Source: Gulosibacter sediminis (GTDB lineage Bacteria > Actinomycetota > Actinomycetes > Actinomycetales > Microbacteriaceae). From it: 64,000 bases of DNA. The notes beneath the pieces were generated by a model. It had not been told where the DNA came from, did no database searches, and was given only the letters and a program-made list of their open reading frames with translations. The translations under genes were made by a program, and so were the position numbers. Positions 1 through 64,000 of this stretch are shown here, one piece after another. The stretch covers positions 372,001 through 436,000 of the forward strand of contig NZ_CP097160.1 in assembly GCF_023370115.1 (NCBI RefSeq), written 5' to 3'. The stretch's first letter is position 1, and each line of letters opens with the position of its first letter.

Positions 1-162
1 CATCGCGGCGGCGATGAAGGGCGACATGACCGAGTAGGCGGTCCATTCGTACCACTCGAGCACGTTGCCGACGGTGCTCGAGAGCAGCGAGCGGCGACGG
101 TCGGCGAGGGAGATCGTGGTTTGGGTCGACGGTGACGGGTCGAGTGAGGTCGTCTGTGCCAT
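1..162 (-). CDS. MFS (MHS-type) transporter, N-terminal fragment
   Basis: This is the first 54 codons of a minus-strand gene that continues beyond the left edge. It starts at an ATG (160-162) preceded by an AAAGGA ribosome binding site. After a short polar N-terminus the protein reads GNVLEWYEWTAYSVMSPF, close to the first membrane helix of metabolite:H+ symporter-type MFS proteins (usual form GNxLEWYDFxxY). The complete protein would therefore be a 12-helix inner-membrane importer of a small organic acid, betaine-like compound or osmolyte. It diverges from the GntR-family gene at 425, which is a plausible regulator. The substrate cannot be told from this fragment. Confidence 0.75.
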   Translation of the reverse strand, partial: MAQTTSLDPSPSTQTTISLADRRRSLLSSTVGNVLEWYEWTAYSVMSPFIAAAM

Positions 163-424
163 CACGGCGTCCTTTCATCGGTGTCGCGCTCGACAGTGCG
201 CGCGGCAAGGTGGTGGGGCGGGGATTTGGCTGCGGCGCGTCAGTGCACCGGGTCGATGTGCTGGCGACGTTGCCGAGTCGGGTCGGGGATGGGCATCCCG
301 CGATAGAGAGCATCGTATGCCAGTATTGTCGCCAATTCCACTTGGATCTCTCGGATTTTCTGGAAGTTACTCCAAAAATGGCGCCAAAGAAGCGGTGGTT
401 GTCGGACTCCGGAATAATCGAAGC

Positions 425-1099
425 ATGGCATCTGAGTCGATGAACCTCGCGCCCGCCGCGCACGGGCAGACGGGTGAGCATATCGCGCAGCTGCTGCGCG
501 ACGACATTCTCGCGGGGGAGTTCCTGCCGGGCGCGCGGCTCGGGCAGGTTGATCTTGCCGAGCGGTACGGCACGACGCGGGCGCCGATCCGCGACGCCCT
601 GCGCATCCTCGCTGCAACGGGCCTCGTCTCGCACGTCGCGAACGCCGGGGCGCGGGTCACCCGGTTGAGCGCCGACGAGTGCGCCGAGCTCTATCGGATG
701 CGCGAGCGAATCGAGCCGCTGCTATTCGAATACACCCTGCCGCAGCTCAGCGGGGAGCAGCTTGCTGAACTGCAGCGGCTCGCCGACGAGATGGCGGAGA
801 CCGAGGATCCGGAGCGATTCGTGCAGCTCGATCGGGAGTTTCACGACATCACGTACTCGCCCGGCTCGACGCATCTGCTTGCCGACACGGTGCGAAACCT
901 CTGGGATCGCACCCAGCACTATCGGCGCCAATACGTGAACAACGCGCGGCCGCACGGTGACCGCGCGTCGGATCACGACCACCAACTGCTTGTGAAGGCG
1001 TGCGCCGCGCGCGACGTCTACGAGGCCGGCCACATCATCGAGTTGCACGTGCGTCGCACGCGCCTCAACCTCGCCGAGCATCCCGAGATTTTCCGCTAA
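425..1099 (+). CDS. GntR-family regulator, FCD domain
   Basis: 224-residue transcription factor. Residues about 15-80 form the GntR winged helix-turn-helix (AERYGTTRAPIRDALRIL is the recognition region). Residues about 90-210 form the all-helical FCD ligand domain, with metal- or ligand-binding histidines in DREFHD, DHDHQLL and ELHVRRTR. The reading frame is open from base 65, but family alignment favours the ATG at 425, or the one at 440 five codons later. It lies between a divergent MFS gene and the APC-permease operon that starts 94 bp downstream, so it probably controls one or both. Its effector domain resembles the regulator at 22370 (shared LW-x-x-TQ-x-YRR and LH-x-RRTR), which suggests related ligands. 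The upstream region has TTGGA (342-346) and TCCAA (371-375) arms. Confidence 0.85.
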   Translation: MASESMNLAPAAHGQTGEHIAQLLRDDILAGEFLPGARLGQVDLAERYGTTRAPIRDALRILAATGLVSHVANAGARVTRLSADECAELYRMRERIEPLLFEYTLPQLSGEQLAELQRLADEMAETEDPERFVQLDREFHDITYSPGSTHLLADTVRNLWDRTQHYRRQYVNNARPHGDRASDHDHQLLVKACAARDVYEAGHIIELHVRRTRLNLAEHPEIFR

Positions 1100-1193
1100 C
1101 CATCGACTGAATCAAGAATTTCAGTGGCCATATAAGGAAGCGCTGTTGTAACGTACCTTTCACAACCACGCATTGCGGATGAAAGGCCATCCC

Positions 1194-2633
1194 ATGGCAC
1201 ATGACGACGTCGTCACCACCACCAGCGCGCCAGCAAAGCGCCCGCTGCACACCTGGGAAATCACGGCGATTTCCATCGGCTTCATGGGCCCCGTTATGGC
1301 GATGTCGCTCAACGGCATCGGTGTTGCGGGACTCGTCGGCAAGGCCGTTCCCTTTACCTTCCTCATCTCGTTCATCGGCACGCTGCTCGTCGCCTACGGT
1401 TTCGTGCGCCTCACCCGCCGCATCACGCACGCCGGCTCGGTCTACGCGCTCGCCGGCATCACGCTCGGCCCGCGCGCCGGCTTCTTCGGCGGCTTCGCGC
1501 TGCTCGGCACCTACATCTTCTTCGCGGCCTGCATCGTCGGCGCCTGCGCCGTGTTCTTCGAGGCGATGCTCGGCGAGATGGGCGTCGTCATGGCCCCGGG
1601 CACATGGATGATCGTCGCGGTCGTCGTCGGCGTCATTGCGCTCGTGCTCAACCTGCGCGAGTCGGCGATCGTCGCCCGCACGCTGCTCGGCATCGGCTTC
1701 GTCGGCATCGCCGCGATGCTCGTGCTCGCCGTCGTGATCCTCGTCACCATCGCCACCGGCAACGCCCCGGTCAGCACCGGCATCGACCTCTCGACGCTCA
1801 CGCCGGGCGACGCCCCGATCACCGCGATCATGACCGCCTCGGTCTTCGGCTTCCTCAGCTGGGCCGGCTTCGAGTCGGGCTCCTCGCTCGGCGAAGAAAC
1901 CGACAACCCGAAGCGCGTCATCCCGCGCTCGCTGCTCATGGCGGTCATCATCGGCGGCCTCGTCTACGTGTTCATGATGTTCGCGCAGACGCTCGGCTTC
2001 GGCACCGACGCCGCCGGCATCGAGGCGTTCGCGAGCGCCGCATCCACCCTCACGACGCTCGCGTCGACCTACATCGGCCCGTGGTTCGCGATCCTCATCT
2101 CGATCATCGCGTTCCTCGTGGCGTTCGGCGCGTTCCTCAGCTCGTCCACCGCCGCATCCCGCCTGCTTTTCGCGCTCGCGCGTGACGGCTTCGGACCGAA
2201 GCGCCTCGCCAGCCAGCACCCCGTGACCAAGGTGCCGACGGTCGCCGTCTCGGTCGCGGTCGTGCTCACGACCCTCATGGCGCTCGCGCTCGGCGCGTTC
2301 GGCGCCACGAGCGTCGACGCGTACTACTGGTACGCCACCATCGGCACGCTCTGCATGGTCATCGCCTACGGCATGACCTCGGTCGGCGTCATCCGCCACA
2401 CCTTCCGCCCCAACTCGGGCATCGCGAAGTGGGAGCTCATCTTCCCGCTCGCCGCCCTCGTGTACCTGGTCTACGTCTACGTCATTCAAGTGGCTGGCCA
2501 GGTCGCCCCGTATACCTACTTCCCATGGATCGCCGGGGCCTGGTGCCTCGTCGGCCTAATCATCGTGGTGAGCTGGCCCGCGCTCGCGAAGCGCATCGGC
2601 GGCCGCCTCACCATTGAGGAGATTGACGCATGA
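1194..2633 (+). CDS. APC-superfamily amino acid/amine permease
   Basis: 479-residue integral membrane protein of the amino acid-polyamine-organocation superfamily, with about 12 hydrophobic helices. The N-terminal helix has the family pattern (WEITAISIGFMGPVMAMS). SWAGFESGSSLGEETDNPKR around residue 220 matches the conserved helix 6 region that contacts substrate. The start at 1194 follows GAAAGG (1181-1186); an in-frame ATG 21 bases earlier has no good ribosome binding site. The stop overlaps the next start (ATGA), so it is translationally coupled to the glutamine-synthetase-like gene. It is probably the importer for the amine or amino acid degraded by the downstream enzymes. The exact substrate is unknown. 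Confidence 0.85.
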   Translation: MAHDDVVTTTSAPAKRPLHTWEITAISIGFMGPVMAMSLNGIGVAGLVGKAVPFTFLISFIGTLLVAYGFVRLTRRITHAGSVYALAGITLGPRAGFFGGFALLGTYIFFAACIVGACAVFFEAMLGEMGVVMAPGTWMIVAVVVGVIALVLNLRESAIVARTLLGIGFVGIAAMLVLAVVILVTIATGNAPVSTGIDLSTLTPGDAPITAIMTASVFGFLSWAGFESGSSLGEETDNPKRVIPRSLLMAVIIGGLVYVFMMFAQTLGFGTDAAGIEAFASAASTLTTLASTYIGPWFAILISIIAFLVAFGAFLSSSTAASRLLFALARDGFGPKRLASQHPVTKVPTVAVSVAVVLTTLMALALGAFGATSVDAYYWYATIGTLCMVIAYGMTSVGVIRHTFRPNSGIAKWELIFPLAALVYLVYVYVIQVAGQVAPYTYFPWIAGAWCLVGLIIVVSWPALAKRIGGRLTIEEIDA

Positions 2634-3955
2634 GCACCAACCCGCAGCAGCCCCAGCAGCCCGACGACGACGAGCTCGTCTTCCTCGCGACGAGCGATCT
2701 CGCCGCCCGCACGAAGGGCCGCGCGATGCGCGCCGCCGACTTCGACTCGGGCACGACGCTCGGCTGGGTGCCGGCGAACCTCGGCATCGGCCCGCTCGGC
2801 CACATCGTCGAGGGCATCCCATACGGCTCCTCCGGCGATCTCCGCCTCAAGCCCGACCTCAGCTCGCGCACCCGCATCGACGGCGTGCCGGGGCGCCCGC
2901 CGCTCAACCTCGTCTTCGCTGACATCGTCGAGACGGATGGCCGGCCGTGGGAGTCCTGCCCGCGCACCTTCCTCAAGGATGCGGTGGCTGAGCTCGAGCG
3001 CGACTTCGGCCTCACGGTGACCTCGGCCTTCGAGCACGAGTTCGTCGAGCTGAGCGCGACGAGCGACGCCCATCCGTTCTCGCTGCAGGACTTCCGCAAC
3101 GCCGAACCGGTCGGCTCGCAGCTCGTTGATGTGCTGCACCGCGCTGGCGTCGACCCCGAGAACTGGCTGCCCGAGTACGCGCCCCACCAGTTCGAGATCA
3201 CGGTGAAGCCGTCCGACCCGCTCACGGCGGCCGACCGCGCCGTGCTCGTGCGCGACATCGTACGCGACGTCTACGAGGCGAACGGCCGCAGCGTCAGCTT
3301 CGCCCCGACGAGCGCCCCGGGCTCGGGCGGCAACGGCGTGCACGTGCATTTCGGCCTCTACGGGCCCAACGGTGAGTCGCTCGTGTTCGACGCGAGCCGC
3401 GACGGCCGCGTCTCCGAGCTCGCGGGCCGCTTCGTCGCCGGCATTATCGCCCACGCCCCGGCCATGACCGCGCTGTTCGCGCCGCTCGTCACGAGCTACG
3501 ACCGGCTCTCGCCGCACAACTGGTCGACCGCATCCGCCTTCCTCGGCCTGCAGAATCGCGAGGCGCTCGTGCGCGTCTGCCCGACGAACGAGATCGACGG
3601 CCGCGACCCCGAGCGCCAGCTGCACTTTGAGTTCCGCGGCGGCGACATCGGCGCGAACCCGTGGCTGCTGCTCGGCATGATTCTGCGCGCGGGTATCGCC
3701 GGCCTGCGCGAGGAGCTCGACCCGGCCCCGGTCATCCACGGCGAGATCGACCTCGAGGGCGAGCACCGCGACCTGACGTGTCTGCCGAAGAGCCTGCCCG
3801 AGGCCATCGAGACGCTGCTCGCCGACGAGACGGTGCGCGGCTGGTTCTCGCCGAACCTCATCGACACGTTTGTCGCGATCAAGCGCGACGAGCTCGAGCA
3901 GGTCGAGCCGCTCAGCCCGGCCGAGCGCTGCGAGGTGTACAACCGTGTTTTCTAA
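2630..3955 (+). CDS. Glutamine synthetase-family ligase (gamma-glutamyl-amine synthetase-like)
   Basis: 441-residue GS-fold enzyme. These use ATP to join the gamma-carboxylate of glutamate to ammonia or an amine. The catalytic-domain signatures are visible: a GNGVHVHFGLY stretch (ATP and metal binding), EHEFVEL (metal-ligand glutamates) and the C-terminal HFEFRGGDIGANPWLLLG. It belongs to the divergent GS group used in polyamine or ethanolamine glutamylation and in FluG-like proteins, not housekeeping GlnA: it is shorter, and the GlnA adenylylation region is not recognisable. It sits between an APC permease (4-bp overlap) and an amidohydrolase (11-bp overlap). Amine gamma-glutamylation is inferred from this context; the true substrate is not determined. 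Confidence 0.8.
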   Translation: MSTNPQQPQQPDDDELVFLATSDLAARTKGRAMRAADFDSGTTLGWVPANLGIGPLGHIVEGIPYGSSGDLRLKPDLSSRTRIDGVPGRPPLNLVFADIVETDGRPWESCPRTFLKDAVAELERDFGLTVTSAFEHEFVELSATSDAHPFSLQDFRNAEPVGSQLVDVLHRAGVDPENWLPEYAPHQFEITVKPSDPLTAADRAVLVRDIVRDVYEANGRSVSFAPTSAPGSGGNGVHVHFGLYGPNGESLVFDASRDGRVSELAGRFVAGIIAHAPAMTALFAPLVTSYDRLSPHNWSTASAFLGLQNREALVRVCPTNEIDGRDPERQLHFEFRGGDIGANPWLLLGMILRAGIAGLREELDPAPVIHGEIDLEGEHRDLTCLPKSLPEAIETLLADETVRGWFSPNLIDTFVAIKRDELEQVEPLSPAERCEVYNRVF

Positions 3956-5108
3956 CGTCGACCCGGGCGCGCGCCTCGACGACGTCGAGCTCTTCGACCA
4001 TCACTGCCACGGCGTCGTCACGAACGACCTCGAGCGCGACGAGTTCGAGGCGCTCATCTCCGAGTCCTCGCGCCCCGCGACCGCCGGCACGACCCGCTTC
4101 GACTCGCAGGTCGGCTTCCAGATCCGCGCGAAGTGTGCGCCCGTGCTCGACCTCGAGCCGTTCGCGACGCCCGAGGCGTACCTCGCCCGGCGCCGCGAGC
4201 TCGGCGCCGACGAGGTGAACGCGCGTCTCCTGCGCGCCGCGAACATCCGCACCCTCGGCATCGAAACCGGCCACGCCGCCGACACGATCAACACCGTCGA
4301 CGACATGGCGCGGCTCACCGGCGGCACGGCCCACGAGATCGTGCGCCTCGAGCGCCTCGCCGAGCAGGTTGCCGAGGCCGCGCACGACTCGGGCACGACG
4401 GCGGCCGAGCTGCTCGAGGCCATCGAGGCCGAGCTGGATGCGCGGCTTGCGCACGCGGTCGGCGTCAAGTCGATCGCGGCGTACCGCATCGGCCTCGACT
4501 TCGACGCCGCGCGGCCCGCGCACGCTGAGGCGGTCGCCGCGGCCGGGCGGATGCTCCAGGCGAGCGCGCCGCTGCGGCTCGACGACCCGGTAATGATTCG
4601 CCACCTCATCTGGCTCGCCATCGACCGGGCGAGCGTGCTGCAGTTCCACATCGGCTACGGCGATGACGACGTCGATCTCGATCGCTGCAACCCGCTGCTG
4701 CTCACGAAGCTGCTGCGCGCATCTGCCGACACCGGCGCCCGCTTCGCGCTGCTGCACTGCTACCCGTTCCACCGCGAGGCGGGCTACCTCGCCGACGTGT
4801 TCCCGCACGTCTACTTCGACGTCGGGCTCGCCGTGAACTACACCGGCGCCCGCTCGGCCGCGATCGTCGCCGAGTCGATCGAACTCGCGCCGTTCGGCAA
4901 GATCCTGTTCTCGAGTGACGCGTTCGGCGCGGCCGAGCTCTACTACCTCGGCACCGAGCTGTTCCGCGCTGGCCTGGCCGAGACGCTCCGGCGCTTCCAT
5001 GAGGTCGACGGCTGGCCCGTCGACGAGTGCCGTCGCGTGGCCCGCATGATCGGCTACGACAACGCCGCCCGACTCTATGGCGTCGACGACCGGGAGGCGG
5101 GCCGGTGA
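3945..5108 (+). CDS. Amidohydrolase, FluG N-domain / nodulin-6-like
   Basis: 387-residue metal-dependent hydrolase of the amidohydrolase-2 superfamily. The N-terminus carries the HxH metal motif (FDHHCHG, His20 and His22). Other likely ligands are the His residues of FHIGYGDDD and LHCYPFHREAGY and the Asp of FSSDAFGAAE near the C-terminus. The start is a GTG (3945) inside the end of the GS-like gene, giving an 11-base overlap and tight coupling. In fungal FluG proteins an amidohydrolase of this type is fused to a GS domain; here the two are adjacent separate genes. Likely role: hydrolysing or releasing a gamma-glutamyl or amide intermediate made by its partner. This function is inferred. Confidence 0.8.
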   Translation: MFSNVDPGARLDDVELFDHHCHGVVTNDLERDEFEALISESSRPATAGTTRFDSQVGFQIRAKCAPVLDLEPFATPEAYLARRRELGADEVNARLLRAANIRTLGIETGHAADTINTVDDMARLTGGTAHEIVRLERLAEQVAEAAHDSGTTAAELLEAIEAELDARLAHAVGVKSIAAYRIGLDFDAARPAHAEAVAAAGRMLQASAPLRLDDPVMIRHLIWLAIDRASVLQFHIGYGDDDVDLDRCNPLLLTKLLRASADTGARFALLHCYPFHREAGYLADVFPHVYFDVGLAVNYTGARSAAIVAESIELAPFGKILFSSDAFGAAELYYLGTELFRAGLAETLRRFHEVDGWPVDECRRVARMIGYDNAARLYGVDDREAGR

Positions 5109-6298
5109 GCGAGGCACTCGACACCCTGCGCGAGCAGTGGCTCACCGCGCTCGCGGCCGAGCTTCCCGGCGCCGTGCAGTTGCGCCGCGAACTTCACCAG
5201 ACCCCCGAGCTCAGCGGCGCCGAGGCCGGCACCGCGAAGCGCGTCGCCGAGGCAATGGGCATCGAGATCACGCCCGTCGCCGACACCGGCGGTTACGGCC
5301 GCATCGGCCCGCGCACCGGCCCGAGTGTCGGCCTGCGCGGCGAACTGGATGCGCTGCCCGTTGCCGAGGCGACCGGCCTTGACTGGTCGTCGACGAACGG
5401 CGCGATGCACGCGTGCGGGCACGACGTGCACCTCGCCGCGCTCACCGCGGTGGTGCGCGCGGCCCGCGGGCTCGAGCTGCCCTACGCACTCGTGCCGCTG
5501 CTGCAGCCGCGCGAGGAGGCGTATCCCTCGGGCGCCCGCGACATCGAGGAGGCCGGCGTGCTCGGCGCGCAACGCGTCGCACACGTCATCGGCGTGCACG
5601 TGCATCCGGGCGTCGCGCTCGGTGCCGTGTCGACCGGCGCGGGCTTCGTCAACGCCGAGGCCGGCGAGCTCGAGATCGAAGTCGCGGGCCAGGGCGGCCA
5701 CGGCGCATATCCGCACGCGGGCGCCGACGTCGCGGCCGCGGTCGCACAGATCGTCATGGGCCTACCCGAGATGCTGCGCCGCGTCGTCGACCCGATGGAG
5801 CCGGTTGTCATCAGCGTCGGCACGATTCAGGTCGGCAACGGCGCGGCGAACGTGCTGCCCGACCACGGGCGCATCCTCGCGACGATCCGCACGACGGGGC
5901 CCGGCACGACCGAGCGGCTCGTCGAGGCGATCAGCCGCTTCGCCGCGGCGCAGGCCGCGGCGTATGACTGCACCGGCACCCTCCGCCACACCGAGGGCGA
6001 GCCGGCGCTCATCAACGACCACGAGCTCGTCGAGGTGCTCGACGCCGAGATCGAACGGGCCGAGCTACGCCCCACCGAGCCGATGCGCTCGCTCGGCGCC
6101 GACGACTTCTCGTTCTTCAGCGAGGTCGTGCCGAGCGCGATGTGTTTCGTCGGCGTGCGCAGCGCGGGTAAGGCCTCGCTGCACGACGCGACGTTCCTGC
6201 CCGACGACGGCGCGCTCGAGCGCGTCGCGCGCACGTTCGTCGCCGGCTACCTCGCCGCCTGCCAGCGCCTCGAGGCCGCGGGGGTGTCGGGTGAGTGA
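5105..6298 (+). CDS. M20-family amidohydrolase (aminoacylase/carboxypeptidase-like)
   Basis: 397-residue zinc- or manganese-dependent amidohydrolase of the M20D (IAA-amino acid hydrolase, hippurate hydrolase) type. Metal-binding residues are seen in MHACGHDVH (Cys104, His106), in the acidic PREEAYPSGA loop (catalytic Glu region) and in HGAYPHAGAD, the lid-domain histidines. A GTG start overlaps the previous stop (GTGA). It would cleave an N-acyl or gamma-glutamyl amide, giving a free amino acid or amine for the aminotransferase and decarboxylase further down the operon. Family confidence is high; the substrate is unknown. Confidence 0.88.
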   Translation: MSEALDTLREQWLTALAAELPGAVQLRRELHQTPELSGAEAGTAKRVAEAMGIEITPVADTGGYGRIGPRTGPSVGLRGELDALPVAEATGLDWSSTNGAMHACGHDVHLAALTAVVRAARGLELPYALVPLLQPREEAYPSGARDIEEAGVLGAQRVAHVIGVHVHPGVALGAVSTGAGFVNAEAGELEIEVAGQGGHGAYPHAGADVAAAVAQIVMGLPEMLRRVVDPMEPVVISVGTIQVGNGAANVLPDHGRILATIRTTGPGTTERLVEAISRFAAAQAAAYDCTGTLRHTEGEPALINDHELVEVLDAEIERAELRPTEPMRSLGADDFSFFSEVVPSAMCFVGVRSAGKASLHDATFLPDDGALERVARTFVAGYLAACQRLEAAGVSGE

Positions 6299-7184
6299 CC
6301 AGGCCGCGGCCGACCGCAGCGTCGCCGAGCTCATCAAGCTGCACTTTGCTGAATTCACGGCGGCCGAGAAGCGCACCGCCCGCGCGCTCGTCGCCGACTA
6401 CCCGGCGGTCGGGCTCGGCACCGTGACGCAGCTCGCCGAGCGCGCCTCGGTGAGCAGCGCGACGATCGTGCGCTTCGCCCAGTCGCTCGGCTTCGACGGT
6501 TTCCGCGAGTTTCAAGACCGCCTGCGCCACGAGCTCGGCACGCGCGAGGACTCGGCGCTGAGCCAGGCGCTGCGGCGCGAATCCGCGTCGGGTAGCGTCA
6601 AGGTCGGCACGCTCGCGGCCTCGCAGCGCGCCTTCACCGAGGGAATTGAGCGCACCTTCGACTCGCTCCGCGATGACGAGGTGCGCCAGCTCGTGAGCTG
6701 GCTCGCCGACCCGAAGCTGCGCATCACGGCGCGAGGCGGGCTCTATTCGGGCCTGCTCGCGCAGCACCTCGTGAAAGAGCTCCTGCTGTTCCGCCCGAAC
6801 GTGCTCGAATGCCCGCGCGACCCGGTCGAGCTCGCGACGCAGCTTGTCGACACCGGCGCGAAGACCGACGTGTGGGTCGTGTTCGACTTCCGCCGCTACA
6901 CCACCGAGACCGAGCGCATCGTGCGGCAGGCGAAGTCGCACGGCGCGCGCGTCGCACTCATCACCGACCGCTGGCTTTCGCCGATCGCTGCCATCGCCGA
7001 CGTCGTCATGAGCTGTCGCGTCGAGGCGAACGGCCCCTCCGACAGCCTCGTGCCGGGCCTCGCCCTCGTCGAGGGTCTCTGCGAGCTCGCCGTCGAGCAG
7101 CTCGGCGACGCGGGCATCGCGCGCCTGCGCCAAATCGATCCACTGCGCACCGCACTCGAGTCGGGCATCCGGGAGGACTCATGA
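6291..7184 (+). CDS. MurR/RpiR-family regulator with SIS domain
   Basis: 297-residue regulator. Residues about 15-90 are the RpiR helix-turn-helix (TQLAERASVSSATIVRFAQS, then GFDGFREFQ). The remainder is a SIS phosphosugar-binding-like domain: RITARGGLYSGLLAQHLVKE is the first nucleotide-fold segment, followed by VWVVFDFRRYTTET. It begins with GTG at 6291, overlapping the M20 gene by 8 bp, and ends in an ATGA overlap with the aminotransferase. It is therefore co-transcribed with the enzymes and likely autoregulates the operon. SIS domains usually bind phosphorylated sugars, so the effector is unclear in an amine operon. RpiR members in amino-acid clusters are common in this phylum. Confidence 0.85.
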   Translation: MSDQAAADRSVAELIKLHFAEFTAAEKRTARALVADYPAVGLGTVTQLAERASVSSATIVRFAQSLGFDGFREFQDRLRHELGTREDSALSQALRRESASGSVKVGTLAASQRAFTEGIERTFDSLRDDEVRQLVSWLADPKLRITARGGLYSGLLAQHLVKELLLFRPNVLECPRDPVELATQLVDTGAKTDVWVVFDFRRYTTETERIVRQAKSHGARVALITDRWLSPIAAIADVVMSCRVEANGPSDSLVPGLALVEGLCELAVEQLGDAGIARLRQIDPLRTALESGIREDS

Positions 7185-8503
7185 CCGCGCCCCAGGCACT
7201 CACCGACGCTGCGCGCGAGGTCGAGCTCGCCGCCTACGCCGACGACCAGAATGCGGTGGCCGGCGTCGAGCACCTCCGCTTCTTCCCGCTCGTGGTCGCC
7301 TCGGGCCACGGCTGCACGCTCGTCACGCCCGCGGGCCGCGAGCTGCTCGACTTCTCGGCGAGCTGGACCGCCTCGGCCTTCGGGCACGGTAACCCGGGGA
7401 TTGCGGATGCGGTGCACGCGGCCGCGCTGCGTGGCGCCGGTGCCTCGGTGCTCTCGTCGGCCGTCACCGAGACGACCCGGCTCGCGCAGCGCCTCGTCGA
7501 CCTCGTGCCGGTGCGGCTCGCCGAGCGCGCCTACCTCGGCCTCGGCGGCACCGACGCAAACACGGTCGCCATCGCCGCCGCCCGCAGCGCGACCGGCCGC
7601 GCGGGCATCCTGTCGTTCAGCGGGAGCTACCACGGCGGGCACGGGCCCTCGGCCGCCGTCTCGGGCATGGGCGTCGAGCCCGGCGCGAGCGCGCACGGCC
7701 ACGTGCTCGAGTACCCGGTCGACGCGGCCGGCCTCGAGCGCGTCGCCGAGGAGCTCGAGGCCGCGCTCGCCCCGCGCGAGACCGCCGCGGTGATCGTCGA
7801 GGCGGTGCAGTGCGACGGCGGCGTGCGCGTGCCCCACGCCGACTTCTTGCCGACGCTGCGCCGCGCGTGCGAGGACACCGGCACGCTGCTCATCGTCGAC
7901 GAGGTGAAGGCGGGGCTCGGCCGCACCGGCCGCCTGTTCGCCTTCGAGGCGAGCGGTATCGAGCCCGACCTCGTTACGCTCGGTAAGTCGCTCGGCGGCG
8001 GCCTGCCGCTCTCGGCCGTCGTCGGCCCGGCGTCGGCGCTCGGCTCGCCGCGCGCATCCGCCCTGCTCACCACCGCGGGCAGCCCGGTGCCGGTCGCCGC
8101 GGCCCACGCGGTGCTCGACCTGCTCGCCGACGGCACGCTCGCCCGCAACGCCGCCGGGCTCGAGGCGCCCGCGCGGCAGCGGCTCGCCGAGGCCCGGGCG
8201 GCCGGGCGGCCCGGTGCCGCCGCGATTACCGAGGTGCGCGGCCGCGGCCTGCTGCTCGGCGTCGAGTTCGGTGACGCCGGTGGCAGCACGGGCGCCGAAC
8301 TCGCCGCCCTCACCGTGTACCGCGCGTGGGAGCTCGGTTGCGTGCTCTACGTCGTGCGCGACAACGTGCTCGAGATCACGCCGCCGCTCGGCATCACGGC
8401 CGCCGAGTTCGAGGCCGGCCTCGACGTGATCCTCCGCGCCGCCGACGACGCGGTCGCGGGCGACGTGCCCCGCAGCATCCTCACCGAATTCGGCGGCTGG
8501 TAG
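7181..8503 (+). CDS. Class III PLP aminotransferase
   Basis: 440-residue fold-type I PLP enzyme of the omega-aminotransferase (GabT/ornithine aminotransferase/DAPA) class. Visible elements are the phosphate-binding GLGGTDANTVA near residue 120, SGSYHGGH near 148, the cofactor Asp in LLIVDEVKAGLGRTGRLFAFE (Asp240) and the Schiff-base lysine in TLGKSLGGG (Lys269). It acts in the cytosol, moving a terminal amino group to a keto acid to give an aldehyde. It overlaps the RpiR gene by 4 bp and precedes the decarboxylase by 30 bp. That order fits a diamine or omega-amino acid route, in which the decarboxylase makes a diamine that is then transaminated. Substrate not determined. Confidence 0.9.
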   Translation: MTAPQALTDAAREVELAAYADDQNAVAGVEHLRFFPLVVASGHGCTLVTPAGRELLDFSASWTASAFGHGNPGIADAVHAAALRGAGASVLSSAVTETTRLAQRLVDLVPVRLAERAYLGLGGTDANTVAIAAARSATGRAGILSFSGSYHGGHGPSAAVSGMGVEPGASAHGHVLEYPVDAAGLERVAEELEAALAPRETAAVIVEAVQCDGGVRVPHADFLPTLRRACEDTGTLLIVDEVKAGLGRTGRLFAFEASGIEPDLVTLGKSLGGGLPLSAVVGPASALGSPRASALLTTAGSPVPVAAAHAVLDLLADGTLARNAAGLEAPARQRLAEARAAGRPGAAAITEVRGRGLLLGVEFGDAGGSTGAELAALTVYRAWELGCVLYVVRDNVLEITPPLGITAAEFEAGLDVILRAADDAVAGDVPRSILTEFGGW

Positions 8504-8533
8504 CCGCACCCGCCCTTCTCGAAAGGAACGACA

Positions 8534-10756
8534 GTGCAACACTCCGGACTCTCGGTCGCCTTCGCCACGGGCGCCCGCCCCGTCGGCGCCGAACTCACCG
8601 CCTCAATCGCGCGGCTCATGGCCGAGCTGCGCGAGCTCGGCTCGGCCGCGGTCGACGTCACCGCGGTCGCGAATCCGAGCGCGTTCGCGCGCACGCTCAA
8701 CGACAAGGCGCTCGTCGTCTACGTCGTGCCGGATGCGGCGGGGGAGGCCGAGCACGGCGACCTGCGCGAATTTGTGCGTGCGATCCGCGCCGTCAACGCC
8801 GAGCTGCCGTTGTTTCTCTTCGGCGAGCAGCTCACGGCGCGCCAGCTGCCGACCGAGGTGTTGCGCGAAATCGAGGGCGTCATCAACGCCTACGAGGACA
8901 CCCCCGAGTTTGTCGCGCGCACGCTGCAGCGCGAGGCAAACCGCTACGTCGAGCGGCTCGCGCCGCCGTTCTTCCGCGCGCTCACGAACTACGCGAACGA
9001 TGGCGCGTACTCATGGCACTGCCCGGGACACTCGGGCGGCACCGCGTTCCTCAAGTCGCCGGCCGGCACGCTGTTCCACCAGTTCTTCGGCGAGAACCTG
9101 CTGCGCAGCGACGTCTGCAACGCGGTTGAGGAGCTCGGGCAACTGCTCGACCACACCGGCCCCGTCGCCGAATCCGAGGCCCGCGCCGCCGAGACCTTCG
9201 GCGCCGACCACCTCTACTTCGTGACGAACGGCACCTCGACGTCGAACAAGATCGTCTGGAACTCGGCCGTCGGCCCCGGCGACATCGTGCTCGTCGACCG
9301 CAACTGCCACAAGTCGATCCTCCACGCGATCATGCTCACCGGCGCGATCCCGATCTACCTCATGCCCACGCGCAACCGCGCTGGCATCATCGGCCCGATT
9401 CCGCGCAGCGAGTTCGACCCGGCCGAGATCCACCGCAAGATCGAGGCGCATCCGTTCATCGCCGACAAGACCCGCACCCCGCGCATCCTCACCCTCACCC
9501 AGAGCACCTACGACGGCATCGTCTACAACGCCGCCGAGATCAAGCGCACGCTCGACGGGCACGTCGACGTGCTGCACTTCGACGAGGCATGGCTGCCGCA
9601 CGCGCGCTTCCACGAGCTCTACCGCGGGATGCACGCGGTTGACGATCGCGCCGAGCGCACCGAACGCTCGCTCGTGTACGCGACGCAGTCGACGCACAAG
9701 CTGCTCGCTGGGCTCTCGCAGGCGTCGCAGATTCTCGTGCAGAACGCGGAGTCGGCCGAGCTCGATACGAACATCTTCAACGAGGCGTACCTCATGCACA
9801 CCTCGACGTCGCCGCAGTACGCAATTATCGCGAGCTGCGACATCTCTGCCGAGATGATGCGCGGGGTCGGCGGACACGCGCTCATCGAGGAGGCGATCAC
9901 CGAGGCGATGGAGTTCCGTCGCGCGATCATCCGCATCGCCGACGAGCAGCCGGAGGGCGACTGGTGGTTCGGCGTGTGGGGGCCCGATACGCCGCCGCGC
10001 GAGGGGCTCGCCGAGCGCTCGGAGTGGGAGCTCACGGGCGAGCAGACGTGGCACGGCTTCGACGCGGTCGACGATGGGTTCACGATGCTCGACCCGATCA
10101 AGGTGACGCTGACGACGCCGGGTCTGTCGACCGACGGTGAGTTTGGCGAGAGCGGGATTCCGGGTCTCGTGCTCTCGAAGTACCTCGCCGAGCACGGGGT
10201 CGTCGTCGAGAAGACGGGCCTCTACTCGCTGTTCATTCTCTTCACGATCGGCGTCACGAAGGGGCGCTGGAACACGCTCATCGCCGAGCTGCACCGCTTC
10301 AAGCGGCTCTACGACCGCGACGTCGAGGTGCGCGAGGCGATGCCCGAGTTCGCCGACGAGCATCCGCAATATGCCGAGCTCGGCCTGCGCGAGCTGTGCG
10401 ATCGCCTGCACGCGGCCTACCGCGGCTTCGACATCGCGAACCTCACCACCGACATCTACCTGGATGCGCCGGAGGTCGCGCTGCTGCCCGCCGATGCGTG
10501 GGCCGCGATGACCTCGGGCCGCATCGAGCACGTCGCGATCGACGAGCTCGCCGGACGTGTGACCGCCGTACTGCTGACGCCCTACCCGCCGGGCATTCCG
10601 CTGCTCGTGCCGGGGGAGCGGGTGACCGAGCGCATCGTCGAGTATCTGCGGGTCGAGGCCGAGCTCGCGGCGCGGTTCCCGGGCTTCAACGGCATCACCC
10701 ACGGCCTCGGCACGGCCGCCGACGGCACCCACACCGTCGCCTGCGTCGTCGACTAG
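8534..10756 (+). CDS. Orn/Lys/Arg decarboxylase, large class I
   Basis: 740-residue PLP decarboxylase with the three-part layout of the inducible bacterial enzymes (E. coli CadA, AdiA, SpeC; 711-755 residues): a receiver-like wing domain (1-130), the PLP domain, and a C-terminal domain ending in PYPPGIPLLVPGE. The PLP lysine is Lys389 in ATQSTHKLLAGLSQAS, and WHGF and DPIKVTLTTPG are conserved as in CadA/AdiA. The start is GTG at 8534 after GAAAGGA (8521-8527). Alignment by eye does not separate lysine, ornithine or arginine as substrate. Position behind a permease and aminotransferase suggests an amine catabolic or acid-stress role. Confidence 0.88.
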   Translation: MQHSGLSVAFATGARPVGAELTASIARLMAELRELGSAAVDVTAVANPSAFARTLNDKALVVYVVPDAAGEAEHGDLREFVRAIRAVNAELPLFLFGEQLTARQLPTEVLREIEGVINAYEDTPEFVARTLQREANRYVERLAPPFFRALTNYANDGAYSWHCPGHSGGTAFLKSPAGTLFHQFFGENLLRSDVCNAVEELGQLLDHTGPVAESEARAAETFGADHLYFVTNGTSTSNKIVWNSAVGPGDIVLVDRNCHKSILHAIMLTGAIPIYLMPTRNRAGIIGPIPRSEFDPAEIHRKIEAHPFIADKTRTPRILTLTQSTYDGIVYNAAEIKRTLDGHVDVLHFDEAWLPHARFHELYRGMHAVDDRAERTERSLVYATQSTHKLLAGLSQASQILVQNAESAELDTNIFNEAYLMHTSTSPQYAIIASCDISAEMMRGVGGHALIEEAITEAMEFRRAIIRIADEQPEGDWWFGVWGPDTPPREGLAERSEWELTGEQTWHGFDAVDDGFTMLDPIKVTLTTPGLSTDGEFGESGIPGLVLSKYLAEHGVVVEKTGLYSLFILFTIGVTKGRWNTLIAELHRFKRLYDRDVEVREAMPEFADEHPQYAELGLRELCDRLHAAYRGFDIANLTTDIYLDAPEVALLPADAWAAMTSGRIEHVAIDELAGRVTAVLLTPYPPGIPLLVPGERVTERIVEYLRVEAELAARFPGFNGITHGLGTAADGTHTVACVVD

Positions 10757-10784
10757 GTCGCTCGGCCCGCTTCCGCGCCGCTTA

Positions 10785-10834
10785 GTGTCCCCGACATCCC
10801 ACTTTTTCCGCGAAAAGTGGGACATTGGGGACAC
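10785..10834. terminator. Long interrupted inverted repeat after the decarboxylase operon
   Basis: GTGTCCCC (10785-10792) pairs with GGGGACAC (10827-10834), and CCCACTTTT (10798-10806) pairs with AAAAGTGGG (10812-10820). The two stems are separated by a 5-base mismatched bulge. It begins 28 bp after the decarboxylase stop and could terminate that transcript, although no run of T follows. It may instead be a copy of a dispersed palindromic repeat: a second A/T-cored hairpin lies at 45208. Confidence 0.6.
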
Positions 10835-10878
10835 CCTGCGCCGCGAACGCCCCAACGCAACCCGTGTGCGCAACGACC

Positions 10879-10934
10879 GCACGGGATTCGCTGGGTCACG
10901 CGGGCAGGAATCGCACGGGATGCGCGGGGTCACG
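10879..10934 (+). repeat. 22-bp imperfect direct repeat upstream of the GMC oxidoreductase
   Basis: Units at 10879-10900 and 10913-10934 both read GCACGGGAT-n-CGC-n-GGGTCACG, with two differences and a 34-bp period. They lie in the otherwise empty 357-bp gap (10757-11113) between the decarboxylase and the GMC gene. They could be part of a regulatory region or a structured leader. No known riboswitch consensus was convincingly matched. Confidence 0.5.
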
Positions 10935-11033
10935 TAAGGGCGTAGGCACGCATGACCGCACGCCCGACCGCGACCCCACTTGTCGCCCAGTGCACGGTCC
11001 TTCGCAACGCGCGCAACCACCCGCGCAAAAAAT

Positions 11034-11051
11034 ACTGACTCTTCAGTCAGT
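11034..11051. promoter_or_regulatory. TetR-type operator upstream of the GMC oxidoreductase
   Basis: ACTGACT (11034-11040) and AGTCAGT (11045-11051) form an 18-bp inverted repeat with a 4-base centre. This size and half-site style is typical of TetR-family operators. It lies 63 bp before the GMC gene start, in a local A/T-rich patch (AAAAAATACTGA) suitable for a promoter. No tetR gene lies within this window beside it, so the cognate repressor would be elsewhere. Confidence 0.6.
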
Positions 11052-11113
11052 TTTCGTAGAGTCGCGATTACCGCGTCATCCATGGTGGCTGGCGCAAGCT
11101 CAAGGGAGAGTAC

Positions 11114-12631
11114 ATGTCGCACTACATCGTCGTCGGAGCCGGATCCGCAGGCTCGGTCGTCACTCGCCGTCTCATCGATGCGGGCCACCAGGTGACGCTG
11201 CTCGAAGCAGGCGGATCCGACGTGAACCCCGCGATCCAAGACGTCGGCCGCCTCGGCGAGCTCTGGCTCAGCAAGGACGACTGGGGCTACTTCACGACCC
11301 CGCAGGCGGGCGCGGCCGACCGCAAGCTGCACTGGCCGCGCGGCAAGGTGCTCGGCGGCTCGCACTCGCTCAACGCCACCATCTGGGTGCGCGGCGCGCA
11401 CGGCGACTACGACCGCTGGGAGCGCGAGGGTGCCGAGGGCTGGAGCTGGGTCGACGTCGCGCCCGTCTTCAAGCGCATCGAGAAGACCACCGTCGGCGAC
11501 GACGAGCTGCGCGGCCGCGACGGACTGCTCGACGTCACGGTCGACGGCTACCAGCACAACCCGGTCTTCGAGTCGATGCACGAGGCGGCCGTCGCGGCCG
11601 GCGTGCCGGCGAACCCCGACTACAACGGCGAATCGATCGAGGGCGTCGGCTGGGAGCAGCTAACGGTGCGCGACGGCGGGCGCTTCAGCTCCTACCGCGC
11701 CTACGTCGACCCGATCAAAGCCCACGAGAACCTCACGATCCGCACCGGCGTGTGGGTAACGAAGCTGCTGCTCGACGGCGGCCGCGTCACCGGCATCGAG
11801 GCCGAGATCGACGGCGCGACCGAGCAGCTCACCGCGGACGAGGTCATCCTCTCGGCCGGCGCGCTCGACACCCCGCGCATCCTGCTGCTCAGCGGCATCG
11901 GCCCGCGCGACCACCTCACCGAGGTCGGCATCGACGTGCAGCACGAACTGCCGGGCGTCGGCGAGAACCTGCACGACCACGTGCTCGCGCCGGTCATCGC
12001 GCAGACCACGACCCGCGACATCCCCGAGCGCGACGTCAACGAGCCGGTCTCGCAGATGCACCACTTCACGACCTTCCGCGAGGGCGAGGACGTGCCCGAC
12101 ACCCAGCCGATCTACTTCGACGTGCCGATGGTGAGCGAGTTCCAGGAGCCGATCCCGAACGCGATCACCCTCCACGCCGGCCTCGTGCGCCCGACCTCGC
12201 GCGGCACGTTCCGCCTCGCGTCGAACGACCCGCACGACGTCGCGCTGCTCGACCCGCAGATCCTCTCGACCGACGAAGACATCACGAGCCTCGTCAACTC
12301 GGTCAAGCAGTGCCGCGAGATCGCGGCGCAGGCCCCGCTCGCCGAGGGCTGGGGCGCCGTCGAGGTCTACCCCGGCCCCGAGGTGCAGACCGACGAAGAG
12401 ATCGCGGCCTACGCCCGCAAGAACTGCGTCACCTACCACCACCAGGTCGGCACCTGCCGCATGGGCAGCGACGACCTCGCCGTCGTCGACCCGACCAGCC
12501 TCAAGGTGCGCGGCCTCGAGGGCGTGCGCGTCATCGACGCCTCGGTCATGCCCTCGGTCACGAGCGGCAACACGAACGCGCCGTCGGTCATGATCGGCGA
12601 GCGCGGCGCCGACTTCATCCTCGGCAACTAG
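11114..12631 (+). CDS. GMC-family FAD oxidoreductase (choline/alcohol dehydrogenase-like)
   Basis: 505-residue flavoprotein. The N-terminal dinucleotide fold is YIVVGAGSAGSVVTRRL. The GMC signature 1 is HWPRGKVLGGSHSLNATIW (about residues 77-95). The C-terminal catalytic region has the active-site histidine in YHHQVGTCRMG and the asparagine in SGNTNAPSVMI. The start follows AAGGGAGAG. Family members oxidise primary alcohols such as choline to aldehydes. The next genes on this strand include a sarcosine-oxidase-like enzyme, so part of a choline or N-methyl amine route is possible, but the alcohol is not proven. It is likely controlled by the inverted repeat at 11034 and is separated from the next gene by a terminator (12653). 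Confidence 0.85.
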   Translation: MSHYIVVGAGSAGSVVTRRLIDAGHQVTLLEAGGSDVNPAIQDVGRLGELWLSKDDWGYFTTPQAGAADRKLHWPRGKVLGGSHSLNATIWVRGAHGDYDRWEREGAEGWSWVDVAPVFKRIEKTTVGDDELRGRDGLLDVTVDGYQHNPVFESMHEAAVAAGVPANPDYNGESIEGVGWEQLTVRDGGRFSSYRAYVDPIKAHENLTIRTGVWVTKLLLDGGRVTGIEAEIDGATEQLTADEVILSAGALDTPRILLLSGIGPRDHLTEVGIDVQHELPGVGENLHDHVLAPVIAQTTTRDIPERDVNEPVSQMHHFTTFREGEDVPDTQPIYFDVPMVSEFQEPIPNAITLHAGLVRPTSRGTFRLASNDPHDVALLDPQILSTDEDITSLVNSVKQCREIAAQAPLAEGWGAVEVYPGPEVQTDEEIAAYARKNCVTYHHQVGTCRMGSDDLAVVDPTSLKVRGLEGVRVIDASVMPSVTSGNTNAPSVMIGERGADFILGN

Positions 12632-12652
12632 CGCCGCAACCCACCAAGCCGA

Positions 12653-12690
12653 CCCGCCGCATCCACCCCGAAGAGGGCGGATGCGGCGGG
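12653..12690 (+). terminator. Intrinsic terminator-like hairpin after the GMC gene
   Basis: CCCGCCGCATCC (12653-12664) pairs perfectly with GGATGCGGCGGG (12679-12690), a 12-bp stem with a 14-base loop, 21 bp after the GMC stop. Only a short T run follows (GTTTCC), as is usual in high-GC actinobacteria. It separates the GMC transcript from the OCD-sarcosine oxidase-permease operon. Confidence 0.7.
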
Positions 12691-12820
12691 CCCGCCGCGT
12701 TTCCGACACCCGCCGTGTAACCTCCCGCACACCCCGATGCGGGATGACTCGGACGGCCCAACGCTTGCCCCCGAGTGCACAGCAACCCGAAAACTGGCCG
12801 ATCACGCCGCGACCCGGCCT

Positions 12821-12832
12821 AGCGTTAACGCT
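12821..12832. promoter_or_regulatory. Perfect 12-bp palindrome upstream of the OCD-like gene
   Basis: AGCGTTAACGCT is a perfect palindrome with an unusual TTAA centre for this GC content, 64 bp before the start at 12897. A small hairpin (CCCGCA/TGCGGG, 12724-12743) lies further upstream. Its position fits an operator for the following three-gene operon; the binding protein is unknown. Confidence 0.4.
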
Positions 12833-12896
12833 CAACGGCAGCGAGGCCGTCCGCCCACAACGCGGAATCCCTCGACGCAACTTTGAAGGACTGACC

Positions 12897-14030
12897 ATGA
12901 GCGGCAACGGAGCCCGCATCGACTTTCTCTACCTGAACGAACCCGACATGATCGCGGCCGGCGTCACCGAGATGCCCCAGTGCGTCGACGTCATGGAGGA
13001 GACCCTGCAGCTCGCGGGCCGCGGCGACTACCGGATGGCCGGGACCGAGGGCAACTCGCACGGCGCGATGGTGACGTTCCCGGCGCATCCCGAACATGAA
13101 GGCATGCCCGCCGACGGCCCGCACCGCCGCTTCATGGCGATGCCGGCGTACCTCGGCGGCAGCTTCCGCATGTCGGGCTGTAAGTTCTACGGCTCGAACC
13201 TCGCGAACCGCGAGCACGGCCTGCCCCGTTCGATCCTCATGTTCACGCTCTCGGACGCCGACACCGGCGCCCCCGTCGCCTACATGTCGGCGAACCTGCT
13301 CAGCGCCTACCGCACCGGCGCGGTGCCGGGCGTCGGCGCGCGCCACCTCGCGATCCAGGATGCGCGCACGGTCGGCATCGTCGCCCCCGGCGTCATGAAC
13401 CAGACCTCGCTCGAGGCGTTCGTCGCCGTGCGCCCGAGCATCACGACGGTCAAGGTGAAGGGCCGCAGCGCCGGCAGCACGCAGGCATTCGTCGACTGGG
13501 CGCGCACGACGTTCCCGCAGCTCGACGTGCAGACGGTCGCCACGGTCGAGGAGGCGGTGCGCGACAGCGACATCGTCTCGATCGCGCCGACGACGCCCGC
13601 CGGCAGCGAGAACTACTTGCGCCTCGAGCGCGAGTGGCTCAAGCCCGGCGCGTTCGTGTCGCTGCCCGCCGACATCATGATCGACGAGGCCCTCGTCGAC
13701 GGCGCCCGCCACTTCGCCGACCACCGCGGCCTCTACGAGGAGTGGCAGCGCGAACTGCCCACCCCCGGGCACGAGTATGTCGGCCTGCTCGGCATGTATC
13801 TGCTCGACCGCGTCGCCGCCGGCACGCTCGCGTCCGAGCGCTTCGAGAACCTCCCGGATGTGCTTAACGGCACCGCGGAAGGGCGCCGGAACGACGACGA
13901 GATCATTCTCTTCTCGGTCGGCGGCATGCCGATCGAAGACGTCGCGTGGGGCACCGCGGTCTACCGCAACGCCGTCGAGCGCGGCATCGGTACCTCGCTC
14001 AACCTCTGGGATGCGCCGGCGCGCGCGTAG
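12897..14030 (+). CDS. Ornithine cyclodeaminase / mu-crystallin family protein
   Basis: 377-residue NAD(P)-binding protein of the OCD/mu-crystallin/ketimine reductase superfamily. Seen are the substrate-side KFYGSN and AYRTGAVPGVGARHLA segments, a Rossmann stretch (ARTVGIVAPGVMNQTSLEAF, lacking the usual GxGxxG glycine spacing) and DIVSIAPTTPAGSENYL. The ATG at 12897 is chosen because GAAGGA lies 7 bases upstream; a longer open frame upstream has no such site. The altered dinucleotide loop suggests it may not be a true cyclodeaminase. Similar proteins are often annotated as accessory subunits of amine oxidases. It is followed after 15 bp by a flavin amine oxidase, with which it probably works. 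Confidence 0.8.
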   Translation: MSGNGARIDFLYLNEPDMIAAGVTEMPQCVDVMEETLQLAGRGDYRMAGTEGNSHGAMVTFPAHPEHEGMPADGPHRRFMAMPAYLGGSFRMSGCKFYGSNLANREHGLPRSILMFTLSDADTGAPVAYMSANLLSAYRTGAVPGVGARHLAIQDARTVGIVAPGVMNQTSLEAFVAVRPSITTVKVKGRSAGSTQAFVDWARTTFPQLDVQTVATVEEAVRDSDIVSIAPTTPAGSENYLRLEREWLKPGAFVSLPADIMIDEALVDGARHFADHRGLYEEWQRELPTPGHEYVGLLGMYLLDRVAAGTLASERFENLPDVLNGTAEGRRNDDEIILFSVGGMPIEDVAWGTAVYRNAVERGIGTSLNLWDAPARA

Positions 14031-14045
14031 ATAAGGAACAGCAAG

Positions 14046-15221
14046 ATGGCACAGCACAAGCCCACCATCGTCGTCATCGGCCTCGGCTCGGTCGGGTCGA
14101 TGACCGCCTGGCAGCTCGCGAAGCGCCAGGAGGCGAACGTCATCGGCCTCGAACAGTACGGCCGCGTGCACTCGCACGGCTCGTACGCGGGGGAGTCGCG
14201 CGTGTTCCGCGCCGCCTACCACGAGGGCGGCCTCTACGTGCCGCTCCTGCTCGAGTCGCGCGAGCTCTGGCGCGAGCTGCAGGTCGAGTCGGGACGCGAG
14301 GTCTACCTCGAGGCCGGCACGCTCTCGATCGCGCAGGAGTCGCAGCCCGAGTTTCAGACCACGCTCGAGTGCGTGCGCGACTACGACCTGCCGCACCGGA
14401 TCTTCAGCACCGAGGAACTGCGCAAGGCCTACCCGCAGCACAAGATCTACGACGGCGACGTCGCCGTGCTCGACGAATACGGCGGCGGGCTCCGCCCCGA
14501 GGTCGCGATCATGTCGGCCCTCGAACTCGCCGAGAACGCGGGCGCCGACCTCCGCTTCAACACCGAGGTGCTCGGCCTCGACGAGCAGCCCGGCGGCGTC
14601 GCGGTGCGCACCTCGCAGGGCACGATCCTCGCCGACAAGGTGATCGTCGCGAGCGGCTCGTGGACGAAGCGCGTGCTGCCTGAACTCGACGAGCTGCTGC
14701 GCCTGCTGCCGCTCGGCCTCACCTGGTTCATGGTGAAGGACCCGTCGCAGTTCACGCCCGACAAGTTCCCGACGTTCCTGCGTGACCACGGCACCACGCA
14801 CTTCTTCGGCGTGCCGGCGCTCGACGGCTACAGCATCAAGGCCTCGGGCAACCCCGTGTGGCCGGTCGAGCGCGACGTCGCCGACGTACCCACCGAGTAC
14901 ACGCCCGACCAGCTCAACCTGCTCGGCCAGCGCGCCGCCGAGCTGCTCAACGGCATCAACCCCGAGCCGGTGCGCGCGAGCGTGCACCACTGCGCCTACA
15001 CGCCGAACCGGCTGCCGGTGCTCGACCTCAACCCGAGCGAGCGCATCATCGTCGCCGCCGGCCTCTCGGGTCACGGCTTCAAGTTCGCGACGGCGTTCGG
15101 CGCCGCCGCGACCGAGCTCGCGCTCGAGGGCGAGGCACGCTTCGGCAACGAGCAGTTCACCCTCGCCGCCCACTTCGACTACCTCGCCGAGCACGGCGCC
15201 TACTCGGGCACCGGGCACTAA
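14046..15221 (+). CDS. Monomeric sarcosine oxidase / N-methyl-amino acid oxidase family (SolA-like)
   Basis: 391-residue flavin amine oxidase. The FAD fold is IVVIGLGSVGSMTAWQLAKR. A cysteine in VHHCAYTPNR (Cys316) is in the place where monomeric sarcosine oxidase binds FAD covalently. Lys265 (YSIKASG) aligns with the oxygen-activating lysine of the Bacillus enzyme, and SGHGFKFAT near residue 340 is the conserved C-terminal FAD loop. These enzymes oxidise N-methyl or secondary amines, releasing formaldehyde and H2O2. It follows the OCD-like gene by 15 bp with AAGGAA as ribosome binding site and precedes an APC permease. Sarcosine, N-methyltryptophan or another secondary amine are all possible. 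Confidence 0.88.
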   Translation: MAQHKPTIVVIGLGSVGSMTAWQLAKRQEANVIGLEQYGRVHSHGSYAGESRVFRAAYHEGGLYVPLLLESRELWRELQVESGREVYLEAGTLSIAQESQPEFQTTLECVRDYDLPHRIFSTEELRKAYPQHKIYDGDVAVLDEYGGGLRPEVAIMSALELAENAGADLRFNTEVLGLDEQPGGVAVRTSQGTILADKVIVASGSWTKRVLPELDELLRLLPLGLTWFMVKDPSQFTPDKFPTFLRDHGTTHFFGVPALDGYSIKASGNPVWPVERDVADVPTEYTPDQLNLLGQRAAELLNGINPEPVRASVHHCAYTPNRLPVLDLNPSERIIVAAGLSGHGFKFATAFGAAATELALEGEARFGNEQFTLAAHFDYLAEHGAYSGTGH

Positions 15222-15257
15222 CCCCTCCCCAGATCGAATCCAAGAGAAAGCACTCCG

Positions 15258-16727
15258 ATGACAACGTCGTCACCTCTGCCGCAGCGCCGCCTTGGCGTGC
15301 TTGCGATTGCCTTCATGATCATCGCCGCTTCGGCACCCCTCACCGCGATCGCGGGCGGGGCGCCGACCGGCTTCGCCGTCAGCGGGCTCACGGGCGTGCC
15401 CGCGAGCTACATCGTGCTCGCCGCCGTGTTCGCGGTGTTCGCCTTCGGCTACGCCGCCATGGCCCGCCACATCGAGAATGCCGGCGCGTTCTACGCCTAC
15501 GTCGCCCGCGGCCTCGGCCGCCCCATGGGCGTTGGCACCGCGGTCTCGGCCGTCGTCGCCTACGCCTGCATGCAGATCGGCATCTTCGCGATGTTCGGCT
15601 TCAGCATCGCCGACTGGCTCTCGAGCCGCTTCGGCGTCACCACCCAGTGGTGGCTCTGGGTGCTCATCGGCATCGTCGTCGTGGGTGCCCTCGGCCTGTT
15701 TCGCGTCGACTTCTCGGCAAAGGTTATCGGCGTGCTCGTCGCGCTCGAGTTCCTCGTCGTGCTCGTCTTCGACATCATCGCGATCACGGTCGCGCCCGAG
15801 GGGTACAGCCTCGAGCCGGTCAACCCCGCCTCGCTGTTCACCCCGGGCGTCGGCGTGCTGCTCGCCTTCGGCGTCGCGGCGTTCATGGGCTTCGAGTCGG
15901 CCGCCATCTACGCGAACGAGGCGAAGGACCCGCGCCGCACGATCGCCCGCGCGACCTTCCTCGCCGTCATCGTCATCGGCGTCTTCTATGCCATCTCGGC
16001 GTGGTCGCTCACCGTCGCCTACGGCCAGTCGAACATCGTCGAGCAGTCGGGCGAACTCGGCCCCGGCCTGCTCTTCGCGTTCCTCGGGGAGCACGCCGCG
16101 AGCATCCTCGTCGACTTCGCGAATGTCCTCTTTATCACCAGCCTGTTCGCGGCGCTCATGTCGTTCCACAACGCCGTCTCGCGCTACTTCTCGGAGCTCG
16201 GCCGCGAGGAGGTGCTGCCGAAGGCCTTCGGCCGCCTCAACCGCGCGGGCTCGCCCGTCGTCGGCTCGCTCACGCAGAGCCTCCTCGCCCTACTCGCGAC
16301 GATCGGTTTCATCATCGCCGACACCGGCGACCCGCTGTTCCCCGTGCTCACGATGTTCACGTGGCTCACGAACACCGGTGCGTTCGGCCTTGTACTGCTC
16401 ATGGTGCTCGTCGCCATCGCGGTCATCGCCTTCTTCCGACGGGATGCTCGGGGCGTCGGCGTCTGGTCGCGGCTCATCGCGCCCGCGATTTCGGGCCTCG
16501 CGCTTGCGGTCGTGTTCGTGCTCGTGCTCATGAACTTCGACCTCATGCTCGGCCAGGAAGAGTCGAATGCGACCACGTTCATCCTGCCCGCGCTGATCAT
16601 CGTGCCCGGCATCGCCGGCGTGCTCTACACGCTCTGGCTGCGCCGCGCGCGGCCCGAGCGGTATGCGCTCATCGGCGCCGAGATGACGCCGAAGACCGAG
16701 GTCGTCGGGGTCGACGAGCTCGGCTAG
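15258..16727 (+). CDS. APC-superfamily amino acid permease
   Basis: 489-residue inner-membrane transporter with about 12 helices. The N-terminal helix has the family pattern IIAASAPLTAIAGGAPTGFA. FGVAAFMGFESAAIYANEAKDP (residues about 200-221) is the helix 6 unwound region and loop seen in eukaryotic-like and yeast-type APC proteins. It is the last gene of the OCD-sarcosine oxidase operon (36-bp gap) and ends at a strong hairpin terminator (16742). It probably imports the amine oxidised by the upstream flavoenzyme. It differs in sequence from the permease at 1194. Confidence 0.85.
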   Translation: MTTSSPLPQRRLGVLAIAFMIIAASAPLTAIAGGAPTGFAVSGLTGVPASYIVLAAVFAVFAFGYAAMARHIENAGAFYAYVARGLGRPMGVGTAVSAVVAYACMQIGIFAMFGFSIADWLSSRFGVTTQWWLWVLIGIVVVGALGLFRVDFSAKVIGVLVALEFLVVLVFDIIAITVAPEGYSLEPVNPASLFTPGVGVLLAFGVAAFMGFESAAIYANEAKDPRRTIARATFLAVIVIGVFYAISAWSLTVAYGQSNIVEQSGELGPGLLFAFLGEHAASILVDFANVLFITSLFAALMSFHNAVSRYFSELGREEVLPKAFGRLNRAGSPVVGSLTQSLLALLATIGFIIADTGDPLFPVLTMFTWLTNTGAFGLVLLMVLVAIAVIAFFRRDARGVGVWSRLIAPAISGLALAVVFVLVLMNFDLMLGQEESNATTFILPALIIVPGIAGVLYTLWLRRARPERYALIGAEMTPKTEVVGVDELG

Positions 16728-16741
16728 CCGCACGGTCGCGG

Positions 16742-16784
16742 ACGGGCCGGCGCGCATCCTGGGAATGGAAGCGCGCCGGCCCGT
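16742..16784 (+). terminator. Strong hairpin terminator
   Basis: ACGGGCCGGCGCGC (16742-16755) pairs perfectly with GCGCGCCGGCCCGT (16771-16784), a 14-bp GC-only-plus-ends stem with a 15-base loop, followed by GTTCAATT. It lies 14 bp after the permease stop and ends the amine-oxidase operon. The A/T-rich stretch after it (16785-16828) holds the promoter region of the LLM flavoprotein gene. Confidence 0.8.
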
Positions 16785-16828
16785 GTTCAATTAAGCTGAA
16801 TGACTTTTCAAGCAAATTGGAGTGAGCG

Positions 16829-17926
16829 ATGACCGACCAGACCAGCGCGGCGGAGATCCCGGCCGAGGTAGACCCCAACGCCCTCGTGTTCGGCATCAAC
16901 ACGTTCGGCGACCTCACGCAGCGCGCCGACGGCGAGCTGAACAGCCACGCGCAGACCATCCGCGAGATCGTCGAGCAGGGCGTGTTTGCCGAGCAGGTTG
17001 GCATCGACCTCATCGGCATCGGCGAGCACCACCGCGACGACTTCGCCGTGTCGTCGCCCGAAATGGTGCTCGCGGCGATCGCGGCGCAGACCGAGCGCAT
17101 CCGCCTCGGCTCGGCCGTGACCGTGCTCAGCTCGGACGACCCCGTGCGCCTCTACGAGCGCTGGTCGACCCTCGACGCGCTCTCGCAGCGCCGCGCCGAG
17201 ATCATGATCGGCCGCGGCTCGTTCACCGAGTCCTTCCCGCTGTTCGGCTTCGAGATGCAGGACTACGAGCGCCTCTTCGAAGAGAAGGCGCAGCTCTGGT
17301 CGCAGCTCGCGGCCGGCGGCCCCGTCACCTGGACGGGCTCGGTGCGCAAGCCCCTCACCGATGTCTCGGTGTACCCGCCGGTCGAGCCGCAGGCCGACGG
17401 CACCCCGGGCGTTCTGCCGACGGCCGTCGCGGTCGGTGGCTCGCCCGAGTCGGTCATCCGCGCCGCGCACTACGACTTCCCGCTCATGCTCGCGATCATC
17501 GGCGGCGGCGTGAGCCGCTTCGCCCCGTTTGCGAACCTCTACCGCCAGGCGCAGGCGAAGTTCGGCCACGAGACCGCCACGATCGGCTACCACTCGCCCG
17601 GCCACATCGCCGCGACCGATGCCGAGGCGAAGGAGCAGCTCTACGAGTTCTGGCAGGCGAACACGACGCGCATCGGGCGCGAGCGCGGCTGGCCGGCCGC
17701 GACGCGCGAGCAGTTCGAGGCGGGCATCGAAGGTGACGGCGCCCTGCACGTCGGCAGCCCCGACACCGTCGCGCGCAAGATCGCCTTCGGCATGCGCTCG
17801 CTCGGTGCCCAGCGCTTCGACCTCAAGTACCAGTCGGGCCAGATGCCCCACGAATACGCGATGTCGTCGCTGAAGCTCTACGGCGAAGAGGTCATTCCCC
17901 GCGTGCGCGAACTGCTGGCCGACTAG
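16829..17926 (+). CDS. LLM-class flavin-dependent oxidoreductase
   Basis: 365-residue bacterial-luciferase-like TIM-barrel flavoprotein using FMNH2 or F420. Typical pieces are GIDLIGIGEHHRDDF (beta2 with the conserved EHH), TERIRLGSAVTVLSSDDPVRLYERWSTLDALS and the GRGSFTESFPLFG loop. An LP-to-x-AVGGSPESV segment follows, then the C-terminal HVGSPDTVARKI. Members are monooxygenases or F420-linked reductases. It is transcribed alone after a terminator, with GGAG close to the ATG. Its 3' end overlaps the convergent membrane-protein gene by 35 bp. Substrate and cofactor cannot be told from sequence. Confidence 0.85.
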   Translation: MTDQTSAAEIPAEVDPNALVFGINTFGDLTQRADGELNSHAQTIREIVEQGVFAEQVGIDLIGIGEHHRDDFAVSSPEMVLAAIAAQTERIRLGSAVTVLSSDDPVRLYERWSTLDALSQRRAEIMIGRGSFTESFPLFGFEMQDYERLFEEKAQLWSQLAAGGPVTWTGSVRKPLTDVSVYPPVEPQADGTPGVLPTAVAVGGSPESVIRAAHYDFPLMLAIIGGGVSRFAPFANLYRQAQAKFGHETATIGYHSPGHIAATDAEAKEQLYEFWQANTTRIGRERGWPAATREQFEAGIEGDGALHVGSPDTVARKIAFGMRSLGAQRFDLKYQSGQMPHEYAMSSLKLYGEEVIPRVRELLAD

Positions 17927-18605
17927 CGAGCCGCACCCGCAGCAGGCCGAGCACGTGCAGCACGACGGCGACGGCGAGGAACGCGACGAACACCTGCGCC
18001 GTCGTCGCGATCACCGAGCCCCAGCCGCCCGAGCCGGTCGGGTCGAGAAAGCCGTACGGGTACCAGCCGACGATGCCGCCGCGCACCCACGTGTACACGA
18101 GGTAGAGCAGCGGATAGACGAGCCAGGCGAGCGGCCGACCCCACGAGGCGCGGCGCGTCTGCGTGATGACGAGCCAGCCGACAACGCCGAGCACGGGCGT
18201 GATGCGGTGCAGCAGGATGTTCGACCACTCGAGATCCCAGCGCGCGAGCGCGCCCGGCTCGGCGACGAGAATCGCGTAGATGAGGCCGGTCATCACCATG
18301 TAGAACGCGGCTGCACCCCGCAGGTCGTCCCACCACAGTGGCAGGCGCGCGCGGGCCCGCAGCCCGCCGACGATGAGCACGACGCCGAAGAGCAGGTTCG
18401 AGATGTTCGTGAACTGCGACATCGACTCGATCAGCGTCGACTCGACCATGCCGTTCGCGGCGCGGTAGAAGTTCCGGGCGACGCCGGCGAGCGCCGCGAG
18501 GCCGAGCGCGAGGCGCAGGATGCGCACCCAAGCTCGGTCTGGATGCACGGCACGGTTCGTGCGTGCGAAGCGGTTGACCGCGGGCAACGTCGTCGTTCTC
18601 CCCAT
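17892..18605 (-). CDS. Pr6Pr family membrane protein
   Basis: 237-residue membrane protein with about six predicted helices. The family features are visible: a first helix followed by YRAANG, the SMSQFTNISNLLFGVVL segment (conserved FTNxSNL), the LHRITPVLG motif and the YTWVRG-x-x-GWYPYGFLDP motif close to the C-terminus. The function of the family is not established. The gene overlaps the LLM gene tail to tail by 35 bp. About 30 bp of its N-terminal side separate it from the stop of the L-2-hydroxyglutarate oxidase gene, which is transcribed in the same direction. Confidence 0.8.
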   Translation of the reverse strand: MGRTTTLPAVNRFARTNRAVHPDRAWVRILRLALGLAALAGVARNFYRAANGMVESTLIESMSQFTNISNLLFGVVLIVGGLRARARLPLWWDDLRGAAAFYMVMTGLIYAILVAEPGALARWDLEWSNILLHRITPVLGVVGWLVITQTRRASWGRPLAWLVYPLLYLVYTWVRGGIVGWYPYGFLDPTGSGGWGSVIATTAQVFVAFLAVAVVLHVLGLLRVRLASRPAVRARGE

Positions 18606-18636
18606 ACGGGGAACGCTAGTCGACGCCGGGCGGCGC

Positions 18637-19866
18637 CTACGCCGCGCGCGCCGTGCCGAGCTCGTAGCGCTCGGCGAGTTCGTCGACGAGGTACTCGGCG
18701 ATCGCCATCGACGAGGTCGCGCCGGGCGAGGGGGCGTTGCGTAGGAACATCGCGCCGCCGCTCTGCTGAATCACGAAGTCGTCGACCATCTTGCCCTGGC
18801 GGTCGACCGCCTGGGCGCGCACGCCGCGGGGCGCCCGCTTGCCCTTCGCACCCTCGAGCTGCGGCACGAACTTCGCGGCGCCCTCGACGAAGCGGTCCAT
18901 CGAGATCACGCCGCCGAGCTCGCGTAGCGCGGCGCCGGCGTTCTGCGATGCGAACTTCCAGAACCCCGCATCCTTCGCGATCGCGAGCGAGTCGCGAAGG
19001 CTGAACGGGAAGCCCTGGTACTGCTCGCGCGCGAACGAGAGGAACGCGTTCGGGCCGATCATGAGTTCGCCGTCGATGCGACGCGTGATGTGCACGCCGA
19101 GGAACGGATACGCGGGGTCGGGCACCGGGTAGATGAGCCCGTTCACGACGTCGGCGTGCTTGTGCTCGAGGATGAAGTACTGGCCGAAGAAGGGCAGGAT
19201 GCTCGGGTCGGCCCCGGCGCCCGAGGCGCGGGCGAGTCGGTCGGACTGCAGGCCGCCGCAGACAATCGCGTGGTCGAACACCTCGGCACTCGTCGTGCTG
19301 ATCACGGTGACGAGCCCGTTCGCGCTCTGTACCCGCTCGACCTCGGTGCTGAGGCGGATCTCGCCGCCGTCGCGCTCGAAGTCGGCGACGAGCGCCATCG
19401 TCAGCCCGGTGTAGTCGATGATCGCGGTGTGCGGCGAGTGCACGGCGGCCTCACCGACGACGTTCGGCTCGAGCTCGCGCAGGCGCCCTGCGTCGATGAG
19501 CGCGACGTCGGGCACGCCGTTCGCGGTCGCCTTCTTGTGGATCTCGGCGAGGCGCTCGCGCTCGACCTCGTTCTGGGCGACGACGACCTTGCCGCACTCG
19601 TCGATTGCGACGTCGTTCTCGACGGCGAAGTTCGTGATGAGGTCGACGCCGCGGCGGCACAGCCGGGCCTTGAGGCTGCCGGGCTGGTAGTAGAGGCCAG
19701 CGTGCACGACGCCCGAGTTGTGGCCGGTCTGGTGGCCCGCGACGTGGTCTTCCTTCTCGAAGAGCACGACGTGCGACTGCGGGTAGCGCTGCTTGAGCTC
19801 GCGGGCGACGGCGGCACCGATGATGCCGGCGCCGATGACAGCGATACGGGTGGTTGGGGTGGTCAT
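18637..19866 (-). CDS. lhgO: L-2-hydroxyglutarate oxidase/dehydrogenase
   Basis: 409-residue FAD-dependent oxidoreductase of the DAO family. The N-terminal FAD motif is IAVIGAGIIGAAVAREL. The LhgO signatures TGHNSGVVHAGLYYQPGSLKA and QYFILEHKHADVVNGLIYPVPDP are present, as is the C-terminal LRNAPSPGATSSMAIAEYLVD. It oxidises L-2-hydroxyglutarate to 2-oxoglutarate, as a repair enzyme and in the glutarate branch of lysine degradation, at the membrane with quinone as acceptor in known cases. The ATG at 19866 follows AAAGGGG; the frame is open upstream but only this start places the FAD motif normally. It diverges from a GntR regulator 50 bp away, an arrangement like LhgR-lhgO. No CsiD gene is nearby. 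Confidence 0.9.
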   Translation of the reverse strand: MTTPTTRIAVIGAGIIGAAVARELKQRYPQSHVVLFEKEDHVAGHQTGHNSGVVHAGLYYQPGSLKARLCRRGVDLITNFAVENDVAIDECGKVVVAQNEVERERLAEIHKKATANGVPDVALIDAGRLRELEPNVVGEAAVHSPHTAIIDYTGLTMALVADFERDGGEIRLSTEVERVQSANGLVTVISTTSAEVFDHAIVCGGLQSDRLARASGAGADPSILPFFGQYFILEHKHADVVNGLIYPVPDPAYPFLGVHITRRIDGELMIGPNAFLSFAREQYQGFPFSLRDSLAIAKDAGFWKFASQNAGAALRELGGVISMDRFVEGAAKFVPQLEGAKGKRAPRGVRAQAVDRQGKMVDDFVIQQSGGAMFLRNAPSPGATSSMAIAEYLVDELAERYELGTARAA

Positions 19867-19916
19867 AGGGGGAGCCCCTTTCTGAGAGACGTTGTGGAGA
19901 ATGAGAGACTGTCGGC

Positions 19917-20627
19917 ATGGCGACGGTGAATGATCGAGGCCCGACACTGAGCGAGCGTGCCGTGGAGCAGCTGCGACGGGCGATTGTCCTCGGCGAGCTC
20001 GAGGCGGGGGAGCGGTACTCGGCAACTGAACTCGGCGAGCGTTTCGGCATGTCGCGCACGCCCATCCGCGAGGCCACGCAGGAGCTCGCGCGCCTCGGCC
20101 TCGTGTCGGTCGAGCGCAACCGGGGCATCCGCGTGCTGCCGACCAGTCTTGAGGCATTCGTTGAGGGGTTCGAAGTGCGGCTCATGCTCGAGCTGCCGCT
20201 CGCGCGCCGCGCGGCGAGTGCGGCGACGCCCGAGCAGCGCGCCGAGATTGCCGCGCAGTTCGCGCGCTTCGTCGAGGTCGCCGAATCGGGCGACGTCGAC
20301 GCGACGTTGCGCTGCGACCGCGACTTTCACCGGGGCCTGCTCGAGGTTGCCGGCAATGTGCGCGCCGTCGAGGTGCTCACCGAGCAGCGAAACATGGTGC
20401 TGAAGACCGGCGTCGGCACGGTGCCGCACATGCGCAGCACGGTCGAGTGCGCCGAGGATCACCGCGCGATCGTCGACGCGGTCGTGGCGGGCGACGGCGA
20501 GGCCGCGGGCGCGGCGATGCGCGCGCACATCCTCAACACCGCCGAGCTGCTGCTGCGACAGGAGTCGGCGAGCCGCGCCGACTTCGGCACTCCGGATGCG
20601 CTGGTCGCGCTCGAGCGGCTGGTCTAG
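19917..20627 (+). CDS. GntR-family regulator, FCD domain (LhgR-like position)
   Basis: 236-residue regulator. The N-terminal winged HTH is LGERFGMSRTPIREATQELAR (about residues 40-60). The FCD domain has the ligand-site residues CDRDFHRGLLE, VPHMRS and CAEDHRAIVDAV. It diverges from lhgO with only 50 bp between the starts, so both promoters share the gap and the protein most likely represses lhgO in response to L-2-hydroxyglutarate, as LhgR does in Pseudomonas. That role is inferred from position only. The gap contains direct GAGAGAC/GAGAGAC-like elements (ATGAGAGAC and GAGAGACGT). Confidence 0.85.
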   Translation: MATVNDRGPTLSERAVEQLRRAIVLGELEAGERYSATELGERFGMSRTPIREATQELARLGLVSVERNRGIRVLPTSLEAFVEGFEVRLMLELPLARRAASAATPEQRAEIAAQFARFVEVAESGDVDATLRCDRDFHRGLLEVAGNVRAVEVLTEQRNMVLKTGVGTVPHMRSTVECAEDHRAIVDAVVAGDGEAAGAAMRAHILNTAELLLRQESASRADFGTPDALVALERLV

Positions 20628-20652
20628 TCCGCGCATCCTCGCCCTCCTCGCA

Positions 20653-20687
20653 AGTTGCATGTAACTCTTGCAGTGTTGCATGCAACT
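20653..20687. promoter_or_regulatory. Two palindromes, AGTTGCATGTAACT and GTTGCATGCAAC, 21 bp apart
   Basis: The first palindrome (20653-20666) has one mismatch pair; the second (20675-20686) is perfect. Their centres are 21 bp apart, two helical turns. They can also fold together into one hairpin. They sit in the 76-bp gap between convergent genes (GntR stop at 20627, SDR stop at 20704), so they may terminate both transcripts. The same motif with one base changed (GTTGCGTGCAAC) lies inside the promoter at 23060, which favours a protein-binding role. Confidence 0.5.
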
Positions 20688-20703
20688 CACGATGGTGCAA
20701 GCG

Positions 20704-21438
20704 TTACGCCATGTAGAGGCCGCCGTTGATGTCGAGCTGCACGCCCGTGATGAAGGAGGAGTCGGGGGAGAGTAGGAACGCGACCGCGCGGGCGACCTCC
20801 TCGGGCTCGCCGTGGCGGCCGAGCGGCGTGCCCGCGGCCCACTCATCGCCGTGCTTCGACACCGAGTCGTTGGTCATGCGGGTGCGGATGATGCCCGGCG
20901 CCACGGCGTTTGCGCGGATGCCGCGTGAGCCGAGCTCGAGCGCGAGCGTGCGGGTGAACGCGACGATCGCGCCCTTCGACGCGGCGTAATGGGCGTGGCC
21001 CCGCGAGCCGCGCTCGCCGGCGACCGAGGCGAACGTCACGATTGCCGCGTTGTCGTTGAGCACCGGCAGCAGCTTGCTCGTGAGCGCGAACACCGCGTCG
21101 AGGTTGATCGACAGCGTCTGCCGCCACTGCGCGAAGCTGAGCTCGGCGAGGGGTGCCTCGAGGTAGATGCCCGCGGCGGGCGCGAAGCCGTCGACCCCGC
21201 CGAGCGACTCGGCCGCCGTGACGATGCGCGCCTGCACCTCGTCGTCGGTGCCGTCGCCCGCGACATGCACGACCTCGGCGGATGCGGCGAGCTCGGCCGG
21301 CAGCGCGGCGAGCGCGTCGGGGGAGAGGTCGTGCAGCACGAGCCGCGCACCCTCGGCCCGCAGCAGGAGCGCGAGGGCCGAGCCGATGCCGCCCGCGGCG
21401 CCGGTGATGACGACGGTTTTGTCGGTGAAGCGTGCCAC
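20704..21438 (-). CDS. SDR-family NAD(P)-dependent oxidoreductase
   Basis: 244-residue classical short-chain dehydrogenase. The cofactor motif is TGAAGGIGSAL near residue 12. PAAGIYLEAPL replaces the usual NNAG. The catalytic Ser is in VTFASVAGERG, and Tyr-x-x-x-Lys is HYAASKGAIVAFTR. The GTG at 21438 is chosen over one seven codons upstream because GGAGG lies 7 bases before it. It starts 2 bp after the stop of the second SDR gene, so the two form an operon read leftward from the TTGGATCCAA-containing promoter near 22270. It probably oxidises a secondary alcohol or reduces a ketone in the GntR-controlled pathway. Confidence 0.88.
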   Translation of the reverse strand: MARFTDKTVVITGAAGGIGSALALLLRAEGARLVLHDLSPDALAALPAELAASAEVVHVAGDGTDDEVQARIVTAAESLGGVDGFAPAAGIYLEAPLAELSFAQWRQTLSINLDAVFALTSKLLPVLNDNAAIVTFASVAGERGSRGHAHYAASKGAIVAFTRTLALELGSRGIRANAVAPGIIRTRMTNDSVSKHGDEWAAGTPLGRHGEPEEVARAVAFLLSPDSSFITGVQLDINGGLYMA

Positions 21439-21440
21439 GC

Positions 21441-22205
21441 TTACGCCTCCTCGTACCACTCGCCAGCGACGGTCATCGCGGCGTCGACCATGAGGTTGTG
21501 GCCACTGATGTAGCTCGCCTCGGCGCCGAGCAGGAAGACGATGGGCGCCGCGATTTCGGCCGGGTCAGCGAAGCGCCGCATCGGGATGCGCCGGCTGATG
21601 CGCTCGGTGTTGAGGCGCCCCTCGGCCTCGAGCTTGCGGTTGAACGGGGTGTCGACGTAGCCCGGTCCGACCGAGTTCGCCCGGATGCCGTCGCGCGCCC
21701 ACTCGACCGCGATGGTCTTCGTGAACCCATCGATGCCGTGCTTCACTGCGTTGTAGCTCGCGCGCTGGGGCATGCCCACCTTGCTCGCGACCGAGGTGAG
21801 GTTAACGATCGCGCCCCGGCCAGCACACAGCAGCGGATAGGCGGCGCGGGAGGCGCGCATCGTGCCGTCAAGGTGCACGCTGATGAGGAAGCTCCAGTCC
21901 TCGTCGCTGAGCTCGGCGGTGGGGCGGGGCCGGGCGACGCCCGCGCTGTTCACGAGGCCGTGCAGCACGCCCTCGGTCGTCGCGATGTCGGCAAACGCCG
22001 CATCGACGCTCTCGCGCGAGGTCACGTCGACGACGATGCCCCGCGCGCTGTCGCCGAGCTGTGCGACCGCCTCGTCCAGGGTGGATTGGTTCAGGTCGAG
22101 CAGCACCACGCGGCGCGCGGGGTCGCGCAGCCAGTGCGTCGCGGTGGCAAAGCCGATGCCGCTGGCGCCGCCGGTAATAGCGAGAATCTGGTCGGGCTCG
22201 GTCAC
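21441..22205 (-). CDS. SDR-family NAD(P)-dependent oxidoreductase
   Basis: 254-residue classical short-chain dehydrogenase with all family motifs: TGGASGIGFATA (cofactor), VNSAGVARPRP, the catalytic Ser in VNLTSVASKVG, and Tyr-x-x-x-Lys in ASYNAVKHGIDGFTK. It starts at GTG 22205 after AAGGAG with 7-base spacing; the longer open frame upstream lacks a ribosome binding site. It is the first gene of a two-SDR operon divergent from the GntR regulator at 22370 and is likely repressed by it. The substrate is unknown. Confidence 0.88.
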   Translation of the reverse strand: MTEPDQILAITGGASGIGFATATHWLRDPARRVVLLDLNQSTLDEAVAQLGDSARGIVVDVTSRESVDAAFADIATTEGVLHGLVNSAGVARPRPTAELSDEDWSFLISVHLDGTMRASRAAYPLLCAGRGAIVNLTSVASKVGMPQRASYNAVKHGIDGFTKTIAVEWARDGIRANSVGPGYVDTPFNRKLEAEGRLNTERISRRIPMRRFADPAEIAAPIVFLLGAEASYISGHNLMVDAAMTVAGEWYEEA

Positions 22206-22266
22206 AGAGCACTCCTTCGTGCGGGTAGTCGAGGTTCTGCCCGAAACCCTACTCCGAAATTGCGAA

Positions 22267-22276
22267 TTGGATCCAA
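22267..22276. promoter_or_regulatory. TTGGATCCAA operator between the SDR operon and gntR
   Basis: A perfect 10-bp palindrome in the divergent gap, 62 bp before the SDR start (22205) and 94 bp before the GntR start (22370). A degenerate copy, CTGGATGCAA, follows at 22299-22308. The same sequence recurs at 23092 and 35192, always in promoters, so it is the likely binding site of the adjacent FCD regulator. Confidence 0.65.
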
Positions 22277-22369
22277 ACTGGCGAATGCCGACCTCATGCT
22301 GGATGCAATTCCGCGGCACTCGCGACATGATGAATGCGAAGATTGCCTGCACCAGAGAGGGAGCGACGT

Positions 22370-23038
22370 GTGAGGACCAGCGACACCAGCGGTAGCGAGG
22401 GCATCACCGACGCGCTACGCACGCTCATTCTCACGGGCGAGCTCGCACCGGGGGAGCGCATCCGGCAGGAGGAACTCGCCGAGCGCTTCGAGACCAGCCG
22501 CATGCCGGTGCGCGTCGCGCTCAAGCAGCTCGAGGCGGAGGAGCTCGTGCTGCTCCGGCCCAACGCGGGTGCCTGGGTGAGCAGCATCGACCCCGAGGAC
22601 TTCGTGCAGACGTACCAGCTGCGCGAGGTGCTCGAGCCCTTCGCGATCCGTGCCAGCTTGCCGAAGTTGACCAATGACCACCGCGAGCGCATCCACGAGT
22701 TGGCGGCGGCCACGGCCGAGGTGACGGGTCGCTCGGATGTGGTGGAGGAGTTCACGCGGCGCGACCGTGAGTTCCACCTCGCGACCTTCGCCGGCGTGCG
22801 CGAGGAGTCGCTCTACGAGCGCGTCGTGCAGCTGTGGAACAAGACCCAGCGCTATCGCCGCATTACGGTGCCGCGCTTCACCGACGCCGACAACGTCGCA
22901 ACGCACGCCGACCACCAGCTCATTTGCTACTACATCGACCACAACGATGCCGAGTCGCTCGGCGAGGTGCTGCGCCTGCACATTCGCCGCACGCGCATCC
23001 TCGGCGAGGCGAGCATCGAGGCACTCGGCGAGGGGTAG
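22370..23038 (+). CDS. GntR-family regulator, FCD domain (putative TTGGATCCAA regulator)
   Basis: 222-residue regulator. The winged HTH (AERFETSRMPVRVALKQLEAE) spans about residues 35-55. The FCD domain has RRDREFHLATF, ATHADHQLICYYIDH and RLHIRRTRI. The GTG at 22370 is supported by the GAGAGGGAG just before it; the open frame extends 12 codons further upstream. It lies between the divergent SDR operon and the long operon starting at 23171. TTGGATCCAA-type palindromes flank it on both sides, so it is the best candidate for the regulator of both operons and of the transketolase pair at 35 kb. The FCD region is similar to the regulator at 425. Confidence 0.88.
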   Translation: MRTSDTSGSEGITDALRTLILTGELAPGERIRQEELAERFETSRMPVRVALKQLEAEELVLLRPNAGAWVSSIDPEDFVQTYQLREVLEPFAIRASLPKLTNDHRERIHELAAATAEVTGRSDVVEEFTRRDREFHLATFAGVREESLYERVVQLWNKTQRYRRITVPRFTDADNVATHADHQLICYYIDHNDAESLGEVLRLHIRRTRILGEASIEALGEG

Positions 23039-23101
23039 CTGGATCCAATCCGGTTGACGGTTGCGTGCAACTGTGGTTCGATCGGAAACTGTTGGATCCA
23101 A
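23039..23101 (+). promoter_or_regulatory. Promoter of the iron-ADH/ABC operon bracketed by two operators
   Basis: A -35-like TTGACG (23054-23059) and a -10-like TTCGAT (23077-23082) are separated by 17 bp. CTGGATCCAA (23039-23048) lies just upstream and TTGGATCCAA (23092-23101) lies at the expected transcription start. Their centres are 53 bp apart, about five helical turns. A different palindrome, GTTGCGTGCAAC (23060-23071), occupies the spacer. A partial third copy (ATGGATCC) begins at 23104. This is the layout of a tightly repressed promoter with two inputs. Confidence 0.6.
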
Positions 23102-23170
23102 TGATGGATCCCTGGGGCGCGCATCGCGTCCCCTGCGCAGTTCCCGCACCGAGCACAGAAAGAAGCGACG

Positions 23171-24370
23171 ATGACGTCCGCACCCTGGTGGCCGAATCCG
23201 GTTTCCGACTCGATCTTCCTTGCCCCCGCCGCCGTCGTTGGCGGCGCCGGCAGCGCCCGACGCCTGCCCGAGACGCTCCGCAAGCACTCGAGCTACGAGG
23301 GCGGCACCGTCCTGCTCGCGATCGACGACGCGGTGGCTGGCGCCGGCCTCATCGACCCGATCGAAGCGGGCCTGCGCGAGGGCGGCATCGACGTGCTCGT
23401 GCGCGGTGGTTTCGGCGCCGAGCCCACGGCCGAGGTCGTCGATGAGGTCGCACAGGCTGCCCGCGACGCCGGGGCCACCGCAGTCATCGGGGTCGGCGGC
23501 GGCTCGGTGCTCGACTCGTCGAAGCTCATCGCGCTCATGCTGCGCCAGGGCGGCACGAGCGCCGACTGGGTCGGCCCCGTTGCCGACGAGCTCGCTCTCG
23601 CCCCGCTTGTGCTCGTGCCCACCACGGTCGGCACCGGATCCGAGGCGACGAACATCGCCATGGTCACGATCGACGGCGCCAAGCGCGCCTCGGTCTGCAG
23701 CAGCTACGTGCCCGAGGTTGCGGTGCTCGACCCCGAGCTCGTCAGCAGCCTGCCGAACAAGGTGATCGCGGCCACGGGCATGGACGCGCTCGCGCACGCC
23801 GTCGAGGCACTCATGTCGTCGAAGGCGTCGATGCTCTCGGCCCACGCCTCCTTCCACACCATGGAGCTGCTCGTCGCGAACCTCGAGGCCGCCTACAACG
23901 GCGACGCCGAGGCGCTCGCCCGCACCCAGTGGGCTTCGCACCTCGGCGGGCAGGCGCTCAACGCGGGCGTCGTCGTCGGGCACTCGATCGCCTACTCGTT
24001 CGCACACGTCACCCCAATGCCGCACGGCGTCTCGTGCGCCCTCGCGCTGCCGTACTGCATCGCGTATAACCAACACCTCGAGCCCCGCCTCGCCGAGCGC
24101 ATCGCGCTCGCGCTCACGAACGGCGCGAGCACCTCGCTCCGCGACGCCGCCGACGCCGTGCAGCAGCTCGCGCGGCGCATGAGCCTGCCGACGACCCTCG
24201 GCGAGGCGCGCATCGAGGCCGATCAGGTCGACGAGCTCGCCCGCTACTGCAATGCCGAATACCAGCGGCCCACCAACCCCGAGGCGATGGACGAGCCGCG
24301 CCTGCGCGCGCTCTTCGCCGCCGTCGAAACCGGCGACCTCGACGCGGCCTTCGCCGCCACCGCCAACTGA
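23171..24370 (+). CDS. Iron-containing alcohol dehydrogenase
   Basis: 399-residue group III (iron-dependent) alcohol dehydrogenase. The NAD-binding loop is GGGSVLDSSK (109-118), followed by VPTTVGTGSEAT (150-160). Metal ligands are readable as Asp205 and His209 (GMDALAHAVEA), His271 (VVGHSIAY) and His285 (MPHGVSCA), so the active site is complete. It is the first gene of an operon that includes an aldehyde dehydrogenase, an SDR and an ABC importer. It likely oxidises a primary alcohol or diol to the aldehyde used by the next enzyme. AGAAAGAAG serves as ribosome binding site, and the promoter is bracketed by the TTGGATCCAA operators. Confidence 0.9.
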   Translation: MTSAPWWPNPVSDSIFLAPAAVVGGAGSARRLPETLRKHSSYEGGTVLLAIDDAVAGAGLIDPIEAGLREGGIDVLVRGGFGAEPTAEVVDEVAQAARDAGATAVIGVGGGSVLDSSKLIALMLRQGGTSADWVGPVADELALAPLVLVPTTVGTGSEATNIAMVTIDGAKRASVCSSYVPEVAVLDPELVSSLPNKVIAATGMDALAHAVEALMSSKASMLSAHASFHTMELLVANLEAAYNGDAEALARTQWASHLGGQALNAGVVVGHSIAYSFAHVTPMPHGVSCALALPYCIAYNQHLEPRLAERIALALTNGASTSLRDAADAVQQLARRMSLPTTLGEARIEADQVDELARYCNAEYQRPTNPEAMDEPRLRALFAAVETGDLDAAFAATAN

Positions 24371-24390
24371 CCACCTGAGGAGCACCCCCA

Positions 24391-25842
24391 ATGCAGTTTG
24401 GACACCTGAAGAACCTCATCGGCGGCGAGTTCGTCGACGCGAGCGCGGGCGGCACCCTCGAGGTGACGAACCCCGCCACCGCGGGCGACGTCGTCGGCAG
24501 CGTGCCGGCCATGACGGCCGACGAGCTGCCTGCCGTGTTCGAGGCGGCCCGCGCGGGCGCGGCCGAGTGGCGCCGCGCGAACGGCCTCACCCGCGGCGCC
24601 GTGCTGCTGCGCACCGCGGCGCTGATCCGCGAGCACGCGACCGAGCTGCGCGACCTCATCGTCGCCGAGCTCGGCAAGACCGTCGCCGACGCAACCGGCG
24701 AGGTCGGCAAGACCGCCGAGTTCTTCGAGTACTACGGCGGAATGGGGCGCGACGAGTTCGGCGGCCTCCTCGCCGACGGCCGCCCGAACACCTTCGCCGC
24801 GCGCGTGCAGGAGCCGCTCGGCGTCGTCGTGCTCGTCACGCCGTGGAACGACCCGCTGCTCACCCCGGCCCGCAAGCTCGGCCCGGCGCTCATCTCGGGC
24901 AACGCGGTCGTGATCAAACCCGCGTCGGCGACCCCGCTCATCCTGCTCAAGCTCGCCGCCCTCTTCCACGAGGCCGGCCTGCCCGCCGGCGTGCTCAACA
25001 CCGTCACGGGTCGCGGCCGCGACCTCGGCGACGCGCTCTTCGACGACGACTCGATTCGCGCCGTGTCGTTCACCGGCTCGACCGCCGTCGGCCTCGAGCT
25101 GCAGCGCAAGCTCGCGGGCCGCGGCATCCGCGTGCAGACCGAGATGGGCGGCAAGAACGCCGCGGTCGTGCTCGCCGACGCCGACCTCGACCTCGCGATT
25201 CCGACCATCGCCGCGGGTGCCTACGGCCAGGCTGGCCAGCGCTGCACCGCGACGAGCCGTCTCATCGTGCAGCGCGAAGTCGCCGCCGAGGTGCGCGAGC
25301 GACTCGCCGACTACGTGCGCGGCATCAACGTCGCGCCGGGCACCGCCGAGGGCGTCGCGATGGGCCCCGTCGTCGACGAGGGCGCGCAGCAGGAGATTCG
25401 CGGCCATGTCGAGCGCGCGGTCGCCGAGGGCGCGACCGTCGTGGCCCGCACTGAGCTCACGGGCGCGGCCGCTGAGGCCGGTGCCTTCGTCGAGCCAACG
25501 CTGCTCGACGTCACGCGCGAGCACGATATCTGGCGCACCGAGGTGTTCGGCCCGGTCGTCGGGATGCTCGAGGTCGACAGCTTCGAGGAGGCGGTCGAGG
25601 CCGTGAATGACTCGAGCTACGGCCTCTCGGCCGCGATCTTTACGCAGAACCTCGGCTCTGCGATGCAGTTTGTCGCGCAGGTCGACACCGGCCAAGTGTC
25701 GGTCAACCAGCCCACGAGCGGCTGGGACATCCACCACCCCTTCGGCGGGTTCAAGGACTCGGGCTCGGGCTACAAGGAACAGGGCGAGGTCGCCCTCGAG
25801 TTCTACACCCGCACCAAGGCCGTTGCGATTCGCACGCACTAG
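24391..25842 (+). CDS. NAD(P)-dependent aldehyde dehydrogenase
   Basis: 483-residue aldehyde dehydrogenase with an intact active site: the oxyanion Asn in TPWNDPLL (153), the general base Glu251 in TEMGGKN and the nucleophile Cys285 in GQRCTATSR. SFTGSTAVG is the cofactor loop. Sequence style is close to the ketoglutarate/vanillin/lactaldehyde-type ALDHs. It follows the iron ADH by 20 bp with GAGGAG before the ATG, and would convert the aldehyde product of that enzyme to an acid. The aldehyde is unknown. Confidence 0.9.
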   Translation: MQFGHLKNLIGGEFVDASAGGTLEVTNPATAGDVVGSVPAMTADELPAVFEAARAGAAEWRRANGLTRGAVLLRTAALIREHATELRDLIVAELGKTVADATGEVGKTAEFFEYYGGMGRDEFGGLLADGRPNTFAARVQEPLGVVVLVTPWNDPLLTPARKLGPALISGNAVVIKPASATPLILLKLAALFHEAGLPAGVLNTVTGRGRDLGDALFDDDSIRAVSFTGSTAVGLELQRKLAGRGIRVQTEMGGKNAAVVLADADLDLAIPTIAAGAYGQAGQRCTATSRLIVQREVAAEVRERLADYVRGINVAPGTAEGVAMGPVVDEGAQQEIRGHVERAVAEGATVVARTELTGAAAEAGAFVEPTLLDVTREHDIWRTEVFGPVVGMLEVDSFEEAVEAVNDSSYGLSAAIFTQNLGSAMQFVAQVDTGQVSVNQPTSGWDIHHPFGGFKDSGSGYKEQGEVALEFYTRTKAVAIRTH

Positions 25843-25853
25843 AAAGCAGCAGC

Positions 25854-26606
25854 ATGTCACTTCACGACCGTTTCTCGCTCGCGGGCAAGACCGCCCTCGT
25901 GACCGGCGGTAGTCGCGGGCTCGGCAAGGCGATGGCCCGTGGCCTCGTCGACGCCGGCGCGCGCGTCGTCGTCGTGGCGCGCTCGGCGGATGCGGTGGCC
26001 GCGACCGCCGACGAGCTCGGCGCGATCGGTATCGCGGCCGACGTCACCGCTGCCCCCGCGCAGCTGCTCGATGACGCCGAGGCCGCCCTCGGCGCGCCGC
26101 TCGACATCGTGCTCCACGCCGCCGGCGTGCAGCACCGCCAGGCCGCCGAGCACTTCGACCCCGAGCAGTGGGAGCGCCTGCTGCGCATCAACCTCACGGC
26201 GCCGTTCGCGCTGAGCCAGGAGCTCGGGCGCCGCCAGCTCGAGCGCGGCGCGGGCGGCTCGCACATCTTCATCGGCTCGCTCACGAGCACGATCTCGATG
26301 CCGCAGATCTCGGCATACACCGCGACAAAGTCCGGCGTCTATGGCGTCGCCCGCAGCCTCTCCTCTGAGTGGTCGGGCCGCGGTATCCGCGCGAACGCGA
26401 TCGCGCCCGGCTACTTCCGGACCGAGCTCACCGAGGCCGTGTTCACCGACGAGCAGCGCTACGCAGAAATGCTCGCACGCATCCCGATGGGCCGCTTCGG
26501 CGACCCGGAGGAGCTCGCTGGCGCCGCCGTGTTCCTTGCTTCCGACGCCGCCTCGTATCTGACGGGGCAGCTCATCACCGTCGACGGCGGCTGGACCGCC
26601 GCCTAA
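25854..26606 (+). CDS. SDR-family oxidoreductase (KduD/gluconate-5-dehydrogenase-like)
   Basis: 250-residue classical SDR. Motifs are VTGGSRGLGKAMA (cofactor), HAAGVQHR, the catalytic Ser in FIGSLTSTIS, Tyr-x-x-x-Lys in AYTATKSGVYGVAR, and the C-terminal LTGQLITVDGGWTA. It resembles sugar-acid or polyol dehydrogenases such as KduD. It follows the ALDH by 11 bp and precedes the ABC importer genes by 61 bp. Together with the two minus-strand SDRs this makes three SDRs in one putative regulon, suggesting a polyhydroxylated or multi-step redox substrate. Confidence 0.88.
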   Translation: MSLHDRFSLAGKTALVTGGSRGLGKAMARGLVDAGARVVVVARSADAVAATADELGAIGIAADVTAAPAQLLDDAEAALGAPLDIVLHAAGVQHRQAAEHFDPEQWERLLRINLTAPFALSQELGRRQLERGAGGSHIFIGSLTSTISMPQISAYTATKSGVYGVARSLSSEWSGRGIRANAIAPGYFRTELTEAVFTDEQRYAEMLARIPMGRFGDPEELAGAAVFLASDAASYLTGQLITVDGGWTAA

Positions 26607-26667
26607 TCTGCACCCTTCCCCTCGCTCTGGCTCACCTCGGCCAGCTCCTCAGAACAACGGAGTTCAG

Positions 26668-27936
26668 ATGAATCCACTGCATGCAAGTTTCGATCGGCGA
26701 AGCCTGTTCCGCTTCGGCGGCGCGGCCGCCGTCGCCGTCGCGGCGGGCAGCTCGCTCGCGGCCTGTTCGGCGCCCGGCACGACCGAGGAGGTGCTTCGCC
26801 TCGGCGTCATGATGCCGATGTCGGGCACGAATGCGCTCCTCGGCCAGGCCTCTTGGGAGGGCGTCGAGATGGCGGTCGCCGACCGCAACGAACGCGGCGG
26901 CGTCGCCGGCAAGCGCGTCGAAGTCGTACTCGCCGACGTGCCCGACGTCAACGCCGCGACCTCCGAGGCCCGCCGTCTCGTATTCAACAACAACATCAAG
27001 CTCGGCCTCGGCACCTACAGCTCGTCGCTGTCGACCGCGGCAAGCGAGGTCTTCGCCCGCACCGGCAACAGCTTCGTCGAGCTCGGCGCGGTCGCGGCCG
27101 GCATCACCGACCGCGGCTACCCGCGCGTCTACCGCATCAACCCGGCCTCGACGAAGCAGACCGAGCAGGCGCTGAAGTTCACCGCCGAAGTGCTCGCGCC
27201 GCAGCTCGGCAAGAAGCCGGCCGACCTCAAGCTCATGATGGTGCACGAGGACTCGAACTACGGCCAGTCGGTCACGGCGAGCGCCGACACGAACGCCGAC
27301 GCGCTCGGCATGTCGTTCGCCGACCACGAGGCCTACTCGGCAAAGCAGACCGACCTCTCGTCGACCGTTGCGCGCATCAAGCAGGCCGTGCCCGACGTCA
27401 TCCTTGCCGTGTCCTATGCCTCCGACGCCGTGCTGCTCGGCCGCCAGATGCGCGACGCCGGCGTCAAGGTTGGCGCGTTCATCGGCATCGGCGGCGGCTA
27501 CACGCTGCAGGAGTTCGGGGATGCGCTCGGCTCGGCCGCCGAGGGCGTCTACGACTGCGACTTCCCGCAGCCGCGCCTCAGCCCGGACGCCGCGCCCGAG
27601 CTTGCGGGCTTCCTCGAGCGCTACGAGAAGAAGTACAACAAGTTCCCGAGCTCGGGCTACCCGCAGGGTAACTACGCGGGCACCTCGTACGTGCTCGACA
27701 TCCTCGAGCTCACCGGCGGCAGCGACGACCCCGATGTCTTCCATGAGGCGGCCCTGAAGTACGAGGCGCCGAACAGCCAGAGCGTCAACACCTGGGGCTA
27801 CAAGATGGGCCCGAACAACCAGAACGAGCGCTCCGAGGACTACATCATGCAGTGGCAGGACAACGAGCTCGTCACGGTGTTCCCGACCGAGGTCGCCGTC
27901 TCCGAGCCCAAGCACACCAGCCCGTTCGGACAGTGA
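26668..27936 (+). CDS. ABC transporter substrate-binding lipoprotein, Liv type
   Basis: 422-residue extracytoplasmic binding protein of the periplasmic-binding type I (leucine/amide/urea) family. The signal has a twin-arginine DRRSLFRF and then a lipobox LAAC with the lipidated Cys33, so it is probably a Tat-exported lipoprotein. The mature part starts with VLRLGVMMPMSG, and later FIGIGGGYTLQEFG and YPQGNYAGTSYV match the hinge regions. It is the first of five genes encoding a complete Liv-type importer, inside the redox operon, so it binds the substrate of the pathway. Liv-type proteins also bind amides, urea and aromatic acids, so an amino acid is not guaranteed. Confidence 0.9.
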   Translation: MNPLHASFDRRSLFRFGGAAAVAVAAGSSLAACSAPGTTEEVLRLGVMMPMSGTNALLGQASWEGVEMAVADRNERGGVAGKRVEVVLADVPDVNAATSEARRLVFNNNIKLGLGTYSSSLSTAASEVFARTGNSFVELGAVAAGITDRGYPRVYRINPASTKQTEQALKFTAEVLAPQLGKKPADLKLMMVHEDSNYGQSVTASADTNADALGMSFADHEAYSAKQTDLSSTVARIKQAVPDVILAVSYASDAVLLGRQMRDAGVKVGAFIGIGGGYTLQEFGDALGSAAEGVYDCDFPQPRLSPDAAPELAGFLERYEKKYNKFPSSGYPQGNYAGTSYVLDILELTGGSDDPDVFHEAALKYEAPNSQSVNTWGYKMGPNNQNERSEDYIMQWQDNELVTVFPTEVAVSEPKHTSPFGQ

Positions 27937-27949
27937 GGTCAGCGAAGCC

Positions 27950-28837
27950 ATGACATTCCTCATTCAAGCCCTCGTCGCCGGGCTCCTGCTCGGCGGGGTC
28001 TACGCGCTCGTCGCAGTCGGCCTCAACATCATCTTCGGCGTCGTGAAGATCACGAACTTCGCGCACGGTGAGCTCGTGATGATCGCGATGTACTTCACCT
28101 GGTTCCTCTACACCTCGTGGAGCGTCAACCCGTACGTGTCGCTGCTCATCGTCACGCCCATCATGTTCATCTCGGGCGTGCTGTTGCAGAAGTTCATCCT
28201 CGAACCGATGCAGGACTCCTCGGCGAACATGAAAATCTTCGTCACGCTCGGGCTCTCGGTGTTCCTGCAGAACTTCGCGCTGTTCCTCTTCGGCGGCCAG
28301 TTCCGCACCGTCACAGTGGGCTGGGCCGAGCAGTCGATCACGGTCGGCGGCGTCAGCGCCACCTACGGCCGCGTCATCGCCTTCGTCGTCGCGATCCTGC
28401 TTGTCGTCGCGCTGTTCTGGATGATGAAGCGCACGATGCTCGGCAAGGCGCTCGGCGCGATTGCCGAGGACCGCGACACGGCCCGGATGCTCGGCATCCC
28501 GGTCAAGCGCTACTACATGGTTGCGATGGGCCTCGGCGCCGCCCTCACCGGCATCGCCGGCGTGCTCATCATCCCGTTCCAGGCCGCGTACCCGCTCGTC
28601 GGCGCGCACTACACGCTCATGGCGTTCGTCGTCGTCGTGCTCGGCGGCCTCGGCAACATGACCGGCGCGCTCATCGGCGGTCTGTTCCTCGGCGTCATCG
28701 AAACCCTCACCGGAACGTACATCGACCCGGCGCTGCAACAGGTCGCAGTGTTCGCCGTCTTCATCGTCGTGCTGATCGTGCGCCCCCAGGGCATCTTCGG
28801 TGGCTCGGCCCGCAACGCAGAAGTGGGGCTCAAGTAA
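27950..28837 (+). CDS. Liv-type ABC permease (LivH)
   Basis: 295-residue inner-membrane permease with about eight helices. LLGGVYALVAVGLNIIFGVVKITNFAHGELVM is spread over the first 45 residues as in LivH. The coupling-helix region GKALGAIAEDRDTARMLGIP (about residues 165-184) contacts the ATPases. It begins 14 bp after the binding-protein gene and its stop overlaps the LivM start (TAATG). It pairs with the next gene to form the channel. Confidence 0.92.
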   Translation: MTFLIQALVAGLLLGGVYALVAVGLNIIFGVVKITNFAHGELVMIAMYFTWFLYTSWSVNPYVSLLIVTPIMFISGVLLQKFILEPMQDSSANMKIFVTLGLSVFLQNFALFLFGGQFRTVTVGWAEQSITVGGVSATYGRVIAFVVAILLVVALFWMMKRTMLGKALGAIAEDRDTARMLGIPVKRYYMVAMGLGAALTGIAGVLIIPFQAAYPLVGAHYTLMAFVVVVLGGLGNMTGALIGGLFLGVIETLTGTYIDPALQQVAVFAVFIVVLIVRPQGIFGGSARNAEVGLK

Positions 28838-29820
28838 TGTCGAACCGCAATATTCTCGGCCTGGGCATCGCCGGCCTCGTCGCGCTGCTGCTGCCCCTTG
28901 TCGTGCACGACCAGTACGTGCTCCACATCGCCGTCATCACCTTTATCTACGTCGGCGTCACCGTCGCGTGGAACCTCATGGCGATCGGCGGCACCCTCTC
29001 GCTCGGCCACGCCGCGTTCTTCGGCGTGGGCGCCTACACCGTCGCGATTCTCTACGTGAACCTCGGCGTCAACCCGTGGGTCGGCATCCTTGCCGCCATG
29101 GTCATGGCTGCCGCCGCGTCGATGGTGCTCGCGGTGCCGCTCCTGCGCCTGCGCGGGCCGTTCTTCACCCTCTCGTCGCTCGCGTTCGTCGAGGTGCTGC
29201 GCCTGCTCGCGATCTGGGCGGTGCCGCTCACGAACGGTTCGGTCGGCATCACGACCCCGCCCGACCAGGGCTTCGCCTTCATCTCCTTCGAGAATCGGCA
29301 GCCGTACTACTTCATCGTGCTCGCCATGGTGATTGTCGTCGTCGCGTTCTCGGTCTGGCTCTACAACTCGCGCATCGGCTATCACCTGCGCGCGATGAAG
29401 ACCGACGAAGAGGCGATCCGTGCACTCGGCGTGCACACGAACGGCCTCAAGGTGGGCACGCTCGCCGTCTCGGCGGCGATCACCGGCGCGTTCGGCGCGT
29501 TTGCGGCCCTCTACCTGTTCGTGATCGAACCCGAAACCCAGTTCTCGATGACGCTCTACTCGGTGCAGCCGGCGCTGAACGGCATCATCGGTGGCATGGG
29601 CACGATCGTCGGCCCGATCATCGGTGCGGTGCTGATGACACCGCTCGGTGAATGGCTGCGCACCTCGTTCTCGGGTGTGCAGGGCCTCAACTTCATGATC
29701 TACGGCGTCGCGCTCATCGTCATCGTGCGCCTCATGCCCGGCGGCCTCGTCGACGGCTGGAAGAAGCTGCGCGGCTGGATGCGCCGGGGCGCGAACTCGA
29801 ACAAGAAGGACGGTGAGTAG
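28837..29820 (+). CDS. Liv-type ABC permease (LivM)
   Basis: 327-residue permease with about nine helices. MAIGGTLSLGHAAFFGVGAYT and LRLRGPFFTLSSLAFVEVLRL are typical of LivM. The coupling helix is RAMKTDEEAIRALGVH. The ATG at 28837 shares one base with the preceding stop. The C-terminal tail is short and basic. It ends 2 bp before the LivG start. With the upstream permease it makes the heterodimeric membrane channel. Confidence 0.92.
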   Translation: MSNRNILGLGIAGLVALLLPLVVHDQYVLHIAVITFIYVGVTVAWNLMAIGGTLSLGHAAFFGVGAYTVAILYVNLGVNPWVGILAAMVMAAAASMVLAVPLLRLRGPFFTLSSLAFVEVLRLLAIWAVPLTNGSVGITTPPDQGFAFISFENRQPYYFIVLAMVIVVVAFSVWLYNSRIGYHLRAMKTDEEAIRALGVHTNGLKVGTLAVSAAITGAFGAFAALYLFVIEPETQFSMTLYSVQPALNGIIGGMGTIVGPIIGAVLMTPLGEWLRTSFSGVQGLNFMIYGVALIVIVRLMPGGLVDGWKKLRGWMRRGANSNKKDGE

Positions 29821-29822
29821 CA

Positions 29823-30614
29823 ATGGCGAATGACACTCTGCTCAAGGTGAGCAACGTCAGCAAGCGCTTTGGCGGCGTGCAGGCGGTCAACGACGTCTCG
29901 CTCGAGCTCGGCAGCGACGAGATCATCGGCATCATCGGGCCGAACGGCGCGGGCAAGACCTCGTTCTTCAACCTCATCTCGGGGCTGTTCCCCGCGGACT
30001 CGGGCACGATCGAGTTCGACGGCAAGGACATCACGAAGACCGACCTGCCCACCCGCGCCCGCAGCGGCATCGGCCGCACGTTCCAGGTCGTGCGACCGTT
30101 CTCGGGCATGACCGTCGTCGAGAACGTCATGGTGCCGGTGCTGATCAACCATCCCCGCCCATCCGTCGCCCGAACTAAGGCGATGGAATTGCTCGACGAC
30201 CTCGGCATCGCCGACATCGCCGAGCGGCCCACCGAGTCGCTCACCCTCGCGATGCGCAAGCGCGTCGAGGTGGCGAAGGCGCTCGGCACCGAGCCGAAGC
30301 TGCTGCTGCTCGACGAGGTGCTCGCCGGCCTGAACAGCCGCGAGGTCATCGAGGTGCTGCCGTTCGTCACGCGGGTGCGCGACCGCGGCGTCGCGATTCT
30401 CATGATCGAGCACATCGTCGCGGCAGTCATGGAGGTCTCCGACCAGATGATGGTGCTCAACAACGGCCAGGTGCTCGCCGCGGGCGACCCGCAGGACGTC
30501 ATCACCGACCCAAAGGTGATCGAGGCGTACCTCGGCACGAAGCACACCGACGACACCATCGCGAGCAACATCATCTCGGAAGCCGAGCAGCGAGGGAGCC
30601 AATCCAATGCTTGA
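29823..30614 (+). CDS. Liv-type ABC ATPase (LivG)
   Basis: 263-residue ATP-binding subunit. Walker A is GPNGAGKTSF (about residues 38-47) and Walker B with its Glu is LLLLDEVLAGL. The ABC signature is SLTLAMRKRVEVAKAL instead of LSGGQ; this form (LTL-x-x-RKR) is a known variant in a subset of Liv-like ATPases, so it is not a defect. The C-terminus has the long LivG extension (ITDPKVIEAYLGT). It overlaps the following ATPase gene by 8 bp. Confidence 0.92.
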   Translation: MANDTLLKVSNVSKRFGGVQAVNDVSLELGSDEIIGIIGPNGAGKTSFFNLISGLFPADSGTIEFDGKDITKTDLPTRARSGIGRTFQVVRPFSGMTVVENVMVPVLINHPRPSVARTKAMELLDDLGIADIAERPTESLTLAMRKRVEVAKALGTEPKLLLLDEVLAGLNSREVIEVLPFVTRVRDRGVAILMIEHIVAAVMEVSDQMMVLNNGQVLAAGDPQDVITDPKVIEAYLGTKHTDDTIASNIISEAEQRGSQSNA

Positions 30615-31311
30615 GGTTCAGCACATCAGCGCCTTCTACGGCGACGCCCAGGCCATCGAAGACGTGTCGTTGACGCTGCCCGACAGCGGCATCACCGCCT
30701 TCCTCGGCCCAAACGCGGCCGGCAAGTCGACGACGCTGCGGGTTATCTCGGGCCTGCTCAAGGCGGCGACCGGCAAGATCATCTTCAACGGTGAGGACAT
30801 CACGAACGCGCCGGTGAAGCGCCGCGTCGAACTCGGCATCGTGCAGGTGCCCGAGGGGCGCAAGCTCTTCGGGTCGATGTCGGTCGAAGACAACCTGCTG
30901 CTCGGCGGCTTCGTCAGCCGCGGGGACGGCAACGCCCAGTCGCGGCTCGACGAGGTCTACCACCACTTCCCGCGTCTGCTCGAGCGGCGCAAGCAAGAGG
31001 CCGGGCTGCTCTCGGGCGGTGAGCAGCAGATGGTCGCCATCGGCCGCGGGCTCATGGCGAACCCGAAGGTGCTCATGATTGACGAGATGTCACTCGGCCT
31101 TGCCCCGGTGATCGTCGAGCAGATGTTCGCGCTCGTGCGCGAGATCGCGACTGCCGACATGACGGTGCTGCTGGTCGAGCAGCACGTGCAGAACGCGCTC
31201 GAGGTTTCCGAACACGGCACCATCATCGAGGGCGGGCAGTCGCGCCTCAGCGGCACAGCGCGCGAGTTGCTCGACAGCGACGTGGTGCGAGAGTCGTACT
31301 TTGGCAACTGA
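30607..31311 (+). CDS. Liv-type ABC ATPase (LivF)
   Basis: 234-residue second ATP-binding subunit. Walker A is GPNAAGKSTTLR. The signature is canonical (LLSGGEQQMVAIGRGLM) and Walker B is VLMIDEMSLGLAP. The overlap with LivG (8 bp) and with the next gene (11 bp) shows translational coupling. The ATPase pair therefore has one non-canonical and one canonical signature site. Confidence 0.92.
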   Translation: MLEVQHISAFYGDAQAIEDVSLTLPDSGITAFLGPNAAGKSTTLRVISGLLKAATGKIIFNGEDITNAPVKRRVELGIVQVPEGRKLFGSMSVEDNLLLGGFVSRGDGNAQSRLDEVYHHFPRLLERRKQEAGLLSGGEQQMVAIGRGLMANPKVLMIDEMSLGLAPVIVEQMFALVREIATADMTVLLVEQHVQNALEVSEHGTIIEGGQSRLSGTARELLDSDVVRESYFGN

Positions 31312-32338
31312 GCAGCTCGCGGCGCGGCTTCGCTCGCGCACGCCGTGGGATCTCGTGATCGACCGCGTGGCCGAGCCGAGCCCCGCGGCGGGCGAGGTGC
31401 GAATCCGCACCGAGGCCGTCGGACTCTGTGGCAGCGACGTGCACGCGGTGCGCGCCGATGCCGGCTACGAATGGGTGCCCGAGAACGTCGTGCTCGGGCA
31501 CGAGGTGGTCGGGGTGGTGGATGCGGTGGGCGAGGGCGTCGACGCGGCGCTCGTCGGCCGCCGGGTCGTGCCGATCGCCATCGATGGCTGCGGCGACTGC
31601 GCTGTTTGCCGCGCCGGGCAGGCGAACCGCTGCCTCGAGCGCAACTGCATGGGCATGCACTTCGACGGCGGCCTCGCCGAGTCGTTCGTGTTCCCGGCCG
31701 GCCGCCTGCACGTGCTCACGGAGCAGTCGCTCGATGCCCGGCTTGCCGCGCTCATCGAGCCGACCGCCGTCGCGCATCAGGCGCTGCGGGGCATCGCGAC
31801 CGTCTTCGACAGCAATGCGGCCGGGCTCGAGCCACTGCGGGGCATCGAGCTCTGCGTGAGCGGTCCCGGCGCCGTCGGCCTCCTCGCCGGTTGTGCCGCG
31901 CTCGTCGCTGGCGCGAACGTCACGATCAGCGGCCCACCCTCGGGCGCCGAGTCACGCATGGCCGCGGCGCTCGCGCTCGGCATGCGGGCTGATGCGTCCG
32001 GCCGCGAGTTCGACGCGTGGCTCGACGCCTCCGGCGCCGGCGCCGCCCTGCGCGGAGCGCTGCCACGCGTGCGCCGCGGCGGGGTCATCGGCGTGCCGGC
32101 GATATTCGCGGCCGAGGTCGCCCTCGACCTGAACGCGATCGTGCGTGGGCAACTCACGCTGCGCGGCTCCTACGCCTACACCCGCGAGGACTTCGCGGCG
32201 GCCGAGCGCATCGTGGGGGAGCGCGTCGATGCGCTCCGTGGCATCGTCGAAGAGTTCACCATTGCCGAGACCGAGACGGCGCTGCGCGCGGCGGCCGACG
32301 CGACCGTCGTGAAGCCGGTCGTCGTGTTCCCGGCATAG
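31301..32338 (+). CDS. Zinc-dependent medium-chain alcohol dehydrogenase (sorbitol/threonine DH-like)
   Basis: 345-residue MDR dehydrogenase. The catalytic zinc site is Cys43 (GLCGSD) with His67-Glu68 (LGHE). The structural zinc lobe is complete with Cys97, Cys100, Cys103 and Cys111 (GCGDCAVCRAGQANRC). The NAD fold GPGAVGLLAG is near residue 190. It starts at a TTG (31301) inside the end of livF, an 11-bp overlap, which fixes it as part of the transport operon. Relatives oxidise polyols, threonine or butanediol. Compared with typical members (about 345-360 residues) it is normal in length. Confidence 0.85.
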   Translation: MATEQLAARLRSRTPWDLVIDRVAEPSPAAGEVRIRTEAVGLCGSDVHAVRADAGYEWVPENVVLGHEVVGVVDAVGEGVDAALVGRRVVPIAIDGCGDCAVCRAGQANRCLERNCMGMHFDGGLAESFVFPAGRLHVLTEQSLDARLAALIEPTAVAHQALRGIATVFDSNAAGLEPLRGIELCVSGPGAVGLLAGCAALVAGANVTISGPPSGAESRMAAALALGMRADASGREFDAWLDASGAGAALRGALPRVRRGGVIGVPAIFAAEVALDLNAIVRGQLTLRGSYAYTREDFAAAERIVGERVDALRGIVEEFTIAETETALRAAADATVVKPVVVFPA

Positions 32339-32341
32339 CTT

Positions 32342-32358
32342 CCCGGGAGGCTCCCGGG
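32342..32358. repeat. 17-bp near-perfect palindrome before the OCD-like gene
   Basis: CCCGGGAG (32342-32349) and CTCCCGGG (32351-32358) flank a single G. It begins 4 bp after the zinc-ADH stop and ends 16 bp before the next start, just upstream of the GAAGGAG ribosome binding site (32361-32367). The loop is too tight for a full hairpin, so partial pairing may lower translation of the next gene, or it may be a remnant terminator. Confidence 0.45.
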
Positions 32359-32373
32359 TGGAAGGAGACCATC

Positions 32374-33348
32374 GTGGTTCGTTTTCTCACTGAGGCCGAC
32401 ATCGACGGGCTCATCGATCAGCGCGACGCGCTCGAGGCGGTGACCGACGCGCTGCGCGACCAGGGTCGCGGCGACTCGGGCAACGCGCCCCGCACGCGCG
32501 CGAAGCTCGGCCCGCTCGTGCTCAATGTGCTCGGTGGCAGCGTCGCGAGCGCGAATGCGATCGGCGCGAAGGTCTACGTCACCGGCAACGGCGCCGCGAA
32601 GTTCTGGGGCCTGTTGTTCGACGACGAGGGCACGCTCACGACGCTCTACGAGGCCGACCGGCTCGGCCAGCTGCGCACCGGCGCCGCGAGCGGGATCTCG
32701 GCCCGCGAGCTCGCGCCCGGCGGCGCTGACACCGTCGCGATCGTTGGCACCGGGTACCAGGCGCAGACGCAAGCCGAGGCGGTGCTGCTCGCCCTCGGCG
32801 CGACGAAGCTGCACGTCTACGGCCGCAACGCCGAGCGCGCCGACGCCTTCGCCGCGCTGCTTGCCGAGCGCACGGGCGTGACCGCGAGCCGCTTCGACAC
32901 CATCGACGAGGCGATCGCCGACGCCCAGGTCGTCATCACCATGACGAGCGCATACGACCCGGTGATCCTCCGCAGGCACATGTGGCCGGGCAAGCACTAC
33001 ATCTTCGCGGGCTCAAACAACGCCGCCAACGCCGAGGTCGAACCCGAGGCGATGCGTGAGATCGACCTGCTCGTGACTGACGATGTCGTGGCCGCGCAGC
33101 GCGAGGGCGGCACGCTCATCCGCGCAGCCGAGGCCGGGGCGATCGACTGGGCTGACGTGCGCGAGCTCGGCGAACTGCTCGCGCTCGGCGAGGTGCGCGG
33201 CGACGCGGATGCGATCACCGCCTTCGTCTCGCAGGGCGCCGGCTCATGGGACACGGCGCTCGCGGCCGTCGCCGCCACCCGGGCCGCCGAACGCGGCGTC
33301 GGCATCGAGCTGCCGATCGACGGAGCCCCCGCCCGCGATCGACGCTAG
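32374..33348 (+). CDS. Ornithine cyclodeaminase family protein
   Basis: 324-residue member of the OCD/mu-crystallin family. KVYVTGNGAAKFWGLLFDD and the GQLRTGAASGISARELAPGG segment give the substrate pocket (the Arg of LRTGA). The dinucleotide motif is canonical here (VAIVGTGYQAQTQAEA), unlike the relative at 12897. VITMTSAYDPVI and IFAGSNNAANAEVEPEAM follow. The start is a GTG after GAAGGAGA. It is the last gene of the ABC/dehydrogenase operon and meets the transketolase genes tail to tail with a 5-bp gap. Likely NAD(P)-dependent deaminating or imine-reducing activity; substrate unknown. Confidence 0.85.
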   Translation: MVRFLTEADIDGLIDQRDALEAVTDALRDQGRGDSGNAPRTRAKLGPLVLNVLGGSVASANAIGAKVYVTGNGAAKFWGLLFDDEGTLTTLYEADRLGQLRTGAASGISARELAPGGADTVAIVGTGYQAQTQAEAVLLALGATKLHVYGRNAERADAFAALLAERTGVTASRFDTIDEAIADAQVVITMTSAYDPVILRRHMWPGKHYIFAGSNNAANAEVEPEAMREIDLLVTDDVVAAQREGGTLIRAAEAGAIDWADVRELGELLALGEVRGDADAITAFVSQGAGSWDTALAAVAATRAAERGVGIELPIDGAPARDRR

Positions 33349-33353
33349 CCTGC

Positions 33354-34277
33354 CTAGAGCAGCGCGCGGACTCGCTCGGCGACGCGCTCGGGGCTGAGGC
33401 CGTACTTGTCGAGCAGGAAGTCGTTCGGTGCCGACTCCGACCAGGCGTCGGCGAGGCCGAGCACGCGCAGCGGCGTGGACACGTCGTGGCGCGCGAACAT
33501 TTCGGCGAGCAAGCCGCCGAGGCCACCGATCTCGGTGTGTTCCTCGACCGAGACGACGATCGGCGCACCCTCGAGCGCGGCGAGCACCCGCGCATCCTCG
33601 AGCGGTTTCAGCGTCGGCAGGTGCACGAGCTGCGCCTCGATGCCGGCCGCCGCGAGGAGCCCGGCTGCCTCGAGCATGCGCGAGGCCTGCACGCCGGTCG
33701 ACACGAGCGTGACGTCGCCGCCGCGCCGCAGCGTGTGCACCGCACCGAGCTCGAACTCGTAGTCGGCGTCGAACACCGGGGCGACCGCGTCGCGGGCGTA
33801 GCGAATGTAGACGGGGCCGTCGAAGCCGGCCGCCCACTCGGTGACCGCGCGGGCCTCGTGCTCGTCGGCGGGCGCGAGCACGGTCATGTTCGGCATCGCG
33901 CGCATGATCGCGAGGTCTTCGATGTCCTGGTGCGTTTTGCCACTCGAGCCGTTGAGCAGGCCCGAGTAGGCGGCGCAAACACGCACCGGCACCTTCGTCT
34001 GTGACACGAGCATGCGGATCTGGTCGAGGGCGCGGTTCGTCAGAAACACCCCGAACGTCGACAGCCACGGTCGATAGCCCATCGTCGCGAGGCCGAAGGC
34101 CATGCCGACGAGGTTCTGTTCGGCGATGCCGACCTGCACGAACGCCTTCGGGTTCTGCTTCGCGACGGTGTCGGCCTTCGTCGAGGTGGCGAGGTCGCCG
34201 TCGAGCACGATCACGCGCTCGTCGGTGACGCTGAGCCGGGCGAGGGTCTCGCCCCACACACTTCGTTGCGCGGTCAT
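33354..34277 (-). CDS. Transketolase-like, C-terminal subunit
   Basis: 307-residue protein equal to the pyrimidine-binding and C-terminal domains of transketolase. The catalytic Glu that activates thiamine is in QVGIAEQNLVGMAFG. SGLLNGSSGKTHQDIEDLAIMRA is the conserved middle segment, and the C-terminal domain begins around GGDVTLVSTGVQASRML. Split two-gene transketolases occur in bacteria and archaea and often serve special pathways. It is translated after the N-subunit gene with a 4-bp overlap (ATGA). It transfers two-carbon ketol units between sugar phosphates or related aldehydes. Confidence 0.9.
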   Translation of the reverse strand: MTAQRSVWGETLARLSVTDERVIVLDGDLATSTKADTVAKQNPKAFVQVGIAEQNLVGMAFGLATMGYRPWLSTFGVFLTNRALDQIRMLVSQTKVPVRVCAAYSGLLNGSSGKTHQDIEDLAIMRAMPNMTVLAPADEHEARAVTEWAAGFDGPVYIRYARDAVAPVFDADYEFELGAVHTLRRGGDVTLVSTGVQASRMLEAAGLLAAAGIEAQLVHLPTLKPLEDARVLAALEGAPIVVSVEEHTEIGGLGGLLAEMFARHDVSTPLRVLGLADAWSESAPNDFLLDKYGLSPERVAERVRALL

Positions 34278-35167
34278 GCTTGCTCCTGCTTGAGGTCGAG
34301 GCGCGCCTGCGCCAGCTGTTCGGGGGTCGCGACGCCGTTGTGCCACGCGTAGGTGCCCTCGGTGAACGAAATGCCGCGGCCCTTCGACGTGGTCGCGAGA
34401 ATTACGGATGGGCGGCCGTCGCGGTCGCGCGCCTCGGTGACGGTGTTGAACGCGTCGAGGATCTCGTCGAAGTCGTGCCCGTCGATCTCGAGTACGTGCC
34501 ACCCGAAGCCGGCGAACACGGCGGCGAGGTCGACGTGGCCGAGCGGCTCGCTGCGGTCGAAGCGGTCGTCGTCAGTTGCGGGCCAGCCGTACTGCTGCAG
34601 GCCGTTGAGGTCGATGATCGCGGTGAGGTTGTCGAGCCGGTAGCGGGGCGCCGAGAGCACGGTCTCCCACACCATCCCCTCTTCCATCTCACCGTCGCCG
34701 AGCATGACCCAGACGTGGTTATCGGATCCAAGTCGCTTCGCACCGAGCGCCATGCCCGCGCCGGCCGAGAGGCCCTGACCGAGCGAGCCGGTCGACGCAT
34801 CCACGCCGGGCGTGAGGCGCATGTCGGGGTGCCCCTGCAGGCGCGAGTCGCCGTGGTCGAAGGTTGCGAGCTCGTCTACGGGGAAGAAACCGCGCATCGC
34901 GAGCACCGAGTAGAGGCCGATCGCGTTGTGGCCCTTCGAGAGAATGAAGCGGTCGCGGCCCGGATCGTCGGGGTTCTCGGGATCGACCCGCAGCTGCGCA
35001 AAGTAGAGCGCGACGAGCAGGTCCATGGCCGAGAGCGGGCCGCCGACGTGGCCGGCCTTCGAGGCGGTGACGGTGTTAATGACGTGCCAGCGCCCCTCGC
35101 GAGCGAGTGCTTCGAGCTCGTCGATGCGCGGCGACGTCGTGGGGTGGGTCGCGTCGTTGGGTCCCAT
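34274..35167 (-). CDS. Transketolase-like, N-terminal (TPP-binding) subunit
   Basis: 297-residue thiamine diphosphate-binding half of a split transketolase. The TPP/Mg motif is LGDGEMEEGMVWET, with the Asn in IIDLNGLQQYG. SKAGHVGGPLSAMDLL and SKGHNAIGLY give the phosphate-contact histidines, and GSLGQGLSAGAGMAL is conserved. RBS AAGGGAGAGG precedes the ATG. The promoter carries a 14-bp palindrome with TTGGATCCAA, linking it to the GntR regulon at 22-33 kb. The operon runs opposite to, and converges with, the rest of the regulon. Confidence 0.92.
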   Translation of the reverse strand: MGPNDATHPTTSPRIDELEALAREGRWHVINTVTASKAGHVGGPLSAMDLLVALYFAQLRVDPENPDDPGRDRFILSKGHNAIGLYSVLAMRGFFPVDELATFDHGDSRLQGHPDMRLTPGVDASTGSLGQGLSAGAGMALGAKRLGSDNHVWVMLGDGEMEEGMVWETVLSAPRYRLDNLTAIIDLNGLQQYGWPATDDDRFDRSEPLGHVDLAAVFAGFGWHVLEIDGHDFDEILDAFNTVTEARDRDGRPSVILATTSKGRGISFTEGTYAWHNGVATPEQLAQARLDLKQEQA

Positions 35168-35189
35168 GCAGCCTCTCCCTTGATCTGCT

Positions 35190-35206
35190 GATTGGATCCA
35201 ATCGTA
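35190..35206 (-). promoter_or_regulatory. Operator GATTGGATCCAATC and overlapping -10 of the transketolase operon
   Basis: Bases 35190-35203 form a perfect 14-bp palindrome containing TTGGATCCAA (35192-35201). On the minus strand a -10-like TACGAT (35206-35201) overlaps its edge, so the predicted transcription start falls inside the palindrome, about 27 bases upstream of the start codon at 35167. A bound repressor would block initiation directly. Confidence 0.65.
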
Positions 35207-35256
35207 CTGTACGCGGGGCGCACCTCGCCACGAAAAAGGTGAGGGCGGATGCGCGG

Positions 35257-36279
35257 CTAGCGACCCAGCGCGTGCCGGCGCACGTCGCGGGGCGACTCGC
35301 CGTAGGCCTGCTTGAAGGCGCGAGAGAAGTGCGCCGGATCCTTAAAGCCCCAGCGGTTGCCGATCGCGGCGACCGAGACATCCGCGTGTTCTGGGCTCGT
35401 GAGGTCGAGGTAGGTGCGCTCGAGGCGGCGAGTGCGAATGTACGACGCGACCGTCTGGCCCTGATCTTGGAAGAGGTTGTGGAGGTGGCGCACCGAGATG
35501 AAGGCGTCGGCGGCGATCGAGTTCGGGCTCAACCCCGGATCCCCGAGATTGTCGTCAATCCGGTCGCGCACCTGCTGCAGCAGCGAGAGGTGCGGGTCGG
35601 CCGCGAACTTCGCGAGATCGAGCTCGTTCGATAGCAGGGTGTCGAGCAGGTCGACGGCGTTCTGCACGAGCTTGGCGCCGGCGGGGCCGCGCAACTCGTG
35701 CATGTTCGTGCCGAGGGTCGCGAGGAACGGCGACACGACGCGGCCGAGCCCCTCCGAGCCGGCGAGCAGGATCGCCGTGAACTGCGACGAGAGCCGGTGC
35801 GGCACGCTGAGGCGCGCGTGCGGCAGCATGATCACGAGCGAGCGGAAGCGGTGCGTGAACTCGAGCTCGTACGGCACCGAGGTGTCGTAGATCGCGAGGT
35901 CGCCGGGCGAGAGCGTGACGCTGCGGCCGCCCTGCCGCAGCATGCCCGTGCCCTCGAGGTGCAGCGAGATCTTGTAGAAGTGCTCGGTTGCCTCGGCGAT
36001 GAGCTCGGGTGTGCGTTCGACGAGCTGCGGGTCGGCGCGCACATCGGTGAAGCCGACGCCGTGCACGTTGACGCCGTTGATGCGGCCGCGGAAGTCGTCG
36101 CCGAGCTCGCTCGTGACGATGAGGGGCACGAACGAGGCGTTCACCTGCTGCTGAAACTGCGCGAGCGTGAGGTTGACGGGGCCAAACTGGTCGGGCCCGC
36201 CGCCAGGCGCGTCAATGGTACCGGTGGGCGTGCCATCGGGGCCCTCGGTGACTTCGGTGTCAGTCCATGCCTGCGACAT
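35257..36279 (-). CDS. AraC-family transcriptional regulator
   Basis: 340-residue regulator. Residues about 25-200 form an AraC-binding-like sensor domain of the FeaR/NphR kind (GDLAIYDTSVPYELEFTHRF is the conserved ligand-domain strand). The C-terminal 100 residues are two HTH motifs: AADAFISVRHLHNLFQDQG and the family signature RWGFKDPAHFSRAFKQAYGESPRDVRR. It is divergent from the MHS transporter gene at 36474 with a 194-bp gap that holds an inverted repeat. It most likely activates that transporter, and perhaps the P450 genes beyond. FeaR-type domains often sense aromatic amine or acid compounds; this is a family hint only. Confidence 0.88.
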   Translation of the reverse strand: MSQAWTDTEVTEGPDGTPTGTIDAPGGGPDQFGPVNLTLAQFQQQVNASFVPLIVTSELGDDFRGRINGVNVHGVGFTDVRADPQLVERTPELIAEATEHFYKISLHLEGTGMLRQGGRSVTLSPGDLAIYDTSVPYELEFTHRFRSLVIMLPHARLSVPHRLSSQFTAILLAGSEGLGRVVSPFLATLGTNMHELRGPAGAKLVQNAVDLLDTLLSNELDLAKFAADPHLSLLQQVRDRIDDNLGDPGLSPNSIAADAFISVRHLHNLFQDQGQTVASYIRTRRLERTYLDLTSPEHADVSVAAIGNRWGFKDPAHFSRAFKQAYGESPRDVRRHALGR

Positions 36280-36337
36280 TTGCCACTCATCGTAGCCAGT
36301 CGAGCGTAGAGGCGGCCGGAGATCCTCCCAGAATTAG

Positions 36338-36351
36338 ATTTGATTTCAAAT
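36338..36351. promoter_or_regulatory. ATTTGA-TT-TCAAAT inverted repeat in the araC/MFS gap
   Basis: Two 6-base arms around a TT centre, in a conspicuously A/T-rich patch of the divergent gap, 59 bp from the AraC start (36279) and 123 bp from the MFS start (36474). It is a good candidate operator or UP-like element for one or both promoters. Confidence 0.45.
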
Positions 36352-36473
36352 ACGATTCGACGGAAACTGAGGAGGCAACTTCTTCCGCGGTCGACGAGCG
36401 CCCGCATGTTTCATCGCCGAAGAAGCGAACCTCACCAAGCCACGCTGCATCGTGGTTGACAAAGGAGTCCCCC

Positions 36474-37898
36474 ATGTCTGAAACCTCCGCGGAGCAGCGC
36501 TCTGCGAAAGAGCGCCGGCGCGTCGTCGGCGCGACCATCGTCGGCACCACCATCGAGTGGTACGACTTCTTCATCTACGCGAACGCCGCCGGTCTCGTGT
36601 TCAACCAGCTCTTCTTCGCCGAGGTCGGCGGCACGCTCGGCCAGATCCTCACCTTTCTCACGGTCGGCATCTCGTTCCTGTTCCGCCCGCTCGGCGCCGC
36701 CCTCGTCGGCCACTACGGCGACCGCCTCGGTCGCAAGCTCATGCTCGTCATCACGCTCGTGCTCATGGGCGCGGCCACGACGCTCATCGGTGTGCTGCCG
36801 ACCTACGAAGACGTCGGCGTCATCGCGCCGATCCTGCTCATCATCCTGCGCATCCTGCAGGGTGTCTCGGCCGGCGGTGAGTGGGGCGGCGCGGTGCTCA
36901 TGGCCGTCGAATACGCCCCGGTCAACAAGCGCGGCCGCTACGGCATGTTCCCGCAGCTCGGCGTGCCGATCGGCATGCTGCTCGCGACCGGCGTGCTCGC
37001 GCTCATGTCGGGCGTCATCTCGCCCGGCGAGGCGTTCAACGAGTGGGGCTGGCGCGTGCCGTTCCTGCTCTCGATCGTGCTCGTCATCGTCGGCTTCATC
37101 GTGCGCCAGTCGGTCGAGGAGTCGCCGGTCTTCACCGAGATGAAGGATGCGGGCTCGCGCATCAAGATGCCGATCGTCGAACTCTTTCGCAAGCACTGGA
37201 AGCTCGTCATCCTGCTCGCCCTCGTTTTCGCGGGCAACAACGCGGCCGGCTACATGATCACCGGCGGGTTCATCCTCAACTACTCGACGAACCCCGAGGG
37301 GCTGCTCGCCATGGACCGCACGAGCGTGCTCAACGCGGTCACGCTCGCCGCGGGAATGTGGTTCGTCGCGACGCTGGTTTCGGGCTACCTCGCCGATCGC
37401 ATCGGCCGCAAGAACACGTACATCATCGGCTTCCTCTGGATGGCCCTGTTCGCGTTCCCGCTGTTCTGGTTCGTCAACACCGGCGACCTGCTCTGGCTCA
37501 CGGTCGGCATGGTCATCTTCGCCGTCGGCCTCGGCCTCACCTACGGCCCGCAGGCCGCCTGGTATGCCGAGACCTTCCCGGCCTCGGTGCGCACTTCGGG
37601 CGTCTCGATCTCGTACGCGCTCGGCGCGATCCTCGGCGGCGCGTTCGCCCCGACCATCGCCGCCGCGCTCGTCGCGCAGTTCGGCACGACGCAGGCGGTG
37701 TCGCAGTACCTGCTCGTCATGATCCTCATCTCGCTCAGCGCCGTGCTCGTGCTGCGCGACCGCCGCGGCATTCCGCTCGACGTCGGGTTCGAGGAGTCGG
37801 GCCGGTACCACCTGTTCGACCCCGACCGGCTGCCCACCGAGACCTCGGCGATCATGGTCGAGTACTACGGCGCCGACAAGCTAACCAAGCTCCGGTAG
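36474..37898 (+). CDS. MFS transporter, metabolite:H+ symporter (MHS) type
   Basis: 474-residue 12-helix importer. The MHS hallmarks are TIEWYDFFIYANAAGLVFNQLFF (helix 1, given here in part), RPLGAALVGHYGDRLGRKLML (loop 2-3) and RILQGVSAGGEWGGAVLMAVE (helix 5). The central loop VRQSVEESPVFTEM is also typical. The ATG at 36474 follows AAAGGAG. Family members take up shikimate, alpha-ketoglutarate, proline/betaine or aromatic acids. Its 3' end overlaps the convergent LysR gene by 18 bp. Regulation is probably by the divergent AraC-type protein. Confidence 0.9.
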   Translation: MSETSAEQRSAKERRRVVGATIVGTTIEWYDFFIYANAAGLVFNQLFFAEVGGTLGQILTFLTVGISFLFRPLGAALVGHYGDRLGRKLMLVITLVLMGAATTLIGVLPTYEDVGVIAPILLIILRILQGVSAGGEWGGAVLMAVEYAPVNKRGRYGMFPQLGVPIGMLLATGVLALMSGVISPGEAFNEWGWRVPFLLSIVLVIVGFIVRQSVEESPVFTEMKDAGSRIKMPIVELFRKHWKLVILLALVFAGNNAAGYMITGGFILNYSTNPEGLLAMDRTSVLNAVTLAAGMWFVATLVSGYLADRIGRKNTYIIGFLWMALFAFPLFWFVNTGDLLWLTVGMVIFAVGLGLTYGPQAAWYAETFPASVRTSGVSISYALGAILGGAFAPTIAAALVAQFGTTQAVSQYLLVMILISLSAVLVLRDRRGIPLDVGFEESGRYHLFDPDRLPTETSAIMVEYYGADKLTKLR

Positions 37899-38798
37899 CG
37901 TTCGCGCGTCCTCCTGCACGAGGGCCACGAGCGCGTCGATGAGCGGTTGCACCCGCCGCATCGGCCGGTTTCGCCGCCACACCGCCACGACTTCGGTCGG
38001 GGTGGGTGGCGGCGAAATTGGTTTCACGACGATGTGGCCGCCGTCGCGCGTGCCCTCGTTGAGCGAGCGCATGACGAAGAGACTCCAGCCGAGGCCGGCC
38101 GCGACATACGAGCGCGCGAGCTCGTAGCCGTCGGTCGAGAAGCGTGTGTTCACCGAGATGCCCGCAGCCTCGAGCACCGACTGCGTGTGCTCCCAGCTCG
38201 GCGACTGGTCGTAGCGAATGAACGGCTCGTCGGCGAGCTCGCGCAGGTCGACGCGCTCGGCGTCGGCGAGGCGGTGGTCGGGTGGCAGCGCGACGTGGGC
38301 GTGCAGCTGGCGCAGCACCCTGCGTTCGAAGTCGCCGGCGAGGTCGAAGCCGTAGCAAATGCCGAGGTCGACCTGACCGTGCTCGACCTCCTGCTGCAGG
38401 CGGGCGGCGGGCATGGTCGACACCTGCACGCGCAGGCCGGGATGCGCATCCTCGAGCTTGCGCACGAGTCGCGGCGCGAGCGTGGGTGCGAGCGTCGGGT
38501 AGGTCGCGATGTGCACGGTGCCGCGCAGCTCGACCGACGAGAACTCCGCCTGGAAGTCCTGCGTTTGTACGAGCAGCGAGCGCGCGCGCTGGACGGCGAG
38601 GGTGCCCTCAGAGGTGAGCTGCACACCGTGCGCGCGGCGGCGCACGAGCAGCGTCGTGCCGAGGCTTCGCTCGAGCTGGGTGAGCGCGGTCGCGACCGCC
38701 GATTCTGAAACGTGCAAGCTCGCGGCGGCCGCGGCGATGGTGCCGTGCTCGGCGACGGCGACGAGGTACTCGAGCTGGCGCAGGGTGAAGTCGGACAT
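37881..38798 (-). CDS. LysR-family transcriptional regulator
   Basis: 305-residue LTTR. The N-terminal winged HTH is FTLRQLEYLVAVAEHGTIAAA followed by LHVSESAVATALTQLERSLG. A linker helix follows, then the two-lobed effector domain (HIATYPTLAPTLAPRLV, GQVDLGICYGFDL). It is divergent from the P450 operon; the shared gap (38799-38949) contains an inverted repeat of LTTR type. It therefore probably controls P450 expression in response to the P450 substrate or product. It overlaps the MFS gene end by 18 bp. Confidence 0.9.
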   Translation of the reverse strand: MSDFTLRQLEYLVAVAEHGTIAAAAASLHVSESAVATALTQLERSLGTTLLVRRRAHGVQLTSEGTLAVQRARSLLVQTQDFQAEFSSVELRGTVHIATYPTLAPTLAPRLVRKLEDAHPGLRVQVSTMPAARLQQEVEHGQVDLGICYGFDLAGDFERRVLRQLHAHVALPPDHRLADAERVDLRELADEPFIRYDQSPSWEHTQSVLEAAGISVNTRFSTDGYELARSYVAAGLGWSLFVMRSLNEGTRDGGHIVVKPISPPPTPTEVVAVWRRNRPMRRVQPLIDALVALVQEDARTLPELG

Positions 38799-38815
38799 GC
38801 GCTCGATCTTCCCAT

Positions 38816-38839
38816 AACATCATTCAAATAGGGGATGTT
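38816..38839. promoter_or_regulatory. AACATC-N12-GATGTT inverted repeat, putative LysR site
   Basis: AACATC (38816-38821) and GATGTT (38834-38839) lie 18 bp upstream of the LysR start and about 111 bp before the P450 start, in an A/T-rich patch. Interrupted dyads of this size between divergent promoters are the usual LysR-type binding sites. Confidence 0.5.
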
Positions 38840-38949
38840 CTGCAAAACTCCGTGCTTTTGCTTTGGTTCGCTCGGTGGAATTGTTGCAGTACTGGGCCGC
38901 ACCGACGCGTCCCCACCGCACCGTGACACCGCCGTCCGAGGAGCACACC

Positions 38950-40221
38950 ATGACCGCGACCTGCCCGTTCTTTGCCGGTTCTGCGACCGCCGTCGCCGAG
39001 CCCGAGTACACGCCCTACGAGGCGCCTGCGCCGCTGCCCGGCACGTACATCGCCGACTGGGTGACGCTCGAGGACCTCACGCGCGACCCGTTCCCGACGT
39101 TCGCGAAGCTGCGCCAGGAGCATCCGGTGCCGTATGTGCCGGCGGCCGGCCGCTACTTCGTGACGCGCTACGAGGACGTGCACACCGTCGACAACGACCC
39201 CGACACCTTCACGGCGAACGAGCGCGGCTCGCTCATGAAGAAGTCGATGGGCCACTCGATGCTGCGCATGGACGACCCGAACCACGCCGTTCAGCGGGCG
39301 ACCTACGGCAACGTGCTCAAGCCGAAGGCGATCAAGGCGAGCTGGCGCCAGGTGTTCGAGGAGAGCTACGAGCGCTACGCCGCCGTGCTGCGCGAGGTCG
39401 GCCCGGGCGTCGAGTTCGTACACCACTTCGCTGGCCCCTACGCGGCCGAGAACCTGCGCCGCGTCATGGGCTTCGAGAACGCGACCGACCAAGACATGAT
39501 CCGCTGGTCGCAGACGATGATTAACGGCACCGGCAACTACGCCGACGACCCCGACGTGTGGGCCGAGGCGAAGCGCAGCTACGACGAGGTGAACACCGCC
39601 CTCGACGAAATGATCGCGCACTACTGGGAGCACCCGAACGAAACGCTTATCTCGAACATCATCCACACGTCGAACGGCGACGAGGTGACGCTCGCGAACA
39701 TCCGCGCGAACCTCAAGATGTCGATCGGCGGCGGCATCAACGAGCCGCGCGACGCGATCACGACGATCATGATGGGCCTGTTCGGCGAGCCCGAGCAGCG
39801 CGCCGCAGTGCTCGACGGCACCCGCACGTGGAAGGAAGCCTTCGAGGAGGGCGTGCGGTGGATCGCCCCGATCGGCATGTACCCGCGCCAGACCACCCGC
39901 GAGGTCGAGCTCGGCGGCACCGTGCTGCCGGCCGGCGCGAAGCTCGGCGTCGTGGCACTCTCGGCGAACCGCGACGAGTCAGTGTTTGCGAACGCCGACC
40001 GCTACGACCTCGGCCGTGAGAAGCAGCCGCACCTCGCGTTCGGCGGCGGCGTGCACTTTTGCGCCGGCGCGTGGCTCGCCCGCTCTCAGGTGGCCGACGT
40101 CGCTCTGCCCCGGCTGTTCGCCGAGTTCCCGGGCCTGCGCCTCGACCCCGAGCAGCAGGCCGTTGAGACCGGCTGGGTCTTCCGCGGCATGACGCACATG
40201 CCGATCACGTGGGACGCCTAG
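38950..40221 (+). CDS. Cytochrome P450
   Basis: 423-residue soluble bacterial P450. The heme ligand is Cys371 in AFGGGVHFCAGAWLAR. The K-helix ExxR is Glu300-Arg303 (EEGVRW). The I-helix reads SIGGGINEPRDAI (258-270), where the usual acid-Thr pair is Glu-Pro; this form occurs in some P450 families with non-hydroxylating or demethylating activity. The ATG at 38950 follows GAGGAG; an in-frame ATG 29 codons earlier is less likely. It is the first gene of a complete class I system with the ferredoxin (36 bp after) and the reductase. Substrate unknown; LysR regulation is likely. Confidence 0.92.
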   Translation: MTATCPFFAGSATAVAEPEYTPYEAPAPLPGTYIADWVTLEDLTRDPFPTFAKLRQEHPVPYVPAAGRYFVTRYEDVHTVDNDPDTFTANERGSLMKKSMGHSMLRMDDPNHAVQRATYGNVLKPKAIKASWRQVFEESYERYAAVLREVGPGVEFVHHFAGPYAAENLRRVMGFENATDQDMIRWSQTMINGTGNYADDPDVWAEAKRSYDEVNTALDEMIAHYWEHPNETLISNIIHTSNGDEVTLANIRANLKMSIGGGINEPRDAITTIMMGLFGEPEQRAAVLDGTRTWKEAFEEGVRWIAPIGMYPRQTTREVELGGTVLPAGAKLGVVALSANRDESVFANADRYDLGREKQPHLAFGGGVHFCAGAWLARSQVADVALPRLFAEFPGLRLDPEQQAVETGWVFRGMTHMPITWDA

Positions 40222-40257
40222 GCCGCCCCCGCTTACTCTTCCGAAAGGACACCCCGT

Positions 40258-40575
40258 ATGCCCAGCATTACCTACCGCCGCGTTGACGGCACCTCGGCCA
40301 CCGTCGTCGTCGACGAGGGCACCTCGATCATGCGCGCCGCCCTGCAGAACGATGTGGCCGGCATCGTCGGCGAGTGCGGCGGCCAGGCCATGTGCGCCAC
40401 CTGCCACGTCTACGTGCCCGAGGGCGTCGAGCTGCCCGAGGTGAGCGACGATGAGGACGAGATGCTTGAGTGCACCACCTCGGACCGCCTCGACAACTCG
40501 CGCCTCGGCTGCCAGTTGCTCGCCGGCCGCGACTTCGACGAGCTCACCGTCGACCTGCCCGAATCGCAGGTGTAG
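40258..40575 (+). CDS. [2Fe-2S] ferredoxin, putidaredoxin type
   Basis: 105-residue electron carrier with the vertebrate/putidaredoxin cysteine pattern: Cys40, Cys46 and Cys49 (ECGGQAMCATCHVYV) and Cys85 (SRLGCQL). The acidic patch EVSDDEDEMLE (61-71) is the docking surface for P450 and reductase. AAAGGA precedes the ATG. It passes electrons from the FAD reductase encoded 2 bp downstream to the P450 encoded upstream. Confidence 0.95.
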   Translation: MPSITYRRVDGTSATVVVDEGTSIMRAALQNDVAGIVGECGGQAMCATCHVYVPEGVELPEVSDDEDEMLECTTSDRLDNSRLGCQLLAGRDFDELTVDLPESQV

Positions 40576-40577
40576 CG

Positions 40578-41783
40578 ATGCGCGTCGTCATCGTGGGCGC
40601 CGGGCACGCGGGCGTGCAGGCGGCCGAGACGCTGCGCGACGAGGGCTTCGACGGCGAGATCGTGCTGCTCGACCGTGACGCGCGGCTGCCGTATCAGCGC
40701 CCGCCGCTGTCGAAGGACGGCCTCGCCTCGGGCGACGAGCCGCTGCCCCTGCGCGGCGCCGTGTTCTACGAGCGCCTCGGCATCGAACTGCGCCTCGGGG
40801 CCGAGCTGCGCGGCATCGACCCGGGCGCCCGGGTAATCGAGCTCGCGGATGCGCAGGGCGAGCGCTCGCACATCACTTACGACGAGCTCGTGCTCGCGGT
40901 CGGCGCACGCGCCCGGCGCCTGCGCTGCGGCGACGCCCAGGCCTCCCGCGTGCACGTGCTGCGCACGGCCGACGACGCCGAGATACTTCGCGACCGGCTC
41001 GCCGACGCCGAGCGTGTTGTCGTGGTCGGCAGCGGCTTCATCGGGCTCGAGTTTGCGGCCGTCGCGGCGACGAAGGGCAAGCGGGTCACGCTGCTGAGCC
41101 GCGGCTCGCGCGTGCTCGGGCGCTCGGCCTCGGCGACGACCGCCGACTGGCTCACGGCGCACCTGCGCGCGGCCGGCGTCGAGTTCGTCTTCGGCGTCGA
41201 GGCCCTCGCCGACGAGCGCGACCTGGCCGACTGGCCCGCCGACCTCACCGTCGTCGGCATCGGCGTCGACGACTGCCCCGTGTTTGCCGACGCCGCCGGA
41301 GCCGCCGGCCTCGCCACCGACCGCGGCGTCATCGTCGACGCGTCGCTGCGCACGAGCCTGCCGGGCATCTGGGCGATCGGCGACATCGCGCGCTTCCCGG
41401 ATGCGCGGGGCGAGTTCCAGCGCATCGAATCGGTGCAAAACGCCACCGAGCAGGGCCGCCACGTGGCCCGCGCCATCGTGCACGGCGCGAGCGACTACGA
41501 CGAGGTGCCGTGGTTCTGGTCGATCCAGGCCGGCGCGAAGCTCCAGATCGCCGGCCTCGCCGACGGTGCCGACGCCGAGGTCGTGCTCGGCGATCCCGCC
41601 GCGGGCAAGTTCTCGGTGCTGCGGTTCGCGGGGGAGCGGCTCGTCTGCGTCGAGTCGGTGAACAAGCCGGCCGACCACGTCGCCGCCCGCAAGCTGCTCG
41701 CATCCGCGGGCGCCGCATCCGTCACCCCGGCCGCCGCGGCCGAGCCCGGCTTCACGCTGAAGTCGGCGCTCGTGCCCGCGTAA
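40578..41783 (+). CDS. NAD(P)H-dependent ferredoxin reductase (putidaredoxin reductase-like)
   Basis: 401-residue FAD/NAD-dependent reductase. FAD motif: VVIVGAGHAGVQAAETLR at the start. RLPYQRPPLSKD is the conserved loop. The NAD motif is VVVVGSGFIGLEFAAVAA (about residues 150-167). The second FAD motif is IWAIGDIARFPD. The C-terminal reductase domain ends in the usual short tail. It starts 2 bp after the ferredoxin stop. It completes a three-component P450 electron chain, and a bidirectional terminator follows. Confidence 0.93.
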   Translation: MRVVIVGAGHAGVQAAETLRDEGFDGEIVLLDRDARLPYQRPPLSKDGLASGDEPLPLRGAVFYERLGIELRLGAELRGIDPGARVIELADAQGERSHITYDELVLAVGARARRLRCGDAQASRVHVLRTADDAEILRDRLADAERVVVVGSGFIGLEFAAVAATKGKRVTLLSRGSRVLGRSASATTADWLTAHLRAAGVEFVFGVEALADERDLADWPADLTVVGIGVDDCPVFADAAGAAGLATDRGVIVDASLRTSLPGIWAIGDIARFPDARGEFQRIESVQNATEQGRHVARAIVHGASDYDEVPWFWSIQAGAKLQIAGLADGADAEVVLGDPAAGKFSVLRFAGERLVCVESVNKPADHVAARKLLASAGAASVTPAAAAEPGFTLKSALVPA

Positions 41784-41792
41784 TCAGGCGGC

Positions 41793-41840
41793 AAAAAGGC
41801 CCGCCCGAGTGAGGTTCGTTCCTCGCCCGGGCGGGCCTTG
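41793..41840. terminator. Bidirectional terminator between convergent genes
   Basis: An A5 tract leads into GGCCCGCCCG (41798-41807), paired with CGGGCGGGCC (41828-41837). The inner stem is imperfect, and TTGTTGTTT follows. The A tract on one side and T tract on the other let it work for both the P450 operon (plus strand) and the lipoprotein gene ending at 41856 (minus strand). Confidence 0.85.
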
Positions 41841-41855
41841 TTGTTTGGGGTGGCG

Positions 41856-42440
41856 TTAGAGGCGCGAGCCCTCGAGCGACTGCGTCGTCTCGTTGGTGTC
41901 GTCGGCCTCGTAGACCATGCAGCTCACGAGACGGTCGCCGCTGTCCCAGCTGCCCTGAGTCGGCATGAGGTACTGCACGCCGAGGGTCGACTGGTCATAG
42001 GCGGTGCCGATGAAGTCCTCGAACGGCTGGCCGTAGCACTGGTCGAGAATCTCGTCTTCGATCGCGGTCTGGTCGAACTCGTCGAGGTCTTCGACGTTGA
42101 ACTCGTAGAACACCTCGTACTCGTGTGCCTGGGTGCAGGGCACAACCTCGAGGCTCTGGTATTCGGACGACTCTTCCTCGGGCTGCGTCACGCAGTCGCC
42201 GACGGTGATGTCGAAGACGCTCTGCTCTTCGGGAGCCTGGAACTCTTCTTCGTCCGACTCCTCGGGCGCCGTGGTCTCCTCGATGTCCGTCGTCTCTTCG
42301 GTGGTGTCCTGCTCGGCCTCGGCCTCGGTGTTCGAGCGGTCTTCGATGCGCTCGTTGCCGCTCTGGCAACCGGTGAGCACAAGCCCAGCGATCGCGACGG
42401 CGGCGAGGACGCCAGGGATGCGCAGTTTCTTAGTCGACAT
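41856..42440 (-). CDS. Septum formation-family lipoprotein
   Basis: 194-residue secreted lipoprotein. The signal peptide has lipobox LTGC with lipidated Cys25. Residues about 30-75 form a low-complexity Thr/Glu-rich linker (TEAEAEQDTTEETTDIEETT). The rest has the septum-formation (septum/DUF4190-neighbour) pattern VGDCVTQ, VVPCTQAHEYEVF, ILDQCYGQPFEDF and RLVSCMVYE with four paired cysteines. Such proteins are membrane-anchored in the actinobacterial envelope; their exact role in division is not settled. The gene stands alone and ends at the shared terminator. Confidence 0.82.
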   Translation of the reverse strand: MSTKKLRIPGVLAAVAIAGLVLTGCQSGNERIEDRSNTEAEAEQDTTEETTDIEETTAPEESDEEEFQAPEEQSVFDITVGDCVTQPEEESSEYQSLEVVPCTQAHEYEVFYEFNVEDLDEFDQTAIEDEILDQCYGQPFEDFIGTAYDQSTLGVQYLMPTQGSWDSGDRLVSCMVYEADDTNETTQSLEGSRL

Positions 42441-42818
42441 GATGTTCCTCTTCTTTGCTGGGGGTCGGGATGCAGGTCACCAACCGGCTGAGAACAGCCT
42501 AGGTTTTCGCGGCGGCCCGGGGCGTCATCCGCAAGATTGCAGTCCCGTCGTTGGAATCAGACCGAAGGCTGATCGACACCTCCGACCGTGCGCGGCATCG
42601 GCGTGCTTGTGCGGATGTACGCCGGGCTTTGTGCTATCTGAGATCTTGGTGCAAACTATGGACAGGATCAAAAACCGAGTCGAAATTGTGACCGCCCCCG
42701 CTGGTTGCACCGGCCCAGTCCAGATCCGCGAGTTTCGCGCCGCAACGCCGGGGTGCGAGCGAGTCCGTTGCCTCGGGGATGCCGTGTTCCCCCGGGGCAA
42801 CGACGCTTTTCCGGTGGC
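42441..42818. other. 378-bp gap with no supported gene
   Basis: This lies between the lipoprotein start and the IclR stop, so it carries the lipoprotein promoter (minus strand). An open frame of 91 codons (42525-42800, minus) has atypical composition and no family signal, and was not accepted. The middle part (42630-42700) is noticeably lower in GC than its surroundings. Nothing else was recognised. Confidence 0.6.
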
Positions 42819-43550
42819 CTACGCGAGCGCGGTCGAGATCGTGCGTGCCGCCTCGTGCAGGTCCGCGACGATCGCGGCCTCGTCGCGGTCCTCGCCCGAG
42901 TTGAGGAACACGACGGCGAGCGACGCGAGCTGCTCATCCGCGAGGGGGAGGGGCACGGCGAGCGCCGAGAGGCCCGGCACCGCTTCGTTCGACGAGGTCG
43001 CGTGGCCGCGCAGGTGCGCCGCGCGGATGCCTTCGTCGTCGGGGTCGAGGCCGTGTGCGCGAAGTTCGTTGAGCTCGGGGCCGCTCATCTGCATCCGCAC
43101 CGCGAGGCCGGCTGCGCCCGCCGTGACTGGATGCCGGCTGCCCGGGCGCTGCGCGACTGAGGTCGACGCGACCCGCGGCTCGACGCTCATGAGGGTGACG
43201 ATGTCGTCCTCGTCGAGCAGGCCGACGAAGGCGGTGACGGCGAAGCGGTTCGCGAGGTCGGTGAGCTCGGGCAGCGCGACGGTCTGCAGGTCGCGCTGCA
43301 CGCCGCGCGCGAGCTGCGCCATGCGCGGGCCGAGACGAATGAGCCCCTGCGAGTCGCGGCGCACGAGCCCGTGGTCTTCGAGGGTGCGCAGGATGCGGTA
43401 GGCCACCGAGCGGTGCACGTCGAGTGCCGCGGCGAGGTCGGCGATCGAGATCGGCCGGCCGGCCTCCGCGAGCACCTCGAGGGCCCGGATACCGCGGGAC
43501 AGCGTCTGCGCGTGCGAGGACGTCTGTCGGTTCGCGGTGGTGTGGGCCAT
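42819..43550 (-). CDS. IclR-family transcriptional regulator
   Basis: 243-residue regulator. The winged HTH at the N-terminus is LADLAAALDVHRSVAYRILRTLEDHGLVRR. The C-terminal IclR ligand domain includes LTDLANRFAVTAFVGLLDE and AVPLPLADEQLASLAVVF. The ATG at 43550 is preferred; a GTG 14 codons upstream (43592) is possible. The start codon lies within a CATGCC-N8-GGCATG dyad (43548-43567), suggesting autoregulation. It diverges from the succinate-semialdehyde dehydrogenase gene, which it may control. Confidence 0.88.
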   Translation of the reverse strand: MAHTTANRQTSSHAQTLSRGIRALEVLAEAGRPISIADLAAALDVHRSVAYRILRTLEDHGLVRRDSQGLIRLGPRMAQLARGVQRDLQTVALPELTDLANRFAVTAFVGLLDEDDIVTLMSVEPRVASTSVAQRPGSRHPVTAGAAGLAVRMQMSGPELNELRAHGLDPDDEGIRAAHLRGHATSSNEAVPGLSALAVPLPLADEQLASLAVVFLNSGEDRDEAAIVADLHEAARTISTALA

Positions 43551-43715
43551 GCCGCTAGTTTGGCATGCGCGCAATCCGTTGTGGTTTCGCACAAAGATTC
43601 CGGCTGGATGCGTGCCCCCGGACCAGCGGTGACGGAAGCTGCGCGGTGTACCGTCGAAGGACGCGTGAGCGCGTGATTCGCGTCCAGATACCAGCGCAAC
43701 GAATTGGAGTCATAG

Positions 43716-45194
43716 ATGACCTACCCAACTGAGGCAGAGCTCCTCGCGAAGGTTCCGACCCAGCTGCTCATTGGCGGCGAATGGGTCGATGGCGAAGGCG
43801 GCGACGCATTCGTCGTGAACAACCCCGCGACCGGCACCGAACTCGTCCGCGTGGCGAACGCATCCGTCGAGCAGGGCATTGCGGCCCTCGATGCCGCCGT
43901 CGCGGTCAAGGACGAGTGGGCTCGCACGCCCGCCCGCACCCGCGCTGAGCTGCTGCGCAAGGCCTTCGACGAGGTCATGGCCCGCCGCGACGAGTTTGCC
44001 CTGCTCATGACCCTCGAGATGGGCAAGCCCCTCGCCGAGGCGCAGGGCGAGGTGAACTACGGTGGCGAGTTCCTCCGCTGGTTCTCCGAGCAGGCCCCGC
44101 GCATCGTCGGCCGCTACACCGAGAACCCCGAGGGCACGCAGCGCATGTTCGTGTCGCACCACCCGGTCGGCCCCTGCTTCCTCATCACCCCGTGGAACTT
44201 CCCGCTTGCCATGGCGACGCGCAAGATTGCCCCCGCGCTCGCGGCAGGCAACACCGTCATCGTGAAGCCGGCGTCGCTGACGCCGCTCACCACGCTCTAC
44301 TTCGCGAAGGTGCTCGAAGAGGTCGGCGTGCCGAAGGGCGTCGTCAACGTCATCACCACCCGCAACACCGGTGGCGTCACGAACGCGATCATGGAGGACG
44401 ACCGTCTCCGCAAGATTTCGTTCACGGGTTCGACCCCGGTCGGCGTTGGCCTCATGAAGAAGGCCGCCGACAAGGTGCTGCGCTCGTCGATGGAGCTCGG
44501 CGGCAACGCCCCGTTCGTCGTGTTCGAGGACGCCGACCTGGACAAGGCCGTTGAGGGTGTCATCGCCGCGAAGTTCCGCAACATCGGTCAGGCGTGCACC
44601 GCCGCGAACCGCATCATCGTGCAGGCGTCGATCGCCGACGAGTTCTCGAAGCGTGTCGCCGCGAAGGTGAACGACTTCAAGATGGGCCCCGGCATCGAGG
44701 ACGGCGTCGTGATCGGCCCGCTCGTCGAGCAGAAGGCCGTCGACAAGGTCAAGGAGCTCGTCGACGACGCCGTGGAGCAGGGCGCCGAGGTCGTGTCGGG
44801 CGGTAGCCCGGTCGACGGCGACGGGTACTTCTTCGAGGCGACCGTGCTGAAGAACATCACCGAGGGCGCCAAGATCTTCCGCGAGGAGATCTTCGGCCCG
44901 GTGCTGCCGATCATCACCTTCGAGACCGAGGACGAAGCCGTCGCGCTCGCGAACGGCACCGAATACGGCCTCATGTCGTACGTCTTCACCGAGAGCTTCG
45001 ACCGCGGCCAGCGCATGATGGACCGCATCGAGTCGGGCATGATGGGCCTCAACGTCGGCGTGCTGTCGAACGCGGCCGCGCCCTTCGGTGGCGTGAAGCA
45101 GTCGGGCCTCGGCAAGGAAGGTTCGTTCGAGGGCATCGAGGAGTACCTCTACACGAAGTACACCGCCATCCCGAACCCCTACGCCACGGCCTAA
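43716..45194 (+). CDS. gabD: Succinate-semialdehyde dehydrogenase, NAD(P)+
   Basis: 492-residue aldehyde dehydrogenase of the SSADH family: [22 protein letters not shown] holds oxyanion Asn161. Glu260 ([12 protein letters not shown]) and the nucleophile Cys294 (GQACTAANR) are intact. [22 protein letters not shown] at the C-terminus is strongly GabD-like. It oxidises succinate semialdehyde to succinate, the last step of GABA and related amine degradation, so it would serve the aminotransferase and decarboxylase at 7-10 kb. TTGGAG is the ribosome binding site. It ends just before a perfect 33-bp inverted repeat. Confidence 0.9.
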
Positions 45195-45207
45195 CCGCGG
45201 CCACCTA

Positions 45208-45277
45208 GAACAGTTGAGTGGTCACTTTTTGTAGTTCTGCCACCGCAGAACTACAAAAAGTGACCACTCAACTGTTC
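45208..45277. repeat. Perfect 33-bp inverted repeat, possible terminator or mobile hairpin
   Basis: Bases 45208-45240 and 45245-45277 are exact reverse complements with only CACC between them. The stem holds an internal ACTTTTTGTAG / CTACAAAAAGT core and is much lower in GC than the genome. It starts 13 bp after the gabD stop and ends 25 bp before the MFS start. It may terminate gabD, but a perfect stem of this length is far more than a terminator needs. No similar perfect copy was found elsewhere in the window. Confidence 0.85.
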
Positions 45278-45302
45278 TTCGCGAGGGGAGGAGAGGGGAC
45301 TG

Positions 45303-46532
45303 ATGGTGGAGAGTCGTGAGGGTGGGGCGCAGCGCGCGCCGGGCATCCTGTTGTTTGTGTTGATCGCCGCGATGGCGGTCGGCATCGTCTTCAACTTCGG
45401 CGTCACCTCGCTGAGCGCGCCGCTCATCGAGACGTTCGGCATCACCGACGGCCAGTTCGGCATCATCCTCTCGACGATCTTCCTCTCGGCCGGCCTCACC
45501 TCGACGCTACTCGGTGTGCTCGCCGACCGGCTGCGCACCATCGTGCAGTTCGCGATCATCATGATCGGCACGCTGCTCGCCTTCGTCGTCACCATCGTCT
45601 GGCACAGCTTCGCCGGCTTCATCGTCGCGGCGCTGCTCGTCGGCCCAGCCCAGGCGATGTCGAACCCGGTCACGAACCGGCTCGTCGCGACGCGCGTGCC
45701 GGCCGCGCAGCGCTCGATCTGGATGGGCTGGAAACAGTCGGGCGTGCAGATGGGCATGCTCGTCGCCGGCCTGAGCTTCCCGCTCATTGCCGCGGTCGGC
45801 GACTGGGCCGCCGCAGCGCTCTTCGGCGCCGCGATCAGCGCCGCCTGCTTCGCGATCAGCTGGGTCGTGCTCAACCGCCTTCGCCGCCCCGCCAATGGCG
45901 CCCCGACGCCGTCGACCGGCACGATCGTCACCAACCCGGGCGAGGCGACGAAACTGCCGCCCGCGGTCTGGGTCTTCGCCGCCATCTCGTTCCTCAACGC
46001 CGTCGGCACGCAGGGCGTGAACACCTACGTGTCGCTGTTCTCGATCCGTGAGTTCGGCTTCCCGGTCGAGCTCGGCGGCCTGCTGCTCGGCGTCATCGGC
46101 GTTATCGGCATCCTCAGCCGCGTCGGCTGGGGCCGCGTCAACGGCAGCTGGGGCCGCCCCGTGCCGCTCATCTCGATCATGAATCTCGGCGGCATCGCGG
46201 GCCTCGGCGCGCTCTGCCTCGCGTCGATTACCGGCCAGGCATGGCTCGTCTGGGTTGGCATCGCGATGCACGCGGCCCTCCCGCTCGCCGCCAACGTCGT
46301 CATCAACTCGGGCATCATCGCGGCCGCGCCGCGCGCCCGCATTGGCATCGCCTCCGGCCTCGTCTCGGCGGGCATGTACCTCGGCTTCGCGTCGGGCCCC
46401 GCGATCATCGGCTGGCTCGTCGACCACACGGGCGGCTTCCTCGCCAGCTGGGGCGCCGTCGCCTGCACCTACGCGCTCTGCTTCGGGCTCGCGCTCGTGC
46501 TCGCGTACCTGCAACGTGGAGACCGCACATAA
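45303..46532 (+). CDS. MFS transporter (12 TM)
   Basis: 409-residue major-facilitator protein with 12 helices in two halves. FNFGVTSLSAPLIETFGITDGQFG is the first-helix region, followed by the loop ADRLRT. RVGWGRVNGSWGRP is the loop 8-9 motif. It has the style of the OFA/NarK/CynX-like cyanate and oxalate group. A purine-rich GGGGAGGAGAGGGG just before the ATG is a strong ribosome binding site. It lies after the 33-bp hairpin, so it probably has its own promoter close by. Substrate unknown. Confidence 0.85.
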   Translation: MVESREGGAQRAPGILLFVLIAAMAVGIVFNFGVTSLSAPLIETFGITDGQFGIILSTIFLSAGLTSTLLGVLADRLRTIVQFAIIMIGTLLAFVVTIVWHSFAGFIVAALLVGPAQAMSNPVTNRLVATRVPAAQRSIWMGWKQSGVQMGMLVAGLSFPLIAAVGDWAAAALFGAAISAACFAISWVVLNRLRRPANGAPTPSTGTIVTNPGEATKLPPAVWVFAAISFLNAVGTQGVNTYVSLFSIREFGFPVELGGLLLGVIGVIGILSRVGWGRVNGSWGRPVPLISIMNLGGIAGLGALCLASITGQAWLVWVGIAMHAALPLAANVVINSGIIAAAPRARIGIASGLVSAGMYLGFASGPAIIGWLVDHTGGFLASWGAVACTYALCFGLALVLAYLQRGDRT

Positions 46533-46553
46533 AACGGTATCTATGCTGGCGGG

Positions 46554-48329
46554 GTGACAACCGAGAACTTCCAGGTTGACCTGCGCGGCATCGTCGAGAT
46601 CCTCTCGCACCATCTCTACTCGAGCCCGCGGGTATTCGTGCGCGAGCTCATCCAGAACGCGAGGGATGCGCTGGTCGCGCGCGAGCGCCTCGGCCAGTCC
46701 ACCGCATCCGGCTTTCAGGCGCCGATCGAGCTCATCGTCGACGAGCCGCACCGCGCGCTGCTCGTGCGCGACGCCGGCATCGGACTCACCGAGCAGGAGG
46801 CCCGGCAGCTGCTGTCGACCATCGGCGCGTCGAGCAAGCGCGGCGAGTTCGCGCAGGCCCGCCGCGACTACCTCGGCCAGTTCGGCATCGGCCTGCTCTC
46901 GTGCTTCCTCGTCGCCGACCAGATCGAGGTGCGCTCGCGCAGCGCCCGCGAGCCGAACGCCCCGACGATGCACTGGATCGGCAGCGGCGACGGCACCTTC
47001 ACCGTGACCGAGGCGGCGGGCCCGCTCGCCGCACCCGGCACCGAGGTGTGGGTGCGGGCGCGGCCCGAGGACGCCGACTGGGTGAGCTACGACCGCGTCG
47101 AGCTGCTCGCATCGAAGTTCGCCGAGCTGCTGCCGGTGCCGATCACGGTGCGCCGCGGCGCCGACACCGGCCCCGGCCGAGTCGTGAGCCGGCATACCCC
47201 GCCGTGGCAGCTGGCCGAGCCGGATGCGCTCGAATGGTGCTCGCGCACGTTCGGCATTTCGCCGCTCGCGGCCTTCCCGATCGACGTGCCCGTCGCGGGC
47301 GTGCGCGGCCTCGCGTTCGTCTCGAGCAACTCGATCTCGACGAAGCACCGCGGCGGCGACCGCGTCTTCTCGAACGGCATGTTCGTCGCCGACGACAACA
47401 CCCAGCTCGTGCCCGAGTGGGCGACATTCGTGAAGGTCGCGCTTGAGGCGGGCTCGCTGCCGCTCACCGCATCCCGCGAATCCCTGCAAGAGACCGAGCT
47501 CGTGCGCGACGTGCAGGCCGAGGTCGGCCGGCAGCTGCGCACCGGCATCGAGCGCCTCGCGGCCGAGGGCGGCGACCGCTTCGCCCAGTTCCTCGACGTG
47601 CACTCGACGAACCTGCTTGCGATGGCCGCTGCCGACGACGCGATGCTACAGTTCGTCGCGCGCCACTACCTCTGGGAGACGAGCTCGGGCCTCGTGCCGT
47701 TCGCGCAGATGCCGAGCAAGATCAGCTACGCCTCGACGGTGGGGGAGTTCAGCGCGAACGCCCCGCTCGTCGCGGCGCAGGGCGGGATGCTCGTCAACGG
47801 CGGCTACACGAACTCGATCGTCGTGCTCGAGGCCTTCAGTCGCGCCCAGACGCGCGTGCGGGTGAGCCCGTTCTCGCGCACCGAACAGCTCGACGCACTG
47901 CCGCAGCCGAAGCCCGAGCGGCGGTCGCTCGCCGAGCAGTTGCGGGCCGTCGCGACGCCGGTGCTCGACGACCTCGGCGTCGGGCTCGACCTGCGCGACT
48001 TCGCCCCGGCATCGGTGCTTTCGCTGCACGTGCCGCCCGCGCCCGCCGGCTTCGACTTCTCCGACGAGGCTGCCGACGATGACCCGTGGGCCGCCCTCAT
48101 CGGCGACGCCAAGAAGCCCGACCCCGTCGACCGACGCCCGAAGCTCGTGCTCAACGTGCGCGCCAACGCGGTGCGCGCCGTCGTCGCCGCGCGCACGCCC
48201 GAGCTGCAGCAGCAGGCCGTGCGCGCCCTCTACCTCCTCAGCCTGCTCCAGGCAGGTCAACGACTCAACGCTGATGAGCAGCGAACCCTGGCGGATGCGC
48301 TGGGCGAGTTGCTCGTCGCGGCCACCTGA
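46554..48329 (+). CDS. HSP90-family ATPase (HtpG-like)
   Basis: 591-residue GHKL-fold chaperone-like protein. N-terminal ATP site: Glu31 and Asn35 (RELIQNARDAL), Asp73 (VRDAGIGLTEQEA) and GQFGIGLLSCFLV (109-121) as lid and G-boxes. The middle domain has SNSISTKHRGGDRVFSNGMF and PLTASRESLQET, which carries the catalytic-loop Arg. It is shorter than HtpG and its C-terminal third has diverged. The start GTG (46554) has a -10-like TATCTA about ten bases upstream and little leader, so the mRNA may be leaderless. The next gene (a helical-repeat protein) starts 11 bp downstream and is likely its partner. Confidence 0.88.
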   Translation: MTTENFQVDLRGIVEILSHHLYSSPRVFVRELIQNARDALVARERLGQSTASGFQAPIELIVDEPHRALLVRDAGIGLTEQEARQLLSTIGASSKRGEFAQARRDYLGQFGIGLLSCFLVADQIEVRSRSAREPNAPTMHWIGSGDGTFTVTEAAGPLAAPGTEVWVRARPEDADWVSYDRVELLASKFAELLPVPITVRRGADTGPGRVVSRHTPPWQLAEPDALEWCSRTFGISPLAAFPIDVPVAGVRGLAFVSSNSISTKHRGGDRVFSNGMFVADDNTQLVPEWATFVKVALEAGSLPLTASRESLQETELVRDVQAEVGRQLRTGIERLAAEGGDRFAQFLDVHSTNLLAMAAADDAMLQFVARHYLWETSSGLVPFAQMPSKISYASTVGEFSANAPLVAAQGGMLVNGGYTNSIVVLEAFSRAQTRVRVSPFSRTEQLDALPQPKPERRSLAEQLRAVATPVLDDLGVGLDLRDFAPASVLSLHVPPAPAGFDFSDEAADDDPWAALIGDAKKPDPVDRRPKLVLNVRANAVRAVVAARTPELQQQAVRALYLLSLLQAGQRLNADEQRTLADALGELLVAAT

Positions 48330-48340
48330 AAGGAACACCG

Positions 48341-50572
48341 ATGATTCGATACGACGAGGTCGCCGACCTCGAGGGCGAGCAAGCGATTCGCGTCCGCGCC
48401 CTCATCGACCGCAGCTCGGCGATCTGGGACATGCCGCTCGACCGCGACACCGCGGATGCGTGGGAACAGCAGGTCGCCGACTGCGAGGCCGAGGGTGTGC
48501 CGCACCTCGCGGCGAGCGCCCGCTACGGGCAGTACTCGCTGTTCTCGCAGTCCGGCAAGGCGCAGGAGGCGCTCGAGGCGTATGCGCGCCTCATGCAGAT
48601 CATCGCCCGCTACGGCGACCACCTGCACCCCGAGAACCTCGCGACCTTCCTCGAGTCGATCAGCACCGTCGCCTCGACGCTCGTCGACGACCCGCGCATC
48701 CCGCGCGCCCAGCTCGAGCAGGTCGTCGGCCTCGTCGAGGCGCAGATCCGCGAGCGGGGCCTCGACCTCGGCGAGGCGTTCCTCGCGAAGGCCGAGCTGA
48801 GCGCCGACTTCGGCGACCGCGACGCAACGCTGCAGCACCTCAACGAGTGGCTCACCACCGACAACGACTACTGGCAGCCCGGCAGCCCGTACAGCTCGGT
48901 CTACGAGAGCTCGATGCTCGTGCGCGTCGACCCGCAACTCGCGCTGCGCACGCTCGAGCAGCGGCTCGCCGGCCTCGGCGTCGGCCCGGGCCCCCTCGAC
49001 CCCAACCACCCCGAGCTGGCGCACCTCGTGAGCCTCCGCGCGCGCCAGGGCGTGCTCTACGCCCGTGCCGGCCAGCGTGCGGTCGCCGCGCAGATCGGCG
49101 ACGAGCTGCGCGAGCAGTTCGAACTCGACTCGCTCATCGACGAGATCGAGGCCCAAGATCTCCTGGTGGTGCTCGAGCACCGCCGCGACGAGGCGGAGGA
49201 GTTCGCCGACCACCTTCTCACCCAGCTCTACCTCGACGAGACGAACTGGCGCACCACCGCCGCGGTCGCCCGCGTGCGCGTGCTCGCCGACCCGGCGAAC
49301 GACGAGGGCTGGCTGCTGTTCAAGATCGCCGAGGATGCGGCGGAGCTGCACGACGAGCGCGGCGGGGTCGCGACCCGCCACCTCGACGAGCTGCGCGAGT
49401 TCTGGCTCGAGGGCCTGCCGCATGCGCCGAAGCTCGACATCGTCGACGACGCGGCGGTCTGGGGCGACCCTCAGGCCCGTGCCGAGCACATCCTGCAGGC
49501 CGGCTGGCTGCCGCGCCAGACTCACGGCGTTTCGATCGACGGTGCCCCCGTCTCGATGAACGAGCGCTACTACGAGTCCATTTCGGCCGTGCAGGAGCTG
49601 AGCGAGGAGTCGACGCAGCCCGAGCTCGTCGACAAGATCATCGCCCGTGCGCAGGAGTTGCGCCTCACGACCGTCGTGTTTGGCACGCTCTTCGTCGGGG
49701 CGATGCAGCACGCCGTCGTGGGTGAGAACCGCGCCATGCTCGAGGGCCTCGCGCGCACCCAGCGTCTGCGCCTCGACGACAACGACGCGATCGAGCCCGG
49801 CGTGCGCGCCGCCGGCGAGGGCGGCTACGTCGAGGTCGTGCACCAGGCCCTCGGCGACCCGGAGGTGTCGATCGACTCGGTCGCCGAGTTCATCACCCGC
49901 GAGCACGAGGTGCGCGCGAAGGTCGGCGGCTCGACGAGCCAGCTCGCGCTCGGCCAAGCGGAGGTCGCGGCCCAGCTCGGCAATGTCGACGCGCTCAAGG
50001 AGCTCCTCACCACGTTCACGCGCTGGCTCGAACACGAGAGCGAGCAGGTCGACGAGCACAAGCTGCTGCTCCAGGCCGCGGGCCTCGTCGCCCCGTTCAG
50101 CCCCGACTACACGGCGGCCCTTGCGAGCCAGGTGCTCGACGAGACGCACGACGCCGAGCACCGCCGCGCCGCGCTCGCCTGGGTGGCGTGGCGCGAGCTG
50201 CAGGACGGCCGCGCCGAGCGGGTGCCCGAGGTCGTCGCGAGCATCGAGGAGATTGACCGCGACCTCAGTGAGTTCGGCTCGGTGCCAGACTCGGTGCTCG
50301 TGCAGCTCGCGGAGACGGACCCCGACGAGCTCGCGTGGGTCGTCGAGGCCGCGCTCGACAATGTCGACTACGAGGGGGCGCCGGTCGACATCGACATCTT
50401 TGCGACCGCCGCGCACTTCCTGCTCACGCATCGGCCCGACGACCCGCGCGGGCCCCAGTTCCGCGACGAGGCGCAGCGCATTGCCGCGGAGCTCGATGCG
50501 CGCAACGGCAACAGCTTCCAGAGCTGGCGGCTGCATACGCAGTGGCTGCGCGACGCGCAGCAGCAGGGCTAG
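48341..50572 (+). CDS. Large TPR-like alpha-helical repeat protein
   Basis: 743-residue cytosolic protein of unknown function, rich in Glu, Asp, Leu and Ala, with repeated helix-turn-helix units (for example ASARYGQYSLFSQSGKAQEALEAYARLM near residue 60, which fits a TPR consensus) along most of its length. No catalytic motif, signal peptide or membrane helix is seen. It follows the HSP90-like gene by 11 bp with GAAAGGA as ribosome binding site, and ends overlapping the convergent RDD gene by 4 bp. TPR proteins are classic HSP90 cochaperones in eukaryotes, so a client-adaptor role is a reasonable inference. The tail ends in WLRDAQQQG, not an MEEVD-type peptide. Confidence 0.75.
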   Translation: MIRYDEVADLEGEQAIRVRALIDRSSAIWDMPLDRDTADAWEQQVADCEAEGVPHLAASARYGQYSLFSQSGKAQEALEAYARLMQIIARYGDHLHPENLATFLESISTVASTLVDDPRIPRAQLEQVVGLVEAQIRERGLDLGEAFLAKAELSADFGDRDATLQHLNEWLTTDNDYWQPGSPYSSVYESSMLVRVDPQLALRTLEQRLAGLGVGPGPLDPNHPELAHLVSLRARQGVLYARAGQRAVAAQIGDELREQFELDSLIDEIEAQDLLVVLEHRRDEAEEFADHLLTQLYLDETNWRTTAAVARVRVLADPANDEGWLLFKIAEDAAELHDERGGVATRHLDELREFWLEGLPHAPKLDIVDDAAVWGDPQARAEHILQAGWLPRQTHGVSIDGAPVSMNERYYESISAVQELSEESTQPELVDKIIARAQELRLTTVVFGTLFVGAMQHAVVGENRAMLEGLARTQRLRLDDNDAIEPGVRAAGEGGYVEVVHQALGDPEVSIDSVAEFITREHEVRAKVGGSTSQLALGQAEVAAQLGNVDALKELLTTFTRWLEHESEQVDEHKLLLQAAGLVAPFSPDYTAALASQVLDETHDAEHRRAALAWVAWRELQDGRAERVPEVVASIEEIDRDLSEFGSVPDSVLVQLAETDPDELAWVVEAALDNVDYEGAPVDIDIFATAAHFLLTHRPDDPRGPQFRDEAQRIAAELDARNGNSFQSWRLHTQWLRDAQQQG

Positions 50573-51438
50573 CCGCGGGTCGGGAAGCCGTGCGGGTTGC
50601 CGTGCAGCACGCCCTCGAGGCGGGCCGAGCGCTGCCGGCGCCGCTGCATCCCGAAGTATTCGCGGTCGCGACGCACGACGCTGACGCCGACGAGGAAAGT
50701 CTCGGCGTCGACGTCGGGAATCGGATGCACGTACGGTCGCGCCCGGCGCGCCAGGTCACCCGCGAGGTGCTGGCGCGCCGCCGGCGCGAGCTTCGTTGAC
50801 TGCACGAAGAAGTCGCGGATGCGGCGGGCGAGCGGGTCGGGCAGGCGCGCGACGTCGGCGACGCGGGCCCAGGCCACGAGCTGCGGCGGCAGCGCGAGGG
50901 CGAGCGGTTGGGGCCGCGGCGCGCGCTCGTACTGCGCGTAGGTGCCGGCGAGGAAGTCGCCGACACGCTTCGAGCGACCATTGAACAGGCCGACGAGCGC
51001 GGCGATGCTACCGAGCGTGAGGAAGATCTCGGCGAGGCCCGCGAGGGCGCGCACGAACGAGTGGCGGAAGCCGATCGCGCCGCCGTCGTCGCGCACGACG
51101 CGGAGCCCGAAGATGAGCTTGCCGAGCGAACGGCCGTTCGAGAGCACCTCGATCGTGAGGGGCACGAGGATGAACCAGAGCACCGCCCAGGTGATCTGAA
51201 TCACGTTGATCCAGACGTCCTCGAACCTCACGTTGCTGTTCTGTAGGAAGTTCGTGAGCATCCAGGCGAGCAGGAGCAGCGAGACCAGGTAGCCGACGAA
51301 GATCACGAACGCGTCGATCGCGGCGCTGCCCGCGCGCAACAGCCAGCCGGCGGCCGGGATGCTCAGGGCGACGCCCTCGCCAATGACGACATCGTCGTCG
51401 GCAAACGAGGCAACTCGGGGCGCGGGCTGCGAAGACAT
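50569..51438 (-). CDS. RDD-family membrane protein
   Basis: 289-residue protein with an RDD domain in its first half: two to three helices (AAIDAFVIFVGYLVSLLLLAW, ITWAVLWFILVPLTIEVLS) and the conserved GRSLGKLIFGLRVVRDDGG, then FVRALAGLAEIF and KRVGDFLAGTYAQYE. The C-terminal 110 residues are a basic, cytosolic extension. It diverges from the SpoIIM-domain gene, and the two proteins are regularly found together in actinobacteria. Function is not established; ion or small-molecule transport has been proposed for the family. Confidence 0.88.
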   Translation of the reverse strand: MSSQPAPRVASFADDDVVIGEGVALSIPAAGWLLRAGSAAIDAFVIFVGYLVSLLLLAWMLTNFLQNSNVRFEDVWINVIQITWAVLWFILVPLTIEVLSNGRSLGKLIFGLRVVRDDGGAIGFRHSFVRALAGLAEIFLTLGSIAALVGLFNGRSKRVGDFLAGTYAQYERAPRPQPLALALPPQLVAWARVADVARLPDPLARRIRDFFVQSTKLAPAARQHLAGDLARRARPYVHPIPDVDAETFLVGVSVVRRDREYFGMQRRRQRSARLEGVLHGNPHGFPTRG

Positions 51439-51454
51439 GAGAGTATTTCACCAC

Positions 51455-52450
51455 ATGGACATCGACGCCTACGCGGCCGCGCAACGCGCGGAATGGGAGC
51501 GGCTCAGCGAATTGTCGCGCAGCCGCCGACTTAGCGGCGCCGATTCGGATGCGCTCATCGCCCGGTATCAGGCTGGCGCGACCGACCTCTCGGCCATCCG
51601 CACGGCGACCGGCGACAGTGCCGAGAGCGTGCGCCTCTCGCTCGACCTTGCTCGGGCCCGCCGCCGCTTCACCCGCGTGCGCCGCAACGTGCTCGTCGTG
51701 CTGCGCGAGTTTTTCGTTGAGCAGCTGCCCGCATCCCTCTATAGCGTGCGCTGGTGGACTCTCGCGGCCGCCGTGCTCACCATCGTCGCGGGCGTCTTCT
51801 CGTACTTCTGGCACATGTCGAACCCCGAGATCCTCAGCTTCTACGGCAGCCAGTCGGGCCTGCAGCAGTATGCCGAGGAGGACTTCATCAACTACTACTC
51901 GGAGTATTCCGAGTCGGCCTTCACTGCCCAAGTGTTCACGAACAACGCGTTCATCGCGGCGCAGTGTATCGCGTTCGGTATCACCGGCATCTATCCGATC
52001 TTCGTGCTCATTCAGAACGGCATCGGCCTCGGCATGTCGGCGGCGGTGCTCGCGTCGTTCGGGCACCTCGACGCGTTCTTCCTCTGGATCGCGCCGCACG
52101 GCCTGCTTGAGCTCACGATGATCTTCGTCGCGGGCGGGGCGGGCTTCGCGCTGTTCTGGTCGCTCGTCGTGCCCGGCAACCGCACGCGGGTGGATGCGAT
52201 GGGCGCGGCCGGGCGCACGCTCATCATCGTCGCGGTCGGCACGACGATCTTCCTGCTGCTCTCGGGCCTCGTCGAGGGCTTCGTCACGCGGCAGGAATGG
52301 CCGTGGGCGGTGAAGATCGGCATCGGCGCGCTCGCACTTGGCGCGTATCTCGCCTACAGCCTCGTGCTTGGCCGGCGCTCGTACCTGGCGGGGCATCGCG
52401 GCGATCTGCGCGCATCCGAGGCTGGGTACACCCAGGTCTATGCCGACTAA
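51455..52450 (+). CDS. SpoIIM-domain (stage II sporulation protein M) membrane protein
   Basis: 331-residue integral membrane protein with about five helices and the SpoIIM family (DUF95) domain. The N-terminus MDIDAYAAAQRAEWERLSELS is the typical start in actinobacteria, so 51455 is used over the ATG at 51437. The central segment NNAFIAAQCIAFGITGIYPIFVLIQNG and the PHGLLELTMIFVAGGAGFAL segment are family hallmarks. In non-sporulating bacteria its role is unknown. The start is 16 bp from the RDD gene start on the other strand. The 3' end overlaps the sensor kinase gene by 11 bp. Confidence 0.85.
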   Translation: MDIDAYAAAQRAEWERLSELSRSRRLSGADSDALIARYQAGATDLSAIRTATGDSAESVRLSLDLARARRRFTRVRRNVLVVLREFFVEQLPASLYSVRWWTLAAAVLTIVAGVFSYFWHMSNPEILSFYGSQSGLQQYAEEDFINYYSEYSESAFTAQVFTNNAFIAAQCIAFGITGIYPIFVLIQNGIGLGMSAAVLASFGHLDAFFLWIAPHGLLELTMIFVAGGAGFALFWSLVVPGNRTRVDAMGAAGRTLIIVAVGTTIFLLLSGLVEGFVTRQEWPWAVKIGIGALALGAYLAYSLVLGRRSYLAGHRGDLRASEAGYTQVYAD

Positions 52451-53921
52451 AACGATGTCGCTGCGCAATCGCGTGCTCGTCTCACTTATCGGCATCACCG
52501 CGATCACGCTGTTCATCACGACGCTCGTTGACTTCGTCATCGACTGGATCGACTACGACGAGCAGGTTGCCGGCGGCTTCGATCGCTCGTTCGCGCAGGT
52601 GACCGAGCTCGCGCGCAACGGTGTCGACCCGGCGACGGGCGAGCCGTTCGCGTCGGCCGAGGCGCTCGTGCAGCTCGCGATTGAGCGCGCCGTGTCAGAG
52701 CCCGGGCAGGGCTTCCTCGGCATCGTCGACGGCGAGGCGCGGTGGGCGGCGCCGACGACCGTGGCGCTGCGCGTCGAGGACGACCCGGAGTTTGTCGAGC
52801 GCGTTGAGGCCGAGGCGGAGGGCGCGAGCGGCACCACCGAGCTCACCTTTGGTACCGCCGAGCGCACCTATCGCGTGCTGCTCGTGCCGATCGCGATGGC
52901 GGCGAACGATGCGACTGACGGCACCGATGCGTTTGTCATTGCCTATGACGTGTCGACCGGGCGCAGCGCGCTGCTGCAGCAGCATCTGCTCAGCCTCCTA
53001 GTCGGCGCCTTCGTGCTCGCGCTCGCCGGGCTGTTCGCGTGGCGCGCGTTTGGCCGCGTGCTCGCGCCGCTCACGGCCGCGCGCCAGACGGCCGAGGAGG
53101 TCACGGCATCCGATCTCAGCAGCCGGATTCCGGTCGAAGGCAACGACGATCTCGCGCTGCTCGTGGGCACGATCAACGCGATGCTTGACCGGCTCGAGGC
53201 CGCGTTTGCCGGGCAGCGCGAGCTGCTTGACGAGGTGAGCCACGAGTTGCGCACGCCGCTCACGATCGTGCAGGGGCACCTCGAGCTGCTCGACGAGCAT
53301 GACCCCGAGGAGGTCGCCGACACGCGCGCGCTCGTGCTCGACGAGCTCGCGCGCATGAACCGGCTGATCGAAGACCTGTTGCTGCTCGCGAAGTCGGGGC
53401 GGCCCGACTTTGTGCGCCGCAGTGAGGTCGACCTCGCCGAGCTGCTCGACGGCGTCATGCAGAAGGTGCGCCCGCTCGGCGACCGCGACTGGCAGCTCGA
53501 GTCGCGGCCCGAGGTGGTCGTGCGCCTCGACCCTCAGCGCATCACGCAGGCGCTGCTGCAGCTCGCGGGCAACGCGGTGCAGTATTCCGCGCCCGGCAGC
53601 CGCGTCGCGATTGGCGCCTACCTCGAGCCGGCCGCCGGCATACTGCGCATCTGGGTGCAGGATGCGGGGGTTGGCATCGCGCCCGAGCAGCGGCAGCGCG
53701 TGTTCGAGCGTTTCGAGCGCGAGGAGGACGGCGGTGAACTGCCGACGATCGGCGGCGGGCTCGGCATCGGCCTCGCGATCGTCACCTCGATCGCCCGCGG
53801 CCACGACGGCGCCGTCGACCTCGAGTCGCAGCCCGGCGTCGGCAGCCGGTTTACGCTCGTGCTGCCACTACGTCAGTCCGAACCCGACCCCGAACCCGAA
53901 GCGAGCGGAGCCGCAGCGTGA
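52440..53921 (+). CDS. Two-component sensor histidine kinase
   Basis: 493-residue membrane kinase. Helix 1 (about 11-33) and helix 2 (about 183-203) enclose an extracytoplasmic sensor of about 150 residues with many acidic residues. A HAMP follows (GRVLAPLTAARQTAEEV), then HisKA with His268 in DEVSHELRTPLTIV and HATPase_c (QLAGNAVQYSAPGS, VQDAGVGIAPEQ and GGGLGIGLAIVTSI). It starts at ATG 52440, with another ATG five codons later. The stop overlaps the response-regulator start (GTGA), forming one unit. The acidic sensor, together with the acidic secreted protein beyond, hints at cation or envelope-stress sensing (inference). Confidence 0.92.
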   Translation: MPTKTMSLRNRVLVSLIGITAITLFITTLVDFVIDWIDYDEQVAGGFDRSFAQVTELARNGVDPATGEPFASAEALVQLAIERAVSEPGQGFLGIVDGEARWAAPTTVALRVEDDPEFVERVEAEAEGASGTTELTFGTAERTYRVLLVPIAMAANDATDGTDAFVIAYDVSTGRSALLQQHLLSLLVGAFVLALAGLFAWRAFGRVLAPLTAARQTAEEVTASDLSSRIPVEGNDDLALLVGTINAMLDRLEAAFAGQRELLDEVSHELRTPLTIVQGHLELLDEHDPEEVADTRALVLDELARMNRLIEDLLLLAKSGRPDFVRRSEVDLAELLDGVMQKVRPLGDRDWQLESRPEVVVRLDPQRITQALLQLAGNAVQYSAPGSRVAIGAYLEPAAGILRIWVQDAGVGIAPEQRQRVFERFEREEDGGELPTIGGGLGIGLAIVTSIARGHDGAVDLESQPGVGSRFTLVLPLRQSEPDPEPEASGAAA

Positions 53922-54604
53922 CCAGCATCCTCATTGTCGAAGACGAGGCGCGTATTCGCGCGTTCATTACCAAGGGGCTCAAGGCGGCCGGATACGCGGC
54001 GGTCGGCGTCGCGACGGGGCGCGAGGGTATCGATCACGGGCTGAGCGAGGAGTTTGACCTCATCGTGCTCGACATCGGTCTGCCCGACATCGATGGTTTC
54101 GACGTGCTCGATCAGCTGCGCGGCTCGGGCGTGCGCACGCCCGTGATTGTGCTGACCGCGCGCACCTCGGTCGACGACACCGTGCAGTCGCTCGAGACCG
54201 GGGCCGATGACTACATGCCGAAGCCGTTCCGTTTCGAGGAGCTGCTCGCCCGCGTGCGGCTGCGGCTGCGCGCGACGGCGGATGCGCCGGGCTCAGCCGC
54301 CGCGGCGAGTGCGACCTCGCTCGAGCACGGTGGCGTGCGCCTCGATCTGCGCACTCGGCGAGTGACCGTCGACGGCGCCGAGGTTGAGCTGTCGGCGCGG
54401 GAGTTTTCGCTCGCGCAGGAGCTGCTCGAGCATGCCGGGCAGGTGCTCACGCGCGAGCAGTTGCTGTCGCGGGTGTGGGGCTATGACTTTGACCCGGCGT
54501 CGAATGTCGTCGATGTCTACATTCGCTACCTGCGCCGCAAGCTCGGCAGCGAGCGCATCGAGACCGTTCGCGGGGTTGGCTACCGGCTCGCGTCGCGCTC
54601 GTAG
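53918..54604 (+). CDS. OmpR/PhoB-family response regulator
   Basis: 228-residue DNA-binding regulator. The receiver domain has acidic residues in VEDEARIR, the phospho-acceptor Asp52 (LDIGLPDIDG), and Lys in DDYMPKPFRF. The C-terminal winged helix includes VELSAREFSLAQELLEHAGQVLTREQLL and DVYIRYLRRKLGSERIETVRGVGYRL. It starts at GTG overlapping the kinase stop. It ends 6 bp before the convergent acidic-protein gene, whose promoter has direct repeats with an 11-bp period suited to this protein class. Confidence 0.93.
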   Translation: MTSILIVEDEARIRAFITKGLKAAGYAAVGVATGREGIDHGLSEEFDLIVLDIGLPDIDGFDVLDQLRGSGVRTPVIVLTARTSVDDTVQSLETGADDYMPKPFRFEELLARVRLRLRATADAPGSAAAASATSLEHGGVRLDLRTRRVTVDGAEVELSAREFSLAQELLEHAGQVLTREQLLSRVWGYDFDPASNVVDVYIRYLRRKLGSERIETVRGVGYRLASRS

Positions 54605-54610
54605 GCGGCG

Positions 54611-54994
54611 CTAGTCGTCCCATTCGTCGTCATCGTCGTCCCACTCGTCGTCATCCCACTCATCATCGTCATCGTCGTCGTAGCTGCCGCCCGACCCCGA
54701 CCCGCTCTCGGGTTGAATCGGTTGTGCCGGCGCCGGGTTGACGGGCTGCGGCTGGGGCAGCGAGCCGGAATCGTCGGATGGGTCAGGTGTGCCAGTCGGT
54801 GTTGCGGTCGGCGTCGCCGAGGAAGTCGCCGAGGAAGTCGAAGTCGGGATCGGGGTGCCGCTCGCGGGAATCGTCACGGCGTCGCCGACTTCCTGCTGCT
54901 GGTCGCTGTTCGCCATCGCGATGCCCGAGAAGGCGAGCAGCGCGAGCACGAGCACGGATGCGGCAGATAGCAGCACGGGGGCGAGGCGGTGCAT
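54611..54994 (-). CDS. Secreted protein with Asp/Glu/Trp-rich C-terminal tail
   Basis: 127-residue protein with no recognised family. Residues 1-29 are a signal peptide with a clear hydrophobic core (VLVLALLAFSGIAMA). Residues about 45-100 are a Ser/Thr/Pro-rich disordered linker. The last 23 residues are almost only Asp, Glu and Trp, with the unit DDDDEWDD repeated. Such tails can bind divalent cations such as calcium. It is convergent with the two-component system (6-bp gap), and its promoter holds a candidate response-regulator box. It is probably a target of that system; a metal- or charge-sensing feedback role is speculation. Confidence 0.7.
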   Translation of the reverse strand: MHRLAPVLLSAASVLVLALLAFSGIAMANSDQQQEVGDAVTIPASGTPIPTSTSSATSSATPTATPTGTPDPSDDSGSLPQPQPVNPAPAQPIQPESGSGSGGSYDDDDDDEWDDDEWDDDDDEWDD

Positions 54995-55055
54995 GGCGGA
55001 TCTCCTAGTTGGTCTCGGGATGCTGCGAGCGTAGCCAGCGCGCCGAGTCGCCCGT

Positions 55056-55082
55056 ATGAGGCAGAGATGAGAGAACTCTCAT
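55056..55082 (-). promoter_or_regulatory. ATGAG direct repeats and ATGAGAG-AA-CTCTCAT dyad
   Basis: ATGAG occurs at 55056-55060 and 55067-55071, an 11-bp period typical of OmpR-family half-sites. The second copy is part of a perfect dyad ATGAGAG-AA-CTCTCAT (55067-55082). It lies 62-88 bp upstream of the acidic-protein start (54994) and 3 bp downstream of the stop of the RES pseudogene. It is a candidate site for the adjacent response regulator; the dyad could also act as a weak terminator. Confidence 0.5.
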
Positions 55083-55084
55083 GT

Positions 55085-55569
55085 TCACACGAGTCGGACG
55101 TTGGGTGCGTCGGTCTCGTTCCAGCGGAATAGCACCAGGTCCCAGAGCCCCGGGCGCTTGCGAGAGGGATCGATGAGCCCGTTTGCACCGATCTCGAGGA
55201 GGCGGTCGCGCACCGCCCAGGACGTCGGCGTTCCTCCGGTGGCGACGAGGTCTTGCCAGGGCGTGATCGCGTCAGCAAGATCGATGCCGGCCGCCGTGAG
55301 TGCGTCCGGATCGCGCAGATCGACGATGCCGGACGCCTCGACTTCGACCTCGACGATCTCGAGCGTCACCGACCGGGCGTCTTTGTGCGCGACCATCGCG
55401 GCTTCGACACCTTAGGAGACGAACTCAGATACAGCGTCGGCTCGTGCGCCCTCGAGTACCGTCCTGCCGAACGCGAGCCGGCGATCGCGAACTCACGGAA
55501 GCGAGGACCAATTGCTCGGTAGAAGGTTCCCCGAATTGCCGAACCGAAGGTCGAGTCGATGCTTGCCAC
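55085..55569 (-). pseudogene. RES-domain toxin gene disrupted by a one-base deletion
   Basis: Read on the minus strand, a first frame (from a GTG at 55569) gives GTFYRAIGPRFREFAIAGSRSAGRYSRA and EPTLYLSSSP, the N-terminal half of a RES domain. After about 55410 the match continues one frame over as VEAAMVAHKDARSVTLEIVEV, ending in TSWAVRDRLLEIGANGLIDPSRKRPG and LWDLVLFRWN. One missing base near 55408-55414 (an AAGGTGTCG tract that would read AAGGGTGTCG) restores a single frame of about 160 residues. RES proteins are toxins of type II systems that consume NAD+. No Xre/MbcA-type antitoxin gene is recognised next to it. A sequencing error is possible. Confidence 0.75.
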
Positions 55570-55637
55570 CTGCCCAGCATGCCATCTCGCGCGAATCGCG
55601 AGATCCGCAGGCGATGCTCGATCAACGCCGCATCGGT

Positions 55638-55700
55638 GACGAACTCCGGCTTCCTCAAGACGAACTCCGGCATTGCTAAGACGAACTCCGGCAACATTAG
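55638..55700. repeat. Three 21-bp tandem repeats (GACGAACTCCGG core)
   Basis: GACGAACTCCGG begins at 55638, 55659 and 55680, an exact 21-bp period; the other 9 bases of each unit vary. On the minus strand they read as the heptad PEFVLxx repeated three times, in a 90-codon open frame (55425-55697) whose ATG overlaps the HNH stop (TAATG). That frame overlaps the RES remnant and has no known family, so it is not called as a gene. The repeat could be the start of a lost small protein or a non-coding repeat element. Confidence 0.7.
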
Positions 55701-57244
55701 AACGGCGCGGGGTCGTTGATCGCGTCATAGCTCTGGTTGTCGACGGGTTTGAAGATCGGTCCGACTGGTCTTGGTTCGACGGTGACCCATTCGCCGCGCG
55801 GGGTTCGCCACCTGACTTTGCCGCCACCGAGTTGCTCGCACGCCCACGGACGCTGATGTTTCAGCGTGTGGTGTTTTGGGCAGAGGTGTCCCAGGTTTTC
55901 GACATCGGTGTTGCCGCCCGCGGCCCACGGTTTCGTGTGATCAAGTTCGCTTTGATGTGCGGGTCTGCGGCAGCCCGGGAATAAACACACTTGGTCCCTG
56001 GCTTGCAGGAATCTGCGCATCGATGGGGTCGGGGTGCGGGTATCGACGGTCAACACGTGCCCGGTGATCGGGTCGGTGAAGATTCGTTGGAAGCACTTCG
56101 CCTTTGAGACCATGTCGCGGGCCTCGGTCATGCTGACCGGCATCATCCCGTTCAGTGTCGCGACATCACGCGGTGCGTCCGGGTTGAGGAGGTTCAGGAC
56201 CGGGATGACGATGCTCACCGTCGCGGTCACGCGCGAGTGGCCCTTGGCGTCGTACTCGCGCATGCTCTGCGGCGTCGTGGTGAGGAAGGTCTCGACGAAC
56301 AGGTCGGCCATCAGCTGGCGCACCGTGCGGGGGTCTTCGATGAACTCGGCGTCTGCAGCAGAGAGTGCTTCCCCGCGTGCTTGTGCGTCGCGGACGCGGC
56401 GCCGGTGTTCGTCGGCCTCGGTCACGTGCTCCTCACGGAGCGCTTTGGCTTGCTGCTGCATGAGGTCGTACATCGCGTGGGCCTGCAGCGTTGGGATGTC
56501 GGCGGTGATGCGCGACATGCCGAACTCGCGGTCCTCGATCTTGACGTGGCGGGCCTGGTATTCGTGCTCGAACGCGGCCTCAAACTCTTCGGCCCCGAGT
56601 TCGGCGGCGAGTTTGCGGGCGTAGGTGTCGGTCGCGGCGACGGTCTCGCCCGTCGCGAACTCGAGCACCTTGGTCGCGTAGTCATCGCGGCGCCCGTCGG
56701 GCACGATGCCCGCATGCCGCAACAGCGCGCGAGCATGCCGCATCGTCACCGCCGCCTCGCGGAGTGGGTCGAGCCACACAACAAAATCGGTACCCAGTCG
56801 ATGCGCGTCATACGCCCGGTTCAGGAGCGCGGTGTCGGACTCGTTCGTGTGAATCCCGAACTCCGCCACGATCGACCGCAGGTTCAACCGCAGCAAATCG
56901 TCCGGGCTCGCGACCGAGGAACGTTCCTGCAGTTGCGCGTGCGTCCGGTGCTCTGCGACCGCGTAGGCCTGCGCGAGGCCAATCATCTTCATGTACGCGC
57001 CGACTTGTTCAAGTTTCGCCCCGTTCAACACCATGCCCTCAATCGCCGCGAGCGCGTCATTGAGCCCGTCGGTCTCGGGTGGCGGCGTGGTGCCGTCTGG
57101 TCGGTGCTTTGGTGTGCGACGGCTCGGCTCGTCAGGAGCAGCGCCTGTGCCGGGCGGGGGCGTGGTGCCGTCTGGCCGCTGCTTCGGTACACGACGAATC
57201 GGCTCATCAGCATCAGAGCCTCGTGGGGGAGTCGTTGCGGTCAT
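55697..57244 (-). CDS. DUF222/HNH endonuclease domain protein
   Basis: 515-residue protein of the actinobacterial DUF222 (13E12-repeat-like) group. The N-terminus has two 25-residue repeats (RRVPKQRPDGTTPPP and RRTPKHRPDGTTPPP). Residues about 60-380 are the helical DUF222 domain. The C-terminal HNH nuclease is complete: CLFPGCRRPAHQSELDHTKPWAAGG with the two Cys and the His-rich SELDH, and LCPKHHTLKH. GAGGAGG precedes the ATG. These proteins are highly multiplied in Microbacteriaceae and thought to be selfish or mobile, but their function is unproven. Confidence 0.9.
   Translation of the reverse strand: MTATTPPRGSDADEPIRRVPKQRPDGTTPPPGTGAAPDEPSRRTPKHRPDGTTPPPETDGLNDALAAIEGMVLNGAKLEQVGAYMKMIGLAQAYAVAEHRTHAQLQERSSVASPDDLLRLNLRSIVAEFGIHTNESDTALLNRAYDAHRLGTDFVVWLDPLREAAVTMRHARALLRHAGIVPDGRRDDYATKVLEFATGETVAATDTYARKLAAELGAEEFEAAFEHEYQARHVKIEDREFGMSRITADIPTLQAHAMYDLMQQQAKALREEHVTEADEHRRRVRDAQARGEALSAADAEFIEDPRTVRQLMADLFVETFLTTTPQSMREYDAKGHSRVTATVSIVIPVLNLLNPDAPRDVATLNGMMPVSMTEARDMVSKAKCFQRIFTDPITGHVLTVDTRTPTPSMRRFLQARDQVCLFPGCRRPAHQSELDHTKPWAAGGNTDVENLGHLCPKHHTLKHQRPWACEQLGGGKVRWRTPRGEWVTVEPRPVGPIFKPVDNQSYDAINDPAPF
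57081..57212. repeat. 75-bp-period duplication in the 5' end of the HNH gene
   Basis: Units 57081-57137 and 57156-57212 share the core GCGTGGTGCCGTCTGG and several other stretches, and encode the two RRxPKxRPDGTTPPP units of the HNH protein. The exact 25-codon offset indicates an in-frame tandem duplication of a disordered N-terminal segment. Confidence 0.75.
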
Positions 57245-57704
57245 CGGGCGTCACCTCCTCGAAGGTGCGTCAATGGGGGAACCGTTATAGCAAGTATATA
57301 CGCATCGATGAAAAATCAGAAGGGAACATATGTGCGAATGTTGCTTGCTTGGATGTTCGATTGTTCGAGCCTTGGTGGGCCGGTTTTCGACCTAGGTTCA
57401 CTCTTTCACGAGCCACCGACATTGCTGTGGTGGCCTGTCTGAAACTGGTAGTCGTGGGGGCTCTTCCCATATCAAGAGGACCACGAGCCACCGACACAAC
57501 TGACGGCTTTGGAACGCGCTGGGATCCTTCGCCAGGGCGGTTCTGCAGGGGCCCACACTCTGTGAACAAACCAAACTCGTCGTCGACAGCTAGCCCCTCA
57601 CTGAGGACCTAGTGCTCGCGCCCGGTTGTTGCCATCCGACGATCTAGGAATGGTGGTACGCCGAGCCCAAGCCCGAGCCCAGACTCGCGCCCATCCGCGC
57701 CCCG
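57245..57704. other. 460-bp intergenic region, lower GC, no gene found
   Basis: Between the HNH gene start and the DUF58 stop, both on the minus strand. It holds the HNH promoter region (TATAAGTATATAC-like A/T-rich sequence around 57285-57300). A 15-bp direct repeat, CACGAGCCACCGACA, occurs at 57407-57421 and 57482-57496. All short open frames lack family support. The composition drop suggests acquired DNA near the HNH gene. Confidence 0.6.
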
Positions 57705-59012
57705 CTACAGCCGCCCAGCCTTCTTCAGCTCCAGGTACCGATCGGCCACTCGCGGCGGCAGCTCATACGGCGTCGCGGTAATGGTGTCGACGCCGAGCTG
57801 ACCGAGGGCGCGGCGGACGCGCTGCGCATCCAGCATTGACCGTTCGGCGGCGGCGGCGCGGAAAACGGTGTCGCGCTCGCTGAGATCCTGCGCGGCCTCG
57901 GCCACCTCGGGATCGGTCACCGAAGCCACCAGCACGAGATGTCGCTGCGCAAGCTCGGGCACGGCCTCGAGCAGCGCGCGCGACGAACCCTCGTTGTCGG
58001 CGGTCGTGAGCAGCACAACGAACGCACGGTGCGTCGTCACCTCGCGCACGAGCTTCGGCACGTCGAGCCAGTTCATCTCGAGCAGCTCGGGCTCGACATT
58101 CGCCATGGCATCGGTGATCTTCGCAAGCACGGTAGGCCCGCTCGCCCCCTGCACGCGCGCCCGCACGCGCTGGTCGTACGAAACGAGATCAACCCGGTCG
58201 CCGGCCCGCGTCGCCAGCGCAGCGAGCAGCAACGCCGACTCGATCGCGGTGTCGAGCCGCGTCTCGTCGTCGATGCGCGCGGCCGAGGTGCGGCCCGAGT
58301 CGATGATGATTACGACGCGGCGATCGCGCTCCGGCCGCCAGGTGCGCACGACGAGCTCCTGCTGCCGCGCGGTCGCCCGCCAGTCGATCGAACGCACATC
58401 GTCGCCACGCACGTACTCGCGCAGCGAATCAAACTCGGTGCCCTGGCCACGCACCTGCAGGGTCGTCTGCCCATCCAGCTCGCGCAGTCGCTGCACGCGC
58501 GACGCGAGGTGCCGGCGCGAATTAAAGGGCGGCAGGATGCGCACGCGACCGGCCGACTTCAGCGTCGCCTGCCGTGCCACCAACCGCAGCGGCCCCCACG
58601 ACCGCACAACGACGACCTCGCTGCGCCGGTCGCCTCGGCGCCACGGCTTTAAGTCGGTCGTGACCGCGCGCCGCTCGCCGGCGGGGATGCGCACGCGCTC
58701 GCGCATCCGCGGGGCACCGGCCGAGGGCTCCCAGGCATCGCGCACCTGCGCGTTCAGCGTGCGCCCGGCGAGGTTCGTGAGCAGCAGCGTCGACGACACC
58801 GTCTCGCCAAGCCGCACCCGCTCGGGCAGTTCGCGCGCAATTGAGATGCGCCGGGCGGGCGTCGCGAGCAGCCAGTCGATGACGCCGAGCAGCAGCCACA
58901 CCAGCAGCACAATGCCGAGCGTGCCCAGCGCGCTGCCGGCGGTCGTGCCGAACAGCATGATGGGCAGCGCCCCGAGCAGGAGCAAGCCGACGTAGATACC
59001 GCTAAGTGCCAT
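57705..59012 (-). CDS. DUF58-domain protein (MoxR-associated)
   Basis: 435-residue protein with two N-terminal membrane helices (about 5-45) and a DUF58/von Willebrand A-like domain. The DUF58 signature is GTEFDSLREYVRGDDVRSIDWRATARQQELVVR, followed by the MIDAS-like RVVIIIDSGRTSAARIDDETRLD. It works with the MoxR ATPase encoded immediately upstream (8-bp gap), as in known MoxR-DUF58 pairs, to mature or assemble envelope proteins. It is the last gene of the five-gene minus-strand operon. Confidence 0.9.
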   Translation of the reverse strand: MALSGIYVGLLLLGALPIMLFGTTAGSALGTLGIVLLVWLLLGVIDWLLATPARRISIARELPERVRLGETVSSTLLLTNLAGRTLNAQVRDAWEPSAGAPRMRERVRIPAGERRAVTTDLKPWRRGDRRSEVVVVRSWGPLRLVARQATLKSAGRVRILPPFNSRRHLASRVQRLRELDGQTTLQVRGQGTEFDSLREYVRGDDVRSIDWRATARQQELVVRTWRPERDRRVVIIIDSGRTSAARIDDETRLDTAIESALLLAALATRAGDRVDLVSYDQRVRARVQGASGPTVLAKITDAMANVEPELLEMNWLDVPKLVREVTTHRAFVVLLTTADNEGSSRALLEAVPELAQRHLVLVASVTDPEVAEAAQDLSERDTVFRAAAAERSMLDAQRVRRALGQLGVDTITATPYELPPRVADRYLELKKAGRL

Positions 59013-59020
59013 GACGAAAA

Positions 59021-59966
<946 letters not shown>

Positions 59967-59974
<8 letters not shown>

Positions 59975-61259
59975 CGCTTGGGTGCTCCTTCGTGGCGGTT
60001 CGTCGTGTCGTTTCGGTGCGGCCCGTCGCGGCGCGCACGCGCCGTTCGAGCTCGGCGGCGGCGTTCGCGAGGTCCACGAGCGCCGAATCGGAATCGGGGT
60101 AGCCAACGAGCAGCACCTGGTAGGCGTGCTCGCGCGTCACCCCGGCGGTCTGGGCGGTCGCCTCGATCACGGCTTCGGTCGCCTCGCCGCGGCCAAGGCC
60201 GAGCAGCTCTGCGAGGCGGGTGATGGTGCCGAGGCGGATGCTGTCGAGCGCGTGGAGTCGCGCGTCGCTGTTGTCGTACAGGCGGGCGCGACCCTCGATG
60301 GTCTCGGCGGCCGGCACGGTGACGGGCAGGCGCTCGGCCACGAGCGGGCCGAACCGTCGGCCGCGCCAAATGACGCAGGCAACGCCGACTCCGATGAGCA
60401 GGATGATCACCGGCGTCAGCCACGGCGGCACGTAGTCGCCGAGCGAGGGGGTGTCGGTGAGGCTGTCGGCGCTCGACGGCGTGTACCAAACGAGGTGCTC
60501 GTTCGCGCCGAGCAGGTTGATCGCCATCGCGGCGTTCGCGCCCTCGCCGATCATCGCGTTCATGAGGTTCGACGACGCCCCGAACACGACGATCTCGACA
60601 CCCTGCTCGACGCCGATCACGACCGCGTAGCCGTCGCGCACCTGATAGCAGCCGACCGAGTCGCCGCTCGGCTCGAACTCGTGCCCGCCCTCGTTCGTGA
60701 TCTCCGGGGCGAGCTCGCCGAACCCGCAGGCCGAGCCCGCGTCGAACGTGGCCGCCGCATCCGGGTCGTTCTCGTTCGACGAGTACTGCCCGCCGAACGT
60801 CGCGACGCGGCTGCTCAGCTCGTAGCTGCTGCCCGACGGGTTGAGCAGCACGATGCGATCGATGTCGCCGAAGTAGCCGGCCGCGATCTGATCGATCTGC
60901 TCCTCGGCGAGGATGTACGACGGGTCGTCGATCACGACCGTCGACGAGCCGCCCTGATCGAGGCCCGACGAGAGCTCGTCGAGCGAGTTGGCGTGCTGCG
61001 TGTCGACGCCCTGCTGGCCGAGCACCTCGAACAGCGCCTTCGCGCCGGTCGGCGCTGGCGACGTCGGGTCGAGCGGACGGTTCGACACCGAGCCCATCGA
61101 GCCGAGCGCGAGCACCGTGACGAGCGCGGCCGCAAGCAGGCCGCCGATCGCGACGAGCCAGCCGCGCATGCGGCGCCACGCGCCCCGCGAATCCGGGGTG
61201 AGCGATTCGGCCGCGGCGGGCGCCGTGGCGGTCGTGGTTTCGGGGGCGGATGCGCTCAT
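59967..61259 (-). CDS. DUF4350-domain membrane protein
   Basis: 430-residue protein with an N-terminal membrane helix (about 34-55), a long DUF4350 domain outside the membrane (GAKALFEVLGQQGVDTQHANSLDELS and LLNPSGSSYELSS) and a second helix (VIILLIGVGVACVIWRGR) near residue 290. A cytosolic tail follows with helical segments. DUF4350 domains resemble GATase/ThuA-like folds without known activity. The gene overlaps both neighbours (DUF4129 by 4 bp, MoxR by 8 bp), so it belongs to the envelope module. Confidence 0.85.
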
Positions 61260-61903
61260 CGCGTCAGCGCCTCGGGCTCGGGCAGGAGGTGGGGTCGCGT
61301 GTGCTCGAGGCGGGTGTCGAGGTCGCGTACCTGCTCGTAATCGCCCTCGCCCGCGGCGAGACCCGCGTAGCGCACCTGGTCGAACGAGCCGGATGCGCGG
61401 CGCAGCTCTTCGACCTCGTCCGGGAACGGTGCGGTCGCGGCCGCGGCGACGCCCTGCGCCGTCGTGCCGGGGCGCAGTCGAATGACGGTGCGGTCGGCGA
61501 GGCCGCGGGCGATCGCGCGGAAGCGCTCGGTGAGCGCGAGCGACCAGTCCGCCTTCGCGGCCGCCGCATCCGCCGCCGCGCGCAGCTGCGCGACCGTGCG
61601 CGTGTCGTTGTCGAGGAACACGGCGCCGTGCTCGGCCCGGCGCCGGGCGACCGCGCGGGGCCGACCGAAGATTACGACGAGCACGACCACCGCGATGATG
61701 CCAATAATGATGAAGATCCACGCGGGGTTGATGCCGAAGACGCCGTTCGGGGCGTAGTTAAACAGCGAGGCGAACCACTCCCAGAGCTCGTTGAAAAACT
61801 GGTCGATTGGGTTCGGCTTCGCCTGCTGATACTCGCTCTTCGCGAGCTCCTGCAGGAGCCAATCGCGAGCGGTGTCCTCGTCGGGGTCGAGTGGGATCGT
61901 CAT
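61256..61903 (-). CDS. DUF4129-domain membrane protein
   Basis: 215-residue protein. An N-terminal region ends in QFFNELWEWFASLF, then one membrane helix (about 63-80, IFIIIGIIAVVVLVVIFG). The C-terminal part matches DUF4129: ADWSLALTERFRAIARGLADRTVIRLRPGTTAQGVA, which is usual beside transglutaminase or MoxR genes. Its stop overlaps the start of the DUF4350 gene (ATGA), and it begins 6 bp after the stop of the GDPD-like membrane gene. Role in the envelope is unknown. Confidence 0.88.
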   Translation of the reverse strand: MTIPLDPDEDTARDWLLQELAKSEYQQAKPNPIDQFFNELWEWFASLFNYAPNGVFGINPAWIFIIIGIIAVVVLVVIFGRPRAVARRRAEHGAVFLDNDTRTVAQLRAAADAAAAKADWSLALTERFRAIARGLADRTVIRLRPGTTAQGVAAAATAPFPDEVEELRRASGSFDQVRYAGLAAGEGDYEQVRDLDTRLEHTRPHLLPEPEALTR

Positions 61904-61909
61904 GCGGCC

Positions 61910-63466
61910 TTAGAAGGGTCGGGGATGCTCAGGGCCGTCGGTCTTGTCGGTCGCAGCCCCGGTGCCCGGCTCGCGGCCGTCGCCACCCTGCTCGCCGGTG
62001 CTCGGCTGCTGGCTGTTCCACGCCTGCTGGCCGCCCGACGCGTAGGGGGAGGTCGGCGCGTCAACGGCCGGCTCCCCACCGTACGGCTGACCGGACTGCT
62101 GGCCGAACTCAGCCCGCTGCCCAAAGCCCTGCTGCGAAGCATCCTGCTGTCCATACCCAGCCTGCTGCTGCCCATACGGCTGATACGGCTGCTGCTGCCC
62201 AGGCTGGCCCGGCCCATACGACGCCTGCCCATACCCGGCAGGCCCGTACTCGCCCGCGGGCTGCGGGAACGGCTGCTGCGGCGCGTACCCGGCGGGCGGT
62301 GCGGCCGGCCCGAGGTCGGGCGCGGTCCAGGGATCGCGCTCGGGCTCGCGGCCCTCGTTGTAGTCCTCGGCGGCCTGCTGGAGGTGGATGTTGAGCCCCT
62401 CCTTGCGCATCCGCAGGTCGGTGTACATGATCGCGGCGTTGCCGCCGAGCAGCACGGTCGAGATCGCCTGCAGCACGGTCGACAGCAGCACCGAGAGCAG
62501 CGCCATGCCGATAGCGACGCCGAAGACGACGCCCTCCTGGCCGGTCGTGGTCTGCCCGAACGGCACGAGCACGCTGGTAAAGGAGAACAGGAAGCTTAAG
62601 ATGCCCGAGATGGTCTGGGTTGCAACGCTGACGATGAGCGAGACGAGGATCCAGATGCCGAAGGTGCGCCAGAAGTAGCCGTTCGTGAGGCGCCAGCTGC
62701 GCGCGATGGCGCTGATCGGGCCGTAGCCCTCGAGCACGATCGACGGCACGGCGACGAGCAGCTTCGTGTTTACCCAGAAGAACAACGCGAGTCCCGCAAA
62801 GAACAGGAGAATGCCGAACAGCAGCAGCACGACGACGGGGTTGTCGTTCTGCGCGAGGATCACGAAGAAGATGATGATCGGTAGCAGCAGAATGCCCATG
62901 GCGATGATGCTCGCGACGGCCACCACGACGACGTAGCCGAGCACCGCCCACACGCGGCGCCAGGCGGTGCGGAACGCCTCGCCGAGCGTGAGCTTGCGCG
63001 AGAGCGTGCCGGCCGCGACGACCTGCGCCACGATCACCTGTACGAGGCTGCTGCTTATGAGCGACATCACGATGCCCGGGATCAGCGCGAGCAGCAGCCA
63101 CGTTGTCATCGAGATCGCGAGGTCGTCTTGGTCGCTGACCTCGGCCATCGAGATGCGGTTGAGGCCGACGATGAGCGCGATGGTCGGCAGCACGGCCGTG
63201 ACGAGCCCGGTGACGAGCTGGATCAGGAACGCCCCGCCGAAGCTCGCCGCCACGTTGACGCGCAGCAGGCGGAAGGTCGCGCTGAAGATCTCGCCGAAGG
63301 TCAGCGGGCGCAGGGGAAAGAGGCCGGGCTTGGGCGGCGGGCGCCAGCCGAGCGGCTGCTGCGGAGCGCCGCCATCGAAGTTCCACGATGCGGAACCTTG
63401 TTGTTGCCAATTGCTCGCACCCTGGGGCGTCGCTCCGGGCTGGTTCGGGTACGGCTCGTAACTCAC
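61910..63466 (-). CDS. Glycerophosphoryl diester phosphodiesterase membrane domain-like protein
   Basis: 518-residue membrane protein, first gene of the operon. The N-terminus is Pro/Gln-rich. RPLTFGEIFSATFRLLRVN leads into about six helices (for example GAFLIQLVTGLVTAVLPTIALIVGL, VVVVAVASIIAMGILLLPIIIFF, then the DLRMRKEGLNIHLQQA amphipathic end). The last 130 residues are low-complexity Gly/Gln/Pro/Tyr repeats (QPGQQQPYQPYGQQQ), probably cytosolic. GDPD-membrane proteins of this type lack the catalytic domain. The GTG at 63466 is preferred but AAAGG sits very close to it; an ATG at 63511 is possible. Confidence 0.82.
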   Translation of the reverse strand: MSYEPYPNQPGATPQGASNWQQQGSASWNFDGGAPQQPLGWRPPPKPGLFPLRPLTFGEIFSATFRLLRVNVAASFGGAFLIQLVTGLVTAVLPTIALIVGLNRISMAEVSDQDDLAISMTTWLLLALIPGIVMSLISSSLVQVIVAQVVAAGTLSRKLTLGEAFRTAWRRVWAVLGYVVVVAVASIIAMGILLLPIIIFFVILAQNDNPVVVLLLFGILLFFAGLALFFWVNTKLLVAVPSIVLEGYGPISAIARSWRLTNGYFWRTFGIWILVSLIVSVATQTISGILSFLFSFTSVLVPFGQTTTGQEGVVFGVAIGMALLSVLLSTVLQAISTVLLGGNAAIMYTDLRMRKEGLNIHLQQAAEDYNEGREPERDPWTAPDLGPAAPPAGYAPQQPFPQPAGEYGPAGYGQASYGPGQPGQQQPYQPYGQQQAGYGQQDASQQGFGQRAEFGQQSGQPYGGEPAVDAPTSPYASGGQQAWNSQQPSTGEQGGDGREPGTGAATDKTDGPEHPRPF

Positions 63467-63565
63467 CCTTTCATCGTCCCACAGCGCGGCCGCGCGTTTC
63501 ATCGTCCACAAGAACGACCACGACCGGGTAGGCTCTGCCTAGATCATCAACATTGGGGAGGACAC

Positions 63566-64000
63566 GTGCCCGGTCGAGTTTTGGTCGTCGACGACGACAC
63601 CGCATTGGCCGAGATGATCGGCATCGTGCTCGATTCAGAAGGGTACGACCCCAGCTTCTGCTCCGACGGCGCGCTCGCCGTCGCGAAGTTCCGAGACGAA
63701 GAACCCGACCTTGTGCTCCTCGACGTCATGCTCCCGGGCATGGACGGCATTGAGATTTGCGAGGCGATCCGCGCCGAGTCCGGCGTGCCGATCATCATGC
63801 TCACCGCGAAGTCCGACACGACCGACGTCGTGCGCGGCCTCGAGGCCGGGGCCGACGACTACATCGTTAAGCCCTTCGACCCGAAGGAGCTCGTCGCCCG
63901 CATCAAGACGCGCCTGCGCGCCACGACGAGCGAGCCGAGCGAGGTCATCAAGGTCGGCGACCTCACTATGAACCTCGCGGCGCACGAGGTCATGCGCGGC
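63566..64000 (+). CDS. mtrA: MtrA response regulator, N-terminal part (runs off the window)
   Basis: The first 145 codons of an OmpR-family regulator, open to the right edge. It starts at GTG 63566 after GGGGAGG. Acidic residues are in VVDDDTALAE, the phospho-acceptor Asp53 is in LLDVMLPGMDG, Thr79 is in IIMLTAKSD, and Lys101 is in DDYIVKPFDPKEL. The sequence LAEMIGIVLDSEGY fits MtrA, the conserved actinobacterial regulator of cell division and wall genes. MtrB should lie beyond the right edge. It diverges from the membrane-protein operon with a 99-bp gap. Confidence 0.9.
   Translation, partial: MPGRVLVVDDDTALAEMIGIVLDSEGYDPSFCSDGALAVAKFRDEEPDLVLLDVMLPGMDGIEICEAIRAESGVPIIMLTAKSDTTDVVRGLEAGADDYIVKPFDPKELVARIKTRLRATTSEPSEVIKVGDLTMNLAAHEVMRG

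Follow-up and report, generated by a model that had tools for sequence, protein, structure and literature searches.

The window analysed here, 64,000 nucleotides of the Gulosibacter sediminis genome, contains an HSP90 gene followed by a gene for a large helical protein, and the two probably constitute a chaperone module in which an HSP90 of the NF010683 branch is served by a dedicated co-chaperone or adaptor. The near-constant co-inheritance of this HSP90 with one helical partner suggests a dedicated helper for HSP90 in some bacteria. Such helpers are usually seen as a trait of animals, plants and fungi and, in the established view, bacterial HSP90 usually functions with no co-chaperones dedicated to it. 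We found no account of the pair in the available portions of the open-access literature retrieved, including PMC3603443, PMC9995270, PMC13411936, PMC4957987, PMC3534079, PMC6901971, PMC10393277, PMC1525184, PMC11687934, most subscription papers being beyond the scope of that search. A first-pass annotation of the window had described an HtpG relative with a TPR-like neighbour. Its observation was confirmed and its interpretation held in part: an HSP90 with a dedicated neighbour stood, while the assignment to HtpG proper, the canonical TPR nature of the neighbour and any basis in an EEVD tail were corrected.

The HSP90 gene

The features of both genes are collected in Table 1. The first gene product is a real HSP90 relative. 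Model NF010683 matched it with 500.3 bits (cut-off 455, E 7e-150), residues 3-589 aligning with positions 5-594 of the 604 in the model, whereas the HtpG model NF003555 gave 186.6 bits against a cut-off of 371 and covered residues 3-378 only. We therefore assign the protein to the known branch "HSP90 family protein" and not to HtpG proper. Branch and HtpG fell on separate sides of the HSP90 tree (SH-aLRT 100), and the window protein, a low-scoring member of NF010683, grouped with genus g163 in a sub-clade. A PF00183 search of the 2.75-Mb genome returned this HSP90 alone, so the organism appears to be without ordinary HtpG.

Table 1. Coordinates of the gene pair and its domains in the window
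Feature	Position	Strand	Basis
HSP90 family protein (NF010683/PRK14083), 591 aa, GTG start	46554..48329	+	ORF, NCBIfam match, residue alignment
N-terminal GHKL ATPase domain, residues ~4-200; E31, N35, D73xG75xG77, G108QFGIG113	46563..47153	+	Alignment to TRAP1/HtpG chains; residue counts
HSP90 middle-domain match PF00183, residues 271-363, with Arg308	47364..47642	+	Pfam match, residue counts
Divergent C-terminal region of HSP90, residues ~400-591, without EEVD-type tail	47751..48326	+	NF003555 match stops at residue 378; tail count
AAGGA, ribosome-binding-like stretch of second gene	48330..48334	+	Read from sequence
Putative dedicated HSP90 partner, 743 aa, ATG start	48341..50572	+	ORF; neighbour and core-profile comparisons
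First copy of partner core domain, residues ~23-349; HDERGG, close to the end, corresponds to family motif FDxRNG in the alignment	48407..49387	+	hhalign vs core family: probability 98.3, E 1.4e-14
Second copy of partner core domain, residues ~427-730; LDARNGN at end	49619..50530	+	hhalign vs core family: probability 97.7, E 1.8e-12

Residues, lengths and tails were counted in 54 branch proteins, from 51 actinobacterial loci (the loci of the neighbour survey below minus three genus ones) together with Listeria, Streptomyces globosus and Paenibacillus. Glu31, Asn35, Asp73/Gly75/Gly77, Gly108/111/113 and Arg308 were identical in all 54, and the same ATP-site residues and Arg308 were also identical in 20/20 ordinary HtpG and 3/3 further relatives. 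The GHKL site (Glu, Asn, DxGxG, GxxGxG) and the middle-domain Arg are all there in the window protein; its ATP site is intact, in agreement with the first description, and so are the residues taken to be catalytic. The shortened C-terminus also noted there proved to be a modest, branch-wide trait, the median length counted from about the start of the domain being 609 aa in the branch vs 642 aa in HtpG. An EEVD-type C-terminal motif was found in 0/54 branch proteins.

The partner gene and its core domain

The second reading frame starts 11 bp after the first, as originally reported. The core profile of the partner family matched its product weakly (E 2.4e-9), and in the first HMM search the core start fell at residues 31-176 and the end motif at 707-734, which gave rise to the reading of one core interrupted by a long insert. 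This reading was dropped, as the halves compared apart were two tandem copies; by hhalign they matched each other with probability 98.9 (E 3.8e-17). In a control, TPR arrays matched neither half (probability 8.1 and 2.4), and the core family itself remotely resembled TPR arrays (probability 66.6). Every Pfam model, those of enzyme domains included, stayed under its cut-off in the 743-residue protein (best TPR model TPR_12, 11.5 bits vs 30.1). AF2 runs that each used two sequences only, those of the window and L032, gave low-confidence models, with pLDDT 46.8 for the partner, whose model is all helical, and 38.1 for HSP90. The protein is best described as two tandem copies of one helical core domain with a remote likeness to TPR, and not as a canonical TPR protein.

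The partner family is defined by this core of about 340 aa. Behind it stands usually a TPR array, once a YbjN domain, or nothing, or a second core; in Listeria there are two single-core genes. Twenty Pfam families were matched in 39 partners at E 0.01 or better, mostly TPR or similar repeats and for the rest mainly in single members, and the Pfam and NCBIfam releases searched held no full-length family model for the partner. Three invariant cysteines (CxxC and C) were present in the core of 39/39 members of set A3, while CxxC occurred in 0/5 window-type partners of set A4, and the window partner lacks the three-cysteine pattern. It belongs to the core family both by profile similarity and by the NF010683 HSP90 beside it. 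One further partner (L040) reads in two overlapping frames and was left so.

Conservation of the pair

Conservation of the two genes together had been set beforehand as the check, and a pair not conserved as the refutation; the refutation failed. A partner homologue was the same-strand neighbour of HSP90 at 53 of 54 actinobacterial loci of the branch (27 from the class sample, 23 from the family, 3 from the genus, and L032, which is the same contig as G394/L126, 62,082 bases in both, and was counted once), vs 0/20 ordinary HtpG loci with a partner core within 5 kb. The locus scored as the miss, L058, has a TPR protein adjoining HSP90, but one without the core; L059, which is under the cut-off and has no partner, lies outside the count. 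As HtpG controls served 20 of the 28 under-cut-off matches of ~165-197 bits (L059 apart); all 20 matched NF003555 at E 1e-20 or better, the one bit score given being 789.5 (cut-off 371). Near one of them (L108) lay a TPR-matching reading frame (full profile E 4e-10), again without the core.

In the class sample of 197 genomes the partner core was the next same-strand gene at 26/27 HSP90 loci. With the core sought among the best 10 candidates per genome, 26/29 core loci adjoined HSP90 and 3/29 were lone (G089, G095, G196:C4); HSP90 was present in 24 genomes, the core in 25 and both in 23 (Fisher 1.2e-26). Cores without HSP90 within ~5 kb were also seen in Priestia and Actinomyces oris. Lone cores that have diverged are probably more numerous than this count, since the profile came from paired loci and scoring was confined to the 10 best candidates in each genome. 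The Microbacteriaceae sample added 23 further loci, all with a partner, which was downstream in 20; in the other 3 it was upstream, where the two genes may overlap by 4 bases. Genomes with two copies had a separate partner for each HSP90 (G018, G073, G191, G269), and the pair was also found in Listeria and Paenibacillus. No third conserved gene beside it emerged from a mechanical gene caller, which called the partner's antisense frame in several loci.

Within the genus both genes occurred in the same 5 of 11 genomes, adjacent in all five, and neither in the other six. They occupied different sites and both gene orders, the order being reversed in G396. Among three congeners looked at, only G216 had the empty site, with both flanks close together; in G294 the MFS gene is absent, and G353 has just a 25% match, at another place. 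The first usable partner start overlapped or abutted the HSP90 stop at 29/47 loci and lay within 30 bp at 43/47. The trees of the two proteins largely agreed (distance correlation r 0.89, 29/42 splits in common), mean distances of the partner core being 1.3 times those of HSP90. Taken together, these comparisons show that the pair is conserved and inherited as one block, its genes close together or overlapping and in either order.

HAIR/CIRCE-like operator sites with up to 3 mismatches were found in 5/52 upstream regions (that of L059 among those scanned) and at 0/20 HtpG loci; none lay ahead of the window pair. A convincing HAIR was seen only in two close relatives, L074 (0 mismatches) and L075 (1), where it may serve the divergent clpB alone. 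The candidates at L044, L067 and L072 were set aside with 3 mismatches each.

A proposed HSP90 and co-chaperone module

In the proposed module the first gene would supply an ATP-driven HSP90 and the second its dedicated partner. The constant core would dock on HSP90, so that the two proteins would be in physical contact, and the variable C-terminal part or second core would recruit or hold clients during the ATP-driven clamp cycle. A co-chaperone role of this kind is plausible and would be analogous to that of eukaryotic TPR co-chaperones, by a different mechanism. Because the core is duplicated in the window and occurs as two single-core genes in Listeria, one might guess that tandem cores touch both protomers of the HSP90 dimer.

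Alternatively, this HSP90 could have a single client, with the partner as its obligate client or effector. The chaperone would then be there to help the partner fold or assemble, or to hold it, and the partner would do the actual work as, for example, a sensor or scaffold. The pairing at 53/54 loci, a partner for each HSP90 in two-copy genomes, the larger tree distances of the core and the existence of cores without HSP90 would all suit such a client. However, a constant core followed by varied C-terminal parts is more what one would expect of an adaptor than of one end product, and the Pfam matches in the partners, mostly repeats with scattered single-member families, point the same way; we hold the client reading to be unlikely.

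A conflict or anti-phage module, with the HSP90-like ATPase and the helical protein as sensor and relay, seems more doubtful still. It would account for the patchy presence (24/197 and 24/199 genomes) and for a pair that is present or absent as a block and at different sites within one genus, and tails resembling TIR occur in more distant HSP90-like relatives (in L086 by a PF10137 match under the cut-off, E 0.001; in L059 by eye), with a TIR-domain gene adjoining the former. Against this, PADLOC models left the partner unmatched, and the only matches of HSP90, to TmtA and type II restriction models, were of ATPase type and confined to its N-terminal part. At three other sites, the only flanks tested, 0/10 flanking proteins matched PADLOC at E 1e-5, 8 of the 10 belonging to metabolic, enzyme or transport families and 2 being of unknown family, and in Listeria the pair is next to fri, in a setting of housekeeping-type genes. 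Plain co-transcription of products without working contact would suit the fact that bacterial operons often group proteins that do not touch, but it is very improbable, the tie to a single partner family being near-exclusive across two phyla, whichever gene comes first, and at several sites.

The co-chaperone or adaptor module thus stays our preferred reading. A branch inherited gene for gene with its partner would offer a minimal, testable HSP90/partner pair, and a testable role for a protein without a full-length family model and for the genes, as yet unnamed, that adjoin HSP90 in Listeria and Streptomyces. On a broader proposal our judgement is evenly balanced: that bacteria possess their own HSP90 co-chaperone system, in a branch of Actinomycetota and Bacillota, with a helical adaptor made of a constant docking core and a swappable, client-choosing C-terminal part, independent in origin of the EEVD/TPR mode and with a parallel, possibly related gamma-proteobacterial pair.

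Comparison with known systems

The name and description of NF010683/PRK14083, to which the window HSP90 belongs by score, mention no partner. In the available part of Chen, Zhong and Monteiro 2006 (PMC1525184), Firmicutes, Actinobacteria and gamma-proteobacteria appear in HTPG Groups A and C, the shortest variable regions are in Group C, and S. coelicolor has two HTPG copies, of 638 and 615 aa; "TPR" and "tetratricopeptide" are absent from its main text as available. Groups A and C, as presented there, agree with the two HSP90 kinds found here, and from taxon spread and length we infer that the NF010683 branch corresponds to Group C, the Chen 2006 sequences being outside the present tree. Canonical HtpG (NF003555) has the same domains and the same ATP-site and catalytic residues as the window HSP90, which nevertheless reaches half the cut-off of that model, and HtpG loci are without the partner core.

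In Pseudomonas aeruginosa and Xanthomonas vasicola (L088, L087) a divergent HSP90-like gene is followed 24-36 bp later by one for a 764-774 aa protein with TPR matches below threshold. With 293 and 277 bits these HSP90-like proteins fall short of the cut-off of NF010683, and hhalign of their partners, two sequences only, against the core was weak (probability 9, E 0.0037).

Eukaryotic HSP90 works with TPR co-chaperones such as Hop, FKBPs and PP5. The comparison drawn in the first-pass annotation holds for a dedicated neighbour, HSP90 standing in both systems beside a helical, TPR-related protein; it cannot rest on an EEVD-type tail, which the bacterial branch lacks. The bacterial partner core is another domain, and its gene is paired one for one with that of HSP90. 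The branch and its partner would represent an independent instance of HSP90 being served by a helical adaptor.

A branch HSP90 with an intact ATP site

The two genes of the pair (see table) are separated by 11 bp, with AAGGA a short way 5' of the partner start codon. On either side are genes that, by eye, encode an MFS transporter and an RDD-type protein. The HSP90 was the sole PF00183 match in a search of the 2.75-Mb genome, and it showed 92% identity to Gulosibacter sediminis (Microbacteriaceae). Two other features of the window, a cytochrome P450 gene run and an HNH-like frame, are listed in the table.

Coordinates of the pair and of other features
Feature	Location	Coordinates	Strand	Basis or remark
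Branch HSP90 ORF, 591 aa	window	46554-48329	+	read from sequence
Partner ORF, 743 aa	window	48341-50572	+	read from sequence
Cytochrome P450, 2Fe-2S ferredoxin, ferredoxin reductase, consecutive	window	38863-41783		by eye only
ORF of 515 aa, C-terminus HNH-like	window	55697-57244	-	by eye only
Lone core	locus L112	7893-9542
Lone core	locus L113	7797-9548
Lone core	locus L123	3259-7976
Second pair type	L087, Xanthomonas vasicola	3947-8170
Second pair type	L088, Pseudomonas aeruginosa	3881-8122
Second pair type	locus L121	about 4989-7268
Distant HSP90-like protein, TIR-like C-terminal stretch	L086, Pseudanabaena plasmid	4932-7565		PF10137 E 0.001, below cut-off

The first-pass annotation had described the HSP90 as an HtpG relative with an intact ATP site and a shortened C-terminus. 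Its place in the HSP90 family stood, but it is not HtpG itself, as it failed the HtpG model NF003555 (186.6 bits, cut-off 371) and scored 500.3 bits, over the cut-off of 455, with NF010683/PRK14083, an NCBIfam equivalog named 'HSP90 family protein', whose members are called the branch here. Residues 4-402 could be aligned to solved TRAP1 chains. The ATP site proved to be intact: Glu31, Asn35, Asp73, Gly75, Gly77, Gly108, Gly111, Gly113 and Arg308 were identical in 54/54 branch proteins (51 from actinobacterial loci, the others from Listeria, S. globosus and Paenibacillus), in 20/20 ordinary HtpG and in three more distant relatives. Going by the roles of these residues in HSP90 biochemistry, the protein is equipped, in its sequence, for an ATP-driven clamp cycle. 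The shortening was borne out as a property of the whole branch, with a median of 609 aa versus 642 aa for HtpG, counted from about the domain start. A rapid maximum-likelihood analysis of 77 HSP90s, with HtpG as the root and long branches flagged by the program, set branch and HtpG apart and grouped the window protein with the genus labelled g163 (SH-aLRT 100 for each).

Conservation of the gene pair

Conservation of the pair had been set beforehand as a test, and it was found at 53 of 54 branch loci, which had a partner with the core domain adjacent (49 downstream, 4 upstream), versus none of 20 ordinary HtpG loci with a core within 5 kb. The total takes in locus L032 and leaves out G394 because both are the same contig. 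The control loci were 20 of 28 such matches in the class search, all matching the HtpG model; at one of them a nearby frame matched TPR but contained no core.

Branch HSP90s were present in 24/199 Microbacteriaceae genomes. At the 23 further loci the partner was downstream in 20, all with a detectable core, and upstream in three, all from g163; the partner stop there has a 4-base overlap with an HSP90 start codon. Within the genus of the window, five of 11 genomes had the HSP90; the same five had the partner, always adjacent, with the gene order reversed in congener G396. Congener G216 had neither gene, and relatives of the window's ALDH, MFS, RDD and SpoIIM-like genes were consecutive there, the MFS and RDD matches being 73 bases apart. 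The window's flanking genes were not found within ~4 kb of the pair in genomes G390, G391 and G396.

In a class sample of 197 genomes, 24 had a branch HSP90 over the NF010683 cut-off (27 loci), and 29 core loci were found with A5, a profile of the N-terminal core from 35 sequences. The core was the next gene on the same strand at 26/27 HSP90 loci, 26/29 core loci adjoined a branch HSP90, and 23 genomes had both (Fisher p 1.2e-26), although lone cores may be undercounted since the loci behind A5 were all paired and scoring was confined to the top ten candidates of each genome. At the sole HSP90 locus lacking a core neighbour (L058 of G149), the place of the partner is taken by a protein of 297 aa with two TPR matches barely above Pfam cut-offs. 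Lone cores occurred in G089, G095 and G196:C4, the latter two fused to a YbjN domain.

The partner overlapped or abutted the HSP90 in 29/47 loci and started within 30 bp of it in 43/47, its start being set at the earliest start codon that lies at most 12 bases ahead of the end of the HSP90 stop. Distances in the HSP90 and partner-core trees of 45 pairs correlated with r 0.89 (990 distances), a value reached by 0/999 permutations, and 29/42 splits were common to both. Each HSP90 had its own partner in the two-copy genomes G018, G073, G191 and G269. Among flanking genes of 52 loci, called mechanically, 19 genus labels were represented in the partner cluster and 3 in its window-type form, and no other cluster exceeded 6.

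The partner protein

Across 39 partner members three cysteines are invariant (C170, C173 and C205 of locus L034); a metal site there is a guess. Pfam TPR_12 was matched at E 0.01 or better by 30 of the 39, and in the best 60 of its 162 matches to solved TPR proteins the family profile aligned behind the core, at positions 445-905. The stretch behind the core comprised 201-684 residues in 45 loci; it held a YbjN domain at locus L077, and in the Listeria proteins nothing follows the core. Another type is represented by the window partner together with its g163 and same-genus relatives. By hhalign, its halves matched the core (probability 98.3, E 1.4e-14; 97.7, E 1.8e-12) and each other (98.9, E 3.8e-17), whereas control TPR arrays scored 8.1 and 2.4; the 743-aa protein therefore consists of two tandem core domains, with no recognisable TPR array and no CxxC. 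Since the core itself reached 66.6 against TPR arrays, it is remotely TPR-like, and to that extent the description of a TPR-like protein held, though not as a TPR array.

Two lone cores are thus fused to YbjN, and in Actinomyces oris a YbjN gene is found two genes away from the core (L112, L113 and L123 in the table), a hint that core and YbjN proteins are linked.

Pairs outside Actinomycetota

In Listeria monocytogenes a branch HSP90 (799 bits) is followed by two tandem genes (324 and 320 aa) matching the partner profile (E 8e-52, 8e-51). According to the literature, lmo0942 adjoins fri at a spacing of 202 bases (PMC3534079), in agreement with the Listeria record examined, and is among heat-shock genes (PMC10393277), and the function of lmo0941 is given as unknown (PMC6901971). 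In Paenibacillus cellulosilyticus a frame of 354 codons that contains the core (E 3e-64) comes after the HSP90. No HSP90 was found in ~5 kb either side of the core in Priestia megaterium and A. oris.

HSP90-like genes of P. aeruginosa (293 bits) and X. vasicola (277 bits), both below the NF010683 cut-off, precede 764-774 aa proteins with sub-threshold TPR matches. This gamma-proteobacterial arrangement is a second pair type; its partner also occurs in Nonomuraea, with no HSP90 in the stretch examined, and the CxxC region of that partner resembles the core's. The P. aeruginosa partner is presumably PA1069. PA1069 is reported as ~4-fold lower after heat shock, with htpG up, and as one of the proteins recovered with BatR (PMC4957987, PMC13411936). 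TIR-like C-terminal stretches were seen in distant HSP90-like proteins, at L086 and, by eye, at locus L059; fusions of this HSP90-TIR kind might act in defence.

Possible function of the pair

HSP90 and partner are probably one machine, judging from gene-for-gene inheritance, tight coupling, independence of gene order and a core that stays constant while the tails vary. The HSP90 would run an ATP-driven clamp cycle, the core would serve the HSP90, and the tail (TPR array, YbjN or second core) would serve something variable, most simply clients. From this we infer docking of the core on the HSP90, client choice and an effect on the ATPase. In the leading alternative, the partner would be the only client that its HSP90 has.

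Family membership, the ordinary character of the neighbourhoods examined and a HAIR heat-shock operator that precedes the pair in two genomes from a single genus (L074 and L075, 0 and 1 mismatch) favour a role in protein quality control. No other HAIR site with 0-1 mismatch turned up in the 781 kb of loci scanned. The two sites lie between the pair and a divergent clpB-like gene (read from sequence), and since this upstream region is common to both, HAIR may serve clpB alone. A defence module has less support than the sole-client alternative.

The HSP90 branch itself is already known and is probably the HTPG Group C that Chen et al. described in 2006 (PMC1525184). Its pairing with the partner was not found in searches of an open-access full-text library, a scope outside which most subscription papers lie. 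What we rate as new is the occurrence in bacteria of an HSP90 whose dedicated helical partner is built on a different domain. Bacteria are described as having no ortholog of Hop (PMC7688965); there is no conflict with this, because the partner is a different protein.
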